This document shows positions 1-64,000 of a stretch of 64,000 nucleotides of DNA, in pieces. A model generated the notes under the pieces. The model ran no database searches, had not been told where the DNA came from, and worked only from the letters and a program-made list of their open reading frames with translations. The translations under genes were made by a program, and so were the position numbers. The stretch is from Fimbriimonadaceae bacterium (lineage in GTDB: Bacteria > Armatimonadota > Fimbriimonadia > Fimbriimonadales > Fimbriimonadaceae): the NCBI GenBank assembly GCA_019638775.1, contig JAHBTD010000002.1:1054001-1118000 (forward strand), read 5' to 3'. How positions within the stretch are numbered: the first letter of the stretch is position 1; the number at the start of each line of letters is the position of its first letter.

Positions 1-111
1 TTGGCAGACCATCACAGCTTGCTTTGTTTCGTCGAAAAGCTTATTCGCAAAGGCGTTGGGAGCGCCCCCCGAAAAAGTAAAAGCGGCGAGCGCCGCAGTG
101 GCAACAATCAT
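1..111 (-). CDS. N-terminal fragment of a paralogue of the next gene (cut by window edge)
   Basis: A minus-strand reading frame starts at the ATG at 109-111 and stays open for 37 codons to the window edge. Its residues match the first 37 residues of the protein at 195-1184 at 23 positions, including the stretch FTFSGG and the later FAN.LF.E.KQ.VMV. It is therefore a tandem paralogue whose remaining part lies outside this window. A GAGGAC sequence a few bases before the ATG can serve as ribosome binding site. The short hydrophobic N-terminus suggests export, but the function is unknown. Codon content and similarity support a real gene; nothing can be said of the missing part. Confidence 0.6.
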   Translation of the reverse strand, partial: MIVATAALAAFTFSGGAPNAFANKLFDETKQAVMVCQ

Positions 112-121
112 AGTGTCCTCG

Positions 122-156
122 ATGGCATCTGTGCTTTAGACGAAGACAGATGCCAT
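122..156 (-). repeat. 11-bp perfect inverted repeat between tandem paralogues
   Basis: ATGGCATCTGT (122-132) pairs perfectly with ACAGATGCCAT (146-156) across a 13-base loop. It lies 38 bases beyond the stop of the gene at 195-1184 and just before the start codon at 111. No T-run follows on the minus strand, so it is not a standard intrinsic terminator. It could damp read-through between the two paralogues or protect the upstream message. Confidence 0.6.
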
Positions 157-194
157 GAGTTATGACAAAGGCTTAGAATCCTCTCAGAGGGCGA

Positions 195-1184
195 CTATCC
201 TCGCCCACGACGCGACGTTCGGGACTGCGTCACGGTGTAGCGCACTTCGTTTTCGCGCCGTGAAACCGGATCGACGAGCACAAGTTCAGCCGAAAGATTC
301 AGCCGACTGTCCACTCGGAAGGTTGAGCGCTGCCAATCGACATACCGGAGATCAACGATTCGCGTTCGGCTGCGTCTGCCCGAAGTTTGCGCCTCTTGCA
401 TAGCCATCTGAACCCATCGTACAAACACTGAGGCGGTTCTTTGCTTCGTCGATATCCAGAACTCGGTTCTAACTGATCCGTCGAGTGCGTGAAGTAGTTC
501 TTGGGGATTCATTTCTCGAATCATCGCGATGCGCGCCTCGACTCCTTGGAGCATCAGTTCGTTGCCGTTTGGATTAATGTCTCGAACTGATGTGCGAAGT
601 GTGGTTTCCGCTCGCTTGCCGAACTCGGCAACATAGGGCATGATCGTCAACTGTTGCTCAGTGGAGAGAAGGTGCCCTCCAATCAACTTGGCTACCTTGA
701 TTAGAAACTCCCGTTCCTCCATCTCTTCAACACGAATTGCAAGCTGTAGGTTGCCAAGGACGGGATGGATACGGAGCGGGCGTGACAGTTCAAGATTTGC
801 AAGGTCTTCGACGCGGATGACCTCATTCTCTTTCAGTTGGATCGTGATCTTGCCATCGTTTACGGCATCCGCATCCAGTCTGGCGGTACGTGCCGAGTAC
901 GAGCCTGGCAGACGAAGGTTGAGTCCCAATACCTCGGGCGGGATCATGCCGTCTGTATAGGTCATTTCAACGCCCGGTGTTTTCGTCATGGTTGGCGACG
1001 ACCTGAAGGCAGCATAAATGGAGTTGACATCAGTGGCGTCAAACTCCATTGCGGGCAATCGAACACTGACAGCCTGAGACACCATAACGGGCTGCTTAGA
1101 CTCCTCAAAAAGCTGATTGGCGAACTCGCTTGGAGAACCGCCTGAAAACGTAAAGATTGCCGCTACTGCCGTCCAAATAGTCAT
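195..1184 (-). CDS. Hypothetical exported-type protein, tandem paralogue
   Basis: This 329-residue protein was not recognised. The first 14 residues are hydrophobic and resemble a short signal segment, followed by GGSPSEFANQLF. The rest is mixed alpha/beta without cysteine and ends in an arginine-rich tail (SRTSRRGRG). The N-terminal 37 residues are shared with the truncated gene at 1-111, so the pair arose by duplication. The C-terminal third (DLRYVDWQRS...RLNLSAELVLVD) has alternating hydrophobic residues suggesting beta strands. The window gives no partner gene that explains it. The start at 1184 is the only one that keeps the shared N-terminus. Confidence 0.75.
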   Translation of the reverse strand: MTIWTAVAAIFTFSGGSPSEFANQLFEESKQPVMVSQAVSVRLPAMEFDATDVNSIYAAFRSSPTMTKTPGVEMTYTDGMIPPEVLGLNLRLPGSYSARTARLDADAVNDGKITIQLKENEVIRVEDLANLELSRPLRIHPVLGNLQLAIRVEEMEEREFLIKVAKLIGGHLLSTEQQLTIMPYVAEFGKRAETTLRTSVRDINPNGNELMLQGVEARIAMIREMNPQELLHALDGSVRTEFWISTKQRTASVFVRWVQMAMQEAQTSGRRSRTRIVDLRYVDWQRSTFRVDSRLNLSAELVLVDPVSRRENEVRYTVTQSRTSRRGRG

Positions 1185-1295
1185 AGGATCACCTACGCGT
1201 AGAGACGCCTTTGGACAGCAATTGTTCGATTAATTACATTTTTTGGAGCATTGTCCCGATTGACGATCGCGGCATCTGCGTCGTCATCGTAGAGG

Positions 1296-2210
1296 CTAAC
1301 TCAACTTCGTAAGGTCGAAAAGTTTAGCCGTGCCGTCATCGCACCCAACGGCGAGCGCCGTGCCGTCTTCGGAGGCGCTGATGCAGATCGTTCGACGGTC
1401 ACCAAGTTCACACTGGGCGATCGGATTGCCTGTGTAATCGTACAGCCTAATTCGGTGCTCTTCCGACACCGCCAAGAGCTTGCGGAGTCCGGTAAAGGCC
1501 ATACACGGAAGACCAATCCCGACGGGAATTCGGGCGATTGGAGAACCGGTATCCAGGGCCCAAATGGTCACACTGTCGAAGGTTCGGGTGGCGCAAAGAC
1601 CATCCGATGCGGAGCCGGCAAATCCAAAAATCCTCTCCCCTGTGTGGAGCTTGCCCACCTTGGCTTGAGTCTGTGGGTCCCAGATCGTGACGGAGAAACC
1701 GTCAGTACCGATGATCGCATCGTCGCGATGAAGTTGGATGAGCTTGGTTGGGACGTCGTTATCGTGAAACCTGAATAGACGCTTTCCATCGGGTGTCCAA
1801 ATCTCCATTGCCCCGTCGTCGAATGCGGCGACAAGATTGCCGTCATCGCGGATCATCATTGACACAGGCGAGGTGATGAGGAAGCAGAAGGCATAAGGAG
1901 GAGCATAGATCCATCTCCGAACTCCTGTCTCCAGGTCGAGAGCGTGCAAACGTCCGCCAGCGGCGACGTAGAGCATATTGCGCATGTCGTCGATGGCAAT
2001 GGAGCGAACTCGGTCGATTCCCCAAAGCCGCTCAAGCAGGCTCCTAAAGTTGAGGCGATAATGCACCTTCCCTGCCTTCCAAACCACGACGTTGTGCTCG
2101 ACATCGGCAGTTACCAAGAACTCGCCTTTTTGAGAGAAGACCACATGGCTGAGCGGGCAGTCGTGGGCGTTCAGTTGATTAAAGATGGACAAGGAAGTGG
2201 TTTGCAACAT
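1296..2210 (-). CDS. WD40-like beta-propeller protein
   Basis: The 304-residue product shows five or more repeats of roughly 40 residues ending in propeller-type signatures: VVVWKAG near residue 45, VTIWDPQT near 205, VTIWALDTG near 240, IRLYDYTG near 265 and AKLFDLTKL at the C-terminus. This is the pattern of WD40 or quinoprotein-like propellers, which act as binding scaffolds. There is no signal peptide or membrane segment, so it is probably cytoplasmic. An AAGAGA sequence precedes the ATG at 2210. It is convergent with nothing and has no obvious operon partner; the ligand is unknown. Confidence 0.8.
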   Translation of the reverse strand: MLQTTSLSIFNQLNAHDCPLSHVVFSQKGEFLVTADVEHNVVVWKAGKVHYRLNFRSLLERLWGIDRVRSIAIDDMRNMLYVAAGGRLHALDLETGVRRWIYAPPYAFCFLITSPVSMMIRDDGNLVAAFDDGAMEIWTPDGKRLFRFHDNDVPTKLIQLHRDDAIIGTDGFSVTIWDPQTQAKVGKLHTGERIFGFAGSASDGLCATRTFDSVTIWALDTGSPIARIPVGIGLPCMAFTGLRKLLAVSEEHRIRLYDYTGNPIAQCELGDRRTICISASEDGTALAVGCDDGTAKLFDLTKLS

Positions 2211-2338
2211 TTCAATCTCTTAAGTGCTGATACGCACAGGTCTGTGTAGCCGGTTTCACCTTAAGGTCTGATCTACAACTTATCTGACGCTTTTTGGTGG
2301 AGCGCAAGTTTCCACGGGTCGGTTAAACTGGCAACGCA

Positions 2339-3391
2339 ATGAATGAACCGTTACTGAAGCGCCTTACGGAGGCACACGGCGTCCCCGGCCAAGAAGACCT
2401 TATTCGCGAGATCGTCAAAGAGGAGCTCAATGGACTTGTCGAGTTCTCTAGTGACCCCATGGGGAATCTCATATGTCTTAAGCGTGGCTCTGGCCCCGAG
2501 CCTCGGAAGAAGCTCATGCTTGCGGCGCATATGGATGAGATCGGCTTCGTCGTGAAGTTCATTGACGATAAAGGCTTTCTGCGTTTGCATACACTCGGAG
2601 GTTGGGACCCTCGACAGATGGCAAGCCAGCGTGTTTTCGTGCATACGCCCCAAGGCAAACTCCCAGGAGTCTTGATGGCCGGCGTTAAACCAAAGCACCT
2701 CTTATCGGCTGAGGAGGCGGGTAGACCAATCCAAGCCCACCAGTTCTTTGTCGATCTCGGGATGACGGGCGAGGAAGCTAAAACACAGGTTCCCATCGGC
2801 ACTATGGTGACGATGAACCGAACGTTGCAACGGATGGGCAAGCTCCTGACGTGCAAGGCGATGGATGATCGGGCGGCGGTTTATGTGATGATTGAAGCCC
2901 TTCGAAGCGTAGGCCTTCACGACGTCGATATCTACGCGGTTGCAACGACTCAGGAGGAGATTGGTTTGCGCGGTGCCGCGGCAAGTGGTTTTGGCATCGT
3001 GCCCGATATCTGCGTCGCGATGGACGTTACTCTTGCAAATGACATCCCGGCCATCCCCGAAGAGGACCACATTACAAAGCTCGGAGAGGGTGCGGCGATC
3101 AAGATCATGGACAGCTCTCTGATCTGCTCGCCAAAGATGGTCCAGCACTTCAAGGATGTCGCGGTGAAGCACAACATCAAACACCAAATGGAGCTGCTGA
3201 CCATGGGTGGCACCGACGCTGGTGGTGTGCAGCGTTTACATGGCGGAGTTCCTTCGTTCACGCTCAGTATTCCAACCCGCTATATCCACACCGTCAACGA
3301 GACGGTCCACGAAGATGATGTGGACGCCTGCGTCGCTCTGCTCGCTCGGTATATCGAAGAGGCACACACGCGCAACTACAACTTCGACTAA
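2339..3391 (+). CDS. M42 family metallo-aminopeptidase
   Basis: The 350-residue protein has the full M42 (glutamyl aminopeptidase / tetrahedral aminopeptidase) layout. AAHMDEIG supplies the first metal ligands (H64, D66), AMDDRA supplies D176/D177, TTQEEIG carries the catalytic glutamates (E206/E207), AMDVT carries D229 and the C-terminal YIHTVNE carries the last histidine. The PDZ-like insert between residues 70 and 160 is present. M42 enzymes form large cytoplasmic oligomers that trim peptides released by proteases. Length is normal. It stands alone between the propeller gene and the GYF gene; specificity cannot be deduced. Confidence 0.93.
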   Translation: MNEPLLKRLTEAHGVPGQEDLIREIVKEELNGLVEFSSDPMGNLICLKRGSGPEPRKKLMLAAHMDEIGFVVKFIDDKGFLRLHTLGGWDPRQMASQRVFVHTPQGKLPGVLMAGVKPKHLLSAEEAGRPIQAHQFFVDLGMTGEEAKTQVPIGTMVTMNRTLQRMGKLLTCKAMDDRAAVYVMIEALRSVGLHDVDIYAVATTQEEIGLRGAAASGFGIVPDICVAMDVTLANDIPAIPEEDHITKLGEGAAIKIMDSSLICSPKMVQHFKDVAVKHNIKHQMELLTMGGTDAGGVQRLHGGVPSFTLSIPTRYIHTVNETVHEDDVDACVALLARYIEEAHTRNYNFD

Positions 3392-3441
3392 ACCGTTCAT
3401 AGATAAAGGATTCGTGGGAAGCCTGGGAGAATTAGAAGCGA

Positions 3442-3963
3442 ATGCGTTACTACGTCATTGGGGCTGATGGGAAAAGGTATGGCCCTGTGGATATGGGCCA
3501 GCTGCAGCAATGGGTTGGAGAGGGCCGGGTTACACGCACAACGATGGTTGTCGAAGAGGCCAGTGGCGTGCAGTACGCAGCGAATGTTGTTCAGGGGCTT
3601 CACTTCTCCCAACCCACTGCTCAACAGCAACCCCAACAATCGCAGCAAGGCGGGCAGTATTACCACAGGCCCGGCTATACGTCTCCCATGTCGGGAGCGC
3701 CGCAGTATTCGGGGCCGGTTCCCAACACCGGCCTTTCCATCGGGCTAGCTATCTTTACGATGCTTTGCTGTGGGTGTATGCCCCTAGGAATCGTATCGCT
3801 TGTGTATGCGGTCCAAGCGAATTCGGCTGTTAGTCAGGGCAATATTGCCGAGGCGAACCGACTCGACGCGACCTCAAGAACTTGGGCTTATTGGTCGATC
3901 GGAGTTGGGGTCGTTAGCGGGATATTCTATGCGATGGCGATGTTTGCTGGCGGGATGATGTAG
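3442..3963 (+). CDS. GYF_2 domain plus CD225/dispanin-like membrane protein
   Basis: Residues 1-50 (MRYYVIGADGKRYGPV, then a GQLQQWVGEGRV-type helix) form a GYF_2 domain, a small module that binds proline-rich peptides. A Q/P/G-rich linker follows to about residue 95. The rest holds two membrane helices around CCGCMPLGIVSLVYA and a short loop (NIAEANRLDATSRTWAYWSIG), which is the CD225/dispanin pattern. The cysteines before the first loop fit that family. The protein is probably an inner-membrane protein with a cytoplasmic reader domain; its role in bacteria is not known. A GGGAGA sequence precedes the ATG. Confidence 0.85.
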   Translation: MRYYVIGADGKRYGPVDMGQLQQWVGEGRVTRTTMVVEEASGVQYAANVVQGLHFSQPTAQQQPQQSQQGGQYYHRPGYTSPMSGAPQYSGPVPNTGLSIGLAIFTMLCCGCMPLGIVSLVYAVQANSAVSQGNIAEANRLDATSRTWAYWSIGVGVVSGIFYAMAMFAGGMM

Positions 3964-3969
3964 GAATGC

Positions 3970-6690
3970 TTAAGCCGACTTCTTACCGCCCTTTGTCTTC
4001 GCTTTAGAACCGGCGCTCTTGCCCTTGGCAGCGGATGCCTTTCCACGTCGGCCTGAGAACTTCTTGGTGCTGGGGCCAGCAGCTGCCTTTGCTTTAAGGA
4101 GTTCGAGCGCAGCTTCGGGGGTGATCGTTGCAGGGTCAGTACCCTTTGGCAAAGTTGCGTTGGTTGTACCGTCGGTCACGTACGGACCAAACCGCCCAGC
4201 CAACACACGTACAGGTCCGGCAGCACCCTCAAGTGCGCCAAACTCCTGGATCGGTCCGGTCGACGCTTTCGCCCTTCCGAATGTCTTCGGCTGCTTGAGA
4301 ATCTCAACCGCCTGATCGAGGCTGAGGCTTTGTGCGGCTCGCCAATCTTCAACGTTGCGAATCTCCGCGCCGCATTGGAGGTAGGGTCCAAACTTGCCGA
4401 TGCGGAAGATGACGGGCTCTTTGGTTTCGGGGTGAAGCCCGATCTGCTTCGGAAGTTCACAAAGATAGGCGAGATCTTCGGGGCTGAGTGTTCTGGGGTC
4501 AGTGTTCGGGGGCAGACTAATCCACGTTGGCTTTACCTTTGCTTCAAGCTCTTCGGGAGTCCTCTCCAACTCAAGGTAGTACCCCGTTCTGAACTTGACA
4601 AGAAGACGTTTGCCCGACGCGGGATCGACGCCGATGCTCTCAGCTTCCGGCCTCTTCTCATCAAAGAGCGCGAGCGCCTTTTCGATGCTCAGTTCGGCAG
4701 GAGAGACATCTTCAGGCACATTCGCGTATCGCTTTTCGTCCCCATCGCCAATCTGTAAGAACGGATCACCGCCCTTTCCAATCCTAACGATAATCGGCTT
4801 GCCCGATTCCGGCTCCGCTCCCAAATTATAGTTGGCGAAGGGGATAGTCGTCTTGCGTTCCGACACGGCTTCACGCAACCCAACTTGTCCGTCTGCCCCG
4901 AGGAAAAAGCGCTTTAAATAGGTGGGGCCGTCGACTTCGCCTCGAGCGATCTGGTCAAGACGCTCGTCCATTTGCGCCGTAAAGCGCAGGTCCATGAATT
5001 CGGCAAAGAAGTTGTCGAGGAGTTCGACGGTCATGAATGCGACAAATGTGGGGATTAGTTCCCTTCCCTTTTTGCGGACGTAGCCACGATCCACGATCAC
5101 GCTCATGATGGACGCATAGGTTGAGGGACGCCCAATGCCCAACTCTTCCAAGGCTTTGATAAGGGTGGCTTCGGTATACCGGGCTGGCGCTTTGGTTTCA
5201 TGTCGGAGCGTATCCAGCTTAACGAGCTTGGTTTCGTCGCCCTTGTTTAGTTCCGGAAGGATTCGCTCTTTTTCTTCGATAGCGGCGTCGGCATCGTCCA
5301 AATCTTCGACATACGCGAGAAGGAACCCTGGGAAAGTGATCTCCTTGCCGGTTGCTCCAAAAGTCAACTTCCCTGCTGAAGTCGCAACTTCAATCTCGGC
5401 GCTTGTGCGCATGACCTCGGCGTTGCGCATTTGGCAAGCGAGGGTTCGTTTGTAGATAAGATCGTAAAGCTTGTAGTGGGATTCGCTCAGAGCCATGAGC
5501 TGACTTCGGAGCGATTCAGCCGTGCGGTGGATGTCTGTCGGGCGAATTGCTTCGTGAGCTTCTTGGGCATTGGCGACCTTGGACTCGTAGCGGTTCGGCT
5601 TTGCGGGGATGAACTTCTCGCCAAACTTATTCTCAATCTCGGTGCGAATCTCTCGGACTGCCTGCTCCGCGAGTGACAGCGAGTCGGTACGCATGTAGGT
5701 GATAAGGCCGACGCGCTCGCCACCACCGATATCGACACCCTCATAAAGGTCTTGAGCGATCCTCATCGTGCGATCGGCGCTCATCCCAAACTTTCGGTTC
5801 GCTTCCTGCTGAAGCGTTGTTGTGCGGAAGGGCGCTGGGGGCTTCTCGATGCCGGGGTTCTTCTCGACCGAAGTTACGGTCCACGGCTTTGCCTCTCGGG
5901 CTGCTTCGGCGAGACGTCCTGTCTCCTCTTCGTTGAGCAGTCTTACGTTTTTGCCCACGAGTTGACCGCTTTCGTCGTCGAAATCTTTGCCCTGTGCGAT
6001 GCGTGTGCCATCGACTTTGCGGAGAATCGCATCGAATCCCTTGTCTCTTGCCGACAGTCCGGCCTTGAGGTCCCAATAGACCGAGACCTTGAAATCGCGA
6101 CGCCGCTTCTCACGCTCAACGATCAGCTTGACGGCGGGGCTTTGAACCCTTCCCGCGCTAAGCTCCTTGGCAACCTTCGACCAGAGCACAGGGGACAGCG
6201 TGTAGCCATACAAGCGGTCGAGAATACGCCGCGCCTCCTGTGCCTCGACAAGTTGACTGTCGATCTGACGTGGATGCTGGAGAGCTTCTTGGATTGCCTC
6301 ACGGGTGATCTCGTGGAAAGCAATACGGCTGACCTTGACTTTGGAACTGGGCTTTAGAATCTCAAGCAAGTGCCAGCTTATCGACTCGCCTTCGCGGTCT
6401 TCGTCTGTAGCGAGGATAAGCTCGTCAGCTCCTTTAAGGGCGCTCTTCAAGCTGTCAATCGTCTTTTGCTTGCCCGACGACACTTGGTAGAACGGCTCAA
6501 AGTTGTTATCGACATCGACGGCGTAGTCGGCCCACCACTTCTTCTGATGCTCGGTAGGAAGGCCCTTCCTGTTATCGGGGAGATCGCGGACATGGCCAAG
6601 GCTCGCCTGGACGACGTAATCGCTGCCCAAGAAGCGACTGATAGTTTTGGCTTTGGCTGGCGATTCGACGATAACAAGCTTCTTTGGCAT
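3970..6690 (-). CDS. topA: DNA topoisomerase I
   Basis: The 906-residue protein is a type IA topoisomerase that relaxes negative supercoils. The Toprim domain is at the N-terminus (VESPAKAKTI with catalytic E9, and TDEDREGE at about 95-102). The nucleophile is Y332 in TYMRTDS. After the four core domains the C-terminus has no zinc-finger cysteines; instead it has several repeats such as FRIGKFGPYLQCG and VLAGRFGPYVTDG and a lysine/alanine-rich basic tail. That arrangement is usual for actinobacterial and similar TopA proteins. Start at 6690 gives the canonical MPKKLVIVESPAKAK beginning. It is transcribed away from the transglutaminase gene. Confidence 0.97.
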   Translation of the reverse strand: MPKKLVIVESPAKAKTISRFLGSDYVVQASLGHVRDLPDNRKGLPTEHQKKWWADYAVDVDNNFEPFYQVSSGKQKTIDSLKSALKGADELILATDEDREGESISWHLLEILKPSSKVKVSRIAFHEITREAIQEALQHPRQIDSQLVEAQEARRILDRLYGYTLSPVLWSKVAKELSAGRVQSPAVKLIVEREKRRRDFKVSVYWDLKAGLSARDKGFDAILRKVDGTRIAQGKDFDDESGQLVGKNVRLLNEEETGRLAEAAREAKPWTVTSVEKNPGIEKPPAPFRTTTLQQEANRKFGMSADRTMRIAQDLYEGVDIGGGERVGLITYMRTDSLSLAEQAVREIRTEIENKFGEKFIPAKPNRYESKVANAQEAHEAIRPTDIHRTAESLRSQLMALSESHYKLYDLIYKRTLACQMRNAEVMRTSAEIEVATSAGKLTFGATGKEITFPGFLLAYVEDLDDADAAIEEKERILPELNKGDETKLVKLDTLRHETKAPARYTEATLIKALEELGIGRPSTYASIMSVIVDRGYVRKKGRELIPTFVAFMTVELLDNFFAEFMDLRFTAQMDERLDQIARGEVDGPTYLKRFFLGADGQVGLREAVSERKTTIPFANYNLGAEPESGKPIIVRIGKGGDPFLQIGDGDEKRYANVPEDVSPAELSIEKALALFDEKRPEAESIGVDPASGKRLLVKFRTGYYLELERTPEELEAKVKPTWISLPPNTDPRTLSPEDLAYLCELPKQIGLHPETKEPVIFRIGKFGPYLQCGAEIRNVEDWRAAQSLSLDQAVEILKQPKTFGRAKASTGPIQEFGALEGAAGPVRVLAGRFGPYVTDGTTNATLPKGTDPATITPEAALELLKAKAAAGPSTKKFSGRRGKASAAKGKSAGSKAKTKGGKKSA

Positions 6691-7004
6691 TCCATGCTCT
6701 CCTGCGTGAGTCAGACGATGACCATGATCGATTGCGTTCCGTCAGGTCGAAAATTCCCCAAAATTGATTGTGCGATCAGAGTGAGGCCGCTCGCGATGCT
6801 ACCGGCGACGATGGCAAGGTTTCAATGATTCGCGCACCCATCCTAGCAAAGATTGGGCATTTTTCCGCGGACAAGTAAGTTTTGCCGGGCATAAGGGCGT
6901 TCGTCCATTACACTATATACGGCATCGAACTGCAAAAATGCCCACTGCCACTGGTATGGCGGCGCTTCGTGACGTCCTATCAGTGGCGGTTTTTGGATAT
7001 TAGA
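6691..7004. other. Divergent intergenic region topA / transglutaminase
   Basis: This 314-base gap separates the diverging topA and transglutaminase genes and must hold both promoters. A reading frame can be extended upstream on the plus strand to 6882, but its sequence is not protein-like. A plus-strand TATATA at about 6914-6919 is a possible -10 element with no clear -35. I see no RNA gene or repeat. Confidence 0.4.
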
Positions 7005-8423
7005 ATGAATTCGAACCGATTTCTCAGATCAATCCTCATCTTGTCAGCCTTTTGCCTGAGCTTGTCTGGCTTCGCGCAAGAGGCGTATCTTGGCCTTTTC
7101 TTGCAGGGCTCCAAGATCGGATACGTCCACTCCAAGGTGGATGAGGACACATCTACGGGAAAGAAGATGAATCGCGCCACTTCGGAGACGATGATCGACA
7201 TGTCGATGCTCGGTACCCCTCTGAACATGCGGATTCTCACCTACACGCTTTCCGACCAGGCGGGCAAGCCGCTGGTGATGAAGTTCACGACGATCAGCGC
7301 GGGTCGGTCACAGAATGTCGAGGCAAACTTTATCGGAAATCAGATCCGGGTCGTCGTCGATAATAACGGCGAAAGATCAAACAAAGTTTTGGAGATCCCC
7401 AAAGGCGGCGTTGTCGTGGACGATCCTGTTTCCGCACTGCTGACCGATCAGGTTAAGCCGGGTGCAAAAGCTGAGTTTTACGTACTCGACACAACTGCGA
7501 TCAGCCTGATCAAGAACAGTGTCGAGATTGTTGGACCCGCAACCGTGGATGTGCGGGGAAAGAGCCGTCAAGCAACGCTCGTGAAAGTGATCGATCCCCG
7601 AGCGACGATGAGTGTCTATCTCGACTCCAAGAATGAAGTCATCAAGATCGACGCTATGGCGGGGATTGAGATGATCCCTGTCACCAAAGAGGAAGCCCTT
7701 GCCGAGGTAAAGCCGGGATCAATTGATCTTGCCGAAGCGACCAGCCTTCGCCCGAACAAACCGCTCAGCAGCATCAACACAATCAAAAGCTTGTCTCTAA
7801 AGATCAGTGGCCCGGATATGAGTCGGGTACCGACGACAGATCATCAAACCGTGAAGGGTTCGGCAAAAACATGGCAGATCGCGATTCACCCCGTTGAGGT
7901 GAACACAAAGACGACGATCGCTCAAGCAGCCAAGCAGCAGCCAAACTGGCTCAAACCGGGCTTGCACATACCATCAGACCAGCAGTCGTTTAAGGCCTTG
8001 GCGAAGCAGATCATTGGCGATTCAAAGACCGTTGCCGACGCATCCTCAAAGATTCGCAAGTACGTGAGCGACCAGATGACGCCCAATGCAGGAATCGGCG
8101 TGTTGAGAGACGCGAACGAAATCTTGAAGACGAAAGAGGGTGTATGTCGAGACTATGCCATTTTGTCGGCAACACTCCTTCGAGCGGCGGGAATCCCAAC
8201 GCGCGTGTGCAGCGGCCTCGTGTACCAAGACGGCACATACTACTATCATGCTTGGGACGAAGTTTGGGACGGAGCGAAGTGGTTTGGAGTCGATTCGACA
8301 CGTCCCGACGGGCGAGTAAGAGCAGGACATCTGACCCTGGCAAAGGGCACGGTTGAAGACGCATTCTTGTTTACGTTCCTGGATAAGGCTACTATAGAGG
8401 TGGTCGACATCGTTCGACGTTAG
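7005..8423 (+). CDS. Exported transglutaminase-like protein
   Basis: Starting at the ATG at 7005 gives a clear signal peptide (basic MNSNRFLRS, hydrophobic ILILSAFCLSLSG, then FAQ). The 472-residue mature-type protein has a large N-terminal region and a C-terminal transglutaminase-like (papain-fold) domain. Its catalytic triad is visible: C381 in GVCRDYA, H415 in YYYHAWDEV and D430 in VDSTRPDG. Such exported bacterial proteins are thought to act as proteases or amide-bond enzymes, and the real substrate is unknown. It is 12 bases from the PIN-TRAM gene, so probably co-transcribed with it. Confidence 0.9.
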   Translation: MNSNRFLRSILILSAFCLSLSGFAQEAYLGLFLQGSKIGYVHSKVDEDTSTGKKMNRATSETMIDMSMLGTPLNMRILTYTLSDQAGKPLVMKFTTISAGRSQNVEANFIGNQIRVVVDNNGERSNKVLEIPKGGVVVDDPVSALLTDQVKPGAKAEFYVLDTTAISLIKNSVEIVGPATVDVRGKSRQATLVKVIDPRATMSVYLDSKNEVIKIDAMAGIEMIPVTKEEALAEVKPGSIDLAEATSLRPNKPLSSINTIKSLSLKISGPDMSRVPTTDHQTVKGSAKTWQIAIHPVEVNTKTTIAQAAKQQPNWLKPGLHIPSDQQSFKALAKQIIGDSKTVADASSKIRKYVSDQMTPNAGIGVLRDANEILKTKEGVCRDYAILSATLLRAAGIPTRVCSGLVYQDGTYYYHAWDEVWDGAKWFGVDSTRPDGRVRAGHLTLAKGTVEDAFLFTFLDKATIEVVDIVRR

Positions 8424-8435
8424 TGATAAAGGGGA

Positions 8436-9836
8436 GTGATGAAAGTGGGTCGTAAACGAAATCTGTTTCCGATAATCATGGCGCTGTTCTTCGGCGCTCT
8501 GTTCGCGTATCAAACCCCGCACGTCCTCAAGACGATTTACGAACTGTCGTATTCATTCCAGGAATCCGCCACGCCAGCGACCTCCCCAAAACTTGAACCC
8601 CAAGTGAGCGATGAAGGCAGTGATCCAAAAAGTAGAACGGGATCAAGCAAAAGCGAGCCTACAGCAACAGAAACGAACACTGCTTCCGGCAATCAAGGCA
8701 CTGAGGGTTCGGAAGGTGCTCTGACGGCAAAGCCGGACGAGACTCCGAAGAGCGGCGAGCCTAAAGACCCTGTAAAGGACCCGCCAGAAAAACGTCAGAC
8801 GAAGATTACGAACGACACAAAGACGACCGATCCCGAGCTTCGCAATTACGACTTTGCGACAGCCCCGAATATCCTTGCCGGTGGACTGCTTGGCATCATG
8901 TTCGGCCTTGGCCTTGCCCGTGTGCTTCTCGCTTTCAAGGCCCGGATGGACGATTGGTGGGGGGAAATGGAGGGTGGACACCGAGTCAACCTTTTCCTTG
9001 GTATCTTTGCCGGTCTAATCGCCTCAATGCCGTTTCTTTTCTTGCTGAATTCGTTGAACCTTGGCGTCTATATCCCTCTCGCTGTGGTTGGGCTCACGCT
9101 CGGATTTACATGTCTCGCCGTGTACGCGCTTGGACAGATGGCGGATTTCCTTCCGTGGACTCGAGGCAAGGTCAAGGCTAAGAAGACGGGCATCAAGATT
9201 CTCGACACGAACGTTCTCATTGACGGGCGCATTTACGACATCGCTAAGACCGGTTTTGTCGAAGGGCAAATCTATGTGCCTGGGTTCGTACTTGAAGAGC
9301 TGCAGTACATTGCAGACAGCCACGATGCTCTTCGACGACAGCGAGGCCGCCGCGGACTTGAGATTCTAAAGCGGCTGCAGGCCGACTTCCCAACTGAGAT
9401 TCGGACGCACGACAAGTTTGCCGAGGATCAAGGCGACGGGGTCGATTCTCGGCTCGTACGGCTTGCGCGGGCCATCGGCGGTGATATTGTCACCAACGAT
9501 TGGAATCTGAATCGAGTGGCAAGCGTGCAAGAAGTGCAGGTGCTGAATATCAACGACCTCGCGCTTTCCCTCAAACCCAACATCCTCCCGGGTGAGACGC
9601 TGACAATCAATGTAGCCCGTGAAGGCAGCCAGTTTGGGCAAGGTGTGGGCTACCTCGACGATGGTACGATGGTCGTTGTAGAGAATGGTCGCAATCACAT
9701 CGGTGAGACGGTCGATACTTCGGTGACTCAGGTCATACAAACCGAGCGTGGAAAGATGATCTTTGCCGAGATCGACTCCGAAGAAGAAAACCCCGATGGG
9801 CCGCGTCGCCGGACACCAGGCCGACGCCATTTTTAG
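8436..9836 (+). CDS. Membrane-anchored PIN-TRAM domain protein (YacL-like)
   Basis: The protein has one N-terminal membrane helix (about 10-28), a low-complexity Ser/Thr/Lys/Glu linker (about 42-135), then three more hydrophobic segments (about 145-165, 185-205, 210-232). A PIN nuclease domain follows, with acidic residues in ILDTNVLIDGRI (D257), EELQ, GDGVDSRL and VTNDWNLN, then a TRAM domain to about residue 450. This is the YacL family, which lies just upstream of ispD-ispF in Bacillus, as it does here. The start could be GTG 8436, ATG 8439 or GTG 8445; AAAGGGGAG ends at 8435, so 8445 has the best spacing. Confidence 0.88.
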   Translation: MMKVGRKRNLFPIIMALFFGALFAYQTPHVLKTIYELSYSFQESATPATSPKLEPQVSDEGSDPKSRTGSSKSEPTATETNTASGNQGTEGSEGALTAKPDETPKSGEPKDPVKDPPEKRQTKITNDTKTTDPELRNYDFATAPNILAGGLLGIMFGLGLARVLLAFKARMDDWWGEMEGGHRVNLFLGIFAGLIASMPFLFLLNSLNLGVYIPLAVVGLTLGFTCLAVYALGQMADFLPWTRGKVKAKKTGIKILDTNVLIDGRIYDIAKTGFVEGQIYVPGFVLEELQYIADSHDALRRQRGRRGLEILKRLQADFPTEIRTHDKFAEDQGDGVDSRLVRLARAIGGDIVTNDWNLNRVASVQEVQVLNINDLALSLKPNILPGETLTINVAREGSQFGQGVGYLDDGTMVVVENGRNHIGETVDTSVTQVIQTERGKMIFAEIDSEEENPDGPRRRTPGRRHF

Positions 9837-9867
9837 AGAGCATTCCTGAGTATCCTGTAGACGTTCT

Positions 9868-10992
9868 ATGACCGTCTATGCCGCCATTCTTGCCGCTGGT
9901 CGAGGTACGCGCTTTGGTGCGGACAAGACCATGCTTAATCTTGGCGGAAAGCCAGTTTGGAGATGGTCATTCGATACCTTTTGTGCCCACCCCGACCTTC
10001 ATGGCGTAGGCATCGTGAGTGCGCCTGAGAATGTCGAGTCTTTGCACTCAGCAGCCCCCGATGCGGCTTTTGTCGTGCCAGGAGGTGAAACTCGCCAAGC
10101 CAGCGCGCAGGCAGCCCTTACCGCTGTGTCCGGGAAGGCAGACATCCTGCTTTTGCATGATGCGGCAAGGCCGTTCGTTACCTACGAAGTTATCAGCAGG
10201 GTCATTGAGGCCGTAAAGGTCAGTGGTTCCTCTGCGCCCGCCATCCTGGTCACCGACACGATCAAACAAGCGAACGGAGATTCTTGGCAAACGCTTGACC
10301 GCTCAATGCTTCGTGCAATGCAGACCCCTCAGGGCGCAAAGGTGGATTTACTTACTCGAGCCCATCAAGAGGCCACGACCGAATTTACCGACGACCTGGC
10401 GATGCTTGAAGCGATTGGGGTAAGCCCTGTCTTGGTGGAAGGCGACGCCAGGAACTTCAAGATCACGACTCCCGACGATTGGGCACATGCTCAAGCTTTG
10501 GCTGGCCCGCGCGAAACACGCACGGGGATTGGTTACGACATTCACCCCTTCACCCAGGATGTCGAGAAGGAGTTATGGCTGGGTGGAGTGCTCTTCCCGA
10601 ATCACCGGGCGCTTGAGGGTCATTCCGATGCCGACGCGATCATTCACGCGGCCGTTGACGCCCTCCTTGGAGCGGCAGCTTTGGGAGATATCGGACAGCA
10701 TTTTCCCAACTCAGATGTCCGCTGGAGAGGAGAACCTTCAAAAACCTTCTTGGCATATGCCGCCAAATTGTTGTTAGATAAAGGATGGACGGTCATTCAC
10801 ATGGATATCGCCGTCATAGCCGAGACTCCAAAAATCGGCCCGAGGGTTTCCGAGATGTGCTCCGCTCTTGCGGAGGCGATGGGCGTCGAGCGCGATCGGG
10901 TTTCCATCAAAGCAACAACCAACGAGCGGCTTGGTTCGCTAGGCCGCGGCGAGGGAATCGCAGCGCATGCCGTTGCGACGATCTCCAGATAA
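9868..10992 (+). CDS. ispDF: Bifunctional IspD/IspF isoprenoid enzyme
   Basis: One 374-residue chain carries two enzymes of the methylerythritol phosphate pathway. Residues 1-215 are IspD (CTP transferase; AAGRGTRFGADK loop, LHDAARPF). Residues 219-374 are IspF (cyclodiphosphate synthase; GYDIHPF with metal ligands D224 and H226, GHSDADAIIHA, and the ATTNERLGSLGRGEG loop). Fused IspDF is known from alpha- and epsilonproteobacteria and others. It makes 2-C-methyl-D-erythritol 2,4-cyclodiphosphate precursors for quinones and undecaprenol. It follows the PIN-TRAM gene by 31 bases and precedes hpf by 20. Confidence 0.96.
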   Translation: MTVYAAILAAGRGTRFGADKTMLNLGGKPVWRWSFDTFCAHPDLHGVGIVSAPENVESLHSAAPDAAFVVPGGETRQASAQAALTAVSGKADILLLHDAARPFVTYEVISRVIEAVKVSGSSAPAILVTDTIKQANGDSWQTLDRSMLRAMQTPQGAKVDLLTRAHQEATTEFTDDLAMLEAIGVSPVLVEGDARNFKITTPDDWAHAQALAGPRETRTGIGYDIHPFTQDVEKELWLGGVLFPNHRALEGHSDADAIIHAAVDALLGAAALGDIGQHFPNSDVRWRGEPSKTFLAYAAKLLLDKGWTVIHMDIAVIAETPKIGPRVSEMCSALAEAMGVERDRVSIKATTNERLGSLGRGEGIAAHAVATISR

Positions 10993-11012
10993 CCTAAGGA
11001 GGTGTTCCATCT

Positions 11013-11543
11013 GTGGAACTATTAGTCAGGAATGCAGAAGGCAATCTTAGCCTTCACGACCGAGAATACGCAGCCAAAAAGCTGTCGAAACTCGAACGTC
11101 ACTTTAGCAAAGCCCAAAAGGTGGAAATGGTTCACCGCGAAGACAAGAGCGGGCACACCTTGGAGGTGACAGTCTTCGCCGACGGACTGATGGTTCGTGG
11201 CGAAGAGCACGACGAGAGCATTCAAGCGGCTATCGACAAGCTCAGCAGCAAACTTGAGACGCGCATGCGACGGCTCAAAGGGCGGATACAAGACCGCCAT
11301 CGCTCAAGGGGGCACTACGTCGCACCTTCGACAGGACTTGAAGCCGATCTCGAAGAGCCCGCGCCACCACCTTTCGATATCCGACGCTTCCCTATCAAGC
11401 CCATGAACCGAGAGGAAGCGATTTTGGAGTACGAACTGATGGATTTTCCGCTTTTCGTGTTTCGAAACCAAGACACGAACGGCATTGAGGTTTTGTACAA
11501 ACGAAAGAATGGGCGTTACGGTTTGATGCAGCCGGAGGGGTAA
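11013..11543 (+). CDS. hpf: Ribosome hibernation promoting factor, long form
   Basis: The 176-residue protein starts at a GTG preceded by a strong AAGGAGG. The N-terminal ~100 residues are the RaiA/HPF domain that binds the 30S decoding region (LSLHDREYAAKKLSKLERH...ALDKLSSKLETRMRRLKGR pattern). Residues 120-176 are the long-form C-terminal dimerisation domain (RRFPIKPMNREEAILEYEL...FPLFVFRN). Long HPF pairs ribosomes into inactive 100S dimers in stationary phase. It closes the plus-strand run and is followed by a hairpin. Confidence 0.96.
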   Translation: MELLVRNAEGNLSLHDREYAAKKLSKLERHFSKAQKVEMVHREDKSGHTLEVTVFADGLMVRGEEHDESIQAAIDKLSSKLETRMRRLKGRIQDRHRSRGHYVAPSTGLEADLEEPAPPPFDIRRFPIKPMNREEAILEYELMDFPLFVFRNQDTNGIEVLYKRKNGRYGLMQPEG

Positions 11544-11568
11544 AGGGCGGTACTCGTACGGCTATGTG

Positions 11569-11600
11569 GTATCGGCGATCTCACGTGGGGTCGCCGATAC
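11569..11600 (+). terminator. Hairpin between convergent hpf and small gene
   Basis: GTATCGGCGA (11569-11578) pairs perfectly with TCGCCGATAC (11591-11600) around a 12-base loop. It sits exactly between two convergent genes and touches the stop codon of the minus-strand gene. There is no U-run on either side, so intrinsic termination is plausible but not certain. Confidence 0.55.
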
Positions 11601-11897
11601 TCAAACCTCCCAATCCAGATCACCGTTCTCGGCGGCCTTTGCCTCTTCATAAGGGACGCCGACACGCCTGTAGAACTCTGAGCTTATGTTTGAAAAGACG
11701 CCACTGAAAAGGGCGAGTGTGGAGTAGCGCAGCCCACCAAACCGGTTCTTAATAATTCTCAACACCAACCGCGTGCAGGAGTAATTGACCAGTCCAGCGC
11801 TGTCCTCCGGGGACTGGCAAAGACCGCAAATCTCATCAGCAAGACGGTCGATATGGGGGTCCAAGGCTTGGCGTTGTTCGGGCTTGATGTAGGGCAT
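11601..11897 (-). CDS. Small DUF6899-like protein
   Basis: With the start at 11897 the protein is 98 residues and begins MPYIKPEQRQALDPHI, with GGAGAG well placed before it. The layout (MPYI..E.R..LDP.ID.L, then a cysteine-containing 'LVNYSCTRLVLRII' helix, then EFYRRVGVPYEEAKAAENGDLD) matches my memory of a small uncharacterised family of bacterial and phage proteins (DUF6899). Function is unknown. An upstream ATG at 11927 would add ten residues not seen in the family. It is convergent with hpf. Confidence 0.75.
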   Translation of the reverse strand: MPYIKPEQRQALDPHIDRLADEICGLCQSPEDSAGLVNYSCTRLVLRIIKNRFGGLRYSTLALFSGVFSNISSEFYRRVGVPYEEAKAAENGDLDWEV

Positions 11898-12228
11898 GGT
11901 CACTCTCCGGGCCGGATTATGGCTCACACAGAAGCGATTCAGAGTCTATATGGCGGTGCCTTAACACAACCGAATTCTTGCATTGACGGTACTTGGGCAG
12001 ACCGATGGGCGGCAAGACTGAGCCGAGATTGAGGAGGGCATAAAAATGCCTCCGCCGGTTGTAGGCGGAGGCTACTCATCTCCCCATTTTTTGCAGTAGC
12101 AGGAAGTCCCTTCCCGTGTTTCGAGGTCAGAGATCGGGAATTTAAGGTTTCATCCTTGCCATCGTCATTTTAGAACAAATGAAGCCTCGATGCAACATTT
12201 TTTACAAAACAATTAATAACAATTGAGT
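11898..12228. other. Intergenic region with terminator, otherwise unexplained
   Basis: These 331 bases lie between two minus-strand genes. The right part (12073-12228) is AT-rich and contains GCAGGAAG...CTTCCCG-type short inverted segments near 12097-12120 but no open frame of useful length. The comF terminator-like hairpin is listed separately. I find no RNA family I recognise. Confidence 0.35.
12042..12072 (-). terminator. Intrinsic terminator downstream of comF
   Basis: On the minus strand GCCTCCGCC (12064-12072) pairs perfectly with GGCGGAGGC (12048-12056) across a 7-base loop, and ATTTTTA follows. This is a standard intrinsic terminator for the comF transcript, about 157 bases beyond its stop. 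Confidence 0.75.
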
Positions 12229-12885
12229 TTAAGCGCCTGCGCAGAATGTCAGGCTGACGACTTCGGAGGCACCCGCGCTTTTGAGAACTCGGGCACATTC
12301 TCGGGCGGTGTGCCCTGTCGTAAAAACATCGTCAACGAGGAGAACCGCCTTTCCCTCAAACTCACCGTGCGCGACAAACGCATTGCGGATATTCTCTCTG
12401 CGTTGAGCCGGTGTTAGGTTCACTTGGGCGGCTGTGGCACGGACCCGCCGGAGCAGCTTATGACTGGCGATTGGCGATTCTATAGCGCGGCAAAGGAGTT
12501 CCGACTGATTGAATCCACGCTCAAAGCGCCGCGTCCAATGGATCGGAACTGGCACAACACATTCGAAGTCATCAAACCCAAATCGTGAGTAGGCATCGGC
12601 GATCAATTCCGACATCGGCTTCGCAAGTGCGGTGACCCTGTCGTACTTTAATCGCTGAACGGCCTGACGAGCGCGGTCACGATAGCGATACAACGCGATT
12701 CGCGCATCCAGGGGATCGTCGCCCCCTAATTTCTGCAAACCCGAATCGTCAATCGGGAAAGCAAGCTGACAGGTCGCGCACATCGCCGGCGTCCCAAGCG
12801 TGCCGCAAAGCGCGCATTGCGATGGATACAGAAAATCGGCAACCCATTTACCAGAGCTGTTCCACCAGCTGTCTGCTTCTGACAT
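12229..12885 (-). CDS. comF: ComF family phosphoribosyltransferase-like protein
   Basis: The 218-residue protein has a four-cysteine zinc site near the N-terminus (CALC at 24-27, CATC at 36-39), a double-zinc-ribbon trait of ComF/ComFC. The rest is a type I phosphoribosyltransferase fold with the PRPP loop VLLVDDVFTTGHT at 181-193 and the QVNLTPAQRREN motif. ComFC aids DNA handling during natural transformation in several bacteria. It overlaps the DUF1854 gene by 38 bases, so the two are probably translated from one message. No other competence gene is in the window. Confidence 0.93.
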   Translation of the reverse strand: MSEADSWWNSSGKWVADFLYPSQCALCGTLGTPAMCATCQLAFPIDDSGLQKLGGDDPLDARIALYRYRDRARQAVQRLKYDRVTALAKPMSELIADAYSRFGFDDFECVVPVPIHWTRRFERGFNQSELLCRAIESPIASHKLLRRVRATAAQVNLTPAQRRENIRNAFVAHGEFEGKAVLLVDDVFTTGHTARECARVLKSAGASEVVSLTFCAGA

Positions 12886-13348
12886 CCAGCGCCTCCAAAT
12901 CAGGGATCTCGTAGCGCTTGCCGTCGACGCTCATGATCATCCAGCGCCCAGGCTTTAGCTCATAAGAGCTATCGCGCCAACTCCGAACATAGAATTCGGA
13001 CATACCCCTCGACGTCAGGACTTTGAAAAGCCACATACCGCCATCTTGGGTAAGAGATTCAACCTTTTCAATTTTGGGAGTGAAATATCGACGGTCGAGA
13101 AACTGCTGAACAGCACGACGTGATTCGTCTTCGAGCTCATTCAAGTCTTCAAAGAGACAAACTTCGTCTCCGTTAGCATCATGAACGGAGAAGTGTGTGT
13201 TGGGGTGGCTTAGCGGGAAAACGCAGCGTACGCCGCCCATCGGTATGCAGAGGTTGTCCTGCCATATCACACGCAACGCGGGAGACCCTTCGAGGCTGTG
13301 AAAAGAAAGGTCAGAGCCCTTGGCGTAACGGAGTTGCGGGCTGGACAT
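12848..13348 (-). CDS. DUF1854 family protein
   Basis: The 166-residue protein carries the DUF1854 pattern: CVFPLSHPNTHFSVHDANG, EVCLFEDLNELEDESRR, a 'RRYFTPKIEKVES' strand and the C-terminal YEIPDLEALDVRSRQLVE. DUF1854 proteins are small and uncharacterised; they are often found next to or fused with ABC transporters and have been linked to cyanophycin gene clusters. Neither neighbour occurs here. Its 3' end overlaps comF by 38 bases, an unusually long overlap that implies translational coupling. Confidence 0.85.
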   Translation of the reverse strand: MSSPQLRYAKGSDLSFHSLEGSPALRVIWQDNLCIPMGGVRCVFPLSHPNTHFSVHDANGDEVCLFEDLNELEDESRRAVQQFLDRRYFTPKIEKVESLTQDGGMWLFKVLTSRGMSEFYVRSWRDSSYELKPGRWMIMSVDGKRYEIPDLEALDVRSRQLVEQLW

Positions 13349-13422
13349 GCAAGGATTATGGCATCAGCCAAATAGCTGAGCGATCTTGGGCAGCCTCAAT
13401 TGACCGCCCATAAATCGGCCTC

Positions 13423-14001
13423 TCATTTTGCTTCAAGCGCCTTCGCGATGGCCTTCGTCAGCTCAGGAGAATCCGGCTTGACTTGAGGAGCGAAACGGGC
13501 AACGACTTTTCCATCGCGTCCGATGAGGAACTTAGCGAAGTTCCACTCGATATCCTTTTTGTTTTCCGTCGAGTTCAGAAGCCACTGATAGAGTGGATGG
13601 GTTCCCTCGCCCTTAACGACGATCTTTGAAAACATTGGAAACGAAACGTTGTACTTGCCGGTGCAAAATTCCAGGATTTCTGCGTTCGTCCCGGGCTCTT
13701 GTCCACCAAACTCATTTGCCGGAAAGCCGAGGATCTCAAAGCCTTTGGCCTTGTTATCGGTGTAGAGCTTCTGAAGTCCTTCGTATTGCGGTGTCAGTCC
13801 GCATTTGCTTGCAACGTTGACGACGAGTAAAACTTGACCCTTATACTTGTCCAGCTTGACGGGCTTGCTGTCGATGCTATCCATCGTGAAATCGTAAACC
13901 GTCTTTTCTGGATCGGGGTTGGATTTGGCTTCCTGACTTCCCATTGCCATCGCGGTAAACACTCCAATTCCGAAGATTGATCCTAAAATAATTGCTTTCA
14001 T
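13423..14001 (-). CDS. Exported glutathione peroxidase-family protein
   Basis: The 192-residue protein has a short signal-like N-terminus (MKAIILGSIFGIGVFTAMA) and a complete glutathione peroxidase fold. The peroxidatic residue is C67 in NVASKCGLT, so it is the cysteine, not selenocysteine, type. The partner glutamine (EFGGQEPGT) and tryptophan (EWNFAKFLI) are present. Bacterial Cys-GPx proteins usually draw electrons from thioredoxin rather than glutathione. An extracytoplasmic location is inferred from the leader. It follows the M20 peptidase gene by about 40 bases on the same strand. Confidence 0.93.
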   Translation of the reverse strand: MKAIILGSIFGIGVFTAMAMGSQEAKSNPDPEKTVYDFTMDSIDSKPVKLDKYKGQVLLVVNVASKCGLTPQYEGLQKLYTDNKAKGFEILGFPANEFGGQEPGTNAEILEFCTGKYNVSFPMFSKIVVKGEGTHPLYQWLLNSTENKKDIEWNFAKFLIGRDGKVVARFAPQVKPDSPELTKAIAKALEAK

Positions 14002-14040
14002 GACTGTTGTCCGTCGTACTTTCTATTACACCCGTCGCGG

Positions 14041-15435
14041 TTAAATTGTCGCAAGTCGGTACAGGATGTGGGCATAGATACGGCTCATTTTGTACAAGTG
14101 CTCGACCTTGAGTCGCTCGTCGGTCTCGTGAGCCTTGCCGTCCCCCTCCCAGCCAGTACCGATACTGATGGTATTCGGAAGCATCCTTGCATAGGTTCCG
14201 CCGCCCATCACCCCGGGCCGGCGATCTTCGCCCGTCTCAAGCTTGTAAACTTCGCAGATCGCCTTGACCAGTGGACTGTCCACTGGGAAGTAAAGAGACG
14301 CGCTGTCGACGAACTCCGTGACCTTGAACCCGTGGGGAGATTCCGCACAGAACTCTTGACAGCGGCTGAGCAGAGTGTCCCCTTGCCAGGTCACCGGGTA
14401 GCGAACGTTAACGAGCAAGTGCAGGAGGCCGCTTTCAGAACTCAAGACGCCGAGGTTGCTTGTGAGATCCTTGCTCACATCGTCTCGGTCGTGGATTCCC
14501 AGCCCTACTCCGCTGGGATGGCTGGCATACAAAAGAGCTGCATAGTAGGACTCGGTGCTCAGGGGAGAGGTCTCATAAAGGAATCGGAACAGGCGAGTCA
14601 CAGCGGAATCCCCACTGAACGGGGTGCTGCCGTGAGCAGCTTTTCCAGCGGCTTCGACCTTCAGCACTTCCCCACTTTCCCACGACCACGCAACATTCTT
14701 GTCCCATGCGTCGGCGAGTTTTTGCTCGACGAGCTTCTTTTGCGACGCAGCGACCTTGACACGCGCCATCGCGTAATCCGGGACAATGTTTCGGCGCTGG
14801 CCACCGGAAGCCTCCAGTATCTGATACTCAGATTCACCGAGAGGGACAGTGATAAAAAGATCGGCGATCCCTTTCTCGGCGTGATAGCAAGGCCACCCGG
14901 AGTCAGGCGCGAGTCCAAAGGTGGGATGCTCCTCCCTCTCCCCGTACTTCTTGACGCACTCCATCCCTGACTCTTCGTTGCACCCAAACACAACACGGAC
15001 TCGGGCATCCAAATCGGGAAAAGTCTGCTCCAACGCACGGGCGGCATAAAGGGCTGCCATCGTTGGTCCTTTATCGTCCTCAGCGCCACGGGCATATATA
15101 TAGCCTTCGTCGATCTCAGCGCCGAAGGGGGCATGCTTCCAGCCCGGTCCGGTCGGCACGACATCCAAATGACCCAAAACGAGGATCAGCTTCTTGCCTT
15201 TTCCAAACTCTCCATACCCGTAGTAGCCTTCTCCGTCCTTGGTGTTCCAACCCCAACTTTTGCAGATCGAGATACCAAAATCGAGGGCGTCGCGGTTCGC
15301 CTGTCCGAACGGAGCGTTGGGGAGGGCAGCCTCTTCCAAACTTGGGAATTGGAGCATTTTGACGGTGTCGTCGAGGAGGGCTTGTTGGTTGGAGTTAAGC
15401 CAGTCTTGGAGTTTGGCTACTATTGGGTCGGACAT
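14041..15435 (-). CDS. M20 family dipeptidase (PepV-like)
   Basis: The 464-residue enzyme has all M20 metal ligands: H89 and D91 in LGHLDVVPTG, D120 in ARGAEDDKG, E154/E155 in CNEESGM, D178 in APDSGWP and the C-terminal histidine in GKAHETDERL. The long lid domain between residues 190 and 400 and the DSG motif point to the PepV/carnosinase-like dipeptidases that cleave short peptides in the cytoplasm with two zinc ions. There is no signal peptide. It could be co-transcribed with the peroxidase gene downstream. Confidence 0.93.
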   Translation of the reverse strand: MSDPIVAKLQDWLNSNQQALLDDTVKMLQFPSLEEAALPNAPFGQANRDALDFGISICKSWGWNTKDGEGYYGYGEFGKGKKLILVLGHLDVVPTGPGWKHAPFGAEIDEGYIYARGAEDDKGPTMAALYAARALEQTFPDLDARVRVVFGCNEESGMECVKKYGEREEHPTFGLAPDSGWPCYHAEKGIADLFITVPLGESEYQILEASGGQRRNIVPDYAMARVKVAASQKKLVEQKLADAWDKNVAWSWESGEVLKVEAAGKAAHGSTPFSGDSAVTRLFRFLYETSPLSTESYYAALLYASHPSGVGLGIHDRDDVSKDLTSNLGVLSSESGLLHLLVNVRYPVTWQGDTLLSRCQEFCAESPHGFKVTEFVDSASLYFPVDSPLVKAICEVYKLETGEDRRPGVMGGGTYARMLPNTISIGTGWEGDGKAHETDERLKVEHLYKMSRIYAHILYRLATI

Positions 15436-15506
15436 CCGAAAAGGTTACCCGTGAACCTCATCATGGGTGGTAATCGTCATTCTAAGGCAGTAGGTAGACA
15501 CATCAA

Positions 15507-15950
15507 TTGGACGAAGTTGTCTTTCGGTACTCGGTCGGTCGAATCTGTTTGGTCGCATTCATTGTGACTGTGCCCTTGCTTGTTGTCGCTTTGGCCTCGT
15601 CTGGGCTTTCGGCGGACGCGATTCTCGCGGGCTGCCTCACGGCTATCGTCGCTGATGTTCTCCTCATCTGGGCCATGACATGCGTCTTTCCAGTTAAGGT
15701 TGGGCAGAATGGGATCGCTGGGCAGACCTCTTACGGCACACCTATCCGCTTTTCGTGGGATGAGATCGAAGCTGCTCGTTATATCAATCTCTTAGGACTT
15801 CCCTATTGGCTTGTTAAGGCTAAAGATCGAAACGTTCGGATGTGGATTTTGACCCTGTTCGCCAACGAAGTCAGCTTTTCAAGAACAGTGATCGAATACG
15901 CGCCAGAAGGTAATCCCTTTCGGGTAGCGCTTGAGAAGAAAAAAGTGTAG
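15507..15950 (+). CDS. Small membrane protein with PH-like tail
   Basis: The 147-residue frame opens with a TTG at 15507; no ATG fits better, and an AAGG about 15 bases upstream is weak. Two hydrophobic helices cover about residues 12-32 and 38-60. The remainder (VGQNGIAGQTSYGTPIRFSWDEIEAARY...RNVRMWILTLFAN) resembles the short PH-like domain found in many small bacterial membrane proteins. Function is unknown. The start is uncertain. The stop codon lies inside the palindromic element at 15945-15999. Confidence 0.65.
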   Translation: MDEVVFRYSVGRICLVAFIVTVPLLVVALASSGLSADAILAGCLTAIVADVLLIWAMTCVFPVKVGQNGIAGQTSYGTPIRFSWDEIEAARYINLLGLPYWLVKAKDRNVRMWILTLFANEVSFSRTVIEYAPEGNPFRVALEKKKV

Positions 15951-15999
15951 CGCCCGTAAGTGAGTTCGGGCGGCTGGTTGAACCCACAGGACGCTACAC
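15945..15999 (+). repeat. Compound palindrome, cloverleaf-like
   Basis: GTGTAGCG (15945-15952) pairs perfectly with CGCTACAC (15992-15999). Inside lie CGCCCG/CGGGCG (15951-15956 with 15967-15972) and a short GGTT/AACC arm (15977-15984), so two inner arms sit on one closing stem. Such shapes are typical of REP-like palindromic elements and could also end the transcript of the gene before it. No T-run follows. Confidence 0.55.
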
Positions 16000-16142
16000 A
16001 TACATCATTCCCTGGATAGTGTTCTAAATACCAGGTATTTTTGCGGGGGAATTGAAAAGAGTGGTTGATTCGTGAGCCGTGATCGAGACAGCATAGATAC
16101 TTCAGTAGCTTCAAGAATATCCGTCATTCACAAAATTCGGCG

Positions 16143-16170
16143 GATTACCGATTACGGATCACGGATCACA
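16143..16170. repeat. Degenerate 7-bp tandem repeat (4 units)
   Basis: The units are GATTACC, GATTACG, GATCACG and GATCACA in perfect 7-bp register, in the leader of galK about 30 bases before its start codon. It belongs to the same style of heptamer array found at 35733, 37065, 38059 and inside hisH. Confidence 0.8.
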
Positions 16171-16198
16171 CCACCCAAAATCAGCTATCCTCTCTCCC

Positions 16199-17365
16199 AT
16201 GCTTTGGGAGTTGGCTCATGCGGAATTCGAGCGTGAATTCGGCGAAGAGCCCGAGATCATCGTGGCCGCTCCAGGTCGCGTCAACCTCATCGGTGAGCAT
16301 ACTGACTACAACGACGGATTCGTCTTTCCAGCCGCTATCGATCGGTACGTCGTCGCCGCGATTGGTCTGACAAAAGGTCCAACAAGGCTTTACTCCACCA
16401 CAATCGACAAGCGAACCACATTCGACGTCAACCAGCTAAAGAAGGGATCAGTCTATGGATGGGGCGGTTATGTCGCCGGAGTCGCCTGGGCGATGCAGCA
16501 AGAGGGCGCTGAAGATTTGCCCAACCTCAATGCTCTTGTCATGAGCGATGTCCCACGCGGGGCTGGTGTGAGCAGCAGCGCCGCAATTGAGCTTGCGTTT
16601 GGTGTGGCATGGAACACCTTGGCCCGGCTTGATCTCAATGAGGCGGAGCTTGCCCTAATCGGACAGTTTGCGGAGAACCGCTACGTTGGTCTGAACTGTG
16701 GCATCATGGACCAGCTTGCCAGCGCATTAGGAAGGCGCGATCAGGCGATGTTCATCGACACGAAGACCCTCGACATTGAGTATGGCCCTTTGCCGGAAGG
16801 CATCCAGATCGTTATTTGCAATACCGGGGCTTCTCGCTCCCTCGCTAGCTCGAAGTACAACGAAAGACGGTCGGAGTGCGAAATGGCAGCCTCTGTGTTG
16901 GGAGTCAGAAGCCTCCGCGAAGCTACCATGCAGTCTATCGAGAGGATGAAGGACAAGCTTGGAGACACGGTTTATCGAAGAGCAAAACATGTAATCACCG
17001 AGAACCAGCGTTGTCTTGACTTCGTTACCGCCCTTAGGGCAGGAGACAATGAAAAGGTTGGCGAGCTGATGCGTCAGAGCCATATCAGCCTGCGAGACGA
17101 CTATGAAGTGAGCGGGCCGGAATTGAATGCTATGGCAGAGGAGTGCTGGAAGTCTTCCGAGTGTATTGGCGCACGACTGACGGGCGCTGGTTTTGGCGGA
17201 GCTTGTGTCGCCCTTGTGCGCAGCTCGGGAGTCAGCTCGTTCATCAATCAAGTAGAAGCTCGATTCCGCGCCCAATGTCGAACTGAGCCTCAGTTCTTCT
17301 CGTGCGAGGCCGCCGATGGAGCCAGGGTGGTCTGGGAACGCGAGCCGGAGCAAGGCCGTAAGTAA
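16199..17365 (+). CDS. galK: Galactokinase
   Basis: The 388-residue protein is a GHMP kinase that phosphorylates galactose at C1. The galactokinase signature PGRVNLIGEHTDYNDG is at about 23-38, the ATP-binding glycine-rich GAGVSSSAA is at about 120, and the C-terminal GARLTGAGFGGACVAL is at about 325. Length is normal. No galT, galE or sugar transporter is in the window, so it stands alone. The leader carries the heptamer array at 16143-16170. Confidence 0.96.
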   Translation: MLWELAHAEFEREFGEEPEIIVAAPGRVNLIGEHTDYNDGFVFPAAIDRYVVAAIGLTKGPTRLYSTTIDKRTTFDVNQLKKGSVYGWGGYVAGVAWAMQQEGAEDLPNLNALVMSDVPRGAGVSSSAAIELAFGVAWNTLARLDLNEAELALIGQFAENRYVGLNCGIMDQLASALGRRDQAMFIDTKTLDIEYGPLPEGIQIVICNTGASRSLASSKYNERRSECEMAASVLGVRSLREATMQSIERMKDKLGDTVYRRAKHVITENQRCLDFVTALRAGDNEKVGELMRQSHISLRDDYEVSGPELNAMAEECWKSSECIGARLTGAGFGGACVALVRSSGVSSFINQVEARFRAQCRTEPQFFSCEAADGARVVWEREPEQGRK

Positions 17366-17618
17366 CAGACCGGGAACCCGGCTGGTAAATTTACGGTCAT
17401 AACAGACGACAATATGTTTTGGGCGGCTCAAAGAACGCTGTTGTTTTCTTGACGTCTTGGCCCTAACTTAGAGATATTTTTTGGCTTACGCGCCCCATCT
17501 CACGCAGGAGAAATTGCCGGGATTAAAACTTTCGGCTAGGTCAATCTCAAATGCCGACGACTTCTGTGGAATGTACTTGGTAGGCGGTAAAAGCATAAAT
17601 TCAGAGAGGGGTGGGTGA

Positions 17619-17891
17619 ATGCCAATGGCAAGCACAGCAAGAAGCGAGGTCGCAAAAAAGGGCGTAAGGCTAACCAAGCGTGAAATCGAGGTGTTGAGCC
17701 TCATTGCGCAAGGTCACAGCAGCAAGGAAGCAGCTGACGTCCTGTTCGTGTCAAAACGAACTGTCGATTTCCACCTGGCGAATATCTACGATAAGCTCCA
17801 GGTGAACAACCGAGTTCAGGCCTTCCGCGCGGCAACGCGTTTAGGACTGATTCCGTTTGAGCCTTCGTTCGGGCCAATGCGCACGGACTAA
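17619..17891 (+). CDS. Stand-alone LuxR-type HTH regulator
   Basis: The 90-residue protein is little more than a GerE/LuxR DNA-binding domain: LTKREIEVLSLIAQGHSSKE, followed by the recognition helix region VSKRTVDFHLANIYDKL and NNRVQAFRAA. There is no receiver or ligand domain, so it resembles GerE itself rather than a response regulator. GAGAGGGG sits 7 bases before the ATG at 17619. It is monocistronic, with a terminator directly after it. Target genes cannot be deduced. Confidence 0.9.
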   Translation: MPMASTARSEVAKKGVRLTKREIEVLSLIAQGHSSKEAADVLFVSKRTVDFHLANIYDKLQVNNRVQAFRAATRLGLIPFEPSFGPMRTD

Positions 17892-17914
17892 GGTTCATGT
17901 TCCCGAAAGATGTT

Positions 17915-17949
17915 AGACCGTGTCCCTCGGGGCACGGTCTTCTTTCATT
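17915..17949 (+). terminator. Intrinsic terminator of the LuxR-type gene
   Basis: AGACCGTG (17915-17922) pairs with CACGGTCT (17933-17940), extended inward by CC/GG pairs to a small CTCG loop. The downstream strand is T-rich (TCTTCTTTC). It overlaps the 3' end of the convergent gene that stops at 17945. Confidence 0.8.
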
Positions 17950-18952
17950 TTGGTGGACCGGGTAAGAGCCCATTCTTCTTCGCCCATTCAACGCCGTAGT
18001 TGGCCGGGAGGGGTTTGCCCTGTCTCTTTAGTTTGAGCTTAAGAGTTTTCGCGAGCTCCTTCCAACCCGACTGATCTACAAATCTCGAGCTAGTATCAGC
18101 GAAACATACGCATCGACGACCGTCTGGCCAGGCGTTTGACTCGTAGAACATCACCGTTTTGGACGGGTCTTCAAGGACCACGTGAGAAACCCCGCCAAGC
18201 GAGGTATTGAATAGAATCCTGCCTCCGTTTGGATTTAATGTCGTCCATAAGCTAGTGTTCTTCATGTAGGGATTGGTCACATATTGGGCGGCTGTGGTGG
18301 ACTGGGCATAGGGGAAAACGTCGTCGTAGTCAGCCATGTAGATCATCATCGCCGTACCAACCTGCTTGATATTGCTCAATGTTGCCGTCCGCTTGCCGCT
18401 GAGGTCGGCTTGGGCAGATTGAACCTGCATGGACGCTTCACCTGCTGACCCCGAGCCGCCTAAGAGCTCTAGCAGCCTCTCTTTGGTGAGCTCCGGCAAC
18501 TCACTTGTGACCATCCGGAATTCTGAACTGATTGTGCATAGCCTCAGCACAAAGCTGTCTGGCCCGGGTTTAGTCGTCAAATCCCGCCCCGATAGGTAAT
18601 CAAACTCAAGTTTGTACGCATACACGTAGCCAGGCGTTGCATAGGCTCGTGGAGGTGGGGGATACCAGTACACATCGTCGAACAGGAGGCTCAGAAGGCC
18701 ATACCCACGATTCGAAAACGATGCCAACTCACTCGACATCATTTGCAGGCTCATCATCTGCATCATCTGGTTGTTGTTGCTACCACCGGAAAGCTGAATA
18801 CGAACAGCCTTATAGTCGGGTGGAAGTTCGCTGGGCCTGATCGTGTTCGGCAACGGGGTCTGATCAACCTGGTCAACAGATTGAGCGTGTGCTGTCCCAA
18901 CCAAGCCGAGCACCAGAAGTACGAGGGTGAACGAAGATTTTAACGAAGACAT
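17945..18952 (-). CDS. Signal-peptide protein with pseudopilin-like C-terminal module
   Basis: Starting at 18952, with GGAGG just upstream, the 335-residue protein opens with a clear cleavable signal peptide (MSSLKSSFTLVLLVLGLVGTAHAQ). The middle is Met/Gln-rich (about residues 60-75) and proline-rich (PPPPRAYATPG). From about residue 185 it changes to a segment like the globular part of Armatimonadota prepilins: TATLSNIKQVGTAMMIY, then DYDDVFPYA and a later MFYESNAWPDGRRCVCFAD strand. It lacks the prepilin leader and helix. It is probably periplasmic or outer-membrane associated. An alternative ATG at 18991 would spoil the signal peptide. Confidence 0.75.
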   Translation of the reverse strand: MSSLKSSFTLVLLVLGLVGTAHAQSVDQVDQTPLPNTIRPSELPPDYKAVRIQLSGGSNNNQMMQMMSLQMMSSELASFSNRGYGLLSLLFDDVYWYPPPPRAYATPGYVYAYKLEFDYLSGRDLTTKPGPDSFVLRLCTISSEFRMVTSELPELTKERLLELLGGSGSAGEASMQVQSAQADLSGKRTATLSNIKQVGTAMMIYMADYDDVFPYAQSTTAAQYVTNPYMKNTSLWTTLNPNGGRILFNTSLGGVSHVVLEDPSKTVMFYESNAWPDGRRCVCFADTSSRFVDQSGWKELAKTLKLKLKRQGKPLPANYGVEWAKKNGLLPGPPK

Positions 18953-19032
18953 AGTTCCTCCACAGCTATCGATAAGAGTACTCGTATTCATCGAGTTACG
19001 GAAGAACTAACGATTCTCTCAAGAGATCAGTT

Positions 19033-20682
19033 TCAGAAAGGCCACTTCATATACCGTGCTCCGGGCTGAATGAGGCAAGGATTCGCCGACTTCTGGACGT
19101 CCTTCCAACCGCTAAGCTCATGGCTTACCCTCAATTCAACGGCGGGACGGATTAGCTTAAAGAATCGTGCGGCTTGGCTTGAAACCGGACCGAGAGCTTC
19201 GATGGAAGTAATTGGTTGAGTCTCAGAGCCTCCACCAACAAGAGTCTTCACCGATGCCACCATCGCAGACAGGGCATCCGCCCCGTGCGCACGAGCTTCC
19301 CACCCTTCCGGACCGCCGGGCACAGAGAGGTGCAATAACTGCCCGAAAAACTCCGCGACGGACAGCCCCTGGGCAAGGCACTTTGCCGGTTCTACTTCGA
19401 GCAGGGGAAGCTGAATCGAATCCTGCGAGCCTGGCTCTCCTGGATCGTGGATGCGCAAGACTGCGCCATTAACCTTCACTTCCCAGCGGCCGTACTTTGC
19501 CCACGGTGCAAGCCTCTCCTCAACGTTGTACTCTTCGGGATAGGGCTCCGATAGAGCATGGTCCAGCAGTTCGCGGAAGGTTCTTGTGTTACGCTGCCAG
19601 TCCGGCGTAACCCAGAGGTCGGCGGCATGTGTTGGCTCGGTCCCGGCTTCGTGAGGGTTGGAGATGCCGTCGGTCATCGGGCGCAATTCAGGAGCATAAG
19701 TTCGTCGGGCTTCACCTTTTAGATGCTCCAGCAGAAACGCATAAACCGACTCTCGCACCCGACGACTGTAATCAACAGGAGCGTCAATCACTTCGAGCCT
19801 CAGCGCACTTTCCTTGTTGTGCGACTTATAGAGCCGCTGAAGCTTGTCGTACGTCTTCCTCAGCGCGGAAGGCGTCGATATCGGATCGTGCGTAACACCA
19901 CCAAGGAAAACGGGTGCAGGAGCTCGGACGGCCAAGAGATGCGCGATGTCGCCCACTGCATTCAAATGAGGAACGTTGAGAAGCATTTGCGGAGTCAATT
20001 CCATCTCCTCCAAACTCCCCGCCGCGGCAATCGGCAAGCACGCCTTGAACCTAAAGTCAAGAGCAAAGGCCAAGGCAGCGGCAACTCCGCTATAGCCAAA
20101 CCCCTCAATCGCCACTTGTGTCGAATCCATCTCTGGGCGCCGGTCGGCAACGTCAAGCGCTCGAATAAGGTCCCAAGCATAAACGCCCATCGCTGGCGAA
20201 CCCATACACAGGAGGGGGTCCATAGCGTCCCCCATCGAAGCCCTTTCACCGTCGAAAGACGACTCAAACCATTTGCCAGGAGGATCGACAAGAAGGACGG
20301 CAAAGCCGTAGAGCACGAGGCCGATTGCCTTGGCCTGCACCCACGATTCCGTTTTCCCGAACGCGGGCTCAGTCATCGCTGAGATGACAAGGGGCGATTT
20401 CCCTTCGTTTGCGGGAAGATAGAGGTGTCCGGTGACCATCGTGCCGGGGCGAGATTCAAAGCGGAGCTTCTCGATCCGATAGCCGTCCCTTTCAATCGTT
20501 CCCGTTATTGCCACATTCGGATCGGTTCTCGGAGGCAGCGGATAAAGACTGCAGGCCCGCATCAAGCGGATGATCGCATCCTTTGACCAATCCTTGAGTT
20601 CAGATGCCGATCCGGGCACTCGCTGGTCGGCAAGGTCGCGAAGACGCTTATCAAGCATTCGATTGAACTGGCTTTGCTCCAC
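19033..20682 (-). CDS. Alpha/beta-hydrolase-fold esterase-like protein, nucleophile changed
   Basis: The 549-residue protein resembles large acetyl-xylan-esterase/dienelactone-hydrolase-type enzymes: PLVISAMTEP, GFAVLLVDPPGKW, an 'AWDLIRALDVADRRPEMD' helix, the nucleophile-elbow strand TQVAIEGFGYSG (to residue 199) and a later APVFLGGVTHDP. In active members the elbow reads G-x-S-x-G; here it reads G194-F-G-Y-S-G, so the expected serine is glycine. The usual histidine is also not obvious. It has no signal peptide. It may be a non-catalytic relative or use a shifted serine (S198). It diverges from the GT41 gene with 39 bases between. Confidence 0.75.
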   Translation of the reverse strand: MEQSQFNRMLDKRLRDLADQRVPGSASELKDWSKDAIIRLMRACSLYPLPPRTDPNVAITGTIERDGYRIEKLRFESRPGTMVTGHLYLPANEGKSPLVISAMTEPAFGKTESWVQAKAIGLVLYGFAVLLVDPPGKWFESSFDGERASMGDAMDPLLCMGSPAMGVYAWDLIRALDVADRRPEMDSTQVAIEGFGYSGVAAALAFALDFRFKACLPIAAAGSLEEMELTPQMLLNVPHLNAVGDIAHLLAVRAPAPVFLGGVTHDPISTPSALRKTYDKLQRLYKSHNKESALRLEVIDAPVDYSRRVRESVYAFLLEHLKGEARRTYAPELRPMTDGISNPHEAGTEPTHAADLWVTPDWQRNTRTFRELLDHALSEPYPEEYNVEERLAPWAKYGRWEVKVNGAVLRIHDPGEPGSQDSIQLPLLEVEPAKCLAQGLSVAEFFGQLLHLSVPGGPEGWEARAHGADALSAMVASVKTLVGGGSETQPITSIEALGPVSSQAARFFKLIRPAVELRVSHELSGWKDVQKSANPCLIQPGARYMKWPF

Positions 20683-20721
20683 CCTTCGATCTTATCCGAT
20701 CCGGCTAAACTGGACGGATAG

Positions 20722-23031
20722 ATGTCCTATTCGCGCCCTTTACCCTCGCCATCCTATCAAGAGGCTCAACGCTTACATCAGCGTGGCGATCTTCACGGAG
20801 CGGAGCGAGCCTATAAGCAAGCCATTTCGGAGAATGCGAACGATTCGACAGCGTGGCAGATGCTCGGCGTTTTGTATTACCAACGCAAGATGGCGGAAAG
20901 GGCGTTTGAGTGCTTTGAAAAGTCATTGACGCTTGACCCAGCTAACATCGAAGCCCGCATCAATTTCGCGGTGATGCTTCAGTTTGAGGGCCGGTTGGAA
21001 GAATCGGTCGAAGCGTTTAATGAGGTGCTGCGCCGCGATCCAGTCCATGCAGAAGCCCTGCACATGAAGGGTTTTGTTCTGAATGCCTTAGGGAGAATAG
21101 CCGAGGCCGCAACCGCTTTAAGACTTGCCACGCAGTCCAACGCGCATCACCCAGGAGCATGGTTTCAGCTCGGGAATGCGCTTTCGGCACAAGGTTTGTG
21201 GGAGGAGGCGCTCCCCGCCTTTCGACGGGCGACCGAACTTGATCGCAATAACTTCGAGGCGTGGAATAACCTTGGCAACACCCTCATCCACCTTGGGCAG
21301 ATCGCGGAGGCTGAAGAGGTGTTCAGGCGCGCGCACCAACTCCAACCCAAGCATGGTGAGGTTTTGACAAACTTCGGGGCAACACTCTTACTCAACGGGA
21401 AGACGAACGAAGCAGGGCCTATCTTAGAGGAAGCAACGCAGCTCGCGCCCAAGAGCGCCAAGGCTTGGTTTACGCTAGCCCAGGCCCAAGTCCAGATGAA
21501 GTGGCTCGAAAGGTCGGTTGAGAGCCTTACCAAAACCATCGAGCTTGACCCGAACAATGCAGACGCGATCCGGTTGCAGGCTGTTGTCCTGACCGAACTT
21601 GGTCTCTCAGAGCAGGCTCGCGCTACGCTCGACGACGTCACGCGACGCGGCGGCGAACTCTCTCCGTCGCTCCAAGCGATTCGTGCGTTATGCCTACCGG
21701 TGATCGCCGGCAGCCGCGAAGAGATGGAGGCAGCGCGTGAAAGGGTCCTCCAGGAAACTCGAGTGCTCGCAGAGTCCGGGCTCAAGGTTGCCGATCCCAG
21801 TAGTGAGATCGGGGTCACAGGCTTTTATCTTTCGTACTATCGAGACCGTGAGTCGGAGCATATGAAGGCGATCGCCGAGATGCATTTGGCGCTCTGTCCT
21901 GACCTAAACTGGGAGGCTCCGCACCTTCAAAGGCCGGCCCCAACGAGAAGCCGTATCCGACTCGGCATCTGCTCCGGCTCACTTCACAAGCATTCGGTTG
22001 GGCGGGTCATCGGGCCGATGATTCCCCAACTCGACAAAGAAAAGTTTGAGATTGTGGTGTTTCACACTGGGCAAAAGAAGGATGCCTTTACAGATCGAAT
22101 CGACGCGTTTGCCGACAAGTCAATTCGCCTACCGATGGACCACTTCGCATCACGAAAACTGATTGCCAACGAGGAACTCGATATGCTTTTCTATCCCGAC
22201 ATTGGGATGGACGCACAGACCTACTTCCTCGCCTTCTCACGACTAGCTCCCATCCAATTCACAACTTGGGGACACCCCGTTACGACGGGGATTCCGAGCA
22301 TGGATTACTACTTGTCATCTGAAGCGCTGGAAACACCCGAATCGGACGCGGAATACACCGAAAAGCTCGTGCGGCTTCCCCTCATAAACTCCTATTTCAC
22401 GCCTCCGCCAATCCCAGCAAATCCAAAGAATCGGGCAGAACTTGGCTTGCCGGAGAATAAGAAGTTCTATGGGTGCCCTCAGAGCCTCTTTAAGCTGCAT
22501 CCTGACTTTGACGATGCCGTTGCCAACCTGCTTCGCCGCGACCCAAATGGCGTGGTTGTGTTCGTGGAAGCCCAACAACCGAACCACGGAAAGCTATTGC
22601 GGGAACGGCTCGTACGTTCGCATCCTGACGTATCCGACCGCATCCTTTTCCTGCCGATGATGCCGCTTGACGACTACCTGTCGTTGACGATGGTGTGTGA
22701 TGCCATCCTCGATCCGTTCTATTTTGGCGGTGGAACGACCAGCCTCGAGATTTTTGCGATGGGGCGTCCGATTGTGACAATGCCTGGGCAGCTCCTGAGA
22801 TCAAGGATCACTCGGGCAGAGTATGCGGAGATGGGCTTTACGGAGCTGTTGGCGGATTCCCCAGAGGCTTATGTTGAGATGGCGTATCGACTGGCAAATG
22901 ATCTTGATTGGCAGAAGCATTGCCGGGATCAGATCGTTGAAAAAGCGGCTGTCCTGTTTGAGAGCGACGGCGCGGTGAAACAGCTTGAAGAGTGGGTGTT
23001 GGCGGTTGGAAAAGAGTCTATGTCTTCTTGA
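20722..23031 (+). CDS. TPR-repeat GT41 O-linked GlcNAc transferase-like protein
   Basis: The 769-residue protein has about nine tetratricopeptide repeats (residues 10-330; for example AWNNLGNTLIHLGQIAEAEEVF) followed by a GT41 catalytic region from about 400 to 765. Typical elements are RIRLGICSGSLHKHSVGR, the 'LAPIQFTTWGHPVTTGIPSMDYYL' region, CPQSLFKLHPDFD, and FYFGGGTTSLEIFAMGRPIVTMPG. This matches SPINDLY/OGT relatives that add a sugar to Ser/Thr of cytoplasmic proteins. TPRs choose the protein target. No target is apparent among neighbours. Confidence 0.93.
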   Translation: MSYSRPLPSPSYQEAQRLHQRGDLHGAERAYKQAISENANDSTAWQMLGVLYYQRKMAERAFECFEKSLTLDPANIEARINFAVMLQFEGRLEESVEAFNEVLRRDPVHAEALHMKGFVLNALGRIAEAATALRLATQSNAHHPGAWFQLGNALSAQGLWEEALPAFRRATELDRNNFEAWNNLGNTLIHLGQIAEAEEVFRRAHQLQPKHGEVLTNFGATLLLNGKTNEAGPILEEATQLAPKSAKAWFTLAQAQVQMKWLERSVESLTKTIELDPNNADAIRLQAVVLTELGLSEQARATLDDVTRRGGELSPSLQAIRALCLPVIAGSREEMEAARERVLQETRVLAESGLKVADPSSEIGVTGFYLSYYRDRESEHMKAIAEMHLALCPDLNWEAPHLQRPAPTRSRIRLGICSGSLHKHSVGRVIGPMIPQLDKEKFEIVVFHTGQKKDAFTDRIDAFADKSIRLPMDHFASRKLIANEELDMLFYPDIGMDAQTYFLAFSRLAPIQFTTWGHPVTTGIPSMDYYLSSEALETPESDAEYTEKLVRLPLINSYFTPPPIPANPKNRAELGLPENKKFYGCPQSLFKLHPDFDDAVANLLRRDPNGVVVFVEAQQPNHGKLLRERLVRSHPDVSDRILFLPMMPLDDYLSLTMVCDAILDPFYFGGGTTSLEIFAMGRPIVTMPGQLLRSRITRAEYAEMGFTELLADSPEAYVEMAYRLANDLDWQKHCRDQIVEKAAVLFESDGAVKQLEEWVLAVGKESMSS

Positions 23032-23138
23032 TGAATCGAGCGCTGAAGGGACATTGTCCTCAATGTCCAGTCCTGACCATATATCAGAGTGACTGCCCAC
23101 CACAGAGCAGGCGAGACGCTTGCACCACTGTCGACGAC

Positions 23139-24494
23139 TTACTTCTTCAAATCGATCTGACTGATGTTCCCTTCGTCATCAATCGCCACGAGCCACATCG
23201 TGCTTTTGTCGTCAAGTTTAGATAGCTGATCAGAAAGCTTAAATTGAGCCTCTTTGACCGCCTCCTTGTCGTAATGCACAAAGTACGGGTCCTTGGGTTC
23301 GAAGTGGGCTCCGAAGACCCTTAAACCGTTTGGAGCGGAAACTTTGATGAAGTCGTTTTCGCGATCAAGTGTGATCTTTGGGGCGTCCTTCTCATCAAAG
23401 AGTCCACCCGATTTGCCATCGGCTTGTAGCCAGTGGCTATAGCGAAGGCGAGCGGCGAAGTAGGCATTCCATCGAACCCATTCCTCCTTCTTGTAATTAA
23501 CCGGCTCCGCCTTGCGGTTCGATGGTGGCTCGGTCAGTGTAAACACACGTCCAAAGTGATCGAAGCCACGAGACATCACGCTGTAGGGGTCATTGATGTG
23601 CGGCAAACCCAGCGTGTGACCAAGCTCGTGCAGCCATGCGCCTAGCGTAGTTGAAGCCACCGACCACATCCGCCCTCGACCCGCGCTATCGTCAAGCTGC
23701 CGAGCCGTATCAATCGCCGCTGCATTTGAGAAGCACGGCAATACCTCTTGAAGGTTCTTGGGCCATGTGTAAGTGCATCCACCCGAGAAGACCGCCAGGT
23801 ATCCCCCACCCAGCGCACTTCCTCCCAGAAGCTTCTTTTCTGCCGGGATATAGCGCGTGTATGCCGTGAGCACCAGGTTCTTATCGGTTTCCCCTTTAAT
23901 CCCTTGTCTTCCAAGCCAGCCATAGATGTGCCCCCATGCCGCGTTCGGGTCCATGTCGCGCATCTCCTTGCCCGTCTTATCCAGGCGGCCTTCGCGTACG
24001 CGGAGCTTCCCGCCCTGATCGAAGTCCAGATTAAAGGTCATACGTCCATATCCAGCCTCATTCATCAACTCAGCGCAGACCGATTGCATCAGCTTGGCGG
24101 AGACATCCAGTCTTGCCGCATAGTCGCGCTGGATTACGCCAGCGGCAAACTCGTATCCCATCGGCTCATCACTGCCCACAACCATCCAGACATTGGTTTT
24201 GTAGGGACTTGTCATCGGCTTGTAGTTCAGGCGGATTTTGCTTGCCGTCCCATCTTTGCCCTTGAGCTCAACTTCGTTGTTGCCAGGCTTGAGTTCGACA
24301 AGGCCCACAAAGTTGCCATCGTGGATCTGCGCTTGTACAGCGGGCGTCTTTGCCGTGATATTGCGTACCGCAAGTTCCTGCTCAGACTCTCCACGGAGAA
24401 TCACCAACGGATAGCGCAGAGTTTCGCCATTGGCAGGGCTTGTGAGTATAGGGGCGTTAGGGAGGAGGAGTCCGACAATGACTGCGACAAGCAT
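23139..24494 (-). CDS. Exported metzincin-like zinc protease
   Basis: The 451-residue protein starts with a hydrophobic leader (MLVAVIVGLLLPNAP). The zinc motif is HELGHTLGLPH at 289-299, an HExxHxxGxxH metzincin signature, followed eight residues later by a Met-turn-like SVMSRG (M307). The Ig-like N-terminal part (LRYPLVILRGES...AVQAQIHDGNF) suggests a binding domain. The HELGH..G.PH...MSRGFD arrangement recalls the fungal YIL108W-type putative peptidases. Length and intact ligands suggest an active secreted protease. It lies behind rplI with a terminator between. Confidence 0.85.
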   Translation of the reverse strand: MLVAVIVGLLLPNAPILTSPANGETLRYPLVILRGESEQELAVRNITAKTPAVQAQIHDGNFVGLVELKPGNNEVELKGKDGTASKIRLNYKPMTSPYKTNVWMVVGSDEPMGYEFAAGVIQRDYAARLDVSAKLMQSVCAELMNEAGYGRMTFNLDFDQGGKLRVREGRLDKTGKEMRDMDPNAAWGHIYGWLGRQGIKGETDKNLVLTAYTRYIPAEKKLLGGSALGGGYLAVFSGGCTYTWPKNLQEVLPCFSNAAAIDTARQLDDSAGRGRMWSVASTTLGAWLHELGHTLGLPHINDPYSVMSRGFDHFGRVFTLTEPPSNRKAEPVNYKKEEWVRWNAYFAARLRYSHWLQADGKSGGLFDEKDAPKITLDRENDFIKVSAPNGLRVFGAHFEPKDPYFVHYDKEAVKEAQFKLSDQLSKLDDKSTMWLVAIDDEGNISQIDLKK

Positions 24495-24544
24495 TCAGGG
24501 AGTCTACCGTTCAGAGCCTATTTCTGGAGCCCAAAACGGAACAC

Positions 24545-24579
24545 CAAAAAAAGCCCTTTGTCGATGACAAAGGGCTTTT
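24545..24579 (-). terminator. Intrinsic terminator of the mce-rplI unit
   Basis: GACAAAGGGCTTTT (24566-24579) pairs with AAAAGCCCTTTGTC (24549-24562) around a 3-base loop, and on the minus strand a run of seven T follows. This is a strong intrinsic terminator 20 bases beyond the rplI stop, separating it from the protease gene. Confidence 0.93.
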
Positions 24580-24600
24580 CGATTCTCGAAGAGAAGATTG

Positions 24601-25152
24601 TTACGCTTCGACGGGCTCTTCTGTCGCGGCAGGAGCTTCAGCGGGTGCTTCTTCAGCGCCCTCTGCCTTTGCCTCTTCGGTAGCTTCTTCAGTCTCGACC
24701 GGTGCGGTCGGGTCAAAGACGGTCACCGTGATGAAGGCATCGACTTCACGGTGCAGATCGAGGTGAACCTTGTGATCGCCAAGCCTCTTAATCGGTTCGA
24801 CCATCGCAATCTGCTTCTTGTCGAGTTCGACCTTCAACTCAGACTTGATCATGTCAAGAATGTTGAGAGAGGTGATCGCGCCAAAGAGTTTTCCGGCATC
24901 GCCGACTTTTCCTTCAATTCGGATGGTCTTGCCGTCAAGCTTCTCGAAAAGAGCTTCCGCGCTCGCCTTGGTTTCGGCAAGCTTTGCGGAGATACGGGCC
25001 TGTCGACCCTCAAGCGCTTTGAGCTGGTTGCGGGCCGCGATTGTCGCGTAGCCGCGTGGGAAGAGATAGTTGCGGGCGAAGCCATCGGCCACAGTCACTA
25101 CCGTGCCCTCTTTGCCGACTTTCGGCACCGTCTGCGTCATGATCACTTTCAT
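24601..25152 (-). CDS. rplI: Ribosomal protein bL9
   Basis: The 183-residue protein has the L9 N-domain (VGKEGTVVTVADGFARNYLFPRGYA), the long connecting helix and the C-domain (LFGAITSLNI...IKRLGDHKVHLDLHREVDAFITVTV). L9 binds 23S rRNA near the L1 stalk and helps frame maintenance. Beyond the usual ~150 residues there is an extra Glu/Ala/Pro-rich acidic tail of about 33 residues (EEATEEAKAEGAEE-type). It follows the MCE gene by 11 bases and the usual partners rpsF, ssb and rpsR are absent. Confidence 0.97.
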   Translation of the reverse strand: MKVIMTQTVPKVGKEGTVVTVADGFARNYLFPRGYATIAARNQLKALEGRQARISAKLAETKASAEALFEKLDGKTIRIEGKVGDAGKLFGAITSLNILDMIKSELKVELDKKQIAMVEPIKRLGDHKVHLDLHREVDAFITVTVFDPTAPVETEEATEEAKAEGAEEAPAEAPAATEEPVEA

Positions 25153-25163
25153 CGGTCAAACCT

Positions 25164-26588
25164 CTATTTGCGTATGCCTACACCGATGGTAAACGCACTC
25201 TTATCGAAGATGCGGTCCGCGCCCACCCAGCCGTATAGGCCATTGCCGAAATCGATTCGGGCGCGAAGGTCGAAGCGGGGATCGTTGATATCGAACAGAT
25301 CGCCCCGCAGACTGAGCCTTGGCGCAAGACGGTAGTCTACCCCGACACCGGGCTTACTGGCGTAAATTCCGTACCTGTATTGCAGGCTTGAGTTCAAAGG
25401 ACGCCCGTATTGAGCTGTGATCTTGTTTGACTCGAAGGCATCCCATAGGCCTAAGGTCACCGATCCACCCCCCCCTACGGGGAGCGTCGCCGAGAGGTCG
25501 GTGCGCCAATGGTTGGGGTCCTGCTCCCTCGAAAGGCTCATGTCCGTGGTCAATCCCTTGACGGGACCGCCGCTCGGAACCTTGTCAAAGAACTTCTGAA
25601 GCTTCTCAAGAACTGCCTTTGCTTCGTCGGCAAGCTCGTTGGCCTTTTTTGTCAGTTCCACGACGTTCTCACTGATCTTCACGCCGTTCTCAGAGATGAG
25701 GGTGCCATCCTTGGTCATCTTCTCCGTGTTTTCTGCGATGCGGGTCCCGGAGTCGGTGATCTTTTCGACGTTGCCGACCGTGTTGTTCAAGGAGTCGCGC
25801 ATCTTTGGATCGTTGACCATCTCCTCCACCCCGGCAATCAGCTTTTCTGCGCTGGCAGCCGTACGGTTTAGGCTTGCAAGAATCGCCTGAGCTTCATCTT
25901 TGAACTTGGGGTCTTGGACCAACTTGAGCGCGTATTGCGTGGCCTTCTGAACATCGGTCATGGTCTGGCCCAAGCTCGCCATTAGGCCACGCACCGAGGA
26001 GCGGTTCTCTGCGATCGTCGAATCTAAGCTCGTTGCCAGCTTGCCAAACTGCTCGATTGTTTTGTTGCTTGTCTCCAAGAGTGCGAGCAGGTTGCCCTTC
26101 ATCTTGTCGTCTTCAAGGAGTGCTCGCGTAGCGATCAGTGTTTTGTTGACCTCTTGAAGAGTGGTCGTCATATCGGGAAGCAGGTCGCCAAGGGGTGAGG
26201 GCTTTGAGCCCATGATTGTGGCACCACTGGCGAGATATCCCGTGGAGCCCCCAGCGGGAGGAACCAAAACCACAGGAGAATCTCCAAATCCGATAAGGGA
26301 GCTCGCAATCTGGGCGGTCGTACCTTCGGGGATCTTGATCTCGTCTTGGAGGGTCATCGCGACGCGGGCACGATCAGGCGCTGTGAGCTCGATTGCAGTG
26401 ACATTGCCAATGCGGACGCCCGCCATTGTCACATTCGAGCCGATCTGAAGCCCGCTAGCATCGGCGAATTCGGCATAGATGGTCTTCGAGGGCTTGGCGA
26501 AGAGGCTCTTTCCGAGAACTTCGTAAGCTCCAAAGAGCAGTCCGACAAAGACAATCACCAGCAGTCCGACTTTCCAAGCGCCTTGCAT
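25164..26588 (-). CDS. MCE (MlaD-type) protein with outer-membrane-like C-terminal region
   Basis: The 474-residue protein has one N-terminal membrane helix (about 5-26), an MCE/MlaD domain at about 38-115 (IYAEFADASGLQIGSNVTMAGVRIGNV), and a long helical stretch to about 350 rich in N/T/K/E heptads (TEKMTKDGTLISENGVKISEN). From about 365 to the end, roughly nine short segments with alternating residues (GSVTLGLWDAF, LQYRYGIYA, GVGVDYRL, FDLRARIDFG, AFTIGVGIRK) look like beta-barrel strands. MlaD rings carry lipids between membranes. This layout could cross the whole envelope. No mlaE or mlaF is in the window. It is 11 bases upstream of rplI. Confidence 0.88.
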   Translation of the reverse strand: MQGAWKVGLLVIVFVGLLFGAYEVLGKSLFAKPSKTIYAEFADASGLQIGSNVTMAGVRIGNVTAIELTAPDRARVAMTLQDEIKIPEGTTAQIASSLIGFGDSPVVLVPPAGGSTGYLASGATIMGSKPSPLGDLLPDMTTTLQEVNKTLIATRALLEDDKMKGNLLALLETSNKTIEQFGKLATSLDSTIAENRSSVRGLMASLGQTMTDVQKATQYALKLVQDPKFKDEAQAILASLNRTAASAEKLIAGVEEMVNDPKMRDSLNNTVGNVEKITDSGTRIAENTEKMTKDGTLISENGVKISENVVELTKKANELADEAKAVLEKLQKFFDKVPSGGPVKGLTTDMSLSREQDPNHWRTDLSATLPVGGGGSVTLGLWDAFESNKITAQYGRPLNSSLQYRYGIYASKPGVGVDYRLAPRLSLRGDLFDINDPRFDLRARIDFGNGLYGWVGADRIFDKSAFTIGVGIRK

Positions 26589-26995
26589 GACTTCAGTTTA
26601 ACCCTCCCAGCAAGAATACGGAAACCTTTTGGTCCTCCGTTACTGTTGACGTAGTGAACAGACACCAAGCTTCGGCTATTCTGGATTGCCAAATGGGCAG
26701 ATTGCCCTAATCGAGTTCGGTCTTAGCTGATGGTCCTTTGTATGGTCTGATGTTTTGAACAGCGCAAGAAATCATCCTGACCATGCCTTCTCAGACTGCC
26801 GATAACCCAAATAAGAGCGATTGCAGGTTCGAAAGGGTCCTAAGTCTGGATTCCAAAGGATCGAAACGCTCGTCTAACAAGCAAGGACCTTCGATGGATA
26901 GCACGGCGGCGGCAAACATCCCCGACGTAAAACCAGAGTAGGTCTGCCTTCGACCCAACAGGATCGGAGCCAGAGTAACAGGTAAAAATAAAACT
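26589..26995. other. Divergent intergenic region mce / clpC
   Basis: These 407 bases separate the diverging mce and clpC genes. No open frame of protein-like composition is present. A GGTTCGAAAGG at about 26827-26837 resembles a tRNA T-loop but its flanks do not pair. GGATTCC/GGATCGAAA-type short repeats occur near 26848-26866. Promoters for both genes must lie here, but I cannot fix them. Confidence 0.4.
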
Positions 26996-29497
<2,502 letters not shown>

Positions 29498-29518
29498 GAG
29501 TCAGGAGACAACGTAAAG

Positions 29519-29554
29519 ATCGCCCCCAGACAGCGTGGTCCGGGGGCGATTTTG
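29519..29554 (+). terminator. Intrinsic terminator of clpC
   Basis: ATCGCCCCC (29519-29527) pairs perfectly with GGGGGCGAT (29542-29550) across a 14-base loop, followed by a TTTT-containing stretch. It lies 22 bases after the clpC stop and before the convergent M56 gene. Confidence 0.88.
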
Positions 29555-29579
29555 CTTCTGCTATGACAGGGCCGTACGG

Positions 29580-31046
29580 TCAGTTTCCGTGCTTGAGATG
29601 AAGCTCCTCCTGAGTTGAGCGCGCATACACCTTGGCCGCTGCCTCCTCAAGCTCAGATCGGTTAGCGGGGCTTATCAGTTCGGCATGACCGTCGAGGAAA
29701 CTCACCGCGATACGCCGTCCGTTCGGAACCCTTTCGATCCACAATGGCACTTCAGAAGGATTAGGTATCTGAGACAAGAGGACGCCCGATAGGTTCAAGT
29801 TGAACTCGAAGCTACCGCCCTTCGCGGGTGAGGATAGCGTCTCAGCGATCAGAACATAGGGCGAGATAGCCTCTCTCGCCTGCTGCGTGTTGGCAACGCT
29901 GGGCAACCGGTCGTCATAGTCGTTCGCAAAAATTTGCGTCGCCATCGCCAAGTCTCGAGCCCGACGCATTGCCACCTGCTCTTCACGCTCGACCTGGTTC
30001 ATTGTCTGACCTGAATCTGAGGCCGGTTGCGAACCAAGGCGAACGCTAGCAACGGCGGTCACCGAAATGCCAACAATGGCGACCATTGCGAGCAGTTGGA
30101 CAGAGGAAAGCCCGCGACGGCGCGCCGACGGGGAGAGGATTGACCGAATTCTCGATTCGAATTTTGACTTATACATGAAATGTACTCCTGATTGAAAATG
30201 GGGGGATCGTTTGCCAAGCTCGACCGCAAGATGAAGCAGTTCAGCGGCATAGGAGGTAGCCTTCACTCCCAACCGCAGAACCGCATCATCCGTGGCAAGC
30301 TCCGCATTCTCTCGCATCGAACGCGCGCCGATCCATGCGAGAGGGTGGAACCAGTAGAGGGCGCACGCAAACTCGGCAAGCAGCTGACTCGCAAAGTCGT
30401 TGCGGCGCACGTGGGCGAATTCATGGAGCAGAACGGCTTCCAGCCGCTCTTGCGACCAAGCCTCAACTCCTTTCGGCAGCAGGACGACCGGGGGCAGAAT
30501 GCCCCAGGTCATCGCCGCTCCCGATTTGGGAGAGACACACACGCGCACCTCCCAATTCTTTCTCAGGCCAACGCGCCGGGCAAGTGCCCGAACATCGACC
30601 GATAAATCGTCATCTCCAACCGGCAGCGACGCCTTACGTCGCAACACACGCAGTCGCCAAAGGCAAAAGAGCGTCCGGCTAAGCGCAAGCAGAAAACCGA
30701 CCGCCCAGACTGTCAGCAAAGCGACCTCTAGTGAGATGGCAGCTTCATTCGGAGAATATGACGAGACGTTAGCCATCGAAGCGGTGGGCACCGCGTCCGC
30801 ATAGCCCAGCGTTGTCCTCTCAGCCTGCGACCCGCTTGACGCTACAGTCTCAGAGCCGGCACCAATGCCCAAGAAAAGCCTCGGCCCAACGATCCCCGAG
30901 AGGATCGGTAGAAGAATCAGACCAACGAAAGCCGCCGACCAAACGATATGCGCCGATGCTGAACGCCTGCGCAAAACGATGCTCGCTCCCAAAGCCAAGC
31001 CAAGCACAACTGTTGCTTGCAGTATCAACTCGAAGTAGGAGCTCAT
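29580..31046 (-). CDS. M56 (BlaR1-like) membrane peptidase fused to pseudopilin-like tail
   Basis: The 488-residue protein begins with membrane helices (7-25, 33-60, 105-130) and a cytoplasmic M56 zinc domain: H208-E-F-A-H212 in LLHEFAHVRRND, with the third ligand in ENAELATDDAV (about 247-252). A further helix lies at 316-333. The C-terminal 120 residues are not the penicillin-sensing domain of BlaR1; they contain MATQIFANDYDDRLPS (376-379 DYDD) and VSFLDGHAEL (452-454), as in Armatimonadota pseudopilin-type proteins. It overlaps the upstream blaI-like gene by 4 bases, so the pair is coupled. The inducing signal is unknown. Confidence 0.87.
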   Translation of the reverse strand: MSSYFELILQATVVLGLALGASIVLRRRSASAHIVWSAAFVGLILLPILSGIVGPRLFLGIGAGSETVASSGSQAERTTLGYADAVPTASMANVSSYSPNEAAISLEVALLTVWAVGFLLALSRTLFCLWRLRVLRRKASLPVGDDDLSVDVRALARRVGLRKNWEVRVCVSPKSGAAMTWGILPPVVLLPKGVEAWSQERLEAVLLHEFAHVRRNDFASQLLAEFACALYWFHPLAWIGARSMRENAELATDDAVLRLGVKATSYAAELLHLAVELGKRSPHFQSGVHFMYKSKFESRIRSILSPSARRRGLSSVQLLAMVAIVGISVTAVASVRLGSQPASDSGQTMNQVEREEQVAMRRARDLAMATQIFANDYDDRLPSVANTQQAREAISPYVLIAETLSSPAKGGSFEFNLNLSGVLLSQIPNPSEVPLWIERVPNGRRIAVSFLDGHAELISPANRSELEEAAAKVYARSTQEELHLKHGN

Positions 31047-31420
31047 CTCTCCTCCGCCTTCGCCGAGTCGATTAGGGCCTGTAGACTGGCGATCTGCTCG
31101 TCCGTCAACTTTTGATCCTGCGAGTCGATTACCGTCGCAACAACTCGTTCTAACGAACCCTCGAAAAACGTTTCAATCACGTCGGCGAGGACGCTCTTCG
31201 CCATCTGATCGCGTGGCACGACGGGCTCGTATATGTAGCGAACTCCATCCTGCATGTGGCGAATCTGCCCCTTGTCCCGAAGAATTGTGAGTAGGGTCCG
31301 CACGGCTGTGTAGCTTGGCGGGTCGGAGATGGCATCTCGAATCTCCGCTGCAGAAGCCTTGCCCAGCCGATAAAGCGCATCCATGATTTGACGCTCTCGA
31401 CGGCTGAGACCCGAGCTCAT
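31043..31420 (-). CDS. BlaI/MecI-type repressor
   Basis: Starting at 31420 gives a 125-residue BlaI-family protein: LSRRERQIMDALYRLGKASAAEIRDAI, then the winged-helix recognition part YTAVRTLLTILRDKGQI and YIYEPVVPRD, and a C-terminal dimerisation helix. In this family the paired M56 protein triggers repressor cleavage after sensing a signal. The frame is open further upstream (ATG 31441 and beyond), but those starts lie inside the TTGGCA operator array and add residues not typical of the family. It overlaps the M56 gene by 4 bases. Self-regulation through the array is inferred. Confidence 0.88.
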   Translation of the reverse strand: MSSGLSRRERQIMDALYRLGKASAAEIRDAISDPPSYTAVRTLLTILRDKGQIRHMQDGVRYIYEPVVPRDQMAKSVLADVIETFFEGSLERVVATVIDSQDQKLTDEQIASLQALIDSAKAEER

Positions 31421-31430
31421 ATCTGCTTTT

Positions 31431-31489
31431 TTGGCATCCATGCCAAAATATTGGCATACTTTTCTTGAAATGCCAAGGGCTTGTGCCAA
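31431..31489. promoter_or_regulatory. Operator array of TTGGCA/TGCCAA half-sites
   Basis: Half-sites start at 31431 (TTGGCA), 31441 (TGCCAA), 31451 (TTGGCA), 31471 (TGCCAA) and 31484 (TGCCAA). The first four share an exact 10-bp step, with one position (31461) vacant. Adjacent pairs make perfect 6-4-6 inverted repeats. The array ends 11 bases before the repressor start codon and lies between that gene and the diverging kinase-like gene, so it can control both. Confidence 0.75.
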
Positions 31490-31534
31490 ATTTTTAGATA
31501 TTTTAACGATTGGGCCATCATAAGCGAAGACCCT

Positions 31535-32251
31535 ATGCTCGGAAGCCCTATCGATATCCACCAGTTGTTGCAGCAACCCTTCATCCCACAAGGGGCGAGC
31601 ACTCGTGTGCGAGTGTCCGTTTCGCCATGCGGGCGGTATGTGCTCAAGACACCCCTAACGGCAGTCGAAATTGAACAAGCTTTCCGGCGTTACGGGATTG
31701 ATCTCGGGGCAGTGGAATGGTCGCCTTGCCCAGGAGATGCCTTGGCATCCGCCGACGCGCTTGGAAGATTGAGCATGGAGAGCTACGAGGTAGCGTGGGA
31801 AAACTTGCGAGACGAGGCCGCCCTGTTGTTTATTGGGATGCATCCTGACGGGTCCGGTCAGTTCGTCATCCTGCAGCAAAGGGTACAGCTCTTCGTGGAC
31901 TTCGTCCATGAAGCCATCCGGCGCGGTGACAGTCGGACCGGGGAATGGGCCATCGACGAGCTGCTAACTTTCACCGGCAAACTTTGGAAGTAGAACATCA
32001 CGGAGAACACCTTCAACTTTGCCGACAACTACGGATTCCTTCCCTCACCTACCGGTCCGCGGATCATCCTTGTCGACATCGGGGAGCTTGAGGTTGGAGT
32101 TGAGCGTGTTTGCCGTCAGGCAGATCGGGGAGAGATGCTCTCGAATCAAAGCTTTACGCGCTGGCTAAAGCCTTCCTACCCAGCTCTCGCAGAAAGGCTT
32201 GCCTTAGGTTATGAGCGTCTGGTCCGAGAATTCCTGAACCAAGAGGTGTAA
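31535..32251 (+). pseudogene. Kinase-like gene interrupted by an in-frame TAG
   Basis: From the ATG at 31535 the frame codes for 152 residues (including STRVRVSVSPCGRYVLKTP and GEWAIDELLTFTGKLWK) to a TAG at 31991-31993. In the same frame coding continues for 85 more residues: NITENTFNFADNYGFL, then RIILVDIGELEVG, up to a TAA at 32249-32251. The join 'LW[stop]...TFNFADNYG...VDIGEL' reads as one continuous protein, reminiscent of small protein-kinase-like proteins where this part holds the metal-binding aspartate. One nonsense change, read-through, or a base-calling error would all explain it. It diverges from the BlaI-type gene across the operator array. Confidence 0.7.
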
Positions 32252-32277
32252 GGTGAAATCCGCTGTCGCCGACTTGC

Positions 32278-32997
32278 TTAGCTGCTGTCAGCAGCGCCTC
32301 GCCACACGACATCCCACCAACCGTTCTCTTTCTGAAGTTTGTAGACCTTGGCATCTTCAGGAGAAAGCGTAAACGATTCCGGATGAACAAAGCCTTCGAA
32401 CACGTTCGAGTAGACCGGCTTCAAGGTTACAGGGTCCTTGATATCCGGGTCGGGAACAAGCATGCGGACACGCATCTGCGTCTTTGTTGGACCTGAGTCA
32501 AACCCGATGAGCGGCATTCTCCAGTAGGAAAGTCCGGCAAGGAAGACTTGATGGCGGCTATTGCCACAGGTGATACGATGCCGAAACTCTACAGGAAGCC
32601 ATTCTCCGTCAGCGGTCTTGGCCTCCAGCACCATATTCAGCGCGCTGTCGAAAGCGTCAAAACTCAGCACTTGACTCGACTTGCTAATGAGATAGATGTA
32701 GCTTCCAGCTTTGTCGTCGCGAGAGGCGACGATCCGGAACAGGCGGCGATTTCTTGCCCCAGGACCCACATTCGGGGGCACACCAGCTATGGCGTAATTG
32801 TCCGACTTTCCATACCCACCCGCCGCATTTGGATCGTCCATTAATGAGCCAACTCGATAGTTAGCCACTCGCATGAAGTGGTCCTTCGATGGCTTGGACT
32901 GCAAACCCAGACCCGCCATCAGAACCAACGCGAGCCCTGCATGACAAGCAACGACCCGACTTCCCAAGTTTCCCAATCTCCTCATAATTTTCACCAC
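32278..32997 (-). CDS. Hypothetical exported protein
   Basis: The frame starts with GTG at 32997 (239 residues); an ATG four codons later (32985) is equally possible. The N-terminus has basic residues and a hydrophobic stretch (VVACHAGLALVLMAGLGLQS) suggesting a signal peptide. The rest is an uncharacterised beta-rich domain (LFRIVASRDDKAGSYIYLIS, WLPVEFRHRITCGNSRHQVF, TQMRVRMLVPDPD). I do not recognise the family. It is convergent with the broken kinase-like gene and lies just downstream of the M1 peptidase gene on the same strand. Confidence 0.75.
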   Translation of the reverse strand: MVKIMRRLGNLGSRVVACHAGLALVLMAGLGLQSKPSKDHFMRVANYRVGSLMDDPNAAGGYGKSDNYAIAGVPPNVGPGARNRRLFRIVASRDDKAGSYIYLISKSSQVLSFDAFDSALNMVLEAKTADGEWLPVEFRHRITCGNSRHQVFLAGLSYWRMPLIGFDSGPTKTQMRVRMLVPDPDIKDPVTLKPVYSNVFEGFVHPESFTLSPEDAKVYKLQKENGWWDVVWRGAADSS

Positions 32998-33049
32998 TAC
33001 AAAGACAGTGTCATGAGTGGTCCAAAGTGTTTAGTCTTTCTCAAAAACT

Positions 33050-35122
33050 CTACGGGGAGCTCAAATGAAAGACCAGGTTTCCACCTGGCAATCCGTCACC
33101 CGAGGGGAACGATCCGGTGTACTCGCCGTCGAGCGCCATCCCGTTGTCGGTCGCGATTAGGGAGTCATAAGCCGTGATCTCGATATTGGCCGGTCCAAAA
33201 TACGGAACGGTCATCTGCAATACACCTCCAACTTCGTCGTACTTGAGTTTGAAGCCCATCTCTTCGCCGTTGAACAATATTTTGAAGTCTGCCCTTGTCG
33301 GCGAAATTGCCTTCAAAATCTTCATCGTAATCTTCTTCTGACCGATCTGATTCTCTACGCTGATATCGACGATCTTAGGAGGCCCCTCAGTGTAGGAGGT
33401 TGTTCCGGTCGAGGTCGTCAAAATCCAACCATCAGGATCAACACCCATTCCGGTTGGCGTTACGTTTGCTGGCAGTTGAAATGCATACCACTGTGTCCTT
33501 GCCGTGTTCCATAACGATCGTGTGAAAGTCTGTGAATTGACGGTGTATCGGAAGTCCACTGGCATCGTGTAAGTCGGATAGCTAGCGCTTTGGTTTTGCA
33601 CGAGCTTCACAAGCAGGTAGGGAACGGTGTCCACCAACACAACTTTAGTGCCGTATTGGTAAGCCGCAGCACCGTTCTGAAAAACCCAAGGCTGGAAGAA
33701 CCAATCCAAGTCTTGCCCGTAGGAATCCTCGACAGCTTGAATGAAGTCATCGGTGATGGCGGAGTCGTACTCGAATCGGTTGCGATAGTTCGCAAGTGCG
33801 GCAAAGAATGCGGAATCACCGAGAATCTTGCGGAGCATGTGCAGCACCCAGCCACCCTTGCGGTAGGAAAAGCTTGTACTAAAGATTCGGCTTTCGCTGG
33901 TGATGTCGTAGCAATAGACGCTTCCGTTGACGCTGCTTGGTTTTCGCGCCTGCATCGCGCTCTTGAGCGCGGCAAACCCGCTTGATCCGGGCTTGTTCTC
34001 AAGCCAAAGCGCTTCGCTGTACGTTGCAAAACCTTCGTTGAGCCAGATGTCGTGCCAAGTCTTGCACGTCACCATGTCGCCCCACCATTGGTGGCCCAGT
34101 TCGTGGGCCGTCACCGACTCGCTAAATGTTCCCTGCCCGGTCATTGTCTGGTGCTCCATACCGCCACCAAACGTGAACTGATAAATGCCGTACTTCTCGT
34201 TGATAAACGGATACAGCCCAAAGAGCGGCTTGAACGTGGCAAGCATTTGCACCGTTTGATTCCATGCCGTCCGATTGCTAGAGGTGTCGTTCTCGGGATA
34301 GATAAAGAATTCGAGCGGCATTGTGCCGCCTGTGTGCGTATAGCTGTTGGTCCAGGTGTTGTAATTCGTTGCAGCGAAACACAACAGATAGGGTGCCATG
34401 GGATAGCCCGTGCGATAGCGATAGCGTAGCTTGCTGCCAGGCATCGCGTCGATACCTTGGCGAACTCCGTTTGCGGCAACGACGAGGGGGCTTGGAACCG
34501 TAACCCAAATATCAAACGTCGCCTTATCGCTGTTTTCATCCTTGACTGGCCACCATGTGTGCGAATGCCAAGGCTCAGAAAGCGTCGAAACATAGGCCGC
34601 ACCGCTAGACCGTGTGCCAAAGACGATAGAGCCAAAACCTGACCCGCTTGGCGCGACTCCGCCGTAGTTGATCTTAACGGTGAAGGTGTCGTTGCTATTG
34701 ACGATCCGTGAGCTGATCGTCAAGCGAACGGTATTCACATCCAACCTTGTAAATGCGTTGGAAACGCCATCGACAAGGATCGAAGAGATCGAATAATTGT
34801 TGATCAGTCGAAACTCGAAGGTCGTGAGATTGTCAACGTTCGAGCGAATTGTCATCGTGTTCGAGCCGATGATCGTCTTTGTCGAGAGCGTTACGTCAAT
34901 GTCGAGAAAGCAATGCAGAACATCGGTATCCGATGCCGCCGCGAGTTTTGGGGGTGTGGGCGGGATCGGCTTTTTTGCACCCTGTCTGAACTGTTGACGC
35001 AGTTCCGATGAATGCGAACAAGATTCAAGAAATCGAAGATGGACGACAGCCGCACTGGCTACGCTTGAGGATAGGGACAGCGCGATGAGCGCGCCGAAAA
35101 GCATGGTTTTTTTCATGGACAT
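33050..35122 (-). CDS. Exported M1 family aminopeptidase
   Basis: The 690-residue protein has a signal peptide (MKKTMLFGALIALSLSSSVASA after MS) and an M1 gluzincin catalytic domain. The zinc site is H340-E-L-G-H344 with E363 in LNEGFATYSEA, and the substrate-anchoring motif appears as GGGMEHQT at about 319-326. The N-terminal beta domain lies at 65-260. After the catalytic part there is an extra beta-sandwich-like tail (about 560-690) instead of the large helical domain of PepN. It probably trims peptides in the periplasm or outside the cell. Confidence 0.93.
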   Translation of the reverse strand: MSMKKTMLFGALIALSLSSSVASAAVVHLRFLESCSHSSELRQQFRQGAKKPIPPTPPKLAAASDTDVLHCFLDIDVTLSTKTIIGSNTMTIRSNVDNLTTFEFRLINNYSISSILVDGVSNAFTRLDVNTVRLTISSRIVNSNDTFTVKINYGGVAPSGSGFGSIVFGTRSSGAAYVSTLSEPWHSHTWWPVKDENSDKATFDIWVTVPSPLVVAANGVRQGIDAMPGSKLRYRYRTGYPMAPYLLCFAATNYNTWTNSYTHTGGTMPLEFFIYPENDTSSNRTAWNQTVQMLATFKPLFGLYPFINEKYGIYQFTFGGGMEHQTMTGQGTFSESVTAHELGHQWWGDMVTCKTWHDIWLNEGFATYSEALWLENKPGSSGFAALKSAMQARKPSSVNGSVYCYDITSESRIFSTSFSYRKGGWVLHMLRKILGDSAFFAALANYRNRFEYDSAITDDFIQAVEDSYGQDLDWFFQPWVFQNGAAAYQYGTKVVLVDTVPYLLVKLVQNQSASYPTYTMPVDFRYTVNSQTFTRSLWNTARTQWYAFQLPANVTPTGMGVDPDGWILTTSTGTTSYTEGPPKIVDISVENQIGQKKITMKILKAISPTRADFKILFNGEEMGFKLKYDEVGGVLQMTVPYFGPANIEITAYDSLIATDNGMALDGEYTGSFPSGDGLPGGNLVFHLSSP

Positions 35123-35226
35123 CGTTATCCCACAAGAATCAAAGACGAGGTCCTCCTATTGTAACGTTCTCAGACAATTTCCGCGAGGTTGAGATACCGG
35201 GTTTTCGCGTTGAATAAACTACGGCC

Positions 35227-35745
35227 ATGCCCCACACGAGCGTCGTAATCCGCCCCATCTTGGATTCCGATTGTTTGGAACAACTCACCCAGCTGCTTCA
35301 CCAAGCGTATGCGATTCGCCTGGAGGAGGGGTTTCGGTTCTTCGCCACTCATCAAGATGTAGAGGTCACCCGAGAGCGCGTTCAGCAAGGGCACTGCGTC
35401 GTCGCCGACTTAGAATCCAAGATCGTCGGTACGGCGACGATCCGACCACTCAAACCCGATGATCGCGTCGAGTACTACCGCCGCTCGGATGCCTGGAGCT
35501 TCGGTCAATTTGGAGTGCTGCCGGAGTATCGGGGGCAAGGGATTGGCAAACGGCTCTATGATGCTTGCGAAAAGTACGCTCAGGCTAACGGGGCCAAAGA
35601 GATTGGGCTGGACACGCCCGAGCATGCTCACAATCTGATTGCGATGTATAACGCTTGGGGGTTTGAGATCGTAGGGGAGTTTGACTATCCGCACACGAAT
35701 TACAAGAGCGTGATCATGGGAAAGCGTGTCTGGATTGATGACTGA
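35227..35745 (+). CDS. GNAT family N-acetyltransferase
   Basis: The 172-residue protein has the GNAT core: beta strands around HCVVADLESKIVGTATIRP, the acetyl-CoA pyrophosphate loop QFGVLPEYRGQGIGKRLYD and the C-terminal strand GFEIVGEFDYPH. It acetylates an amine, but the acceptor cannot be inferred. The last codons and stop lie in the first units of the heptamer array that fills the gap to glycerate kinase. Confidence 0.9.
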   Translation: MPHTSVVIRPILDSDCLEQLTQLLHQAYAIRLEEGFRFFATHQDVEVTRERVQQGHCVVADLESKIVGTATIRPLKPDDRVEYYRRSDAWSFGQFGVLPEYRGQGIGKRLYDACEKYAQANGAKEIGLDTPEHAHNLIAMYNAWGFEIVGEFDYPHTNYKSVIMGKRVWIDD

Positions 35746-35830
35746 TGAATCTGGTGAGGGATCTGTGAATCGCGATCAGTAACCTGCATCCGGCAATTCA
35801 AAATCCAAAATCGGCAATCTAAAATCCAAA
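35733..35830. repeat. Degenerate 7-bp repeats between GNAT and glycerate kinase genes
   Basis: Two arrays flank a decayed centre. The left has GATTGAT, GACTGAT, GAATCTG (35733-35753) and covers the GNAT stop codon. The right has AATTCAA, AATCCAA, AATCGGC, AATCTAA, AATCCAA (35795-35829) in exact 7-bp register and ends at the glycerate kinase ATG (35831). Confidence 0.8.
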
Positions 35831-36937
35831 ATGCGATTCCTTCTCGCCTTCGACAAATTCCGCGGATCGATGACCGCCATCGAAGCGTGTCAAGCCGCCG
35901 CGGAAGGGCTTGCGGAGGTCGGGATAGAGTCGATTCAGTGCCCTCTATCGGATGGTGGAGACGGCTTCGTCGAAACCGTGGCCGTGGCCTGCGAGGGGTC
36001 ATTGGAGACTGTCAAGGTTCTGGGGCCGCAGCGCGACCCGGTAGTGGCAAGGGTTTTCTTCGCAGATCCTGGCCCGAAGGCCATCATTGAGTCGGCTCAC
36101 GCGTGTGGTTTATCTCTTCTTTCTCCGGAGGAAAGAAACCCGGAACTGACAACCACTTACGGCGTCGGGCAGCTCATCCAATACTGCGATCAAAAGCCCT
36201 GCACGATGATCCTGATGGGTATAGGTGGATCGGCAACCAACGATGGAGGAGCGGGGATGCTGGCTGCGTTGGGGTGGCAATTCTTCGATGAGGATGGAAA
36301 GACCTTTGTGCCGACCGGCGCTACGCTGCATAAGATCGCAAAGATTGAGAAAGGTCCACTTCTATCCACGCCAATCACAGTGGCCTCTGATGTCACGAAT
36401 CCTCTCTGTGGTCCCCAGGGAGCTGCCTACGTTTTCGCAAGACAAAAGGGTGCCGACGACGCGATGATCGAGCGGCTTGATGCAGGATTGCGCCACTTCG
36501 CCGAGAAGATGCACGAGGCCACCGGATTCGATTACTCGCTTGCGGCCGGCGCTGGCGCGGCGGGCGGATTAGGCTTTGGGCTGATGTTCCTTGGTGGCGA
36601 AACTCGGTCAGGCGCGGAGATCGTGATGAAGCTTGTGAACTTTCCGATTCGCCTCACGAAATGCGATGTCTGCATCACTGGCGAAGGTTCGTTCGATGCG
36701 CAATCGGGGATGGGCAAGCTGCCAATGGTTGTGGCGGAGCACTGTAGACAGTCAGGAGTGCCTTGCTATCTTCTGGCAGGTGTAGTGCAGTCTGGCTCCT
36801 CGGAGTTGCCTTTTGCTGAAATACAGTCGATCAATACACCAGGGGAATCGCTTGAGCATTCGTTGAAGAATGCGAAGGATAATATGCGGCGGTCAGCTCG
36901 GGAGTTGGGTCTGAGGTTGTTGGAGGTGTCATCGTAA
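35831..36937 (+). CDS. Glycerate kinase
   Basis: The 368-residue enzyme is of the GarK/GlxK type: it begins FLLAFDKFRGSMTAIEACQA, has LSDGGDGFVET, the phosphate-binding GIGGSATNDGGAGMLAALGW, the SDVTNPLCGPQGAAYVFA block and TGEGSFDAQSG near the end. It phosphorylates glycerate (2-phosphoglycerate in this class). The 2-hydroxyacid dehydrogenase gene follows 171 bases later; together they could turn hydroxypyruvate or glycolate-derived glyoxylate into a glycolytic intermediate. The start codon directly abuts a heptamer array. Confidence 0.95.
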   Translation: MRFLLAFDKFRGSMTAIEACQAAAEGLAEVGIESIQCPLSDGGDGFVETVAVACEGSLETVKVLGPQRDPVVARVFFADPGPKAIIESAHACGLSLLSPEERNPELTTTYGVGQLIQYCDQKPCTMILMGIGGSATNDGGAGMLAALGWQFFDEDGKTFVPTGATLHKIAKIEKGPLLSTPITVASDVTNPLCGPQGAAYVFARQKGADDAMIERLDAGLRHFAEKMHEATGFDYSLAAGAGAAGGLGFGLMFLGGETRSGAEIVMKLVNFPIRLTKCDVCITGEGSFDAQSGMGKLPMVVAEHCRQSGVPCYLLAGVVQSGSSELPFAEIQSINTPGESLEHSLKNAKDNMRRSARELGLRLLEVSS

Positions 36938-37064
36938 CGGGCTATGGATATCTGCTTACGCGTGTGGCCAGGGCTTGAACTCTTCCATAGTTCTCGTGGT
37001 GGAACAAACCAACTTTCCTGGCAATCCCTCGCCTCCGTCTGGAATGATCTAACAACTCACCACC

Positions 37065-37099
37065 GATAGCAGATCGCCGATCGCTGAATGCTGATTGCC
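37065..37099. repeat. Degenerate 7-bp tandem repeat (5 units)
   Basis: Units GATAGCA, GATCGCC, GATCGCT, GAATGCT and GATTGCC run without gaps just before the dehydrogenase start codon (37109). GATCGCC and GATCGCT also appear as adjacent units inside hisH at 49715-49728. Confidence 0.85.
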
Positions 37100-37108
37100 A
37101 AATAGAAC

Positions 37109-38062
37109 ATGAACATCGTAGTTTTGGACGGATATACACTGAACCCCGGCGACCTTTCTTGGAAAGGTCTTTCCCAGCTTGGCAGCCTCACCGTCCACGA
37201 CCGCACCCCCGCCGATGCGATCTTAGAGCGATCCTTGGAAGCCGATGTTCTGTTCACAAACAAGACTCCACTCACGTCCGAGACCCTCGCGCTGCTCCCC
37301 AAGCTCAAATATATTGGCGTCCTTGCCACAGGCTATAACGTCGTGGATGTTCAGGCAGCCCGAGCGAGGGGGATTCCCGTCACCAATGTCCCCGAATACG
37401 GCACGCACGCGGTCGCTCAGGCGACCTTTGCCCTGATTCTCGAACTTACGAACCGGGTGGGTTACTATAGTCAAACAGTACGAGATGGGAGATGGGCAAA
37501 TTCTGAAGATTGGTGCTACTACGATGGTCCGATCCTTGAGTTAAGCGGCCTCACTTTGGGGGTCATAGGGATGGGAAGGATTGGCTCTGCAGTTGGGCGG
37601 ATGGGGCACGCTTTTGGGATGACCGTCACCTACTCATCGCGGACAGTCGCAAGTGGTCTTGACTTTCCCGCCGAACACGTCTCGTTTGAGAAGCTACTTC
37701 ACGAATCGGATGTCATCAGTCTCCATTGCCCGCTGACCGAAAGCAATAAGGGCATGATCAACGTCGAGCGCATCGCCTTCATGAAGCCAAGCGCTCTGCT
37801 CATCAATACCAGTCGAGGACCACTGATTGACCAAAACGATCTGGCCTCGGCGCTTAATGCGGGCAAGATTGCCGGTGCAGCATTGGACGTGCTTTCTGTC
37901 GAGCCACCCCCTGCCGACAATCCCCTGCTCACCGCAAAGAACTGCATCATCACACCGCATATTGCATGGGCAGCGAGGACAGCCCGATCCCGGCTCTTAC
38001 AGACCGCGGTGAATAACTTGCAAGCGTTTCTGGACGGGAGTCCGGTGAATGTGGTGAAGTAG
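37109..38062 (+). CDS. D-2-hydroxyacid dehydrogenase (hydroxypyruvate/glycerate type)
   Basis: The 317-residue protein has the family's Rossmann motif GVIGMGRIGSAVGRMGHAFGM, the active-site arginine region LINTSRGPLIDQNDLA, the glutamate region LDVLSVEPPPADNPLL and the catalytic histidine in HIAWAART. The VFTNKTPL-type N-terminal lid (LFTNKTPLTSETL) points to glycerate dehydrogenase. It likely reduces hydroxypyruvate to D-glycerate with NAD(P)H, feeding the kinase encoded upstream. The last codon and stop fall in the GTAGTGA repeat array. Confidence 0.92.
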   Translation: MNIVVLDGYTLNPGDLSWKGLSQLGSLTVHDRTPADAILERSLEADVLFTNKTPLTSETLALLPKLKYIGVLATGYNVVDVQAARARGIPVTNVPEYGTHAVAQATFALILELTNRVGYYSQTVRDGRWANSEDWCYYDGPILELSGLTLGVIGMGRIGSAVGRMGHAFGMTVTYSSRTVASGLDFPAEHVSFEKLLHESDVISLHCPLTESNKGMINVERIAFMKPSALLINTSRGPLIDQNDLASALNAGKIAGAALDVLSVEPPPADNPLLTAKNCIITPHIAWAARTARSRLLQTAVNNLQAFLDGSPVNVVK

Positions 38063-38128
38063 TGAGTAGTGAGTAGTGAGTAGTGAGTAGTGAGTAGTGA
38101 GTCGTGAGTCGTGAATCGTGAGTAGATA
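38059..38128. repeat. 7-bp tandem repeat array GTAGTGA
   Basis: Six exact GTAGTGA copies (38059-38100) are followed by GTCGTGA twice, ATCGTGA and GTAGATA in the same register. The array starts at the dehydrogenase stop codon and reaches nearly to the convergent gene at 38157. It is the most regular of the heptamer arrays and so probably the youngest. Confidence 0.95.
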
Positions 38129-38156
38129 GAAGAAGTCAGGTGCTGGTAATCTGCAA

Positions 38157-38888
38157 TCACTTTCCAACCTTCACCCAAAACTTCTCCCCCATTTCCGGGT
38201 CGAACTTTTCCAATCGCTTCTTAAGCAGCTTGATCTTGTTCGCTAAAATTGGATCCTTGGCGGCACGATCCGCTACAAATTTGGCGCTCACGATCAGGTG
38301 GGCAAATAGCTCCGCCTTATCCTCCTCAACCGCAGCCGTGCCGTATTGGGTTAGGAACCCCGGCAGGTCTTCACGCAACGCGCCTGCATCTCCGTTGCGC
38401 ATGTTCTTACCGCCCGTTCCATAGCCAAAATCCTTGGCGTTTAACGCCGACCATTCGGGGTCTTTTCGCATCACACCCATCCGCTGATCCATCATGTGAA
38501 AGAACTCGTGATGGACCACGGTGCGCTGATACTTGGGCGCATAGCTGCCCAGCTCGGCATCATAGTACATCGTGTCAATCTCGAATGCGGGCACGGCGGC
38601 TCGGGCTTGCCCGTTCACCGAGAGATCGCGACAGATGATAATGCGCGTCACCTTCGCCTTCTTCATAAGACTATGAGGGTAAAGACTCCACTCCTTGGTG
38701 AAGAGCGGCATGTACTTCTTGACCTGGTCCTCCGAAGCGGGCTTCCCCGCCACGGTGTATTTCGCCGGAGTGGTCGAAAAAGCCTCTTGCGAGACCTCGA
38801 CCGACACACCGTAAGACCTCTCCAACTCCTGAAAGGAGCCCGGAGCCTGAGACAAGATAAGCGCAACAATCAGCGCCCTGGCAGTCAT
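38157..38888 (-). CDS. Exported gluzincin-like zinc metallopeptidase
   Basis: The 243-residue protein has a short signal-type N-terminus (MTARALIVALILSQAPG). Its zinc motif is H127-E-F-F-H131 in VVHHEFFHMMDQ, with a probable third ligand in EEDKAELFAHL (E189 or E193). This form is seen in small 'putative zinc-binding metallopeptidase' proteins related in fold to lethal-factor-like enzymes. The segment IDTMYYDAELG ahead of the motif supports the fold. The substrate is unknown. It is convergent with the dehydrogenase gene. Confidence 0.8.
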   Translation of the reverse strand: MTARALIVALILSQAPGSFQELERSYGVSVEVSQEAFSTTPAKYTVAGKPASEDQVKKYMPLFTKEWSLYPHSLMKKAKVTRIIICRDLSVNGQARAAVPAFEIDTMYYDAELGSYAPKYQRTVVHHEFFHMMDQRMGVMRKDPEWSALNAKDFGYGTGGKNMRNGDAGALREDLPGFLTQYGTAAVEEDKAELFAHLIVSAKFVADRAAKDPILANKIKLLKKRLEKFDPEMGEKFWVKVGK

Positions 38889-39043
38889 GTCTTATTGTAA
38901 TCGGAGGATTGGGCAACGGCGAAGACTGACATCTTTGACAGGCTATTCCCTTGTTGTGTTTTGTACGGATTCACTTTCTGGCTCCATAAAGCGAATTGTC
39001 GTAGAATAGGGTGTCTCCCCGACCGGGGCGAGTGGTTTCGCCG

Positions 39044-41380
39044 ATGACATTTCCCGCGCTCAAGTTTTTCCGACACTGGCCCACAGGTCTGCTGCTTCTC
39101 TCCGCCACTCTGTTCGCCCTACAGTCACCAGCTCAACAAAAGCAACCGACAGCCCCGACAGGTCCTTCCTTCGAAAAGGAGATCCAACCGCTTATCACCA
39201 AGCTCTGCGTGAAGTGTCATACGGGGGCCACGCCAGCCGCGGGTCTAAACCTTGCGAGTTTCAAAACAGAAGCTCAAGTACTCAAAGGCAAAGATGCTTG
39301 GGAGAAGGTCAGCCGCAATGTCAGCTCCGGTCATATGCCGCCGATGGGCTCTGCCCAACCCACCAAGGTCGAACGCCAAAAGATCGTCGAATACATCGAC
39401 AAGCTCCTGTCTCGCGATTGCGTGGTACGCGATCCGGGCCGGGTCACGATCCGACGCCTCAATCGCACCGAATACAACAACACCATCCGCGACTTGCTTG
39501 GAGTTCCGTTCACGCCCGCTGACGACTTCCCTGCCGACGACGTCGGCTACGGCTTCGACAACATCGCCGATGTCCTTTCTATTTCCCCGCTCCTGATGGA
39601 GAAGTACTTAGACGCGGCGGAGAAGATCACCGAGAAGGCGATTGTCGTTCAGCCCGTCCAAACTCGACGCTATTCGGGCGATGAGTTGGCAGCCTCCAGC
39701 GGCGTGAACATCGTCCGCGAAACCATTGCCGGGATGTATTCAGCTGGTTCGGTGACGGCGGATCACGACTTTAAGAAAGCGGGCACGTACAAGATCAAGA
39801 TCGTGGCGTTTGGAGACCAGGCCGGACCAGAGCCTGCAAAGATGGCGGTCAAACTGGGCAATCAACGCCTGACGGTTTTCGACGTTAAGGCCACTCCCGC
39901 TAATCCCTCAACCTATGAATTGCCGCTTGAAATGAAGGCCGGGAAGGTCAAGATTTCTGCGGAGTTCATCAACGACTATTACCAGCCGCAGGACCCCGAC
40001 CCCAAGAACCGGGATCGAAACCTCTATGTGGCGTCTTTGGAGATCATTGGCCCCATTGAGGACATGAAGCCGATCCCCGAAAGCCACCGACGGCTCATCT
40101 TTGTGCAGCCCACTCCCGGCAAGGAGAAAGAAGCCGCAACTCAGATACTCAACCGTTTCGCGTCTCGAGCCTGGCGAAGACCGGCGACAACAGCAGAGGT
40201 TGAACGACTGACCCGATTTGTCGATATGACGAAGCGTGATGGAGCGCCGTTCGAGAAAGGCATTCAGCTCGCGGTGCAGGCTGTCTTGGTTTCACCAAGC
40301 TTCCTCTTTCGATTAGAGCTTGACGAACGTCCAACCGACTTGAAAGTGCAGCGCACACTTAATAACTATGAGCTTGCATCCCGACTGAGCTACTTCCTGT
40401 GGAGTTCGATGCCCGACGACGAACTGTACAAACTGGCCGAACAGGGCAAACTCTCCGACCCGGCGGTCCTTGAAGGCCAAACTCTGCGTATGCTGAAAGA
40501 CCCCAAGGCAAGGGCGCTGGCGGACAATTTTGCGTCTCAGTGGCTGGAAATTCGCAAGCTCAACTACCTTTCTCCCGACGCCAAGCTCTTCCCCGAATTC
40601 TCCGAACAGCTCCGCAAAGATATGTGGCAAGAAACGCTGCTTTTCTTCGATCATATCGTGCGGCAGGATAGGCCGATTCTGGAATTCCTGGACTCAAAGT
40701 ACACCTTCCTCAACGAGCGACTCGCCAATCTCTATGGTATTGCTGGCGTCACTGGCAACCAATTCAGGATGGTCACACTCAAAGACGCCAAGCGAGGAGG
40801 TGTCCTGACCCAAGCAAGTGTCCTGACTATCACCTCCAACCCGACCCGAACCTCGCCCGTGAAGCGTGGAAAGTGGGTTTTGGAGCAGATTTTGGGGACA
40901 CCGCCCCCTCCGCCGCCACCTGGTGTGGGCAACCTTTCTGAAGAACGCAAGAAGATCGAGGGCAAAACGATCCGACAGCGTCTTGAGCAGCATCGTTCTG
41001 ATCCCGCCTGCGCAAATTGTCATAAGGGGATGGACACGCTGGGCTTTGGTCTTGAGAATTTCAATGCAATCGGACAATGGCGAACGTCTGATGAAGGAAT
41101 GAAGATCGATTCGGCAGGAGCGATGCCCGATGGAGCCAAGTTCAAGGGCCCTACCGATCTCAAGGTTTACCTGCTTGCCAAGAAGCCACAGTTTGTGCGG
41201 GCGTTCGGTGAGAAAATGCTGATCTACGCCCTGGGCAGAGGATTGACAAGCGCGGACAAGTGCCATATCGACGAAATCGCTAAGGCCGCAGAGGGTGGCA
41301 ATTATCGCATGAGTACGGTTATTCTGGCAGTCGTCAAGAGTGATGCCTTTCGGAAGCGACGGGGAGACGGAGGACGATAA
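39044..41380 (+). CDS. DUF1592-type multidomain cytochrome-c-like protein
   Basis: Starting at ATG 39044 gives a 778-residue exported protein with a signal anchor (LKFFRHWPTGLLLLSATLFA). A haem-binding CVKCH lies at 55-59 in a Planctomycete-type cytochrome c domain; a second CANCH begins near residue 656. Between them lie the DUF1587 (RRLNRTEYNNTIRDLLG), DUF1595, DUF1592 (ELASRLSYFLWSSMPDDEL), DUF1588 (GVLTQASVLTITSNPTRTSP) and DUF1585 regions. These proteins are common in Planctomycetes, Verrucomicrobia and Acidobacteria and always pair with DUF1552, as here. Function is not established. A GTG at 39011 would extend before the signal peptide. Confidence 0.92.
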   Translation: MTFPALKFFRHWPTGLLLLSATLFALQSPAQQKQPTAPTGPSFEKEIQPLITKLCVKCHTGATPAAGLNLASFKTEAQVLKGKDAWEKVSRNVSSGHMPPMGSAQPTKVERQKIVEYIDKLLSRDCVVRDPGRVTIRRLNRTEYNNTIRDLLGVPFTPADDFPADDVGYGFDNIADVLSISPLLMEKYLDAAEKITEKAIVVQPVQTRRYSGDELAASSGVNIVRETIAGMYSAGSVTADHDFKKAGTYKIKIVAFGDQAGPEPAKMAVKLGNQRLTVFDVKATPANPSTYELPLEMKAGKVKISAEFINDYYQPQDPDPKNRDRNLYVASLEIIGPIEDMKPIPESHRRLIFVQPTPGKEKEAATQILNRFASRAWRRPATTAEVERLTRFVDMTKRDGAPFEKGIQLAVQAVLVSPSFLFRLELDERPTDLKVQRTLNNYELASRLSYFLWSSMPDDELYKLAEQGKLSDPAVLEGQTLRMLKDPKARALADNFASQWLEIRKLNYLSPDAKLFPEFSEQLRKDMWQETLLFFDHIVRQDRPILEFLDSKYTFLNERLANLYGIAGVTGNQFRMVTLKDAKRGGVLTQASVLTITSNPTRTSPVKRGKWVLEQILGTPPPPPPPGVGNLSEERKKIEGKTIRQRLEQHRSDPACANCHKGMDTLGFGLENFNAIGQWRTSDEGMKIDSAGAMPDGAKFKGPTDLKVYLLAKKPQFVRAFGEKMLIYALGRGLTSADKCHIDEIAKAAEGGNYRMSTVILAVVKSDAFRKRRGDGGR

Positions 41381-41384
41381 CAAC

Positions 41385-42728
41385 GTGAGCTACAAATCAC
41401 TACCAAGACGTACTTTCTTGAAGGGGATCGGCACGGCGATGGCCCTCCCGCTTTTGGAGAAGATGCTCCCATTGACGGCTGTCGCACAGTCAATGCCCAC
41501 GCAAGGCGCGCCAATGCGCATGGCGTTCATGTTCGTCCCGAACGGTATCAATATGGAGCACTGGGTTCCCCCAGTCGATGGAGCGCTCACCCAGCTTCCC
41601 TACACGTTGGAACCGTTGAAGGGCGTTAAGGACAACATTAACGTTCTCACCGGTTTGGCACAGCACAAGGCGCATGCACTCGGCGATGGCCCAGGCGATC
41701 ACGCTCGTTCTTCTGCAGTTTGGCTTACCGGCGTCCATCCCAAAAAGACGGCTGGTTCGGACATCAATGTCGGTATCTCGGCTGACCAAGTCGCCGCCCA
41801 AGCCATCGGAAAAGAGACCCGGTTTGCTTCGCTGGAGCTCGGCTGCGAGCGTGGAGCCGTCGCGGGCGATTGCGACTCGGGCTACAGTTGCGCCTATTCC
41901 ACCAGCATCTCTTGGCGGAGCGCCACCACACCCAATGCAAAAGAGGTCAATCCCCGGCTCGTGTTCGAGCGACTATTTGGGCGGGGATCAGCCGACGAGC
42001 AGGAGCTCAGTAAGCAGATGCGCGACCGCTACCGGAAGAGCGTTCTCGATTTCGTGCTTGAAGATGCAAACCGACTGAGCAAGCAGCTTGGCATCCGCGA
42101 TCAGCAAAAGCTTGACGAGTACCTCACCGGCGTGCGCGAAATCGAAGAGAGAATTCTCAAGATGGAAAGGGAGAACCCGGCCGCTTTCATCGCTGGGAAT
42201 CGGCCATCTGGAATTCCGAGCGACTATGGCGAACACATTCGGCTGATGGGCGATATGATGATCCTTGCTTTTCAAGCCGATCTAACCCGAATCTCGACCT
42301 TCATGTTCGCCAACGAAGGCAGCAATCGCAGCTATGGGCTGATCGGCGTGAAGGATGGCCATCATGACATCTCCCACCACGGCAAGGACCCGGTGAAGTT
42401 AGAGTCGAAGAAGCAGATCGACCGTTTTCACATGGTTCAACTCGCCTACATTCTTGAGCGGATGAAGAATACGAAGGAGCTGGACGGCACCCTCTTGGAC
42501 CACTCGATGGTGGTTTACGGTGGCGGAATCAGCGACGGCGACCGCCATAACCACGACGATCTCCCGATCCTCTTTGCCGGGTCGGCAAAGGGCACGATCC
42601 GCACCGGGCGACACGTCCGCTACCAACCAACACCGATGAACAACCTCTTCCTTTCCATGCTTGACAAGGTAGGGGTGAGGGTGGAGACACTCGGAGACAG
42701 CACAGGAAAACTGCAAGGCCTATTCTAA
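41385..42728 (+). CDS. DUF1552 protein with Tat-type signal
   Basis: The GTG at 41385, preceded by GGAGG (41369-41373) and four bases after the previous stop, gives a 447-residue protein. Its N-terminus PRRTFLKGIGTAMALPLLE carries a twin-arginine signal, so it is exported folded. The remainder matches DUF1552 (MRMAFMFVPNGINMEHW, SLELGCERGA, SISWRSATTP, GGGISDGDRHNHDDLPILFAG), which is distantly related to the sulfatase-like DUF1501 proteins. It is always found with DUF1592 proteins and may form a complex with the cytochrome. An ATG at 41340 inside the upstream gene is less likely. Confidence 0.9.
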   Translation: MSYKSLPRRTFLKGIGTAMALPLLEKMLPLTAVAQSMPTQGAPMRMAFMFVPNGINMEHWVPPVDGALTQLPYTLEPLKGVKDNINVLTGLAQHKAHALGDGPGDHARSSAVWLTGVHPKKTAGSDINVGISADQVAAQAIGKETRFASLELGCERGAVAGDCDSGYSCAYSTSISWRSATTPNAKEVNPRLVFERLFGRGSADEQELSKQMRDRYRKSVLDFVLEDANRLSKQLGIRDQQKLDEYLTGVREIEERILKMERENPAAFIAGNRPSGIPSDYGEHIRLMGDMMILAFQADLTRISTFMFANEGSNRSYGLIGVKDGHHDISHHGKDPVKLESKKQIDRFHMVQLAYILERMKNTKELDGTLLDHSMVVYGGGISDGDRHNHDDLPILFAGSAKGTIRTGRHVRYQPTPMNNLFLSMLDKVGVRVETLGDSTGKLQGLF

Positions 42729-42767
42729 GCAAGTGCCCCCGGCTAAAAAGTTGACTTAAAAGAAGTG

Positions 42768-43928
42768 TCAGCCTGTGAGCGCCGCAATGCCTGGAAGCAC
42801 CTTCCCTTCCAGAAACTCAAGGCTTGCCCCCCCGCCTGTACTGACGTGGCTCACACGATCGGCGAATCCGAACTTCTCAATCGCCGCCGCGGAATCGCCT
42901 CCACCGACGATCGTGATCGCATTGGAGTCGGCAAGGGCCTGGGCGACCGCCTTCGTGCCAGCGGCAAACGGCTCCATCTCAAAAACTCCCATTGGGCCGT
43001 TCCAGACCACAGTCCCCGCCATCTTGACCACCGTTGCGAAGAGGTGCTGAGAGTCGGACCCAATGTCGGCACCGATCATACCGTCTGGGATGTCAGCCAC
43101 CTTGACGGTGCGCGTCTGAGCCGTTGGCGACAGCTCAGACGCGATGACCACATCCACAGGAAGAACGATCTTGTCGCTATGGTTCTTGATAAGTTCTGCG
43201 GCGAAGTCGATGCTGGTTTCGTCCAAGAGCGAATTGCCGATATTGAACCCCTGAGCCTTGAAGAATGTGAAGATCATTCCGCCACCAATCAGGAGCTTGT
43301 CGACCTTTGGAAGCAGGCTTTCGATGACGGCGATCTTGTCCTTGACCTTCGCCCCGCCCATGATCGCCACAAACGGGCGCTTCGGGCTGTCCAAAGCCTT
43401 GCCGAGATACTCCACCTCTTTTTCGATCAGGAATCCGGCAACGCCGGGAAGGATATGGGCAACGCCCTCGGTCGAAGCGTGGGCTCGGTGGGCTGTGCCG
43501 AAAGCATCGTTCACGTAAACGTCGGCGAGCGAGGCAAGCTGTTTGGCGAATGCCGGGGCGTTCTGTTCCTCTTCGGGATGGAAACGGACATTCTCCAACA
43601 GGATAGCCTCACCGAATCGGAGCGCGCGACATGCTTCCTCAACTTCAGGACCGACGCAGTCAGGCAGCAACGGGACGCGCTGGTCGAGTAGCTCGCTAAG
43701 GCACTTTGCCACCGGCAACAGCGAGAACTCCGGAGAAACACCCTTTGGTCGTCCGAGATGGCTGCAAAGAATGACGGCGGCACCGCTGTCGAGCAGATGC
43801 TTTATCGTTGGTAGAGCTTCGGTGATGCGGCGGTCATCGGTGATCAATCCACCCTCTAAAGGCACGTTAAAGTCACAGCGGACGAGCACTCTTTTGCCCT
43901 TTACGTCGATGTCTCGGACAGTCTTCAT
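42768..43928 (-). CDS. pgk: Phosphoglycerate kinase
   Basis: With the start at 43928 the protein is 386 residues and begins [23 protein letters not shown], the usual PGK opening. It has the substrate helix CSHLGRPKG, the hinge and nucleotide region [22 protein letters not shown] and [14 protein letters not shown]...[13 protein letters not shown]. It transfers phosphate from 1,3-bisphosphoglycerate to ADP in glycolysis. Neither gap nor tpi is adjacent. The frame is open upstream to 44099 but that part is not conserved-looking. Confidence 0.97.
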
Positions 43929-44040
43929 TGTTGAGGACGATCTTACCGTTTCGGGGCTGCGTGACCCGTCAAAGTGACTACACAAGAGAAAACGGCGCGA
44001 CCTTGGTGTGGTCACGCCGTTCAGAAGATTCGGTGAAGAG

Positions 44041-44268
44041 CTATCTGCCTCCTTCCGTCTCCTTGTTGTCCCCCGCGCTGGATTCACCGCTAACGCCACG
44101 AGACTTCGCTAACTCCTGTTGCTCAGGAGTGAGGTTATCGGTCTTGGTCAGATCAGTTGATGCTGGCTTCTCACCCTTTGCCGCAGGTTCGCTGGCTGTA
44201 TCCGAGGAACAGCCAGTGACCGAGAAGAGTACAGAAACGATTACAGAGGCTATCAACAGTTTTCGCAT
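44041..44268 (-). CDS. Small lipoprotein
   Basis: The ATG at 44268 overlaps the stop of the prepilin gene (TAATG), so it is translationally coupled. The 75-residue product has a lipoprotein signal ([20 protein letters not shown]; acylated cysteine C20) followed by a Lys/Ser/Thr/Glu-rich, probably disordered tail ending in DNKETEGGR. Similar tiny lipoproteins often follow prepilin genes in this phylum, but no function is known. Confidence 0.8.
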
Positions 44269-45206
44269 TAGAAAATGATCCTCGCATCCCAGTTCTGGAA
44301 GTCGATGTCCGGTCTCAGAAGGTAGGGGTGGCAGAAGTTTGCATCCCACGATCTGTTGGTCACGAACTTACCGTTGTATCGAGCAAACGGGTCCGTTCGA
44401 GGGTCTCGGTCTCCAGTTTCAAACACGCCGATCTTTCGAGCCTTTGCATGACCATCCGCATAAGAATAGGTCATCGTGCTGTTATAGAGATCGTAACCCT
44501 GGTTGCTCGAATTCGAAGAATATGAGCTCGACTCTCCGTTGTTGCTCACCGAACACCCTACGAACCCAGGAACATACCGGCAAGGCAGTGTTGGGTTCGG
44601 GCAGTTGAGCCATGGCGAAGCATAGCTTCCTCCGATCAGAGATCGCCTTCCCGTACCGGGCCAGAAAACGATCAGATCGGCCACGCTGCCAATCGCGGTA
44701 GAACTGTAACTTTGAAGAAGTCCATTGTACAGATAAGTGTGATCAGAAGCGTCCAAGGGGGGCTTCAAACCACCGAGCATCGAATACGTACCACCGTCAA
44801 AGCGGTTGCCAGCGGGATCATGAAGGATCCCATAGTTCTTGATGTAAGGTTGCAACGCATTAAACACAAACGAATTCGTCGCATCGATTCGATCCTGCGG
44901 TTGCCCTGTGGCAATACGCGCCGGAGTAGGAATAAACCGGTTTGAAGTCGTTGCGGTCGCGCCTAGGCTCGGAACCGGAATGGTTGCCAAGGGAAACAGA
45001 TCATCGTAATCTGGGAGATACAGCTGAGCAGCTGTAGCAAGATTCTTCAGATTGCTAATAGCTTGAGTTTTCTTCGCCGCCAGTTTTGCCTGCGCAAATA
45101 CAGGGAAAAGAATAGCCGCGAGAATCGCGATGATTGCGATCACCACGAGTAGTTCGATGAGCGTGAAGCCAAGCCTATGCTTGGGTTCACCTATTTGTCG
45201 AGTCAT
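44268..45206 (-). CDS. Type IV/II prepilin-like protein (H-X9-DG type)
   Basis: From the ATG at 45206 (AAGGA nine bases upstream) the 312-residue protein has a short basic leader, the prepilin cleavage motif RLG-FTLIELL, and the N-terminal helix VVIAIIAILAAILFPVFAQA. Then come AISNLKNLATAAQLYLPDYDDLFPL and, near the end, YSYADGHAKARKIGVFE, the C-terminal motif of this class. Such proteins are extremely numerous in Armatimonadota and Planctomycetes. A prepilin peptidase outside this window would process it. It is exposed to the periplasm or surface; its binding partner is unknown. Confidence 0.92.
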   Translation of the reverse strand: MTRQIGEPKHRLGFTLIELLVVIAIIAILAAILFPVFAQAKLAAKKTQAISNLKNLATAAQLYLPDYDDLFPLATIPVPSLGATATTSNRFIPTPARIATGQPQDRIDATNSFVFNALQPYIKNYGILHDPAGNRFDGGTYSMLGGLKPPLDASDHTYLYNGLLQSYSSTAIGSVADLIVFWPGTGRRSLIGGSYASPWLNCPNPTLPCRYVPGFVGCSVSNNGESSSYSSNSSNQGYDLYNSTMTYSYADGHAKARKIGVFETGDRDPRTDPFARYNGKFVTNRSWDANFCHPYLLRPDIDFQNWDARIIF

Positions 45207-45578
45207 TGATCGAGGTCCTTGGGCTCCGGCCAAATTTGAAACGGACGGTCCTCGTCAATAATTATATCTTGATTAGAACAAAACAGGCTTCATATTTTCA
45301 AAAAAGTTCACATTTGCACTGGTCAGTTGCTTGTCTAAAAGCTGTTGCCCATCAGCCTTACCCATCTGACGTGACATTTTCCTGTCATGACAATAAAGTT
45401 CAGTACACATTTATGACTGGCGGAAAAAACTGTTACTAACTCTGTACCCCAATGGCTCGACTCTATATCAGACCCAATCTACTGCGCTGGATTCTTGCGC
45501 GATAGTATATGAGCAAAGCCACTAAGTACTTCCATATCATCCATGAAGAGGATTGTACGCAATAGCTTATTCTTTAGA
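45207..45578. other. Intergenic region upstream of prepilin gene
   Basis: These 372 bases are AT-rich. On the minus strand a perfect TATAAT occurs at 45261-45266, about 55 bases before the prepilin start, and is a good -10 candidate; no good -35 lies 16-18 bases upstream. The rest, towards yajQ's 3' end, has no frame or hairpin that I can support. Confidence 0.45.
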
Positions 45579-46073
45579 TCATCTGTAGTTGATAAAATCC
45601 ACGGGATAAGACAGGTCCAATCCTTTCACGAACTGAATCACCTTTTGTAGGTCATCCTTACTCTTTGCGCTTACACGAACCTGATCGCCCTGAATCTGCG
45701 CGTTGACTTTGAGCCCTTTATCCTTAATCTGCTTGATAAGCGGCTTGGCCTGATCTTGAGCAATGCCGACTTTGAACGTAATCGTTTGCTTCACTGATAT
45801 CCCTGCACCCGGCTCCAACTTCCCGTCTTCCACCGACCGTAAATCGATTCCACGCTTAACAAGCTTTGAAATCAAGATATCTTTTAGCTGGCCCATGCGG
45901 AATTCATCTTCGGCAAGAAGATGAATATCATTATTCTTCTCTAGCTCAATGCTCGCGATGCTGCCTTTGAAGTCATAGCGGTTCGCCAGTTCGCGCTGGG
46001 CTTGGTCCACCGCGTTCTTGACCTCCATGCTATCTACCTGTGAAACGATATCAAACGAAAACTCACTTGCCAT
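45579..46073 (-). CDS. yajQ: YajQ family nucleotide-binding protein
   Basis: The 164-residue protein starts at 46073 (MASEFSFDIVSQVD; GGAAAGAAGA upstream) and has the two ferredoxin-like halves of YajQ: VKNAVDQAQRELANRYDFKGS and the later GAGISVKQTITFKVGIAQ...KAQIQGDQVRV block, ending PVDFINYR. YajQ binds RNA/nucleotides, and a Xanthomonas homologue binds cyclic di-GMP. It overlaps the exported-protein gene upstream by 11 bases and closes the long minus-strand run. Confidence 0.95.
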   Translation of the reverse strand: MASEFSFDIVSQVDSMEVKNAVDQAQRELANRYDFKGSIASIELEKNNDIHLLAEDEFRMGQLKDILISKLVKRGIDLRSVEDGKLEPGAGISVKQTITFKVGIAQDQAKPLIKQIKDKGLKVNAQIQGDQVRVSAKSKDDLQKVIQFVKGLDLSYPVDFINYR

Positions 46074-46521
46074 TCTTCTTTCCTGCCTCCCTCGTATAAA
46101 CCCATTTGGTCGTCTTGACTTCGTCCTCAAGAGTCGCCGTCAACGTCTTGCCATCCTTGCTGATGACAAGCTCCGTTATACCGGGTGTGCTCTGCTTAAC
46201 CCCGTTCGCCTCGGTCGCCGTGAGGATGAGCTTCGACTGCTTCTTGTCCTTGTCGTCATGCTTCTCCCAAGTCCCCGACATCGTCATCGCCTTCCCGTTC
46301 TGGTTGAAGACGACCGCTTGGAATGTCTTGTCTTTTCGCAGCAACAAACTCAGGGTTGTCCTTTGTGCCGCAGTCTTGTAAGTTCGGACCGTCTGCAAGC
46401 TTCGCGCATCCGTCTTCTTGGCGTCAATGACGATCTTCCCCGCCCATTCACCAAGAAATGCCTGCCCGACCATCGTGGCGCAAGAGCACATCAAAGCCAG
46501 GATGAGGAGAATCCGTCGCAT
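46063..46521 (-). CDS. Hypothetical exported protein
   Basis: The 152-residue protein begins with a signal peptide (MRRILLILALMCSCATMVGQ). The body looks like a small lipocalin-like beta-barrel of repeated strands: FLGEWAGKIVI, LSLLLRKDKTFQAVVF, MTMSGTWEKHD, SKLILTATEANG, ELVISKDGKTLTATL. The GxW at the start of strand one is typical of such folds. The specific ligand is unknown. Its stop overlaps the yajQ start by 11 bases, and GT2 ends 16 bases upstream. Confidence 0.8.
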   Translation of the reverse strand: MRRILLILALMCSCATMVGQAFLGEWAGKIVIDAKKTDARSLQTVRTYKTAAQRTTLSLLLRKDKTFQAVVFNQNGKAMTMSGTWEKHDDKDKKQSKLILTATEANGVKQSTPGITELVISKDGKTLTATLEDEVKTTKWVYTREAGKKNGK

Positions 46522-46537
46522 TGGCTTGGATTAAACC

Positions 46538-47524
46538 CTAAGTCGCCCCATTCAGGCTGATGGGCAGGAAGGTCTCATCGGCGCCACTGCGATAAGGCGC
46601 GTCTACTCCAGGCCAAAGTTGTCGCAGAGCTAGCTGTTGTGGAAGGTTGCAAACGCCCCACCGTCGAAAAGCTGCACGCCTGTTGGGATGGAATCGCATC
46701 CCTAAGCGAGCCGCTTTCCTTGCCAGACCCATCTGCCCCCAAAGCACATACAGCGCGGCGAGATGGAGTGCACAGGCTCCCAGACCACGGCGTACCACTG
46801 CCCTATCCCAACGCCCATCAATCCATCGGTCCGCCCCCATTAACAGTCCCTGACGAATCCTTATCTCCTCAACTGATGCACTCTCAGCAAGTGAAAAGGA
46901 GTTTGTTGGATGAATTCGCCAGTAGGTCAGTTTCTCAGGAACAAACGCCACTGTGTGATGATTCGAAGCGGCGAGCAATGCCATCCAATCTCCCGAGTAA
47001 CGCAGCCCAGGGTCGAACTTGGCGAACGGCTTTCGGAAGACAACACTCGAAGCCAAGACTCGATTGGATTCGAGAAGCCAGGGAAACAACTCCTGCTCTT
47101 CAGTGATCGGCCAATCCTCATGCTGGTCTCGCTTGCGCTCAAGGGGGTTGGTATTCGGCGCCAGCCATCCGTGTGTGTAACAAAGTGGCGCTCCAGGGTT
47201 CCTGTCCAATGCTTCTAACTGCAAGGCAAGCTTGTTTGGCTCCCAAAAGTCATCTGAATTCAGAATCGCGATCAGGTCGGTTGAGGCAAGCGAAACACCA
47301 CGATTCTGGTTTCCATAGGTTCCTAGGTTGGAATCGTTTTGAAAGAGCTTAATCCGCGCATCGTCAAAGCTCTTCCAGACCTCCATAGAGTCGTCAGTAC
47401 TGCCATCGTCGACGACAATCATCTCCCAATCGGGCATCGTCTGCGCCAATACGGACTCCACGCACTGCGGAATGTAGGGCGCATGGTTGTAGCTCGGGAC
47501 GACGATACTGATTTTTGGCTGCAT
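46538..47524 (-). CDS. Family 2 glycosyltransferase
   Basis: From the ATG at 47524 the 328-residue protein has a GT-A fold: SIVVPSYNHAPYIPQCVESV, the nucleotide-binding VVDDGSTDDS, NQNRGVSLA and the metal-binding ILNSDDFW (DxD-like). After residue 150 come ASSVVFRKPFAKFDPGLRYSGDW and helices usual for this class. It transfers a sugar from a nucleotide donor to an unknown acceptor. A TTG at 47557 that overlaps the redoxin stop is an alternative start. There is no glycan cluster nearby. Confidence 0.9.
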   Translation of the reverse strand: MQPKISIVVPSYNHAPYIPQCVESVLAQTMPDWEMIVVDDGSTDDSMEVWKSFDDARIKLFQNDSNLGTYGNQNRGVSLASTDLIAILNSDDFWEPNKLALQLEALDRNPGAPLCYTHGWLAPNTNPLERKRDQHEDWPITEEQELFPWLLESNRVLASSVVFRKPFAKFDPGLRYSGDWMALLAASNHHTVAFVPEKLTYWRIHPTNSFSLAESASVEEIRIRQGLLMGADRWIDGRWDRAVVRRGLGACALHLAALYVLWGQMGLARKAARLGMRFHPNRRAAFRRWGVCNLPQQLALRQLWPGVDAPYRSGADETFLPISLNGAT

Positions 47525-47553
47525 ACGCTGACCAGCGTAGCTTACTTGCTTCC

Positions 47554-48027
47554 TCAACCAGGTTTGAAGCTTGGCACGTTGTCGGCTTCACTTACGATCT
47601 CTTGGACGGGTACACCAAGTTCCGCTGCGAGGAGCTGAGACATCTCCTCCATATACTTCATGCTCCATGCCTCCGAACAAAGGCGGATGATCCCGTCATT
47701 GCCCGCGAGCACATAGGTTGGGACGGTCTTGCACCCGTACTTCCGGGACACCGCCAAATCCATGTCGATGGCTTGCGGCATCTGAATCCGATTCTCCTGA
47801 CAATAGGCGCTGGTTTCAGCTAAGCCATCTTGGCTCACTCCAACGATCACTGCTTCGGGGTAAGCACGAACCAATCGGTCGTAATATGGCATCGCGAAGC
47901 GGCATGTCGAGCAACCCGTGCGCCAGATGAAAGCGAGAATGGGTTTCCCGCCACGTGCGGCTTGGGAATCGAAGTCACCGAGTACAAAATCGATGAACGG
48001 CTGCCCTACCTCAGGCAAGTTACTCAT
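47554..48027 (-). CDS. Redoxin/peroxiredoxin-like thioredoxin-fold protein
   Basis: The 157-residue protein is a TlpA/AhpC-like redoxin without signal peptide. The active site is WRTGCSTCRFAMPYYDRL with a CxxC (CSTC). VIVGVSQDG, the cis-proline region KTVPTYVLAG and a QAIDMDLAVSRKYG helix complete the fold. Being cytoplasmic it is more likely a peroxide or disulfide reductase than a cytochrome-maturation factor. It overlaps the membrane-protein gene upstream by 8 bases. Confidence 0.87.
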   Translation of the reverse strand: MSNLPEVGQPFIDFVLGDFDSQAARGGKPILAFIWRTGCSTCRFAMPYYDRLVRAYPEAVIVGVSQDGLAETSAYCQENRIQMPQAIDMDLAVSRKYGCKTVPTYVLAGNDGIIRLCSEAWSMKYMEEMSQLLAAELGVPVQEIVSEADNVPSFKPG

Positions 48028-48346
48028 TCACTAAGTATGTCTTAGGTGTCTCTTCGGTTGTTTTGGGAGCGGGTGGCGGCAGGGTGTTGAGCTTCTGCGA
48101 AAGCTCGTCTACGGCAAGAGTCTGAGAGTGAAGCGCTTGCGTCAAACGCTCGACCTGAGCGGCAAGGGCGAGAACCTGGGGATCCTGAGACGAACTGTTT
48201 CGGTTGAGCAACTCAGCCATCTTTTGCTGATGCTTGGTAAGGATGTACACGATCGGGATCATAAACATCACGAAGCCCAAGACAAGGCCCAAGATCTCGT
48301 CACCCTGGAGATCAAAGGCGAACAGGTCCACCAGTTGATGTGTCAT
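48020..48346 (-). CDS. Small membrane/coiled-coil protein, copy B
   Basis: The 108-residue protein has one membrane helix at about 16-35 (ILGLVLGFVMFMIPIVYIL) followed directly by TKHQQKMAELLNRN and an amphipathic coiled-coil (VLALAAQVERLTQALHSQTLAVDEL), ending in a proline-rich tail. It is a paralogue of the gene at 48343-48654, sharing IPIV.ILTKHQQKMAEL. The layout recalls PspB (helix then charged coiled-coil), but I cannot claim that identity. It overlaps its paralogue by 4 bases. Confidence 0.8.
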   Translation of the reverse strand: MTHQLVDLFAFDLQGDEILGLVLGFVMFMIPIVYILTKHQQKMAELLNRNSSSQDPQVLALAAQVERLTQALHSQTLAVDELSQKLNTLPPPAPKTTEETPKTYLVNE

Positions 48347-48654
48347 CCCTGGTCACCGTTCTGGTTCTGCACACTGCCCGTTGATCCCGACCCAAGCCGT
48401 CTCTGATTCCCGGCGATTTCGTCGATCATCATCGTTTGCTGATGGACGAGTGTCTTGAGTTCGGCAACTTCCCTTCGCAACATGTCCATTTCAGGACTCC
48501 CTTGTATGTTCCGATTCCCGTGGATCAGTTCAGCCATTTTCTGTTGGTGTTTGGTGAGGATCGCAACGATAGGAATCATGAAGATCACTATCGGAACAGC
48601 AATCGCTGGCAGCATTTCCCACATGGAATCGGCAATGAGAGTATCGATATTCAT
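48343..48654 (-). CDS. Small membrane/coiled-coil protein, copy A
   Basis: From the ATG at 48654 the protein has 103 residues: a membrane helix (AIAVPIVIFMIPIVAIL), then TKHQQKMAELIHGN and a coiled-coil (MLRREVAELKTLVHQQTMMI), with a Gly/Ser/Gln/Asn-rich end. It shares the core sequence with the next gene and overlaps it by ATGA, so the two are made together and may form a hetero-oligomer. A GTG at 48660 is an alternative start. It begins 64 bases after the hisA stop. Confidence 0.78.
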   Translation of the reverse strand: MNIDTLIADSMWEMLPAIAVPIVIFMIPIVAILTKHQQKMAELIHGNRNIQGSPEMDMLRREVAELKTLVHQQTMMIDEIAGNQRRLGSGSTGSVQNQNGDQG

Positions 48655-48718
48655 AAACACCCACGGAATCCGTACATCCGTGAGGTCATTCTACAAAAAA
48701 AGTTGGATCGACATGGGT

Positions 48719-49453
48719 CTACAGGGCCTGGTGTCCGAGTTCTTGTAGGGCATTTGGCAGGTCGATGCGGCCTTCATAGATCGCCTTGCCGACGATAGCG
48801 CCCTCAAGATTGGGCAGTCGCAGGCCGTCTATCGCTCTCAGGTCTTCCACAGAACTCACTCCACCGCTTGCGATCACTTTGCCCGCAACCGTTTCGCAAA
48901 CTCGCTTCAGCATCGAGAGATTCGGCCCTTGCATCGCGCCATCTGTAGCGATATCCGTCACGATAAACCGCGCAACCCCCAAACCATCCAGCTGATGAAG
49001 GAAAGCGTAAAGCTCAATATCCTCGCCTTCCGTCCAACCCGAGACTTTCACGATCCCATCCCGAGCGTCAACACCGGCAATTGCTGCATTTCCAAGCTCG
49101 CCAAACGCATGTTCGACGAATTCTAAGTCTGTTGCGATGCGTGTGCCAAAGATCACGCGGGCAATACCGCTCTTTAGAATTTGCCTTGCGCTCTCAAGCG
49201 AACGAATGCCACCGCCAAGCTCAATCTTTGCCGGAGTCTCTTTAGCGATCCGTTCGACAACCGTTAGATTGACGGGACACCCAGCCTTTGCCCCATCCAA
49301 GTCGACAATATGGATCCATTGCGCCCCGGCGTCAGCAAAGCCCTTGGCCACGGCGACCGGATCGTCGGAATACTCTGTCTTTTGGGCATAGTCGCCTTGG
49401 GTCAGCCGTACGCATTTGCCCTCAAGGATGTCAATTGCCGGGAGGATCAGCAT
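48719..49453 (-). CDS. hisA: HisA, ProFAR isomerase
   Basis: The 244-residue TIM-barrel enzyme begins LILPAIDILEGKCVRLTQGDY with the catalytic first aspartate, has HIVDLDGAKAG, the phosphate-binding ELGGGIRSLE, the second catalytic aspartate region VTDIATDGAMQGPN and ASGGVSSVEDL. It isomerises ProFAR in histidine synthesis, the step before the HisF-HisH synthase. It overlaps hisH by 7 bases. hisF is not in the window. Confidence 0.96.
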   Translation of the reverse strand: MLILPAIDILEGKCVRLTQGDYAQKTEYSDDPVAVAKGFADAGAQWIHIVDLDGAKAGCPVNLTVVERIAKETPAKIELGGGIRSLESARQILKSGIARVIFGTRIATDLEFVEHAFGELGNAAIAGVDARDGIVKVSGWTEGEDIELYAFLHQLDGLGVARFIVTDIATDGAMQGPNLSMLKRVCETVAGKVIASGGVSSVEDLRAIDGLRLPNLEGAIVGKAIYEGRIDLPNALQELGHQAL

Positions 49454-50190
49454 GTGAGAAAGCTCCGCATGAGGTTCAGCCCCGCCTCTCCACTCTTTTC
49501 AGGGTGAAACTGGGTAGCCCAAATATTGCCCTTACGGATAGCCGATGCGAACTGAATACCGTAAGTTGTGCGACCAGCCACGTCGGCGACGTCGGTGCAA
49601 TCGGTGTACAGAGAGTGGACGAAGTAGAACTGGTCAATTTTGGATTTTAGATTTTGGATTTTGGATCGGCATGAAGGTTCTTGATATTGGGTATTGGGTG
49701 ATTCAAATGTCCATGATCGCTGATCGCCAACTGTTAATGGCTCTGAAATATCACCCATTGTTTCGCGTGTATCACTCCCTCTCCCTTCTCCTAATTCATC
49801 GTTCATCGTTCCGCGTTCATCGTTTTCAAACTCAACGTCGTTCCATCCGGTGTGAGGCACTTTGAGCCCCATATCTTTCGGGAAGTACAGTACTTTGCCC
49901 CCGACCAGACCAAGCCCCTTGTGCTCCCCATGCTCCTCGCTGGATTCAAAGAGCAGCTGTTGACCCAAGCAAATGCCGAGCAATGGCTGGCCAGATCGAG
50001 CAAAGGACTGGATATCGTCGGCTACAGAAGTGATGTGCTCCATCGCCGCGCCAAAAGCGCCGACTCCGGGGATGATGAGCTTTGTCGCCCCTTTGAGGGT
50101 GGGCTGCACCGAGCACTCAAAACCAAGGTGGCAAACCGCCCTTTCCACCGAACGGAGGTTTCCCATGCCGTAATCGAGAACGACGATCAT
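49447..50190 (-). CDS. hisH: HisH glutaminase subunit with a 64-residue insert
   Basis: The protein has 247 residues instead of the usual ~200. The class I glutaminase features are intact: GMGNLRSV, the oxyanion strand PGVGAFGAA, the nucleophile C74 in LGICLGQQLLFE and the His/Glu pair in FHPEKS (229-233). Between VPHTGWNDVEF and FYFVHS, residues ~122-185 are an insert rich in N/D/E/S/T, encoded by heptamer-type repeat DNA (49635-49822). In structures this position is a surface loop. HisH feeds ammonia to HisF for imidazole-glycerol phosphate. It overlaps hisB by 4 and hisA by 7 bases. Confidence 0.95.
   Translation of the reverse strand: MIVVLDYGMGNLRSVERAVCHLGFECSVQPTLKGATKLIIPGVGAFGAAMEHITSVADDIQSFARSGQPLLGICLGQQLLFESSEEHGEHKGLGLVGGKVLYFPKDMGLKVPHTGWNDVEFENDERGTMNDELGEGRGSDTRETMGDISEPLTVGDQRSWTFESPNTQYQEPSCRSKIQNLKSKIDQFYFVHSLYTDCTDVADVAGRTTYGIQFASAIRKGNIWATQFHPEKSGEAGLNLMRSFLTC
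49635..49822. repeat. Heptamer-repeat DNA inserted in frame inside hisH
   Basis: Four short arrays in 7-bp register lie in this coding segment: CAATTTT-GGATTTT-AGATTTT (then GGATTTT, GGATCGG) at 49635-49669; GATATTG-GGTATTG at 49683-49696; GATCGCT-GATCGCC at 49715-49728; TTCATCG twice, TTCCGCG, TTCATCG at 49795-49822. GGATTTT is the complement of the AAAATCC units at 35795, and GATCGCT/GATCGCC match 37072-37085. Confidence 0.85.
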
Positions 50191-50792
50191 CCAATCTGGC
50201 CTTTCGTCGAAGGCGCAGCTCTGCGCTCGGTTGGTATAGTTGCATCCCGCAACGCACGCCCGAATCCCTTAAAGATCGCCTCGCAAATATGGTGATCGTT
50301 CTCACCGGCGATCTGTCGAATATGAAGTGTCACGCCTGCGTTTGCCGTGATCGCCCTGAAGAACTCTTTCACACACTCTGTCGAGAGGTCACCAATCTTA
50401 TCGCGAGAAAATCGAACGTCAAAGTCGAGAAAACCACGACCACTAAAATCGATCGCCACAAGCACGAGGGCATCGTCCATCGGCGTGTGATTGCTGGCAT
50501 ACCTCTGAATCCCTTCGGATGCCGCGCTCGCCTCCGAAATCGCCTTACCCATCACAATTCCTACGTCCTCGACAGTGTGGTGGTCATCCACATTGAGGTC
50601 CCCCTCCGCTTTGACACCAAGATCAAGCTGGCCGTGAAACGCAAAGAGCTGTAACATGTGGTCAAAAAAGCCAATGCCGGTGCTGACGTCTTGCCGTGTG
50701 CCCCCGTCGAGATCGAGCACAACTTGCACGCGAGTTTCGTTTGTATCCCTGTCTAACTCGGCATATCGAACGCCGGTCGGCCCCTTGCTCAT
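50187..50792 (-). CDS. hisB: HisB, imidazoleglycerol-phosphate dehydratase
   Basis: From the ATG at 50792 the protein has 201 residues, the normal size of monofunctional HisB. The metal-binding repeats are clear: GIGFFDHMLQLFAFHG, DDHHTVEDVGI, DFDVRFSR, FFRAITANAGVTLHI and NDHHICEAIFKGFGRAL. It dehydrates imidazole-glycerol phosphate using manganese. It is the first gene of hisB-hisH-hisA and lies 84 bases from the diverging marR. The frame is open upstream to 50858, but that adds a non-conserved extension. Confidence 0.96.
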   Translation of the reverse strand: MSKGPTGVRYAELDRDTNETRVQVVLDLDGGTRQDVSTGIGFFDHMLQLFAFHGQLDLGVKAEGDLNVDDHHTVEDVGIVMGKAISEASAASEGIQRYASNHTPMDDALVLVAIDFSGRGFLDFDVRFSRDKIGDLSTECVKEFFRAITANAGVTLHIRQIAGENDHHICEAIFKGFGRALRDATIPTERRAAPSTKGQIG

Positions 50793-50876
50793 ATGCTGAT
50801 TGTACTCGTGTGAACTGTACTTAAGGTTCCTTCGCCGCCAACGGTATATAATGTACATGGCGGTTGGGGAGAAAAT
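50793..50876. promoter_or_regulatory. hisB-marR divergent promoter region
   Basis: A plus-strand TATAAT at 50847-50852 is a good -10 for marR. TGTAC occurs three times (50801, 50816 and 50853, the last within the palindrome ATGTACAT region), which could be regulator half-sites. GGGGAGA before the marR start is a usable ribosome binding site. MarR proteins commonly control a divergent neighbour, so both marR and hisB could be under its control; that is inference. Confidence 0.45.
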
Positions 50877-51365
50877 ATGGCTAATAATCAGACGGTTACT
50901 GCAGCAAGCGACGTCGGCGTTCAGGCGTACGTGCGCCTTGTAAGAGCTGCCGATGCTGTCTTCTCCGAAGTGAGCTCTGGGCTCTCTTCATATCAAATTT
51001 CGCCCACTCAGTTTTCGACTCTAAAGGCGCTCCGGTTTTCCGGTCCGCTTTCGCAGCGAGACATCGGGCGATACATTTTGAAAACGGGCGGCAATGTCAC
51101 CGTGATCGTAGACCAGCTTGAATCGATGGGGTTCGTTTCACGAATTCGAGATTCAGAGGATCGACGCGTGTGTTATGTAAACCTGACGGAGAAGGGGGAG
51201 AAGTTCTTTGATTCGGTTTATCCGACTTACCAAGAGAAGGTTCGTACGGCGATGGGACGCCTTACACCATCGGAACAGGCCGTGCTTGCCGAGCTTCTGG
51301 AGAAGCTGAAAAAGGGCAACGAGGTCCGGTCGGCGGTGGTCAACACTTCAAGGTCCGACAACTGA
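50877..51365 (+). CDS. MarR family transcriptional regulator
   Basis: The 162-residue protein has a MarR winged helix: ISPTQFSTLKALRFSGPLSQRDIGRYI, the recognition helix NVTVIVDQLESMGFV, and the wing RIRDSEDRRVCYVNLTEKGEKFF. Dimerisation helices flank the domain. MarR proteins bind palindromes near their own promoter and release on ligand binding. It diverges from hisB. Its 3' end faces a minus-strand transcript that starts at the c-di-AMP riboswitch. Confidence 0.93.
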   Translation: MANNQTVTAASDVGVQAYVRLVRAADAVFSEVSSGLSSYQISPTQFSTLKALRFSGPLSQRDIGRYILKTGGNVTVIVDQLESMGFVSRIRDSEDRRVCYVNLTEKGEKFFDSVYPTYQEKVRTAMGRLTPSEQAVLAELLEKLKKGNEVRSAVVNTSRSDN

Positions 51366-51663
51366 CGGACTCGGCGGCAATCGAAGACGTTCTTTCGGTT
51401 TGTTTTGCTTGCGAAAGAACAAGGTTCTCAAAATGTTGAGCCCCCTCTGGGCTTGAGGGGGCTTGCTCAACAGGAGGTGCCGAAAGCACCCCAATCCTTC
51501 GTATTGTCAATGGACCGGTTCATCCCGATCTCTGCCTTCTGACCTTAGAAAGACGGGCGCCTTCCAGGCCGCACGGCGATGTCCACATGTTCTTCTTGCC
51601 TTCACTACAGCTTTGTAGTTCCAGCACCGCAACTCATCCTGCTCAACATCAGTCTGAGTCATG
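51366..51663. other. Gap between marR and the riboswitch
   Basis: This 298-base stretch lies 3' of marR and, on the minus strand, directly downstream of the riboswitch. No frame of more than about 50 codons is found on the minus strand. It contains a GGTGC/GCACC hairpin (51477-51491) and the strong hairpin at 51435-51471. It may be a non-coding leader or RNA. Confidence 0.5.
51435..51471. terminator. Strong hairpin between marR and riboswitch transcript
   Basis: GCCCCCTC (51440-51447) pairs with GAGGGGGC (51455-51462); the stem is extended by GTTGA (51435-51439) and TCAAC (51467-51471) across a small bulge. It could end the marR transcript on the plus strand or the riboswitch RNA on the minus strand (where ATTTTG follows). 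No long U-run is present on either side. Confidence 0.55.
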
Positions 51664-51800
51664 GCGACTCTCGCTCGTCTACGGGGTTAGCTGTCGGGTT
51701 CAGGCCAAGAGTTGCCTTTGGAAGGTCCATTCCCTTCCGTTCACCCCAAAGGTTCGGTTCCCCCGCTCCCTCACGAATGAGGGACTAAACGTTGGCATTG
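51664..51800 (-). ncRNA. c-di-AMP (ydaO/yuaA-type) riboswitch
   Basis: Read on the minus strand, the sequence carries the hallmark blocks of the c-di-AMP riboswitch in order: CGTTTAGTCCC, a CCCTC/GAGGG hairpin, GAGCGGGGGAACC, TTTGGGGTGAAC, CAACTCTTGG and GAACCCGACAGCTAACCCCG. The closing P1 stem forms between CGTTTA (51786-51791) and TAGACG (51676-51681). A TACAAT -10-like box at 51812-51817 sits just upstream, fitting a start near 51800. These riboswitches usually switch off cell-wall hydrolase or ion-transport genes; no such gene follows here. Confidence 0.92.
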
Positions 51801-51963
51801 CAGCCTTACATATTGTAGTAGGGTTTTGAGTCGATTTAGTTCCCCAAAACGCGAACTTTATCGAAAAAACCAAACGTTGGGATATTTGGCAGATCAAGAA
51901 GGTCTCGGATCGGTAAAATCGGAAGGTTGCCGGAGCGCTCCGCTCCGCTCTCCAAGGATCGCC

Positions 51964-52851
51964 ATGTCTATTCTCGTCGACAAGAATTCCCGCGTAATCG
52001 TCTGTGGCATGACCGGCCGCGAAGGCAGTTTTCACACCGAACAGATGATCCAGTACGGCACCCAAGTGGTTGCCGGAGTCACCCCCGGTAAGGGTGGAAC
52101 ACAGCACCTTGGCGTTCCTGTTTTCGACTCTGTCGCCGATGCCGTTGCCGCAACGGGCGCAAATGCAGGTCTTATCTTTGTTCCGCCTCCATTCGCTGCC
52201 GATTCGGTACTGGAGTGCGAAGCGGCTGGGCTTCCTTTTGTATCCCTAATCACCGAAGGCATCCCCACACAAGACATGGTTCGTGTCACAAATCGACTCA
52301 AAGCGAACGGGACGACAAAGCTTCTCGGCGGCAACTGCGCAGGCATCATCACCCCCGGCGAATGCAAGATGGGCATCATGCCTGGACATATCTTTAAGCC
52401 AGGCCCGATCGGTTTGGTTAGCCGCAGCGGAACCTTAACTTACGAAATCGTTTGGGAATTGACGCGCGCGGACCTCGGTCAGACAACGTGCGTTGGAATC
52501 GGCGGCGACCCCGTCCCAGGCATGCGCTTCATCGACGTTATGCGATTGTTTGAAGCGGACCCGGCGACGAAGGCCGTCGTCATGGTTGGCGAGATCGGCG
52601 GCTCCGACGAAGAGACCGCTGCTGAGTACATCAAGTCGATGACCAAGCCCGTGGTCTCATTCATCTCTGGGCGGACAGCCCCTCCCGGCAAGCGCATGGG
52701 CCACGCTGGCGCCATCATCTCGGGTGGCAAAGGCACGCCGCAGTCGAAAGTGGATGCCCTGCTCGGCGCGGGCGCAGCTGTTGCCGACAAAACGAGCGAA
52801 GTTCCAGGATTAGTTAAAGAAGCCCTCGATAAACTAAGCATTCGGCTGTAA
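51964..52851 (+). CDS. sucD: Succinyl-CoA synthetase alpha subunit
   Basis: From the ATG at 51964 (AAGGATCGCC before it) the protein has 295 residues: the CoA-binding Rossmann part [18 protein letters not shown] and [10 protein letters not shown], then [32 protein letters not shown] and the phosphorylated histidine in [14 protein letters not shown]. It makes succinyl-CoA/ATP interconversion in the citric acid cycle with SucC, whose gene is not in the window. The lipoprotein triplet follows 9 bases later. The frame is open upstream to 51826 but that part is not conserved. Confidence 0.96.
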
Positions 52852-52860
52852 ACTCTACAT

Positions 52861-53535
52861 ATGTGCAAAGTTCGGATACTACTAGCGCTCCTTGCGCTGG
52901 TTATGGTGATCGGTGGGTGCGGCCAAAAGGAAGAAAAGGCGACGCTGTCGGCAAGCGCCGGTTCAGCTGATTTTCCGGCCGCTGAGTGGCAAGACGTATC
53001 TCACTCGACCTTCTCTATGAAGCTCCCAACAGGTTGGAAAATCCTTGACCTGACTTCAGAAGAGTTTGATTCTATGGTCAAAAGCATGGTCGATTCGAAT
53101 CCAAACTTTAAGTCTGTTGAGCCAACAATCAGACAATTGAAGACTCAAGGCCAGATGAAGATGATGGCTTTTGATGTAAGCACGGCGCACACAGGATTCA
53201 CCGATAACGTAAACGTCATTATCTCTCCCTCCCCAACTCCTATCAAATTTGATGAAATTGCCAAGCGAAATCGAGATACGATGGCGGCGATGCTTGGCAC
53301 CGATGCGGCTCTTGACTATAGCGAGGTGAACTTACCAGCAGGCAAGTTTGCTCGAATCAAGTATTCGATGCCTATGAATACTCCTTCAGGAGGTCAATTC
53401 ATGGTCCAAGGCATGGCATTTGTCACGGCTAAAGACAACAATGAGGTGGTCTTTACCTTTTCAGCCACTGACACATCTGCCAACGCTATGGAAAAGGCAG
53501 CTGACAAAGCAATGACGTCAGTTAAGCTGAAATAG
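52861..53535 (+). CDS. Lipoprotein, PsbP/DcrB-like, copy 1 of 3
   Basis: The 224-residue protein has a lipoprotein signal ending VIGGC (acylated C20). The body carries [19 protein letters not shown], then a helical part, and the ends [18 protein letters not shown] and [29 protein letters not shown]. The 'short helix, [24 protein letters not shown]' scheme is repeated in the two next genes and resembles the PsbP/DcrB fold; the family name is tentative. It starts 9 bases after sucD, likely in the same transcript. Confidence 0.82.
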
Positions 53536-53562
53536 GCCTCATAGAAGCTGTAGAATTCGGTT

Positions 53563-54252
53563 ATGCGTAACATAACCACCGTCATTGCTGCGGGGCTTGC
53601 TGTACTCGTCTGCGGCTGTAATAGCAACTCTGGAGCAGGTGGCACGCAGGATTATGCACGGGACGAGCGCCCCTTTGCCGTGATGGAGGCTGCCAACCTC
53701 CCGGAAGGCAAATGGACCGAATTCGGTTCGAGTTCATGCTCTATCAAGCTGCCCAAAGATTGGAAGAGCTTCGATCTCAACCAATCGGACATTGAGGCCG
53801 TTCTTGTCGAAGCAGAAACAAGCAACCCCGCTTTCAAGGGAATGGCGCTTTCCCTCCTTGACGCAAAGGAGCACGGAGGCCTGCAACTCTTTGCTCTTGA
53901 CCCAAAAGACGTGGATGGGTTTAGCGACAACATGAGCATCGTCATGCTGGATGCACCTGCCAATGTCAAGATGGACGACGCCATCAAGATTGGTAAGGAA
54001 GAGATTCTGAGCATTGCCAGCGGGACGATTGAGTACGCGGAGGTTCAGCCACCCGCCGGGAAGTTCGCTCGCATCGAATACACAAGCATGAGGAAGGGGC
54101 GCGGCGGTGAAGACGTTAAGCTCGCATCGTGGGCTTATCTTGGACTCCACAACGGCAAAATGGTGACGATCACCTTTTCGGCAATCTACAGCCGCGCTGC
54201 CGAGATGGAGAAAATTGCCGACAGCGCGATCACTTCCTTTAAGATGAAGTGA
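53563..54252 (+). CDS. Lipoprotein, PsbP/DcrB-like, copy 2 of 3
   Basis: The 229-residue protein has a lipoprotein signal (MRNITTVIAAGLAVLVCGC, C19). It shares the copy-1 pattern: [38 protein letters not shown], and ITFSAIYSRAAEMEKIADSAITSFKMK. The [11 protein letters not shown] match to copy 1 shows recent common origin. It is 27 bases after copy 1 and overlaps the upstream extension of copy 3. Function is unknown; anchoring in the periplasmic face of a membrane is inferred. Confidence 0.82.
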   Translation: MRNITTVIAAGLAVLVCGCNSNSGAGGTQDYARDERPFAVMEAANLPEGKWTEFGSSSCSIKLPKDWKSFDLNQSDIEAVLVEAETSNPAFKGMALSLLDAKEHGGLQLFALDPKDVDGFSDNMSIVMLDAPANVKMDDAIKIGKEEILSIASGTIEYAEVQPPAGKFARIEYTSMRKGRGGEDVKLASWAYLGLHNGKMVTITFSAIYSRAAEMEKIADSAITSFKMK

Positions 54253-54284
54253 CACATAAGGACCATGGAAAAAGTGTCGAGCCT

Positions 54285-54935
54285 ATGAAGCTACTCAAAT
54301 CGACTGTCGTCATTGCGATCTTAACAATTCTTGTCACGGGCTGCGGATGCAGCGGCAATCCTGATCTCAACACGAAAAACTGGCAGGAGATAAACAGCGA
54401 AGAATTCACTATCAAGATTCCAGCATCGTGGATGACTCGGAACAGCGCCGATCCAAACATTGATGAACGCCTTAATCAAGCAGCGCAACTCAATCCAGGC
54501 CTAGAAGAAATCAAATCTCAACGGGACGAGCTTGTCAGGACTGGAGCTATCAAGCTTTCGGCGCATCGGACCGACAATCCCGACGATGGCTACAACGATG
54601 GCTGTAGTGTAGTCATTGAAGAGGCCGAGACGAGCTGGACTCTGAGTGGGAATGTTGAAGAGACCAAACAGGCGATGCGACCCTTCTTAGCGCCTGGTAG
54701 TGAGTTTGAATACTCTGAGAAGGACTATCCAGCTGGCAAGTTTGGGATCCTGAAGTCCAAGATTTGGATATCTACGCCAAGTGGAGGAAAGGTGACCACC
54801 GCCTTTTGTATGTTTATGGCTTTGGCCAACGGCAAGTCTGTCACGATCACTTTTGCAGCGGGCGAAAAGCGTAAAGCTGATATCGAGAAAATCGCCGATG
54901 AGGCGATGAAGACCTTTAAGCTCAACAGCCCTTGA
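54285..54935 (+). CDS. Lipoprotein, PsbP/DcrB-like, copy 3 of 3
   Basis: From the ATG at 54285 the 216-residue protein has a lipoprotein signal ending VTGC (C20). It shares WQEINSEEFTIKIPASWM, EKDYPAGKFGILKSKIW and VTITFAAGEKRKADIEKIADEAMKTFKL with copies 1 and 2, but the middle part is more diverged. An earlier start at 54249 would overlap copy 2 and place the signal peptide internally, so 54285 is preferred. All three are presumably anchored in the same membrane face. Confidence 0.82.
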   Translation: MKLLKSTVVIAILTILVTGCGCSGNPDLNTKNWQEINSEEFTIKIPASWMTRNSADPNIDERLNQAAQLNPGLEEIKSQRDELVRTGAIKLSAHRTDNPDDGYNDGCSVVIEEAETSWTLSGNVEETKQAMRPFLAPGSEFEYSEKDYPAGKFGILKSKIWISTPSGGKVTTAFCMFMALANGKSVTITFAAGEKRKADIEKIADEAMKTFKLNSP

Positions 54936-54974
54936 TTTGTAGCAAGGATTCTATCAATCAGCCAAACTTAATCT

Positions 54975-56051
54975 GTGAGCAGCGCTGATCGCTATTTCGA
55001 CTACGCGGCGACTACCCCAGTTGACCCCCGCGTGCTTGAGTCGATGCTTCCCTACTTCAAGGAAGATTTCGGGAATGCGAACTCCATTCATGGGTTTGGG
55101 CAACGAGCACACTCCGCCGTTGAACATGCTCGTGAGCAGGTGGCAAAGCTCATCGGTGCAGAAGACCCCAGCGAAATCTTCTTTACTTCAGGCGCAACCG
55201 AAGCCAATAACTGGGTTTTAAGATCGTTCGAGACCGGATATGTGAGTCCGTTTGAGCATAGCTCGATGCGCGAGCCTGCATTAGACCACGGTTTCTCTTT
55301 CCTCACAAACGATGGTTGGGATTTGAATGCCCCGAGCGCGGCCTCTTTCATTAGCGTGATGCTTGTGAACAACGAGACCGGAGCGATCCTTGACCCGACC
55401 GCACTTCGAAAAAGCGCGGCATTTCTCCACTCTGATATCACGCAAGCCGTCGGCAAAATTCACGTTGATGTACAGGCTCTTGATCTGGATACTGCATCCA
55501 TGAGCGCCCACAAACTTTATGGACCGAAGGGGATCGGCGCTCTGTACCTGCGCGGAGGGACATCTCTGCGACCGTTCATCTTAGGTGGCGAACAAGAGCA
55601 GGGTCTTCGCGGTGGGACTCTCAACGTTCCCGGCATCGTCGGCTTTGGAAAAGCCGCCGAGATTGCCATTGACGAACGCCTAGAGGATGAGCGACGCGCC
55701 CAGGCTCTACAAAAGAGCCTCATCGAGGAACTGTCGAAGTCCTCTGAAGTGCAGGTTAATCGACCCTCGACAAGCTCGCCGTTTATCCTCAGCGTTTCGT
55801 TTGGAGGGCTGCAGGGAGAGACAATGGTGGTCGAGGCGGACAGCCGGGGATTTGCCATAAGCAGTGGCGCAGCGTGCAGTTCGCGGTCCACCGAGCCGAG
55901 CCACGTACTCACGGCCTTGGGCCTAGTGGACTACTGGCTAAAAGGTACAGTTCGAATAAGCTTGGGCCGATTTACGACTGAATCTGCGGTTTTTGAACTT
56001 GCGAGAACTCTAAATGAGATCGCAGGAACGATTCGACGCATGAGTCTGTAG
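54975..56051 (+). CDS. Cysteine desulfurase (NifS/IscS family)
   Basis: The 358-residue PLP enzyme starts with GTG. Features are FDYAATTPVDPRVLESM, GNANSIHGFGQRA, FTSGATEANNW, the VNNETG motif, the PLP lysine K180 in MSAHKLYGPKG, and the persulfide loop SSGAACSSRS with C301. It mobilises sulfur from cysteine for Fe-S clusters or tRNA thiolation. It is a little shorter than IscS (~400 residues), mostly in the C-terminal part and the region around residues 85-125. No iscU or tRNA thiolase is nearby, so the target is open. Confidence 0.94.
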   Translation: MSSADRYFDYAATTPVDPRVLESMLPYFKEDFGNANSIHGFGQRAHSAVEHAREQVAKLIGAEDPSEIFFTSGATEANNWVLRSFETGYVSPFEHSSMREPALDHGFSFLTNDGWDLNAPSAASFISVMLVNNETGAILDPTALRKSAAFLHSDITQAVGKIHVDVQALDLDTASMSAHKLYGPKGIGALYLRGGTSLRPFILGGEQEQGLRGGTLNVPGIVGFGKAAEIAIDERLEDERRAQALQKSLIEELSKSSEVQVNRPSTSSPFILSVSFGGLQGETMVVEADSRGFAISSGAACSSRSTEPSHVLTALGLVDYWLKGTVRISLGRFTTESAVFELARTLNEIAGTIRRMSL

Positions 56052-56061
56052 AAGTTATTGC

Positions 56062-56079
56062 AACAGGTTGCCCTGTTGT
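56062..56079 (+). terminator. Hairpin after cysteine desulfurase
   Basis: CAACAGG (56062-56068) pairs perfectly with CCTGTTG (56073-56079) across a TTGC loop, 11 bases beyond the stop. Only a weakly T-rich sequence follows, so it is a terminator-like hairpin, not a proven terminator. Confidence 0.5.
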
Positions 56080-56163
56080 CGCCGTCTTAATACTCGGTGG
56101 CATAAAGATTGCAACCTGAGATTTATGCCGCGCACTCGACGAAGCGTGCGCTCGGTTGCCTGC

Positions 56164-56192
56164 TTGACAGCCGACCTCCGATGTGTTACCGT
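56164..56192 (+). promoter_or_regulatory. Sigma-70-type promoter of the sigma factor gene
   Basis: A consensus -35 box TTGACA (56164-56169) is followed after 17 bases by TACCGT (56187-56192) as -10. It lies about 125 bases upstream of the sigma factor gene with a plausible leader containing TTGGAGGA. Of the putative promoters in the window it has the best -35 match. Confidence 0.6.
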
Positions 56193-56317
56193 ATCTTAGT
56201 AGACAGTAAGAACGAGAACCCGCACGCGCCTCACAGCACTGCGACGACCTGTTACATTGCGGCCACGCCCCGGAAGAGTATGAGCAATTTGAATATTTTG
56301 GAGGACTATACCCCCTG

Positions 56318-57484
56318 ATGCCTGGAGAAAACGCAGTAGTGACACAACCGCGCCGAGGTCGAGCGATCACCGTTCGCACCCCCGGTCGACATACCTTTGC
56401 TGAGGCCGCAAACACACGGCAGCTCGCAGAGGAGTTCGGCTCTGAGCCGGTTGACGAAGATCTGTTAGAGATCGAAACGGGGGATGAGGAGCCCGACGAG
56501 CCGGAAGCGCCGGCACATCACGACGACAGCGAAGAGCTTGAGATGTGGATGCGCCAGACTCGGCGCGCTCAACTGCTGACTCCTGAGCAAGAGGTCCACC
56601 TCGCCATGCTCGTGCAAGCACACGAGATGCTTATGAAGGACAACACGCAGCAGCTGCTTCGTCTGCTTCACCGAGGCGAGATGGCCCAGTTCGGGATGCC
56701 CGAAACGGTCACCCCGGAGCTTCGCGAGCACATCACACGCCAGGGGTTTGGCGCAAAGAAGATTCTCATCGAGTCGAACCTTCGCTTGGTCGTATCCATC
56801 GCGAAGAAGTACAACGCTCGTGGTATCCCGCTTGCCGACCTGATTCAAGAAGGCAACCTTGGTCTTATCCGTGCCGTTGAAAAGTTCGACTGGTCGAAGG
56901 GCTTCCGCTTCTCCACCTACGCGACGTGGTGGATTCGCCGAGCTATCGCCCGAGCCATCATTAACCAGGGACGCACGATCCGTATTCCGGTGTATGTGGC
57001 TGAGCTTATCAACAAAGTTGTGAAGACGGCGAGCCGTCTGCAGCAAGAGATGCAGCGCGAACCTACCGAGGAAGAGATCTCACGCGAGGTTGGCCTGTCG
57101 GTTGACCGCGTACGCGAGATGATGCGTGTAGCCGTAGAGCCGATCTCCCTGGAAACGCCGGTTGGTGAGAAGGACAATAGCTCGATTGGAGACTTTATTC
57201 AATCGACAAACATGCCTACACCAACTGATGTCACCTGGAGTCTAATCCGACGTGAAGAGATCGACGGCATTCTCGGTCGGCTGACCGGACGTGAGCGCGA
57301 TGTGGTTCGCCTGCGATTTGGGCTTGACGACGGACGCTCTCGAACTCTCGAAGAGGTCGGCGCTGAGTTGAACGTGACCCGTGAGCGTGTAAGGCAGATT
57401 GAGTTGCGAGCGATGAAGAAGCTCCGACACATCGGTCAAGAACTTGCCGCGCAGGGCTTCATCATCACGCAAACACCAACATAA
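56318..57484 (+). CDS. rpoD: Primary sigma factor (RpoD/SigA)
   Basis: The 388-residue protein has an acidic N-terminal part (no long region 1.1), region 1.2 ([21 protein letters not shown]), region 2 ([34 protein letters not shown], then the -10-reading [15 protein letters not shown]), region 3 ([14 protein letters not shown]) and region 4 with the -35-reading [19 protein letters not shown]. The [32 protein letters not shown] order is that of group 1 sigma factors. GGAGGA is 12 bases before the ATG. It directs most transcription. A terminator follows. Confidence 0.95.
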
Positions 57485-57502
57485 GGTCATGTAACTGAGA
57501 TC

Positions 57503-57536
57503 AAAAAACCATACCAAGAAAACGGTATGGTTTTTT
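57503..57536 (+). terminator. Intrinsic terminator of the sigma factor gene
   Basis: AAAAAACCATACC (57503-57515) pairs perfectly with GGTATGGTTTTTT (57524-57536) across an 8-base loop, giving a 13-bp stem and a six-T tail. Being symmetric in A/T it would also work on the minus strand. Confidence 0.95.
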
Positions 57537-57634
57537 GTTATTTATTTCGCATGTTCTTTTGGAATCTGCCATTCTCCACAAGCGATGAGTTCTATTCGCT
57601 ATACTAACTGAGGGCATTTACTTACGTTTGGGTT

Positions 57635-60124
57635 ATGGGAACAACGGTACACATCCTAGTCGTTGAGGACAACGAGGACGAAGCGTTCTTGCTTATTCAC
57701 GAGTTGAAGCGTGCGGGATACGACGTAGTTTGGAAGCGCGTCGATACACCGGATGCCATGCGCCAGGCTTTGACTGAGCAAAAGTGGGACGTTATCACTT
57801 CCGACCATAAAATGCCTCGCTTCAGCGCTCCTGAAGCCCTCCGACTGGCGAAGGAAGTGGCCCCAGAGATTCCCGTTATTATCGTTTCTGGGGAGATCGA
57901 TCTTGATCTTGCTGTTAGCTTGTTGAAAGACGGGGCGATCGATTACGTTCAAAAAGATAAGCTCCCCCTTGCCGTCCCGAGCATCGCAAACGCCTTAGAA
58001 ATCATCAATCGAAGACGTGCCGGAGTCTATACCGAAGAGGAAGTCCGCGCCCTGTCCGAGCGGCTCCTTCTTGCCACAAGTGCCACCGGAGTCGGCATTT
58101 GGGAATACCGACCAAGTACAAATGAGGCCTTCTGGGACAATACCGTTTACCGAAACTTTGGATATGACGAACCACCGGATATCCCGCCATTAGCGCTGTT
58201 TCGGAAACATGTCCACGAAGAGGACTATGATCGCATTCTCAACACTTTTAAGGGTGCGATAACAGACGAAACGAACTACGACACAGAGTTTCGTATTACG
58301 ACGCGTGACGGCCGCAACCGCGTTATTCAGGCTAAAAGCTTTATTGAGCGCGACAACAACGGCAATGTTATTCGCATAGTTGGCACTGACTTAGATATTA
58401 CAGAACTTCGACAAGCGATTAACGAAAAACACTCTATAGAATCATCATTTCACGAGCTTTTCCATAACTCAAAGGACGCGATCATCATCATTGAGGCTGA
58501 AGGTGTCAAGTCTGGAACGATCGTCTCCGCGAACCCAACTGCCGCCAAAATGCATGGATATTCACCCTCCGAAATGGTGGGGATGTCTGTTCGAGACTTA
58601 AATGCTCCGACGACTTCCAGTATGGTTGAGGAGCGTATTAACGACACCCTCCAGGAGCAGCGACAAAGCTTTAACGTCGAACATATCCGTAAAGATGGCT
58701 CGACCTTCTGGCTCGAAGTCACAGCCTCTGTCATTGAGACCGGCGGACGTAAGTTTATTCTGGGCATCGAGCGCGAGTTGCCGGAACAGCAAGATTCAGC
58801 CAGCTCTTCAAAAGATACTAGTGAAAGACTTGAGCGTCTTGCACAGATTACAAGCACCGTTGTAGGAGAGCTTTCCTTAAAGAAGCAGGCCGAGATCCTG
58901 TGCGAAGATATGCGCAAAACGTTCGGTTCAGACGCATGCATCCTTCGACTACTTGAAGAAGAGCAACTTAACATGCTTGCTTGTGCGGGAATTCCCGAAT
59001 CATCTCTGTCTAAAAGCCTTCCCGCGCGATACGGACTAGGAGAGGCCATCCTGCAATCCGGCCGAGCGGTCAGTATCGCCAACATTGCTGAGAGCCCATA
59101 TGCCGTGTATCTTACGGATAACATCGGCCCTGAAGATGGCGAGCGCCGTTTTAGTTTCGTCTCTTATGCCGGTGCGCCTATTCGACTCCACAATGAGGTG
59201 CTCGGGATTATTGCGATCTTCTCTCAGACGAGAGTTCGAAACTTCTCCGAAGAAGACCTTAACCACCTTCAAATTGCCGCAAACCACATCGCTATCGCCA
59301 TCGAGAATGCTCGACTCTACGATGACGTGAGGCGACAAAAGCAGGAGCTTGAGGACGAGGTCAGTGTCCGCATCGCGAAAGAAGAGGAGCTGAGACTCAA
59401 TGAACAGTTGCTCGAGCGAAGGGTTCAAGAGCGAACCGCACAGCTGGAAGAAGCCAATAGAGAACTTGAGGCCTTCAGCTATTCTGTCTCTCACGACCTG
59501 CGCAGCCCAATCCGCTCAATCCAAGGTTTTAGCACCCTCTTGATGCGCGACTACGAGTCCGTTCTTGATGAGGAGGGATTGGACTCGCTGAGGCGTGTTA
59601 TCGCCGCGAGTCGCAGGCTAAACGATCTTATCGACAGCATGCTCAGCCTTTCACGCATCGCGCGCGAAGAGCTTCACATGAAAAGCGTGAACCTCTCGGA
59701 TATCGCTCACGACGTCCTCTTTGAGTTAAGAACACGCCACCCAGAGCGAAAAGTGGACATCACAGTGGAGCCAAAGCTAATGGCTCATTGCGACCCACGA
59801 CTGATGCAGATCGCTCTTACGAACCTGATTGATAACGCGTGGAAATTCACACAAAACGAAGCTTCGGCAAGGATTGAATGCGGACGAAAGCAGGAGCAGG
59901 GCACCGACTGTTTTTATATCCGCGACAATGGCGCGGGGTTTGACCCGGGCCAAGTAGGCAGACTCTTCGCGCCGTTTCAACGACTGCATCACGAATCGGA
60001 GTTTGAGGGCACCGGGGTGGGCCTTGCCATCGTCCATCGCGTGATCCAACGCCATGACGGGCGCATTTGGGCAGAGTCAACGCCAAGCGAAGGGACCACG
60101 TTCTACTTCACGCTTGGGCGGTAA
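57635..60124 (+). CDS. REC-PAS-PAS-GAF hybrid sensor histidine kinase
   Basis: The 829-residue protein starts with a receiver domain (VVEDNEDEAF, phosphoacceptor D57 in ITSDHKMP, and K-containing YVQKDKL). Two PAS domains follow at about 145-265 and 275-395, then a GAF domain at about 400-560. A coiled-coil (LLERRVQERTAQLEEANREL) leads into the HisKA helix with H620 in SYSVSHDLRSPI, and the HATPase part has LIDNAWKFT, DNGAGFDPGQVG and GTGVGLAIV. It is cytoplasmic with no membrane helix. It diverges from nothing and precedes hsp20 by 11 bases, so it may share the transcript. Confidence 0.94.
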   Translation: MGTTVHILVVEDNEDEAFLLIHELKRAGYDVVWKRVDTPDAMRQALTEQKWDVITSDHKMPRFSAPEALRLAKEVAPEIPVIIVSGEIDLDLAVSLLKDGAIDYVQKDKLPLAVPSIANALEIINRRRAGVYTEEEVRALSERLLLATSATGVGIWEYRPSTNEAFWDNTVYRNFGYDEPPDIPPLALFRKHVHEEDYDRILNTFKGAITDETNYDTEFRITTRDGRNRVIQAKSFIERDNNGNVIRIVGTDLDITELRQAINEKHSIESSFHELFHNSKDAIIIIEAEGVKSGTIVSANPTAAKMHGYSPSEMVGMSVRDLNAPTTSSMVEERINDTLQEQRQSFNVEHIRKDGSTFWLEVTASVIETGGRKFILGIERELPEQQDSASSSKDTSERLERLAQITSTVVGELSLKKQAEILCEDMRKTFGSDACILRLLEEEQLNMLACAGIPESSLSKSLPARYGLGEAILQSGRAVSIANIAESPYAVYLTDNIGPEDGERRFSFVSYAGAPIRLHNEVLGIIAIFSQTRVRNFSEEDLNHLQIAANHIAIAIENARLYDDVRRQKQELEDEVSVRIAKEEELRLNEQLLERRVQERTAQLEEANRELEAFSYSVSHDLRSPIRSIQGFSTLLMRDYESVLDEEGLDSLRRVIAASRRLNDLIDSMLSLSRIAREELHMKSVNLSDIAHDVLFELRTRHPERKVDITVEPKLMAHCDPRLMQIALTNLIDNAWKFTQNEASARIECGRKQEQGTDCFYIRDNGAGFDPGQVGRLFAPFQRLHHESEFEGTGVGLAIVHRVIQRHDGRIWAESTPSEGTTFYFTLGR

Positions 60125-60135
60125 ACTCTTTACCT

Positions 60136-60588
60136 ATGGCGCGCCAAAACCGGGATGAATGGCTGTGGCAAGTTATTCCCGGGCAGCTCATCCTGAGCCA
60201 GCCTGGAGTAACCGTGTCGCGCTCGATACGATCCAAAGGCATTTGGCAGCCCAGCATCGACCTGTACGAGACTCCAAAGCTGTTTGTCTTGAAAGCGGAG
60301 ATTGCCGGGGTGGAACCTGACCAGGTTCAGATACTTTACGTTCCAGGACAGCACAGCGTTTTGATACGCGGAGCGCGCGAAGAGGCAGATCCAAGTGAGG
60401 AAGTGCGAACGAGCATCCACCAGCTTGAGGTCTATTATGGTGAGTTCGAGCGGGAGGTCCCTTTGCCGCAATGCCCCGTCGAACCCGAACAAATGCGTGC
60501 CCAGTTTCGTAACGGAATCCTATACATCGAAATTCCAAAGGCACGCGTCCGCGTCAACCACACAAGAATCACGATTCGGAAAGTTTAA
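60136..60588 (+). CDS. Small heat-shock protein (Hsp20)
   Basis: The 150-residue protein starts at the ATG at 60136. Its alpha-crystallin domain runs from about 40 to 140: PSIDLYETPKLFVLKAEIAGV, VLIRGAREE, YGEFEREVPLPQ, MRAQFRNGILYIEIPK. It holds unfolding proteins. The stop overlaps the start of lon (TAATG), so chaperone and protease are coupled in translation, a pairing that makes sense for heat stress. Confidence 0.92.
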   Translation: MARQNRDEWLWQVIPGQLILSQPGVTVSRSIRSKGIWQPSIDLYETPKLFVLKAEIAGVEPDQVQILYVPGQHSVLIRGAREEADPSEEVRTSIHQLEVYYGEFEREVPLPQCPVEPEQMRAQFRNGILYIEIPKARVRVNHTRITIRKV

Positions 60589-63065
60589 TGTCACGAGCAA
60601 AAACAAAAACCCCTGTTGAAGAGGAGATCGTTGAAGAAGAGGTCAACCTGCCCGAGTCGGACATCGACTTGAGCATAGGCGACCTTCCCATTCCTGATGC
60701 TGAAGAGGAAGAGGTTCGACCGCCCATCCCCGATGTCATCAATATCCTGCCCCTGCGCGACTCCGTCATCTACCCCATGCTGATCGCACCTCTCAGCGTT
60801 GCTCGCGAATCCAGCGTACAACTCATCGAAGAGAGCGTGGTGGGAAACAACCGGGTTATCGGCGTTGTCGCTCAACGCAAAGCCCACACAGAGCTGCCAA
60901 CCTTCGATGAGGTTCACGAATACGGCTGCGCTGTGATCATCCGCACACTTGTTAAAATGCCTGATGCGGTGCGGTTGATCGTCCAGGGCGTCGCACGATA
61001 TCGGATTGTCGAGCGATTGCAAGAGACGCCTTACCTGCGGGCAAGGATCGAGGTCCTCGAAGACGCCCCTGCCGACGATACGTCGGAAGATATGGAGGCA
61101 TTGCGACGGTCCGTCGCTGCGCTCTTCGACCAAGCGATACGCCTCTCCCCCCAACTTCCCGACGAGTTACGAAGCCTTACCCAAGCCGTCCAAGAAACGA
61201 ATGTGATGTGCGACCTCGTCGCCGCGCATATGACACTCTCGGTGGAAGAGAAGCAGCAGGTCCTTGAAACTCTGGACGTGGAGCAGCGACTCAAGCTCCT
61301 CCTCGAAATGCTTAGCAAAGAGGTGCGCGTTCTGGAGCTTACGAGCAAGGTCCAGAGTGAGGTCAACGTCGAGCTTTCCAAAACGCAACGCGACTATTAC
61401 CTGCGCGAGCAGCTCAAAGCCATTCAGCGCGAACTTGGGGAGTCTGACGACCGGGGCGAAGAGCTTGACGAACTACGGATCAAGATCGAAGAAGCCGAGC
61501 TGCCTCAAGAGGCTTTGAAAGAGGTCAACCGAGAGTATGACCGCCTGCGGCGTATGTCTCCCGGATCGCCTGAATACACCGTCGCCCGGACCTACGTGGA
61601 CTGGATCGTCTCGCTCCCGTGGAACCAATCAACACAGGACAATATTGAGCTTTCTGAAGTTCGGGCCATCCTCGATCAAGACCACTACGGACTTGAGAAA
61701 GTTAAAGAGCGAATTATCGAATTCCTTGCCGTTCGCAAAGTCAAAAAAGACGGCAAGATCCGTCAGCCAATCCTGTGCTTTGCGGGGCCTCCTGGTGTTG
61801 GTAAAACCTCACTGGGGCGTTCCATCGCACACTCCATGAACCGCAAGTTCGTACGAGTCTCAGTGGGAGGCATGCGCGACGAGGCCGAGATTCGGGGTCA
61901 TCGACGCACCTACATTGGCGCACTGCCCGGGCAAATCATCCAAGGCCTTCGACGCGGCGAAACAAACAACCCGGTCTTCATGCTCGACGAGATCGACAAG
62001 CTCGGCAGTGACTTCCGCGGTGACCCTTCATCAGCGCTCCTGGAAGTGCTCGACCCGGAGCAGAACTCGACGTTCCGCGATCACTATATCGACGCACCGT
62101 TCGATCTGAGCAGAGTGTTCTTCGTGACAACGGCAAACCGACTGGACACGATCCCAGCGCCCTTGCGAGACCGAATGGAAGTGATCGAACTCAGCGGCTA
62201 TACCGAAGAGGAAAAGTACGAAATCGCCGTGAGGCATCTCGTACCCAAGCAGGTCGAAGAACACGGACTAAGGGCTGCGCAAATTGAGTTTCAAGACAGT
62301 GCCCTCAAGAAGCTGATCCGCAGCTATACGCGCGAAGCCGGTGTTCGTAACTTGGAGCGAGAGATCGGCTCTGTCGTACGAAAAGCAACCCTACTGTTTG
62401 CACAGGGCCGCAAGGCCAAGGTCAATATCACGGAGAAGTTCTTGGAGACCGCGCTTGGAGCGCCACGGTATCTGCATGAGGAAGTGCTGGAAAGGGAGCT
62501 TGTCCCTGGACTTGCGGTCGGTCTTGTTTGGACTCCTGTCGGTGGTGATGTCATCTTCATCGAGACAGCCAAGATGGCTGGGTCAAAGGGTTTGATTCTT
62601 ACCGGACAGCTTGGCGACGTGATGAAGGAATCCGTCACAGCCGCCCTAAGCTACATCCGCAGCAATGCCAAGCAGCTTAAGATTGACCCCGATTTTTACG
62701 AAAAGACGGAGATCCACGTTCACGTCCCTGCCGGTGCCACCCCCAAAGACGGCCCGAGCGCAGGCGTGACGATGCTCACCGCACTCACTTCCCTGCTCAC
62801 CGGGCGAAACCTCAAGCCCCGTCTCGCCATGACCGGAGAGCTCACCCTAACGGGGCAGGTCCTTCCAATCGGTGGCGTAAAGGAGAAGATTCTGGCGGCG
62901 CACCGCGCCGGTGTGACCACAGTGCTCCTCCCCGAAGATAACCGCAAGGACTTCAAAGAAGAGGTCCCCGAAGCCATCGCCAAGCAGCTTGAGGTCCACT
63001 TCGTCAAGCACGCCGATCAGGTGCTGAAACTATCTTTGGAAAAGACAACGGGTCGAACTCAATAA
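60588..63065 (+). CDS. lon: ATP-dependent protease Lon
   Basis: The 825-residue protein has an acidic Glu-rich extension (about 1-45), the Lon substrate-binding domain (INILPLRDSVIYPMLIAPLSV), the coiled middle, the AAA+ domain (GPPGVGKTSLGRS with K406) and the serine protease domain with the Ser-Lys dyad S724 in DGPSAGVTM and K765 in GGVKEKILAAHR. Lon degrades damaged and regulatory proteins. The N-terminal extension rich in EEEIVEEE is not usual. It is coupled to hsp20 by TAATG and ended by a strong terminator. Confidence 0.97.
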   Translation: MSRAKTKTPVEEEIVEEEVNLPESDIDLSIGDLPIPDAEEEEVRPPIPDVINILPLRDSVIYPMLIAPLSVARESSVQLIEESVVGNNRVIGVVAQRKAHTELPTFDEVHEYGCAVIIRTLVKMPDAVRLIVQGVARYRIVERLQETPYLRARIEVLEDAPADDTSEDMEALRRSVAALFDQAIRLSPQLPDELRSLTQAVQETNVMCDLVAAHMTLSVEEKQQVLETLDVEQRLKLLLEMLSKEVRVLELTSKVQSEVNVELSKTQRDYYLREQLKAIQRELGESDDRGEELDELRIKIEEAELPQEALKEVNREYDRLRRMSPGSPEYTVARTYVDWIVSLPWNQSTQDNIELSEVRAILDQDHYGLEKVKERIIEFLAVRKVKKDGKIRQPILCFAGPPGVGKTSLGRSIAHSMNRKFVRVSVGGMRDEAEIRGHRRTYIGALPGQIIQGLRRGETNNPVFMLDEIDKLGSDFRGDPSSALLEVLDPEQNSTFRDHYIDAPFDLSRVFFVTTANRLDTIPAPLRDRMEVIELSGYTEEEKYEIAVRHLVPKQVEEHGLRAAQIEFQDSALKKLIRSYTREAGVRNLEREIGSVVRKATLLFAQGRKAKVNITEKFLETALGAPRYLHEEVLERELVPGLAVGLVWTPVGGDVIFIETAKMAGSKGLILTGQLGDVMKESVTAALSYIRSNAKQLKIDPDFYEKTEIHVHVPAGATPKDGPSAGVTMLTALTSLLTGRNLKPRLAMTGELTLTGQVLPIGGVKEKILAAHRAGVTTVLLPEDNRKDFKEEVPEAIAKQLEVHFVKHADQVLKLSLEKTTGRTQ

Positions 63066-63073
63066 ACCGTTGC

Positions 63074-63110
63074 GGACATGTTGAATCGACATGTCCATCA
63101 TTTTTTTTTC
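63074..63110 (+). terminator. Intrinsic terminator of lon
   Basis: GGACATGT (63074-63081) pairs perfectly with ACATGTCC (63089-63096), followed by ATCA and nine T, then more T-rich sequence. This is a strong intrinsic terminator 9 bases after the lon stop. Confidence 0.95.
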
Positions 63111-63126
63111 TTTTTTCTGGAACTAT

Positions 63127-63166
63127 TTCGACGGCAGTAGAGATAATATGTTCTACAGATGTCGAA
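63127..63166 (+). promoter_or_regulatory. Promoter/operator overlapping the start of a BlaI-type gene
   Basis: GATAAT (63142-63147) is a -10 candidate 12 bases before the ATG at 63159, suggesting a leaderless or nearly leaderless message; there is no ribosome binding site. Two nested inverted repeats frame it: TTCGAC/GTCGAA (63127-63132 with 63161-63166) and GTAGA/TCTAC (63137-63141 with 63152-63156). TACA-GA-TGTC at 63154-63163 resembles the TACA-NN-TGTA box of BlaI/CopY proteins. Confidence 0.55.
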
Positions 63167-63554
63167 ATCACTGCATCCCGAAGAAGCGCCGACCGGCGCG
63201 CAGATGGATCTTCTGAAGATCGTTGCCAAAAGCAAAGAGGGCATGACGGCCGTCGAAGTCTGGCAGCACATCCAAACCCAGCGACCGCTCGCCAGAACAA
63301 CGGTTATCACTCTTTTGCAGCGGCTGCAAGAACGCGGCTGGCTTTCAAAAGAGGGTGAAGGGCGTGGTGCGATCTACCACTCGCTCTATCAGCCCGAAGA
63401 CGCCACAACCGCAATCGTCGACGGATTCCTGGGCCGCTACTTTGGCGGATCGCCCGCAAAGATGATGATGAACCTGCTTGGCTCCGGAAAGCTCTCAAAC
63501 GATGAAATCTCACGCTTAAGGAAGCTGCTGGATGAAGCAGAGGAGGAAAAATGA
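63159..63554 (+). CDS. BlaI/MecI-type repressor (second copy)
   Basis: The 131-residue protein has the BlaI winged helix: MDLLKIVAKSKEGMTAVEVWQHI, recognition helix LARTTVITLLQRLQERGWL, wing EGRGAIYHSLYQPEDA, and a C-terminal dimerisation helix (SNDEISRLRKLLDEAEEEK). Its start codon lies within the palindromic operator, so it likely represses itself. It overlaps the M56 gene that follows by 4 bases, repeating the arrangement at 29.6-31.4 kb. Confidence 0.88.
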   Translation: MSKSLHPEEAPTGAQMDLLKIVAKSKEGMTAVEVWQHIQTQRPLARTTVITLLQRLQERGWLSKEGEGRGAIYHSLYQPEDATTAIVDGFLGRYFGGSPAKMMMNLLGSGKLSNDEISRLRKLLDEAEEEK

Positions 63555-64000
63555 GTGCAACCTTCATCGAATCGGCTTGGCCCTTTGCGGTCAACCTGGC
63601 GCTTGCCGTAGCGACAGCTTCCGGCCTATTTGCCGTGGCCCTTCTCGCTAGCCGAAAAGCGGCTCCACCGATACGGGAAGCCTTGGCAAAGGCCGCGATA
63701 ACGGTAATCGCGATCTGTCCGCTGGTGGTGCTCGTCTCATCGCAGTTGCATCTGGGCAGCTTGAACGCTCCGACCGAAGCCGCTTTCGCGAAACCAGCCC
63801 GGTCAACCGCAAGCGAGGGCGCTGCGCAAACTGAAAGCAGGCCCCCGTCAGAGGAGCTGATCGTTCCTGAAACTGCTCATGGGGCGGCGGTAGCCTCTCA
63901 GACTGCTTTACAAACGCCGGTTGCTTCTGGTTTCGACTACAAAGCAGGCATTCTTGCTGCCGGTCTCGCGGGCTCGCTCTTCCTCGTGGCGCTTGTCGGG
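63551..64000 (+). CDS. M56/BlaR1-like membrane protein, N-terminal part (cut by window edge)
   Basis: The ATG at 63551 overlaps the repressor stop (ATGA). The frame stays open for 150 codons to the window edge. Hydrophobic segments are at about 10-32, 45-65 and 133-150 separated by a Ser/Ala/Glu/Pro-rich loop (about 72-125), the same topology as the start of the M56 protein at 29580-31046. The zinc motif lies beyond the edge, so identity rests on gene order and topology. Its partner is the BlaI-type repressor just upstream. Confidence 0.75.
   Translation, partial: MSATFIESAWPFAVNLALAVATASGLFAVALLASRKAAPPIREALAKAAITVIAICPLVVLVSSQLHLGSLNAPTEAAFAKPARSTASEGAAQTESRPPSEELIVPETAHGAAVASQTALQTPVASGFDYKAGILAAGLAGSLFLVALVG

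Follow-up and report, generated by a model that had tools for sequence, protein, structure and literature searches.

The c-di-AMP riboswitch located in the 64,000-nt stretch of DNA analyzed here (the window) very probably serves as the sensor of an autonomous noncoding RNA gene that possesses its own terminator. The fuller reading, in which such a gene exists and its RNA is in addition controlled by c-di-AMP, is likely. Comparison of related sequences established the aptamer, a conserved 3' module, the presence of no more than one copy per genome, and the independence from neighboring genes. The predicted gene most likely measures approximately 375 nt overall, with the c-di-AMP aptamer as its 5' half, whereas the 3' half would close with a conserved ACCUCCU block adjoining an intrinsic terminator. 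At this terminator, transcription is proposed to stop normally before the neighboring gene is reached. In this RNA, c-di-AMP would set either the amount of full-length transcript or the usability of the 3' module.

The earlier note on this locus had described a ydaO-type riboswitch with a TACAAT box just upstream, and both elements were recovered (Table 1). In the covariance search, positions 1-134 of the RF00379 model were matched over their full length with 80.6 bits (gathering score, 38; E 3.9e-17; cmscan). This was the sole gathering-level Rfam match across the 64 kb. The predicted aptamer is confirmed as a full-length RF00379 c-di-AMP riboswitch and as a real feature. A TAnnnT-like box about 16-23 nt 5' of the aptamer was found in most members of the class, while some have no clear one. 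The window's genome contains two further RF00379 copies, both heading small-protein frames. Since it also encodes one diadenylate-cyclase (DAC) domain, the bacterium can make c-di-AMP.

Table 1. Coordinates of the predicted RNA gene and of neighboring features within the window
Feature	Position	Strand	Basis or remark
-10 box TACAAT of the predicted RNA gene	51812-51817	-	sequence; transcription start inferred near 51805
c-di-AMP riboswitch aptamer (RF00379)	51661-51801	-	cmscan, 80.6 bits, full length
Linker of the RNA body	51481-51660	-	poorly conserved, no conserved ORF; leaders side by side, ORF and peptide tests
ACCTCCT block (anti-Shine-Dalgarno sequence), inside GCACCTCCTGTTGAG	51472-51478	-	in 36 family and 7 sister-family copies
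Terminator-like hairpin (51472-51434) and TTTT (51433-51430)	51430-51472	-	predicted RNA 3' end; hairpins vs random windows
marR, convergent neighbor, outside the unit	50877-51365	+	Pfam MarR, E 8.5e-13
hisB from likely start codon, outside the unit	50187-50792	-	own -10 box TACAAT at 50804-50799

The predicted RNA end near 51430 lies 65 nt before the 3' end of marR. In the window, the hairpin at this end was not called by a strict terminator scan and its U-run is just TTTT, so that some read-through towards marR is possible. As had been noted earlier, minus-strand frames before marR are short. The longest encodes 51 aa (51662-51507) and starts at the 3' edge of the aptamer; it matches nothing in Pfam, and since the fetched relatives contain no homologue, a short-peptide reading was rejected. 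A consistent ORF was sought across the leaders of the class and none was found. According to the ORF and peptide tests, and with downstream genes that vary, no conserved protein-coding gene is contained in the predicted transcript. An Rfam search with the RNA body returned nothing beyond chance level, and no Rfam family covers the body.

A common layout is shared by 36 or more copies of the window's family and by 7 of a sister family, consisting of a -10 box, the aptamer, a linker of 70-190 nt, the conserved ACCUCCU, a strong hairpin, and a T-rich tail. From the comparison of leaders, the shared 3' module can be described as (A)GCACCTCCT, followed 0-12 nt further on by the start of the strong hairpin and then by the T-rich tail. 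Among the riboswitch copies fetched, exactly one copy per genome carried this module in 40 family genomes, two of which (G007 and G022) are doubtful, and zero genomes had two such copies. The remaining riboswitch copies in the same genomes lack the module, and a good part of the genomes of the window's family have no clear copy of the RNA gene. The hairpin score exceeded the 95th percentile of random windows from the same loci in all 36 copies. A stem score of at least 22 together with 4 or more T among the following 10 nt was reached in 25 out of 36 copies versus 1 out of 720 random windows. As the hairpins were picked by pairing, single-pair covariation is not independent, and comparison with random windows was used as the control instead.

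The ACCTCCT sequence was invariant in a MAFFT alignment of 22 sequences. Since the copies were gathered using this motif, independent support comes from its genome-wide uniqueness. CACCTCCTGTTG has a single occurrence in the 4.3 Mb genome of the window, which is at the RNA site. GCACCTCCTGTTGAG was found once per genome in 16 out of 85 family genomes, in 15 of these 16 behind an aptamer, and the reversed pattern gave zero matches in the 85 genomes. An extra exact match in G063 is located on another contig, without an aptamer motif and inside overlapping long reading frames, and was discarded as chance. A small predicted hairpin closes ACCUCCU in ten closer copies, which is not true of all copies. 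When internal pairing was searched for in the window's family, neither ACCUCCU nor the 3' strand of the aptamer had a partner better than shuffles. An intramolecular lock on these elements, plausible by eye in some copies, was rejected for this family, as overall it did not surpass shuffles. In the leaders of the family no U-tract ligand-dependent terminator was found between aptamer and body.

In the sister family of the same order, exactly one copy of this layout is present in each of 7 genomes, while a contig end truncates an eighth copy. Its copies sit away from sucD and hisB. Directly 3' of the aptamer these copies have a U-tract terminator, one arm of which is complementary to the aptamer 3' strand. 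Duplex energies were about 3 SD below those of shuffles in most of the eight copies, with G040 and G042 giving weak values, and for G040 the script chose an earlier T-run. This layout predicts an OFF switch, with c-di-AMP turning the RNA off. In the ligand-bound state the aptamer would retain its 3' strand, allowing the early terminator to form. Without ligand this strand could pair with the 5' arm of the terminator and the RNA would be completed. In addition, an invariant GUCAGG and CCUGAC can pair around or over part of the ACCUCCU block in the sister family, and show no covariation because both are invariant.

Among 291 genomes of the phylum, the pattern of aptamer end, 180-210 nt and ACCTCCT was restricted to these two families. 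When 84,980 species genomes were scanned for the exact pattern, 16 matches were obtained, of which 15 were in genomes named Armatimonadetes or Fimbriimonas/Fimbriimonadales and one was in a Phycisphaerae bin (L232); the spacing limits of the scan patterns miss copies with shorter linkers. The Phycisphaerae occurrence was dismissed, since the contig is near-identical around the RNA to a Fimbriimonadales contig (G044) and hence probably misbinned. Apart from this one contig, the RNA appears to be confined to the order Fimbriimonadales (Armatimonadota).

In 16S rRNA, ACCUCCU forms the anti-Shine-Dalgarno sequence, i.e. the sequence with which the ribosome recognizes mRNAs. A conserved anti-Shine-Dalgarno sequence was present in 36 family and 7 sister-family copies, which had been collected with this motif. 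Tentatively, we prefer the blocking of strong ribosome-binding sites as the putative function of the RNA. The block would pair with strong Shine-Dalgarno sequences and thereby keep a limited number of mRNAs from being translated, perhaps among them the small-protein mRNAs headed by other c-di-AMP riboswitches. The full AGGAGGT is rare before ATG, with 79 occurrences in G000 versus 37 for the reversed control and 63 versus 55 in G075, and part of the excess in G000 may stem from contaminating contigs. GGAGGT was found in 33 out of 68 frames headed by other c-di-AMP riboswitches, compared with 14 out of 340 random windows. Owing to this enrichment these frames are candidate targets, although a strong Shine-Dalgarno site may also be what any translated riboswitch mRNA would have. 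Pairing of ACCUCCU with the riboswitch-headed mRNAs was no better within than between genomes. As neither same-genome co-evolution nor, in the window's family, an intramolecular partner was found, anti-Shine-Dalgarno action is a function that we infer. The stronger proposal, that the RNA is a c-di-AMP-controlled mimic of the 16S rRNA 3'-end silencing the few mRNAs with strong Shine-Dalgarno sites, the riboswitch-headed small-protein mRNAs included, is unlikely. If it were true, one riboswitch class would form a second-messenger circuit by acting in cis and, via a small RNA, in trans; strong sites of this kind seem to be rare.

The other c-di-AMP riboswitches (L033 and L034 in the window's own genome; L159, L171, L176, L182, L185, L189 and others) head short, probably helical proteins. 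Among these, certain types recur, e.g. MLTEFEVRRRM...RKARxLLR and MxLLxxxERxF..., with strong GGAGGT sites. Three of these riboswitch-headed short proteins were tested and matched no Pfam family. A multicopy family with AGGAGGTGC before the start codon in the window's genome was rejected as a candidate. It consists mostly of 70-aa membrane proteins and probably represents contamination, because the contigs are small and have a GC content of 0.56-0.60 versus 0.54 in the window. These near-identical 70-aa proteins (G000 contigs C27, C42, C46 and C13) resemble coat proteins of filamentous phages.

It is also conceivable, if rather doubtful, that the RNA is autonomous and that ACCUCCU has a structural or protein-binding role, the RNA acting by titration of a protein as Rli55 does. 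Such a role would fit the potential pairing between the invariant GUCAGG and CCUGAC, which involves part of the block in the sister family, and the lack of same-genome co-evolution with the candidate mRNAs. However, the heptamer is identical in two families despite differing flanking structures, which suggests that the letters of ACCUCCU themselves matter, and in the window's family the block has no internal partner.

In relatives of the family, the same riboswitch is often located beside a divergent sucD, and among the loci examined, those of 23 relatives have hisB on the same strand at a distance of 170-380 nt downstream. The window differs in that 802 nt separate the aptamer from hisB, with marR in between. 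The convergent orientation of marR and the position of hisB-hisH-hisA farther on, on the minus strand, agree with the earlier note, which had also considered a long leader reaching hisB. For this the synteny in the 23 relatives is genuine support. In such a leader of the hisB-hisH-hisA operon, c-di-AMP would set terminator read-through, a terminator between aptamer and gene being a usual expression platform, and in the window the insertion of marR would have left the leader long or broken. This is improbable in view of the -10 box that hisB itself carries beside its start codon, the hairpin with which the RNA itself is predicted to end, and the roughly 20 copies that keep the 3' module without a nearby hisB. 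The sister-family copies likewise are not near hisB. The hisB -10 box, often GGTATAAC, is found directly before the ATG with or without a riboswitch upstream, and in the window TACAAT lies 6 nt before the ATG. A conserved hisB downstream that lacks its own promoter, as expected for a his leader, was not found.

About half of the copies are located just upstream of hisB and about 20 have other neighbors. A dozen copies at or near sucD or at an unidentified site are followed by other genes, among them a convergent upp, a small membrane protein, a sigma factor, and an acetyltransferase. Seven more are found elsewhere in the genomes, e.g. before dnaK, a sugar kinase, a flagellin region, or a response regulator; names of neighbors other than marR, the his genes and sucD were read from translated sequences, without a family search. 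With a predicted RNA end near 51430, a separate -10 box for hisB, and about 20 copies beside other genes, the element in the window most likely serves neither as a leader of hisB nor as an antisense RNA to marR.

Another suggestion for the output of the riboswitch had been a transcript running antisense across marR. The convergent marR does lie only 65 nt past the predicted end and the short U-run allows some read-through, but the terminator-like hairpin precedes marR, and among the copies examined marR is the neighbor in this genome only, which makes such an output very improbable. A noncoding RNA, the remaining suggestion, gained support from the comparative evidence, namely the conserved 3' module and the varied neighbors. 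Deletion of a downstream gene, also raised earlier, was not borne out when synteny was checked in relatives, and hisB is still present here. A relic, or a switch whose protein-coding gene has been lost or is very short, is a highly unlikely reading of the element. In its favor, the 51-aa frame begins at the aptamer 3' edge and one relative (G063) lost the 3' part of the RNA at an insertion, but the aptamer reaches 80.6 bits, two families have retained the 3' module, the frame has no homologue, and the class has no consistent ORF.

Several further observations were made at these loci. In most relatives hisB appears to be leaderless or nearly so, with the -10 box about 6-12 nt before the ATG. 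The hisH product of the window (49447-50190) has 247 aa compared with about 196 aa in relatives, and the extra stretch near 49600-49860 resembles a low-complexity repeat inserted in frame. Two small membrane proteins encoded after hisA (48020-48660; ILTKHQQKMAE) resemble the product of a single gene beside the RNA in G017 and G094, in which no hisB was found. In G063, a 358-aa gene, Fic-like by eye, lies between riboswitch and hisB; the 5' linker of the RNA is kept and the end with ACCUCCU and terminator is lost. Within the first 450 bases of contig C18 in G095, close to the contig end, the RNA and sucD share a strand and the RNA is directed at sucD rather than away from it, which reflects either an inversion or an assembly artefact.

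Riboswitch-controlled noncoding RNAs have been described in Listeria. Rli55 carries a vitamin B12 riboswitch before a noncoding RNA that sequesters EutV through ANTAR elements (PMC8079631). It resembles the Fimbriimonadales RNA in having a 5' aptamer on a separate noncoding RNA and, as predicted for the sister family, ligand-dependent early termination. In contrast, Rli55 senses vitamin B12 and acts on EutV, no ACCUCCU module has been described there, and the window's family yielded no early terminator. Controlled by a vitamin B12 riboswitch, the long pocR antisense RNA AspocR (PMC8079631) likewise represents a noncoding output instead of an mRNA, whereas the Fimbriimonadales RNA is predicted to end before the convergent gene and its neighbor varies by genome. 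SreA, a SAM riboswitch RNA, acts in trans on prfA and also controls downstream genes in cis (PMC8079631). As with the Fimbriimonadales RNA, a terminated riboswitch RNA may here pair with other mRNAs and so act on them, but the ligands differ and the Fimbriimonadales RNA has no conserved cis target. None of the three Listeria RNAs senses c-di-AMP (PMC8079631). The c-di-AMP riboswitch of the Bacillus thuringiensis kdp operon is an OFF switch using an intrinsic terminator (PMC6488665). It belongs to the same aptamer family and operates as predicted for the sister family, although it controls a potassium-transporter mRNA in cis and not a noncoding RNA.

In the open literature, with most subscription papers outside the search, neither a c-di-AMP riboswitch controlling a noncoding RNA nor a riboswitch paper naming Fimbriimonas was found. 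To our knowledge, c-di-AMP riboswitches have been described as switches for protein genes. The Fimbriimonadales RNA is most likely a variant of the known riboswitch-controlled noncoding RNAs, here sensing c-di-AMP and standing alone. This reading accounts for an 'orphan' riboswitch without assuming gene loss. It also cautions that the next downstream gene, here hisB, is an unsafe guide to riboswitch function. If it is true, a trans-acting RNA output would be added to c-di-AMP signaling, and the Fimbriimonadales would offer a testable case of a riboswitch that has turned into an sRNA gene.
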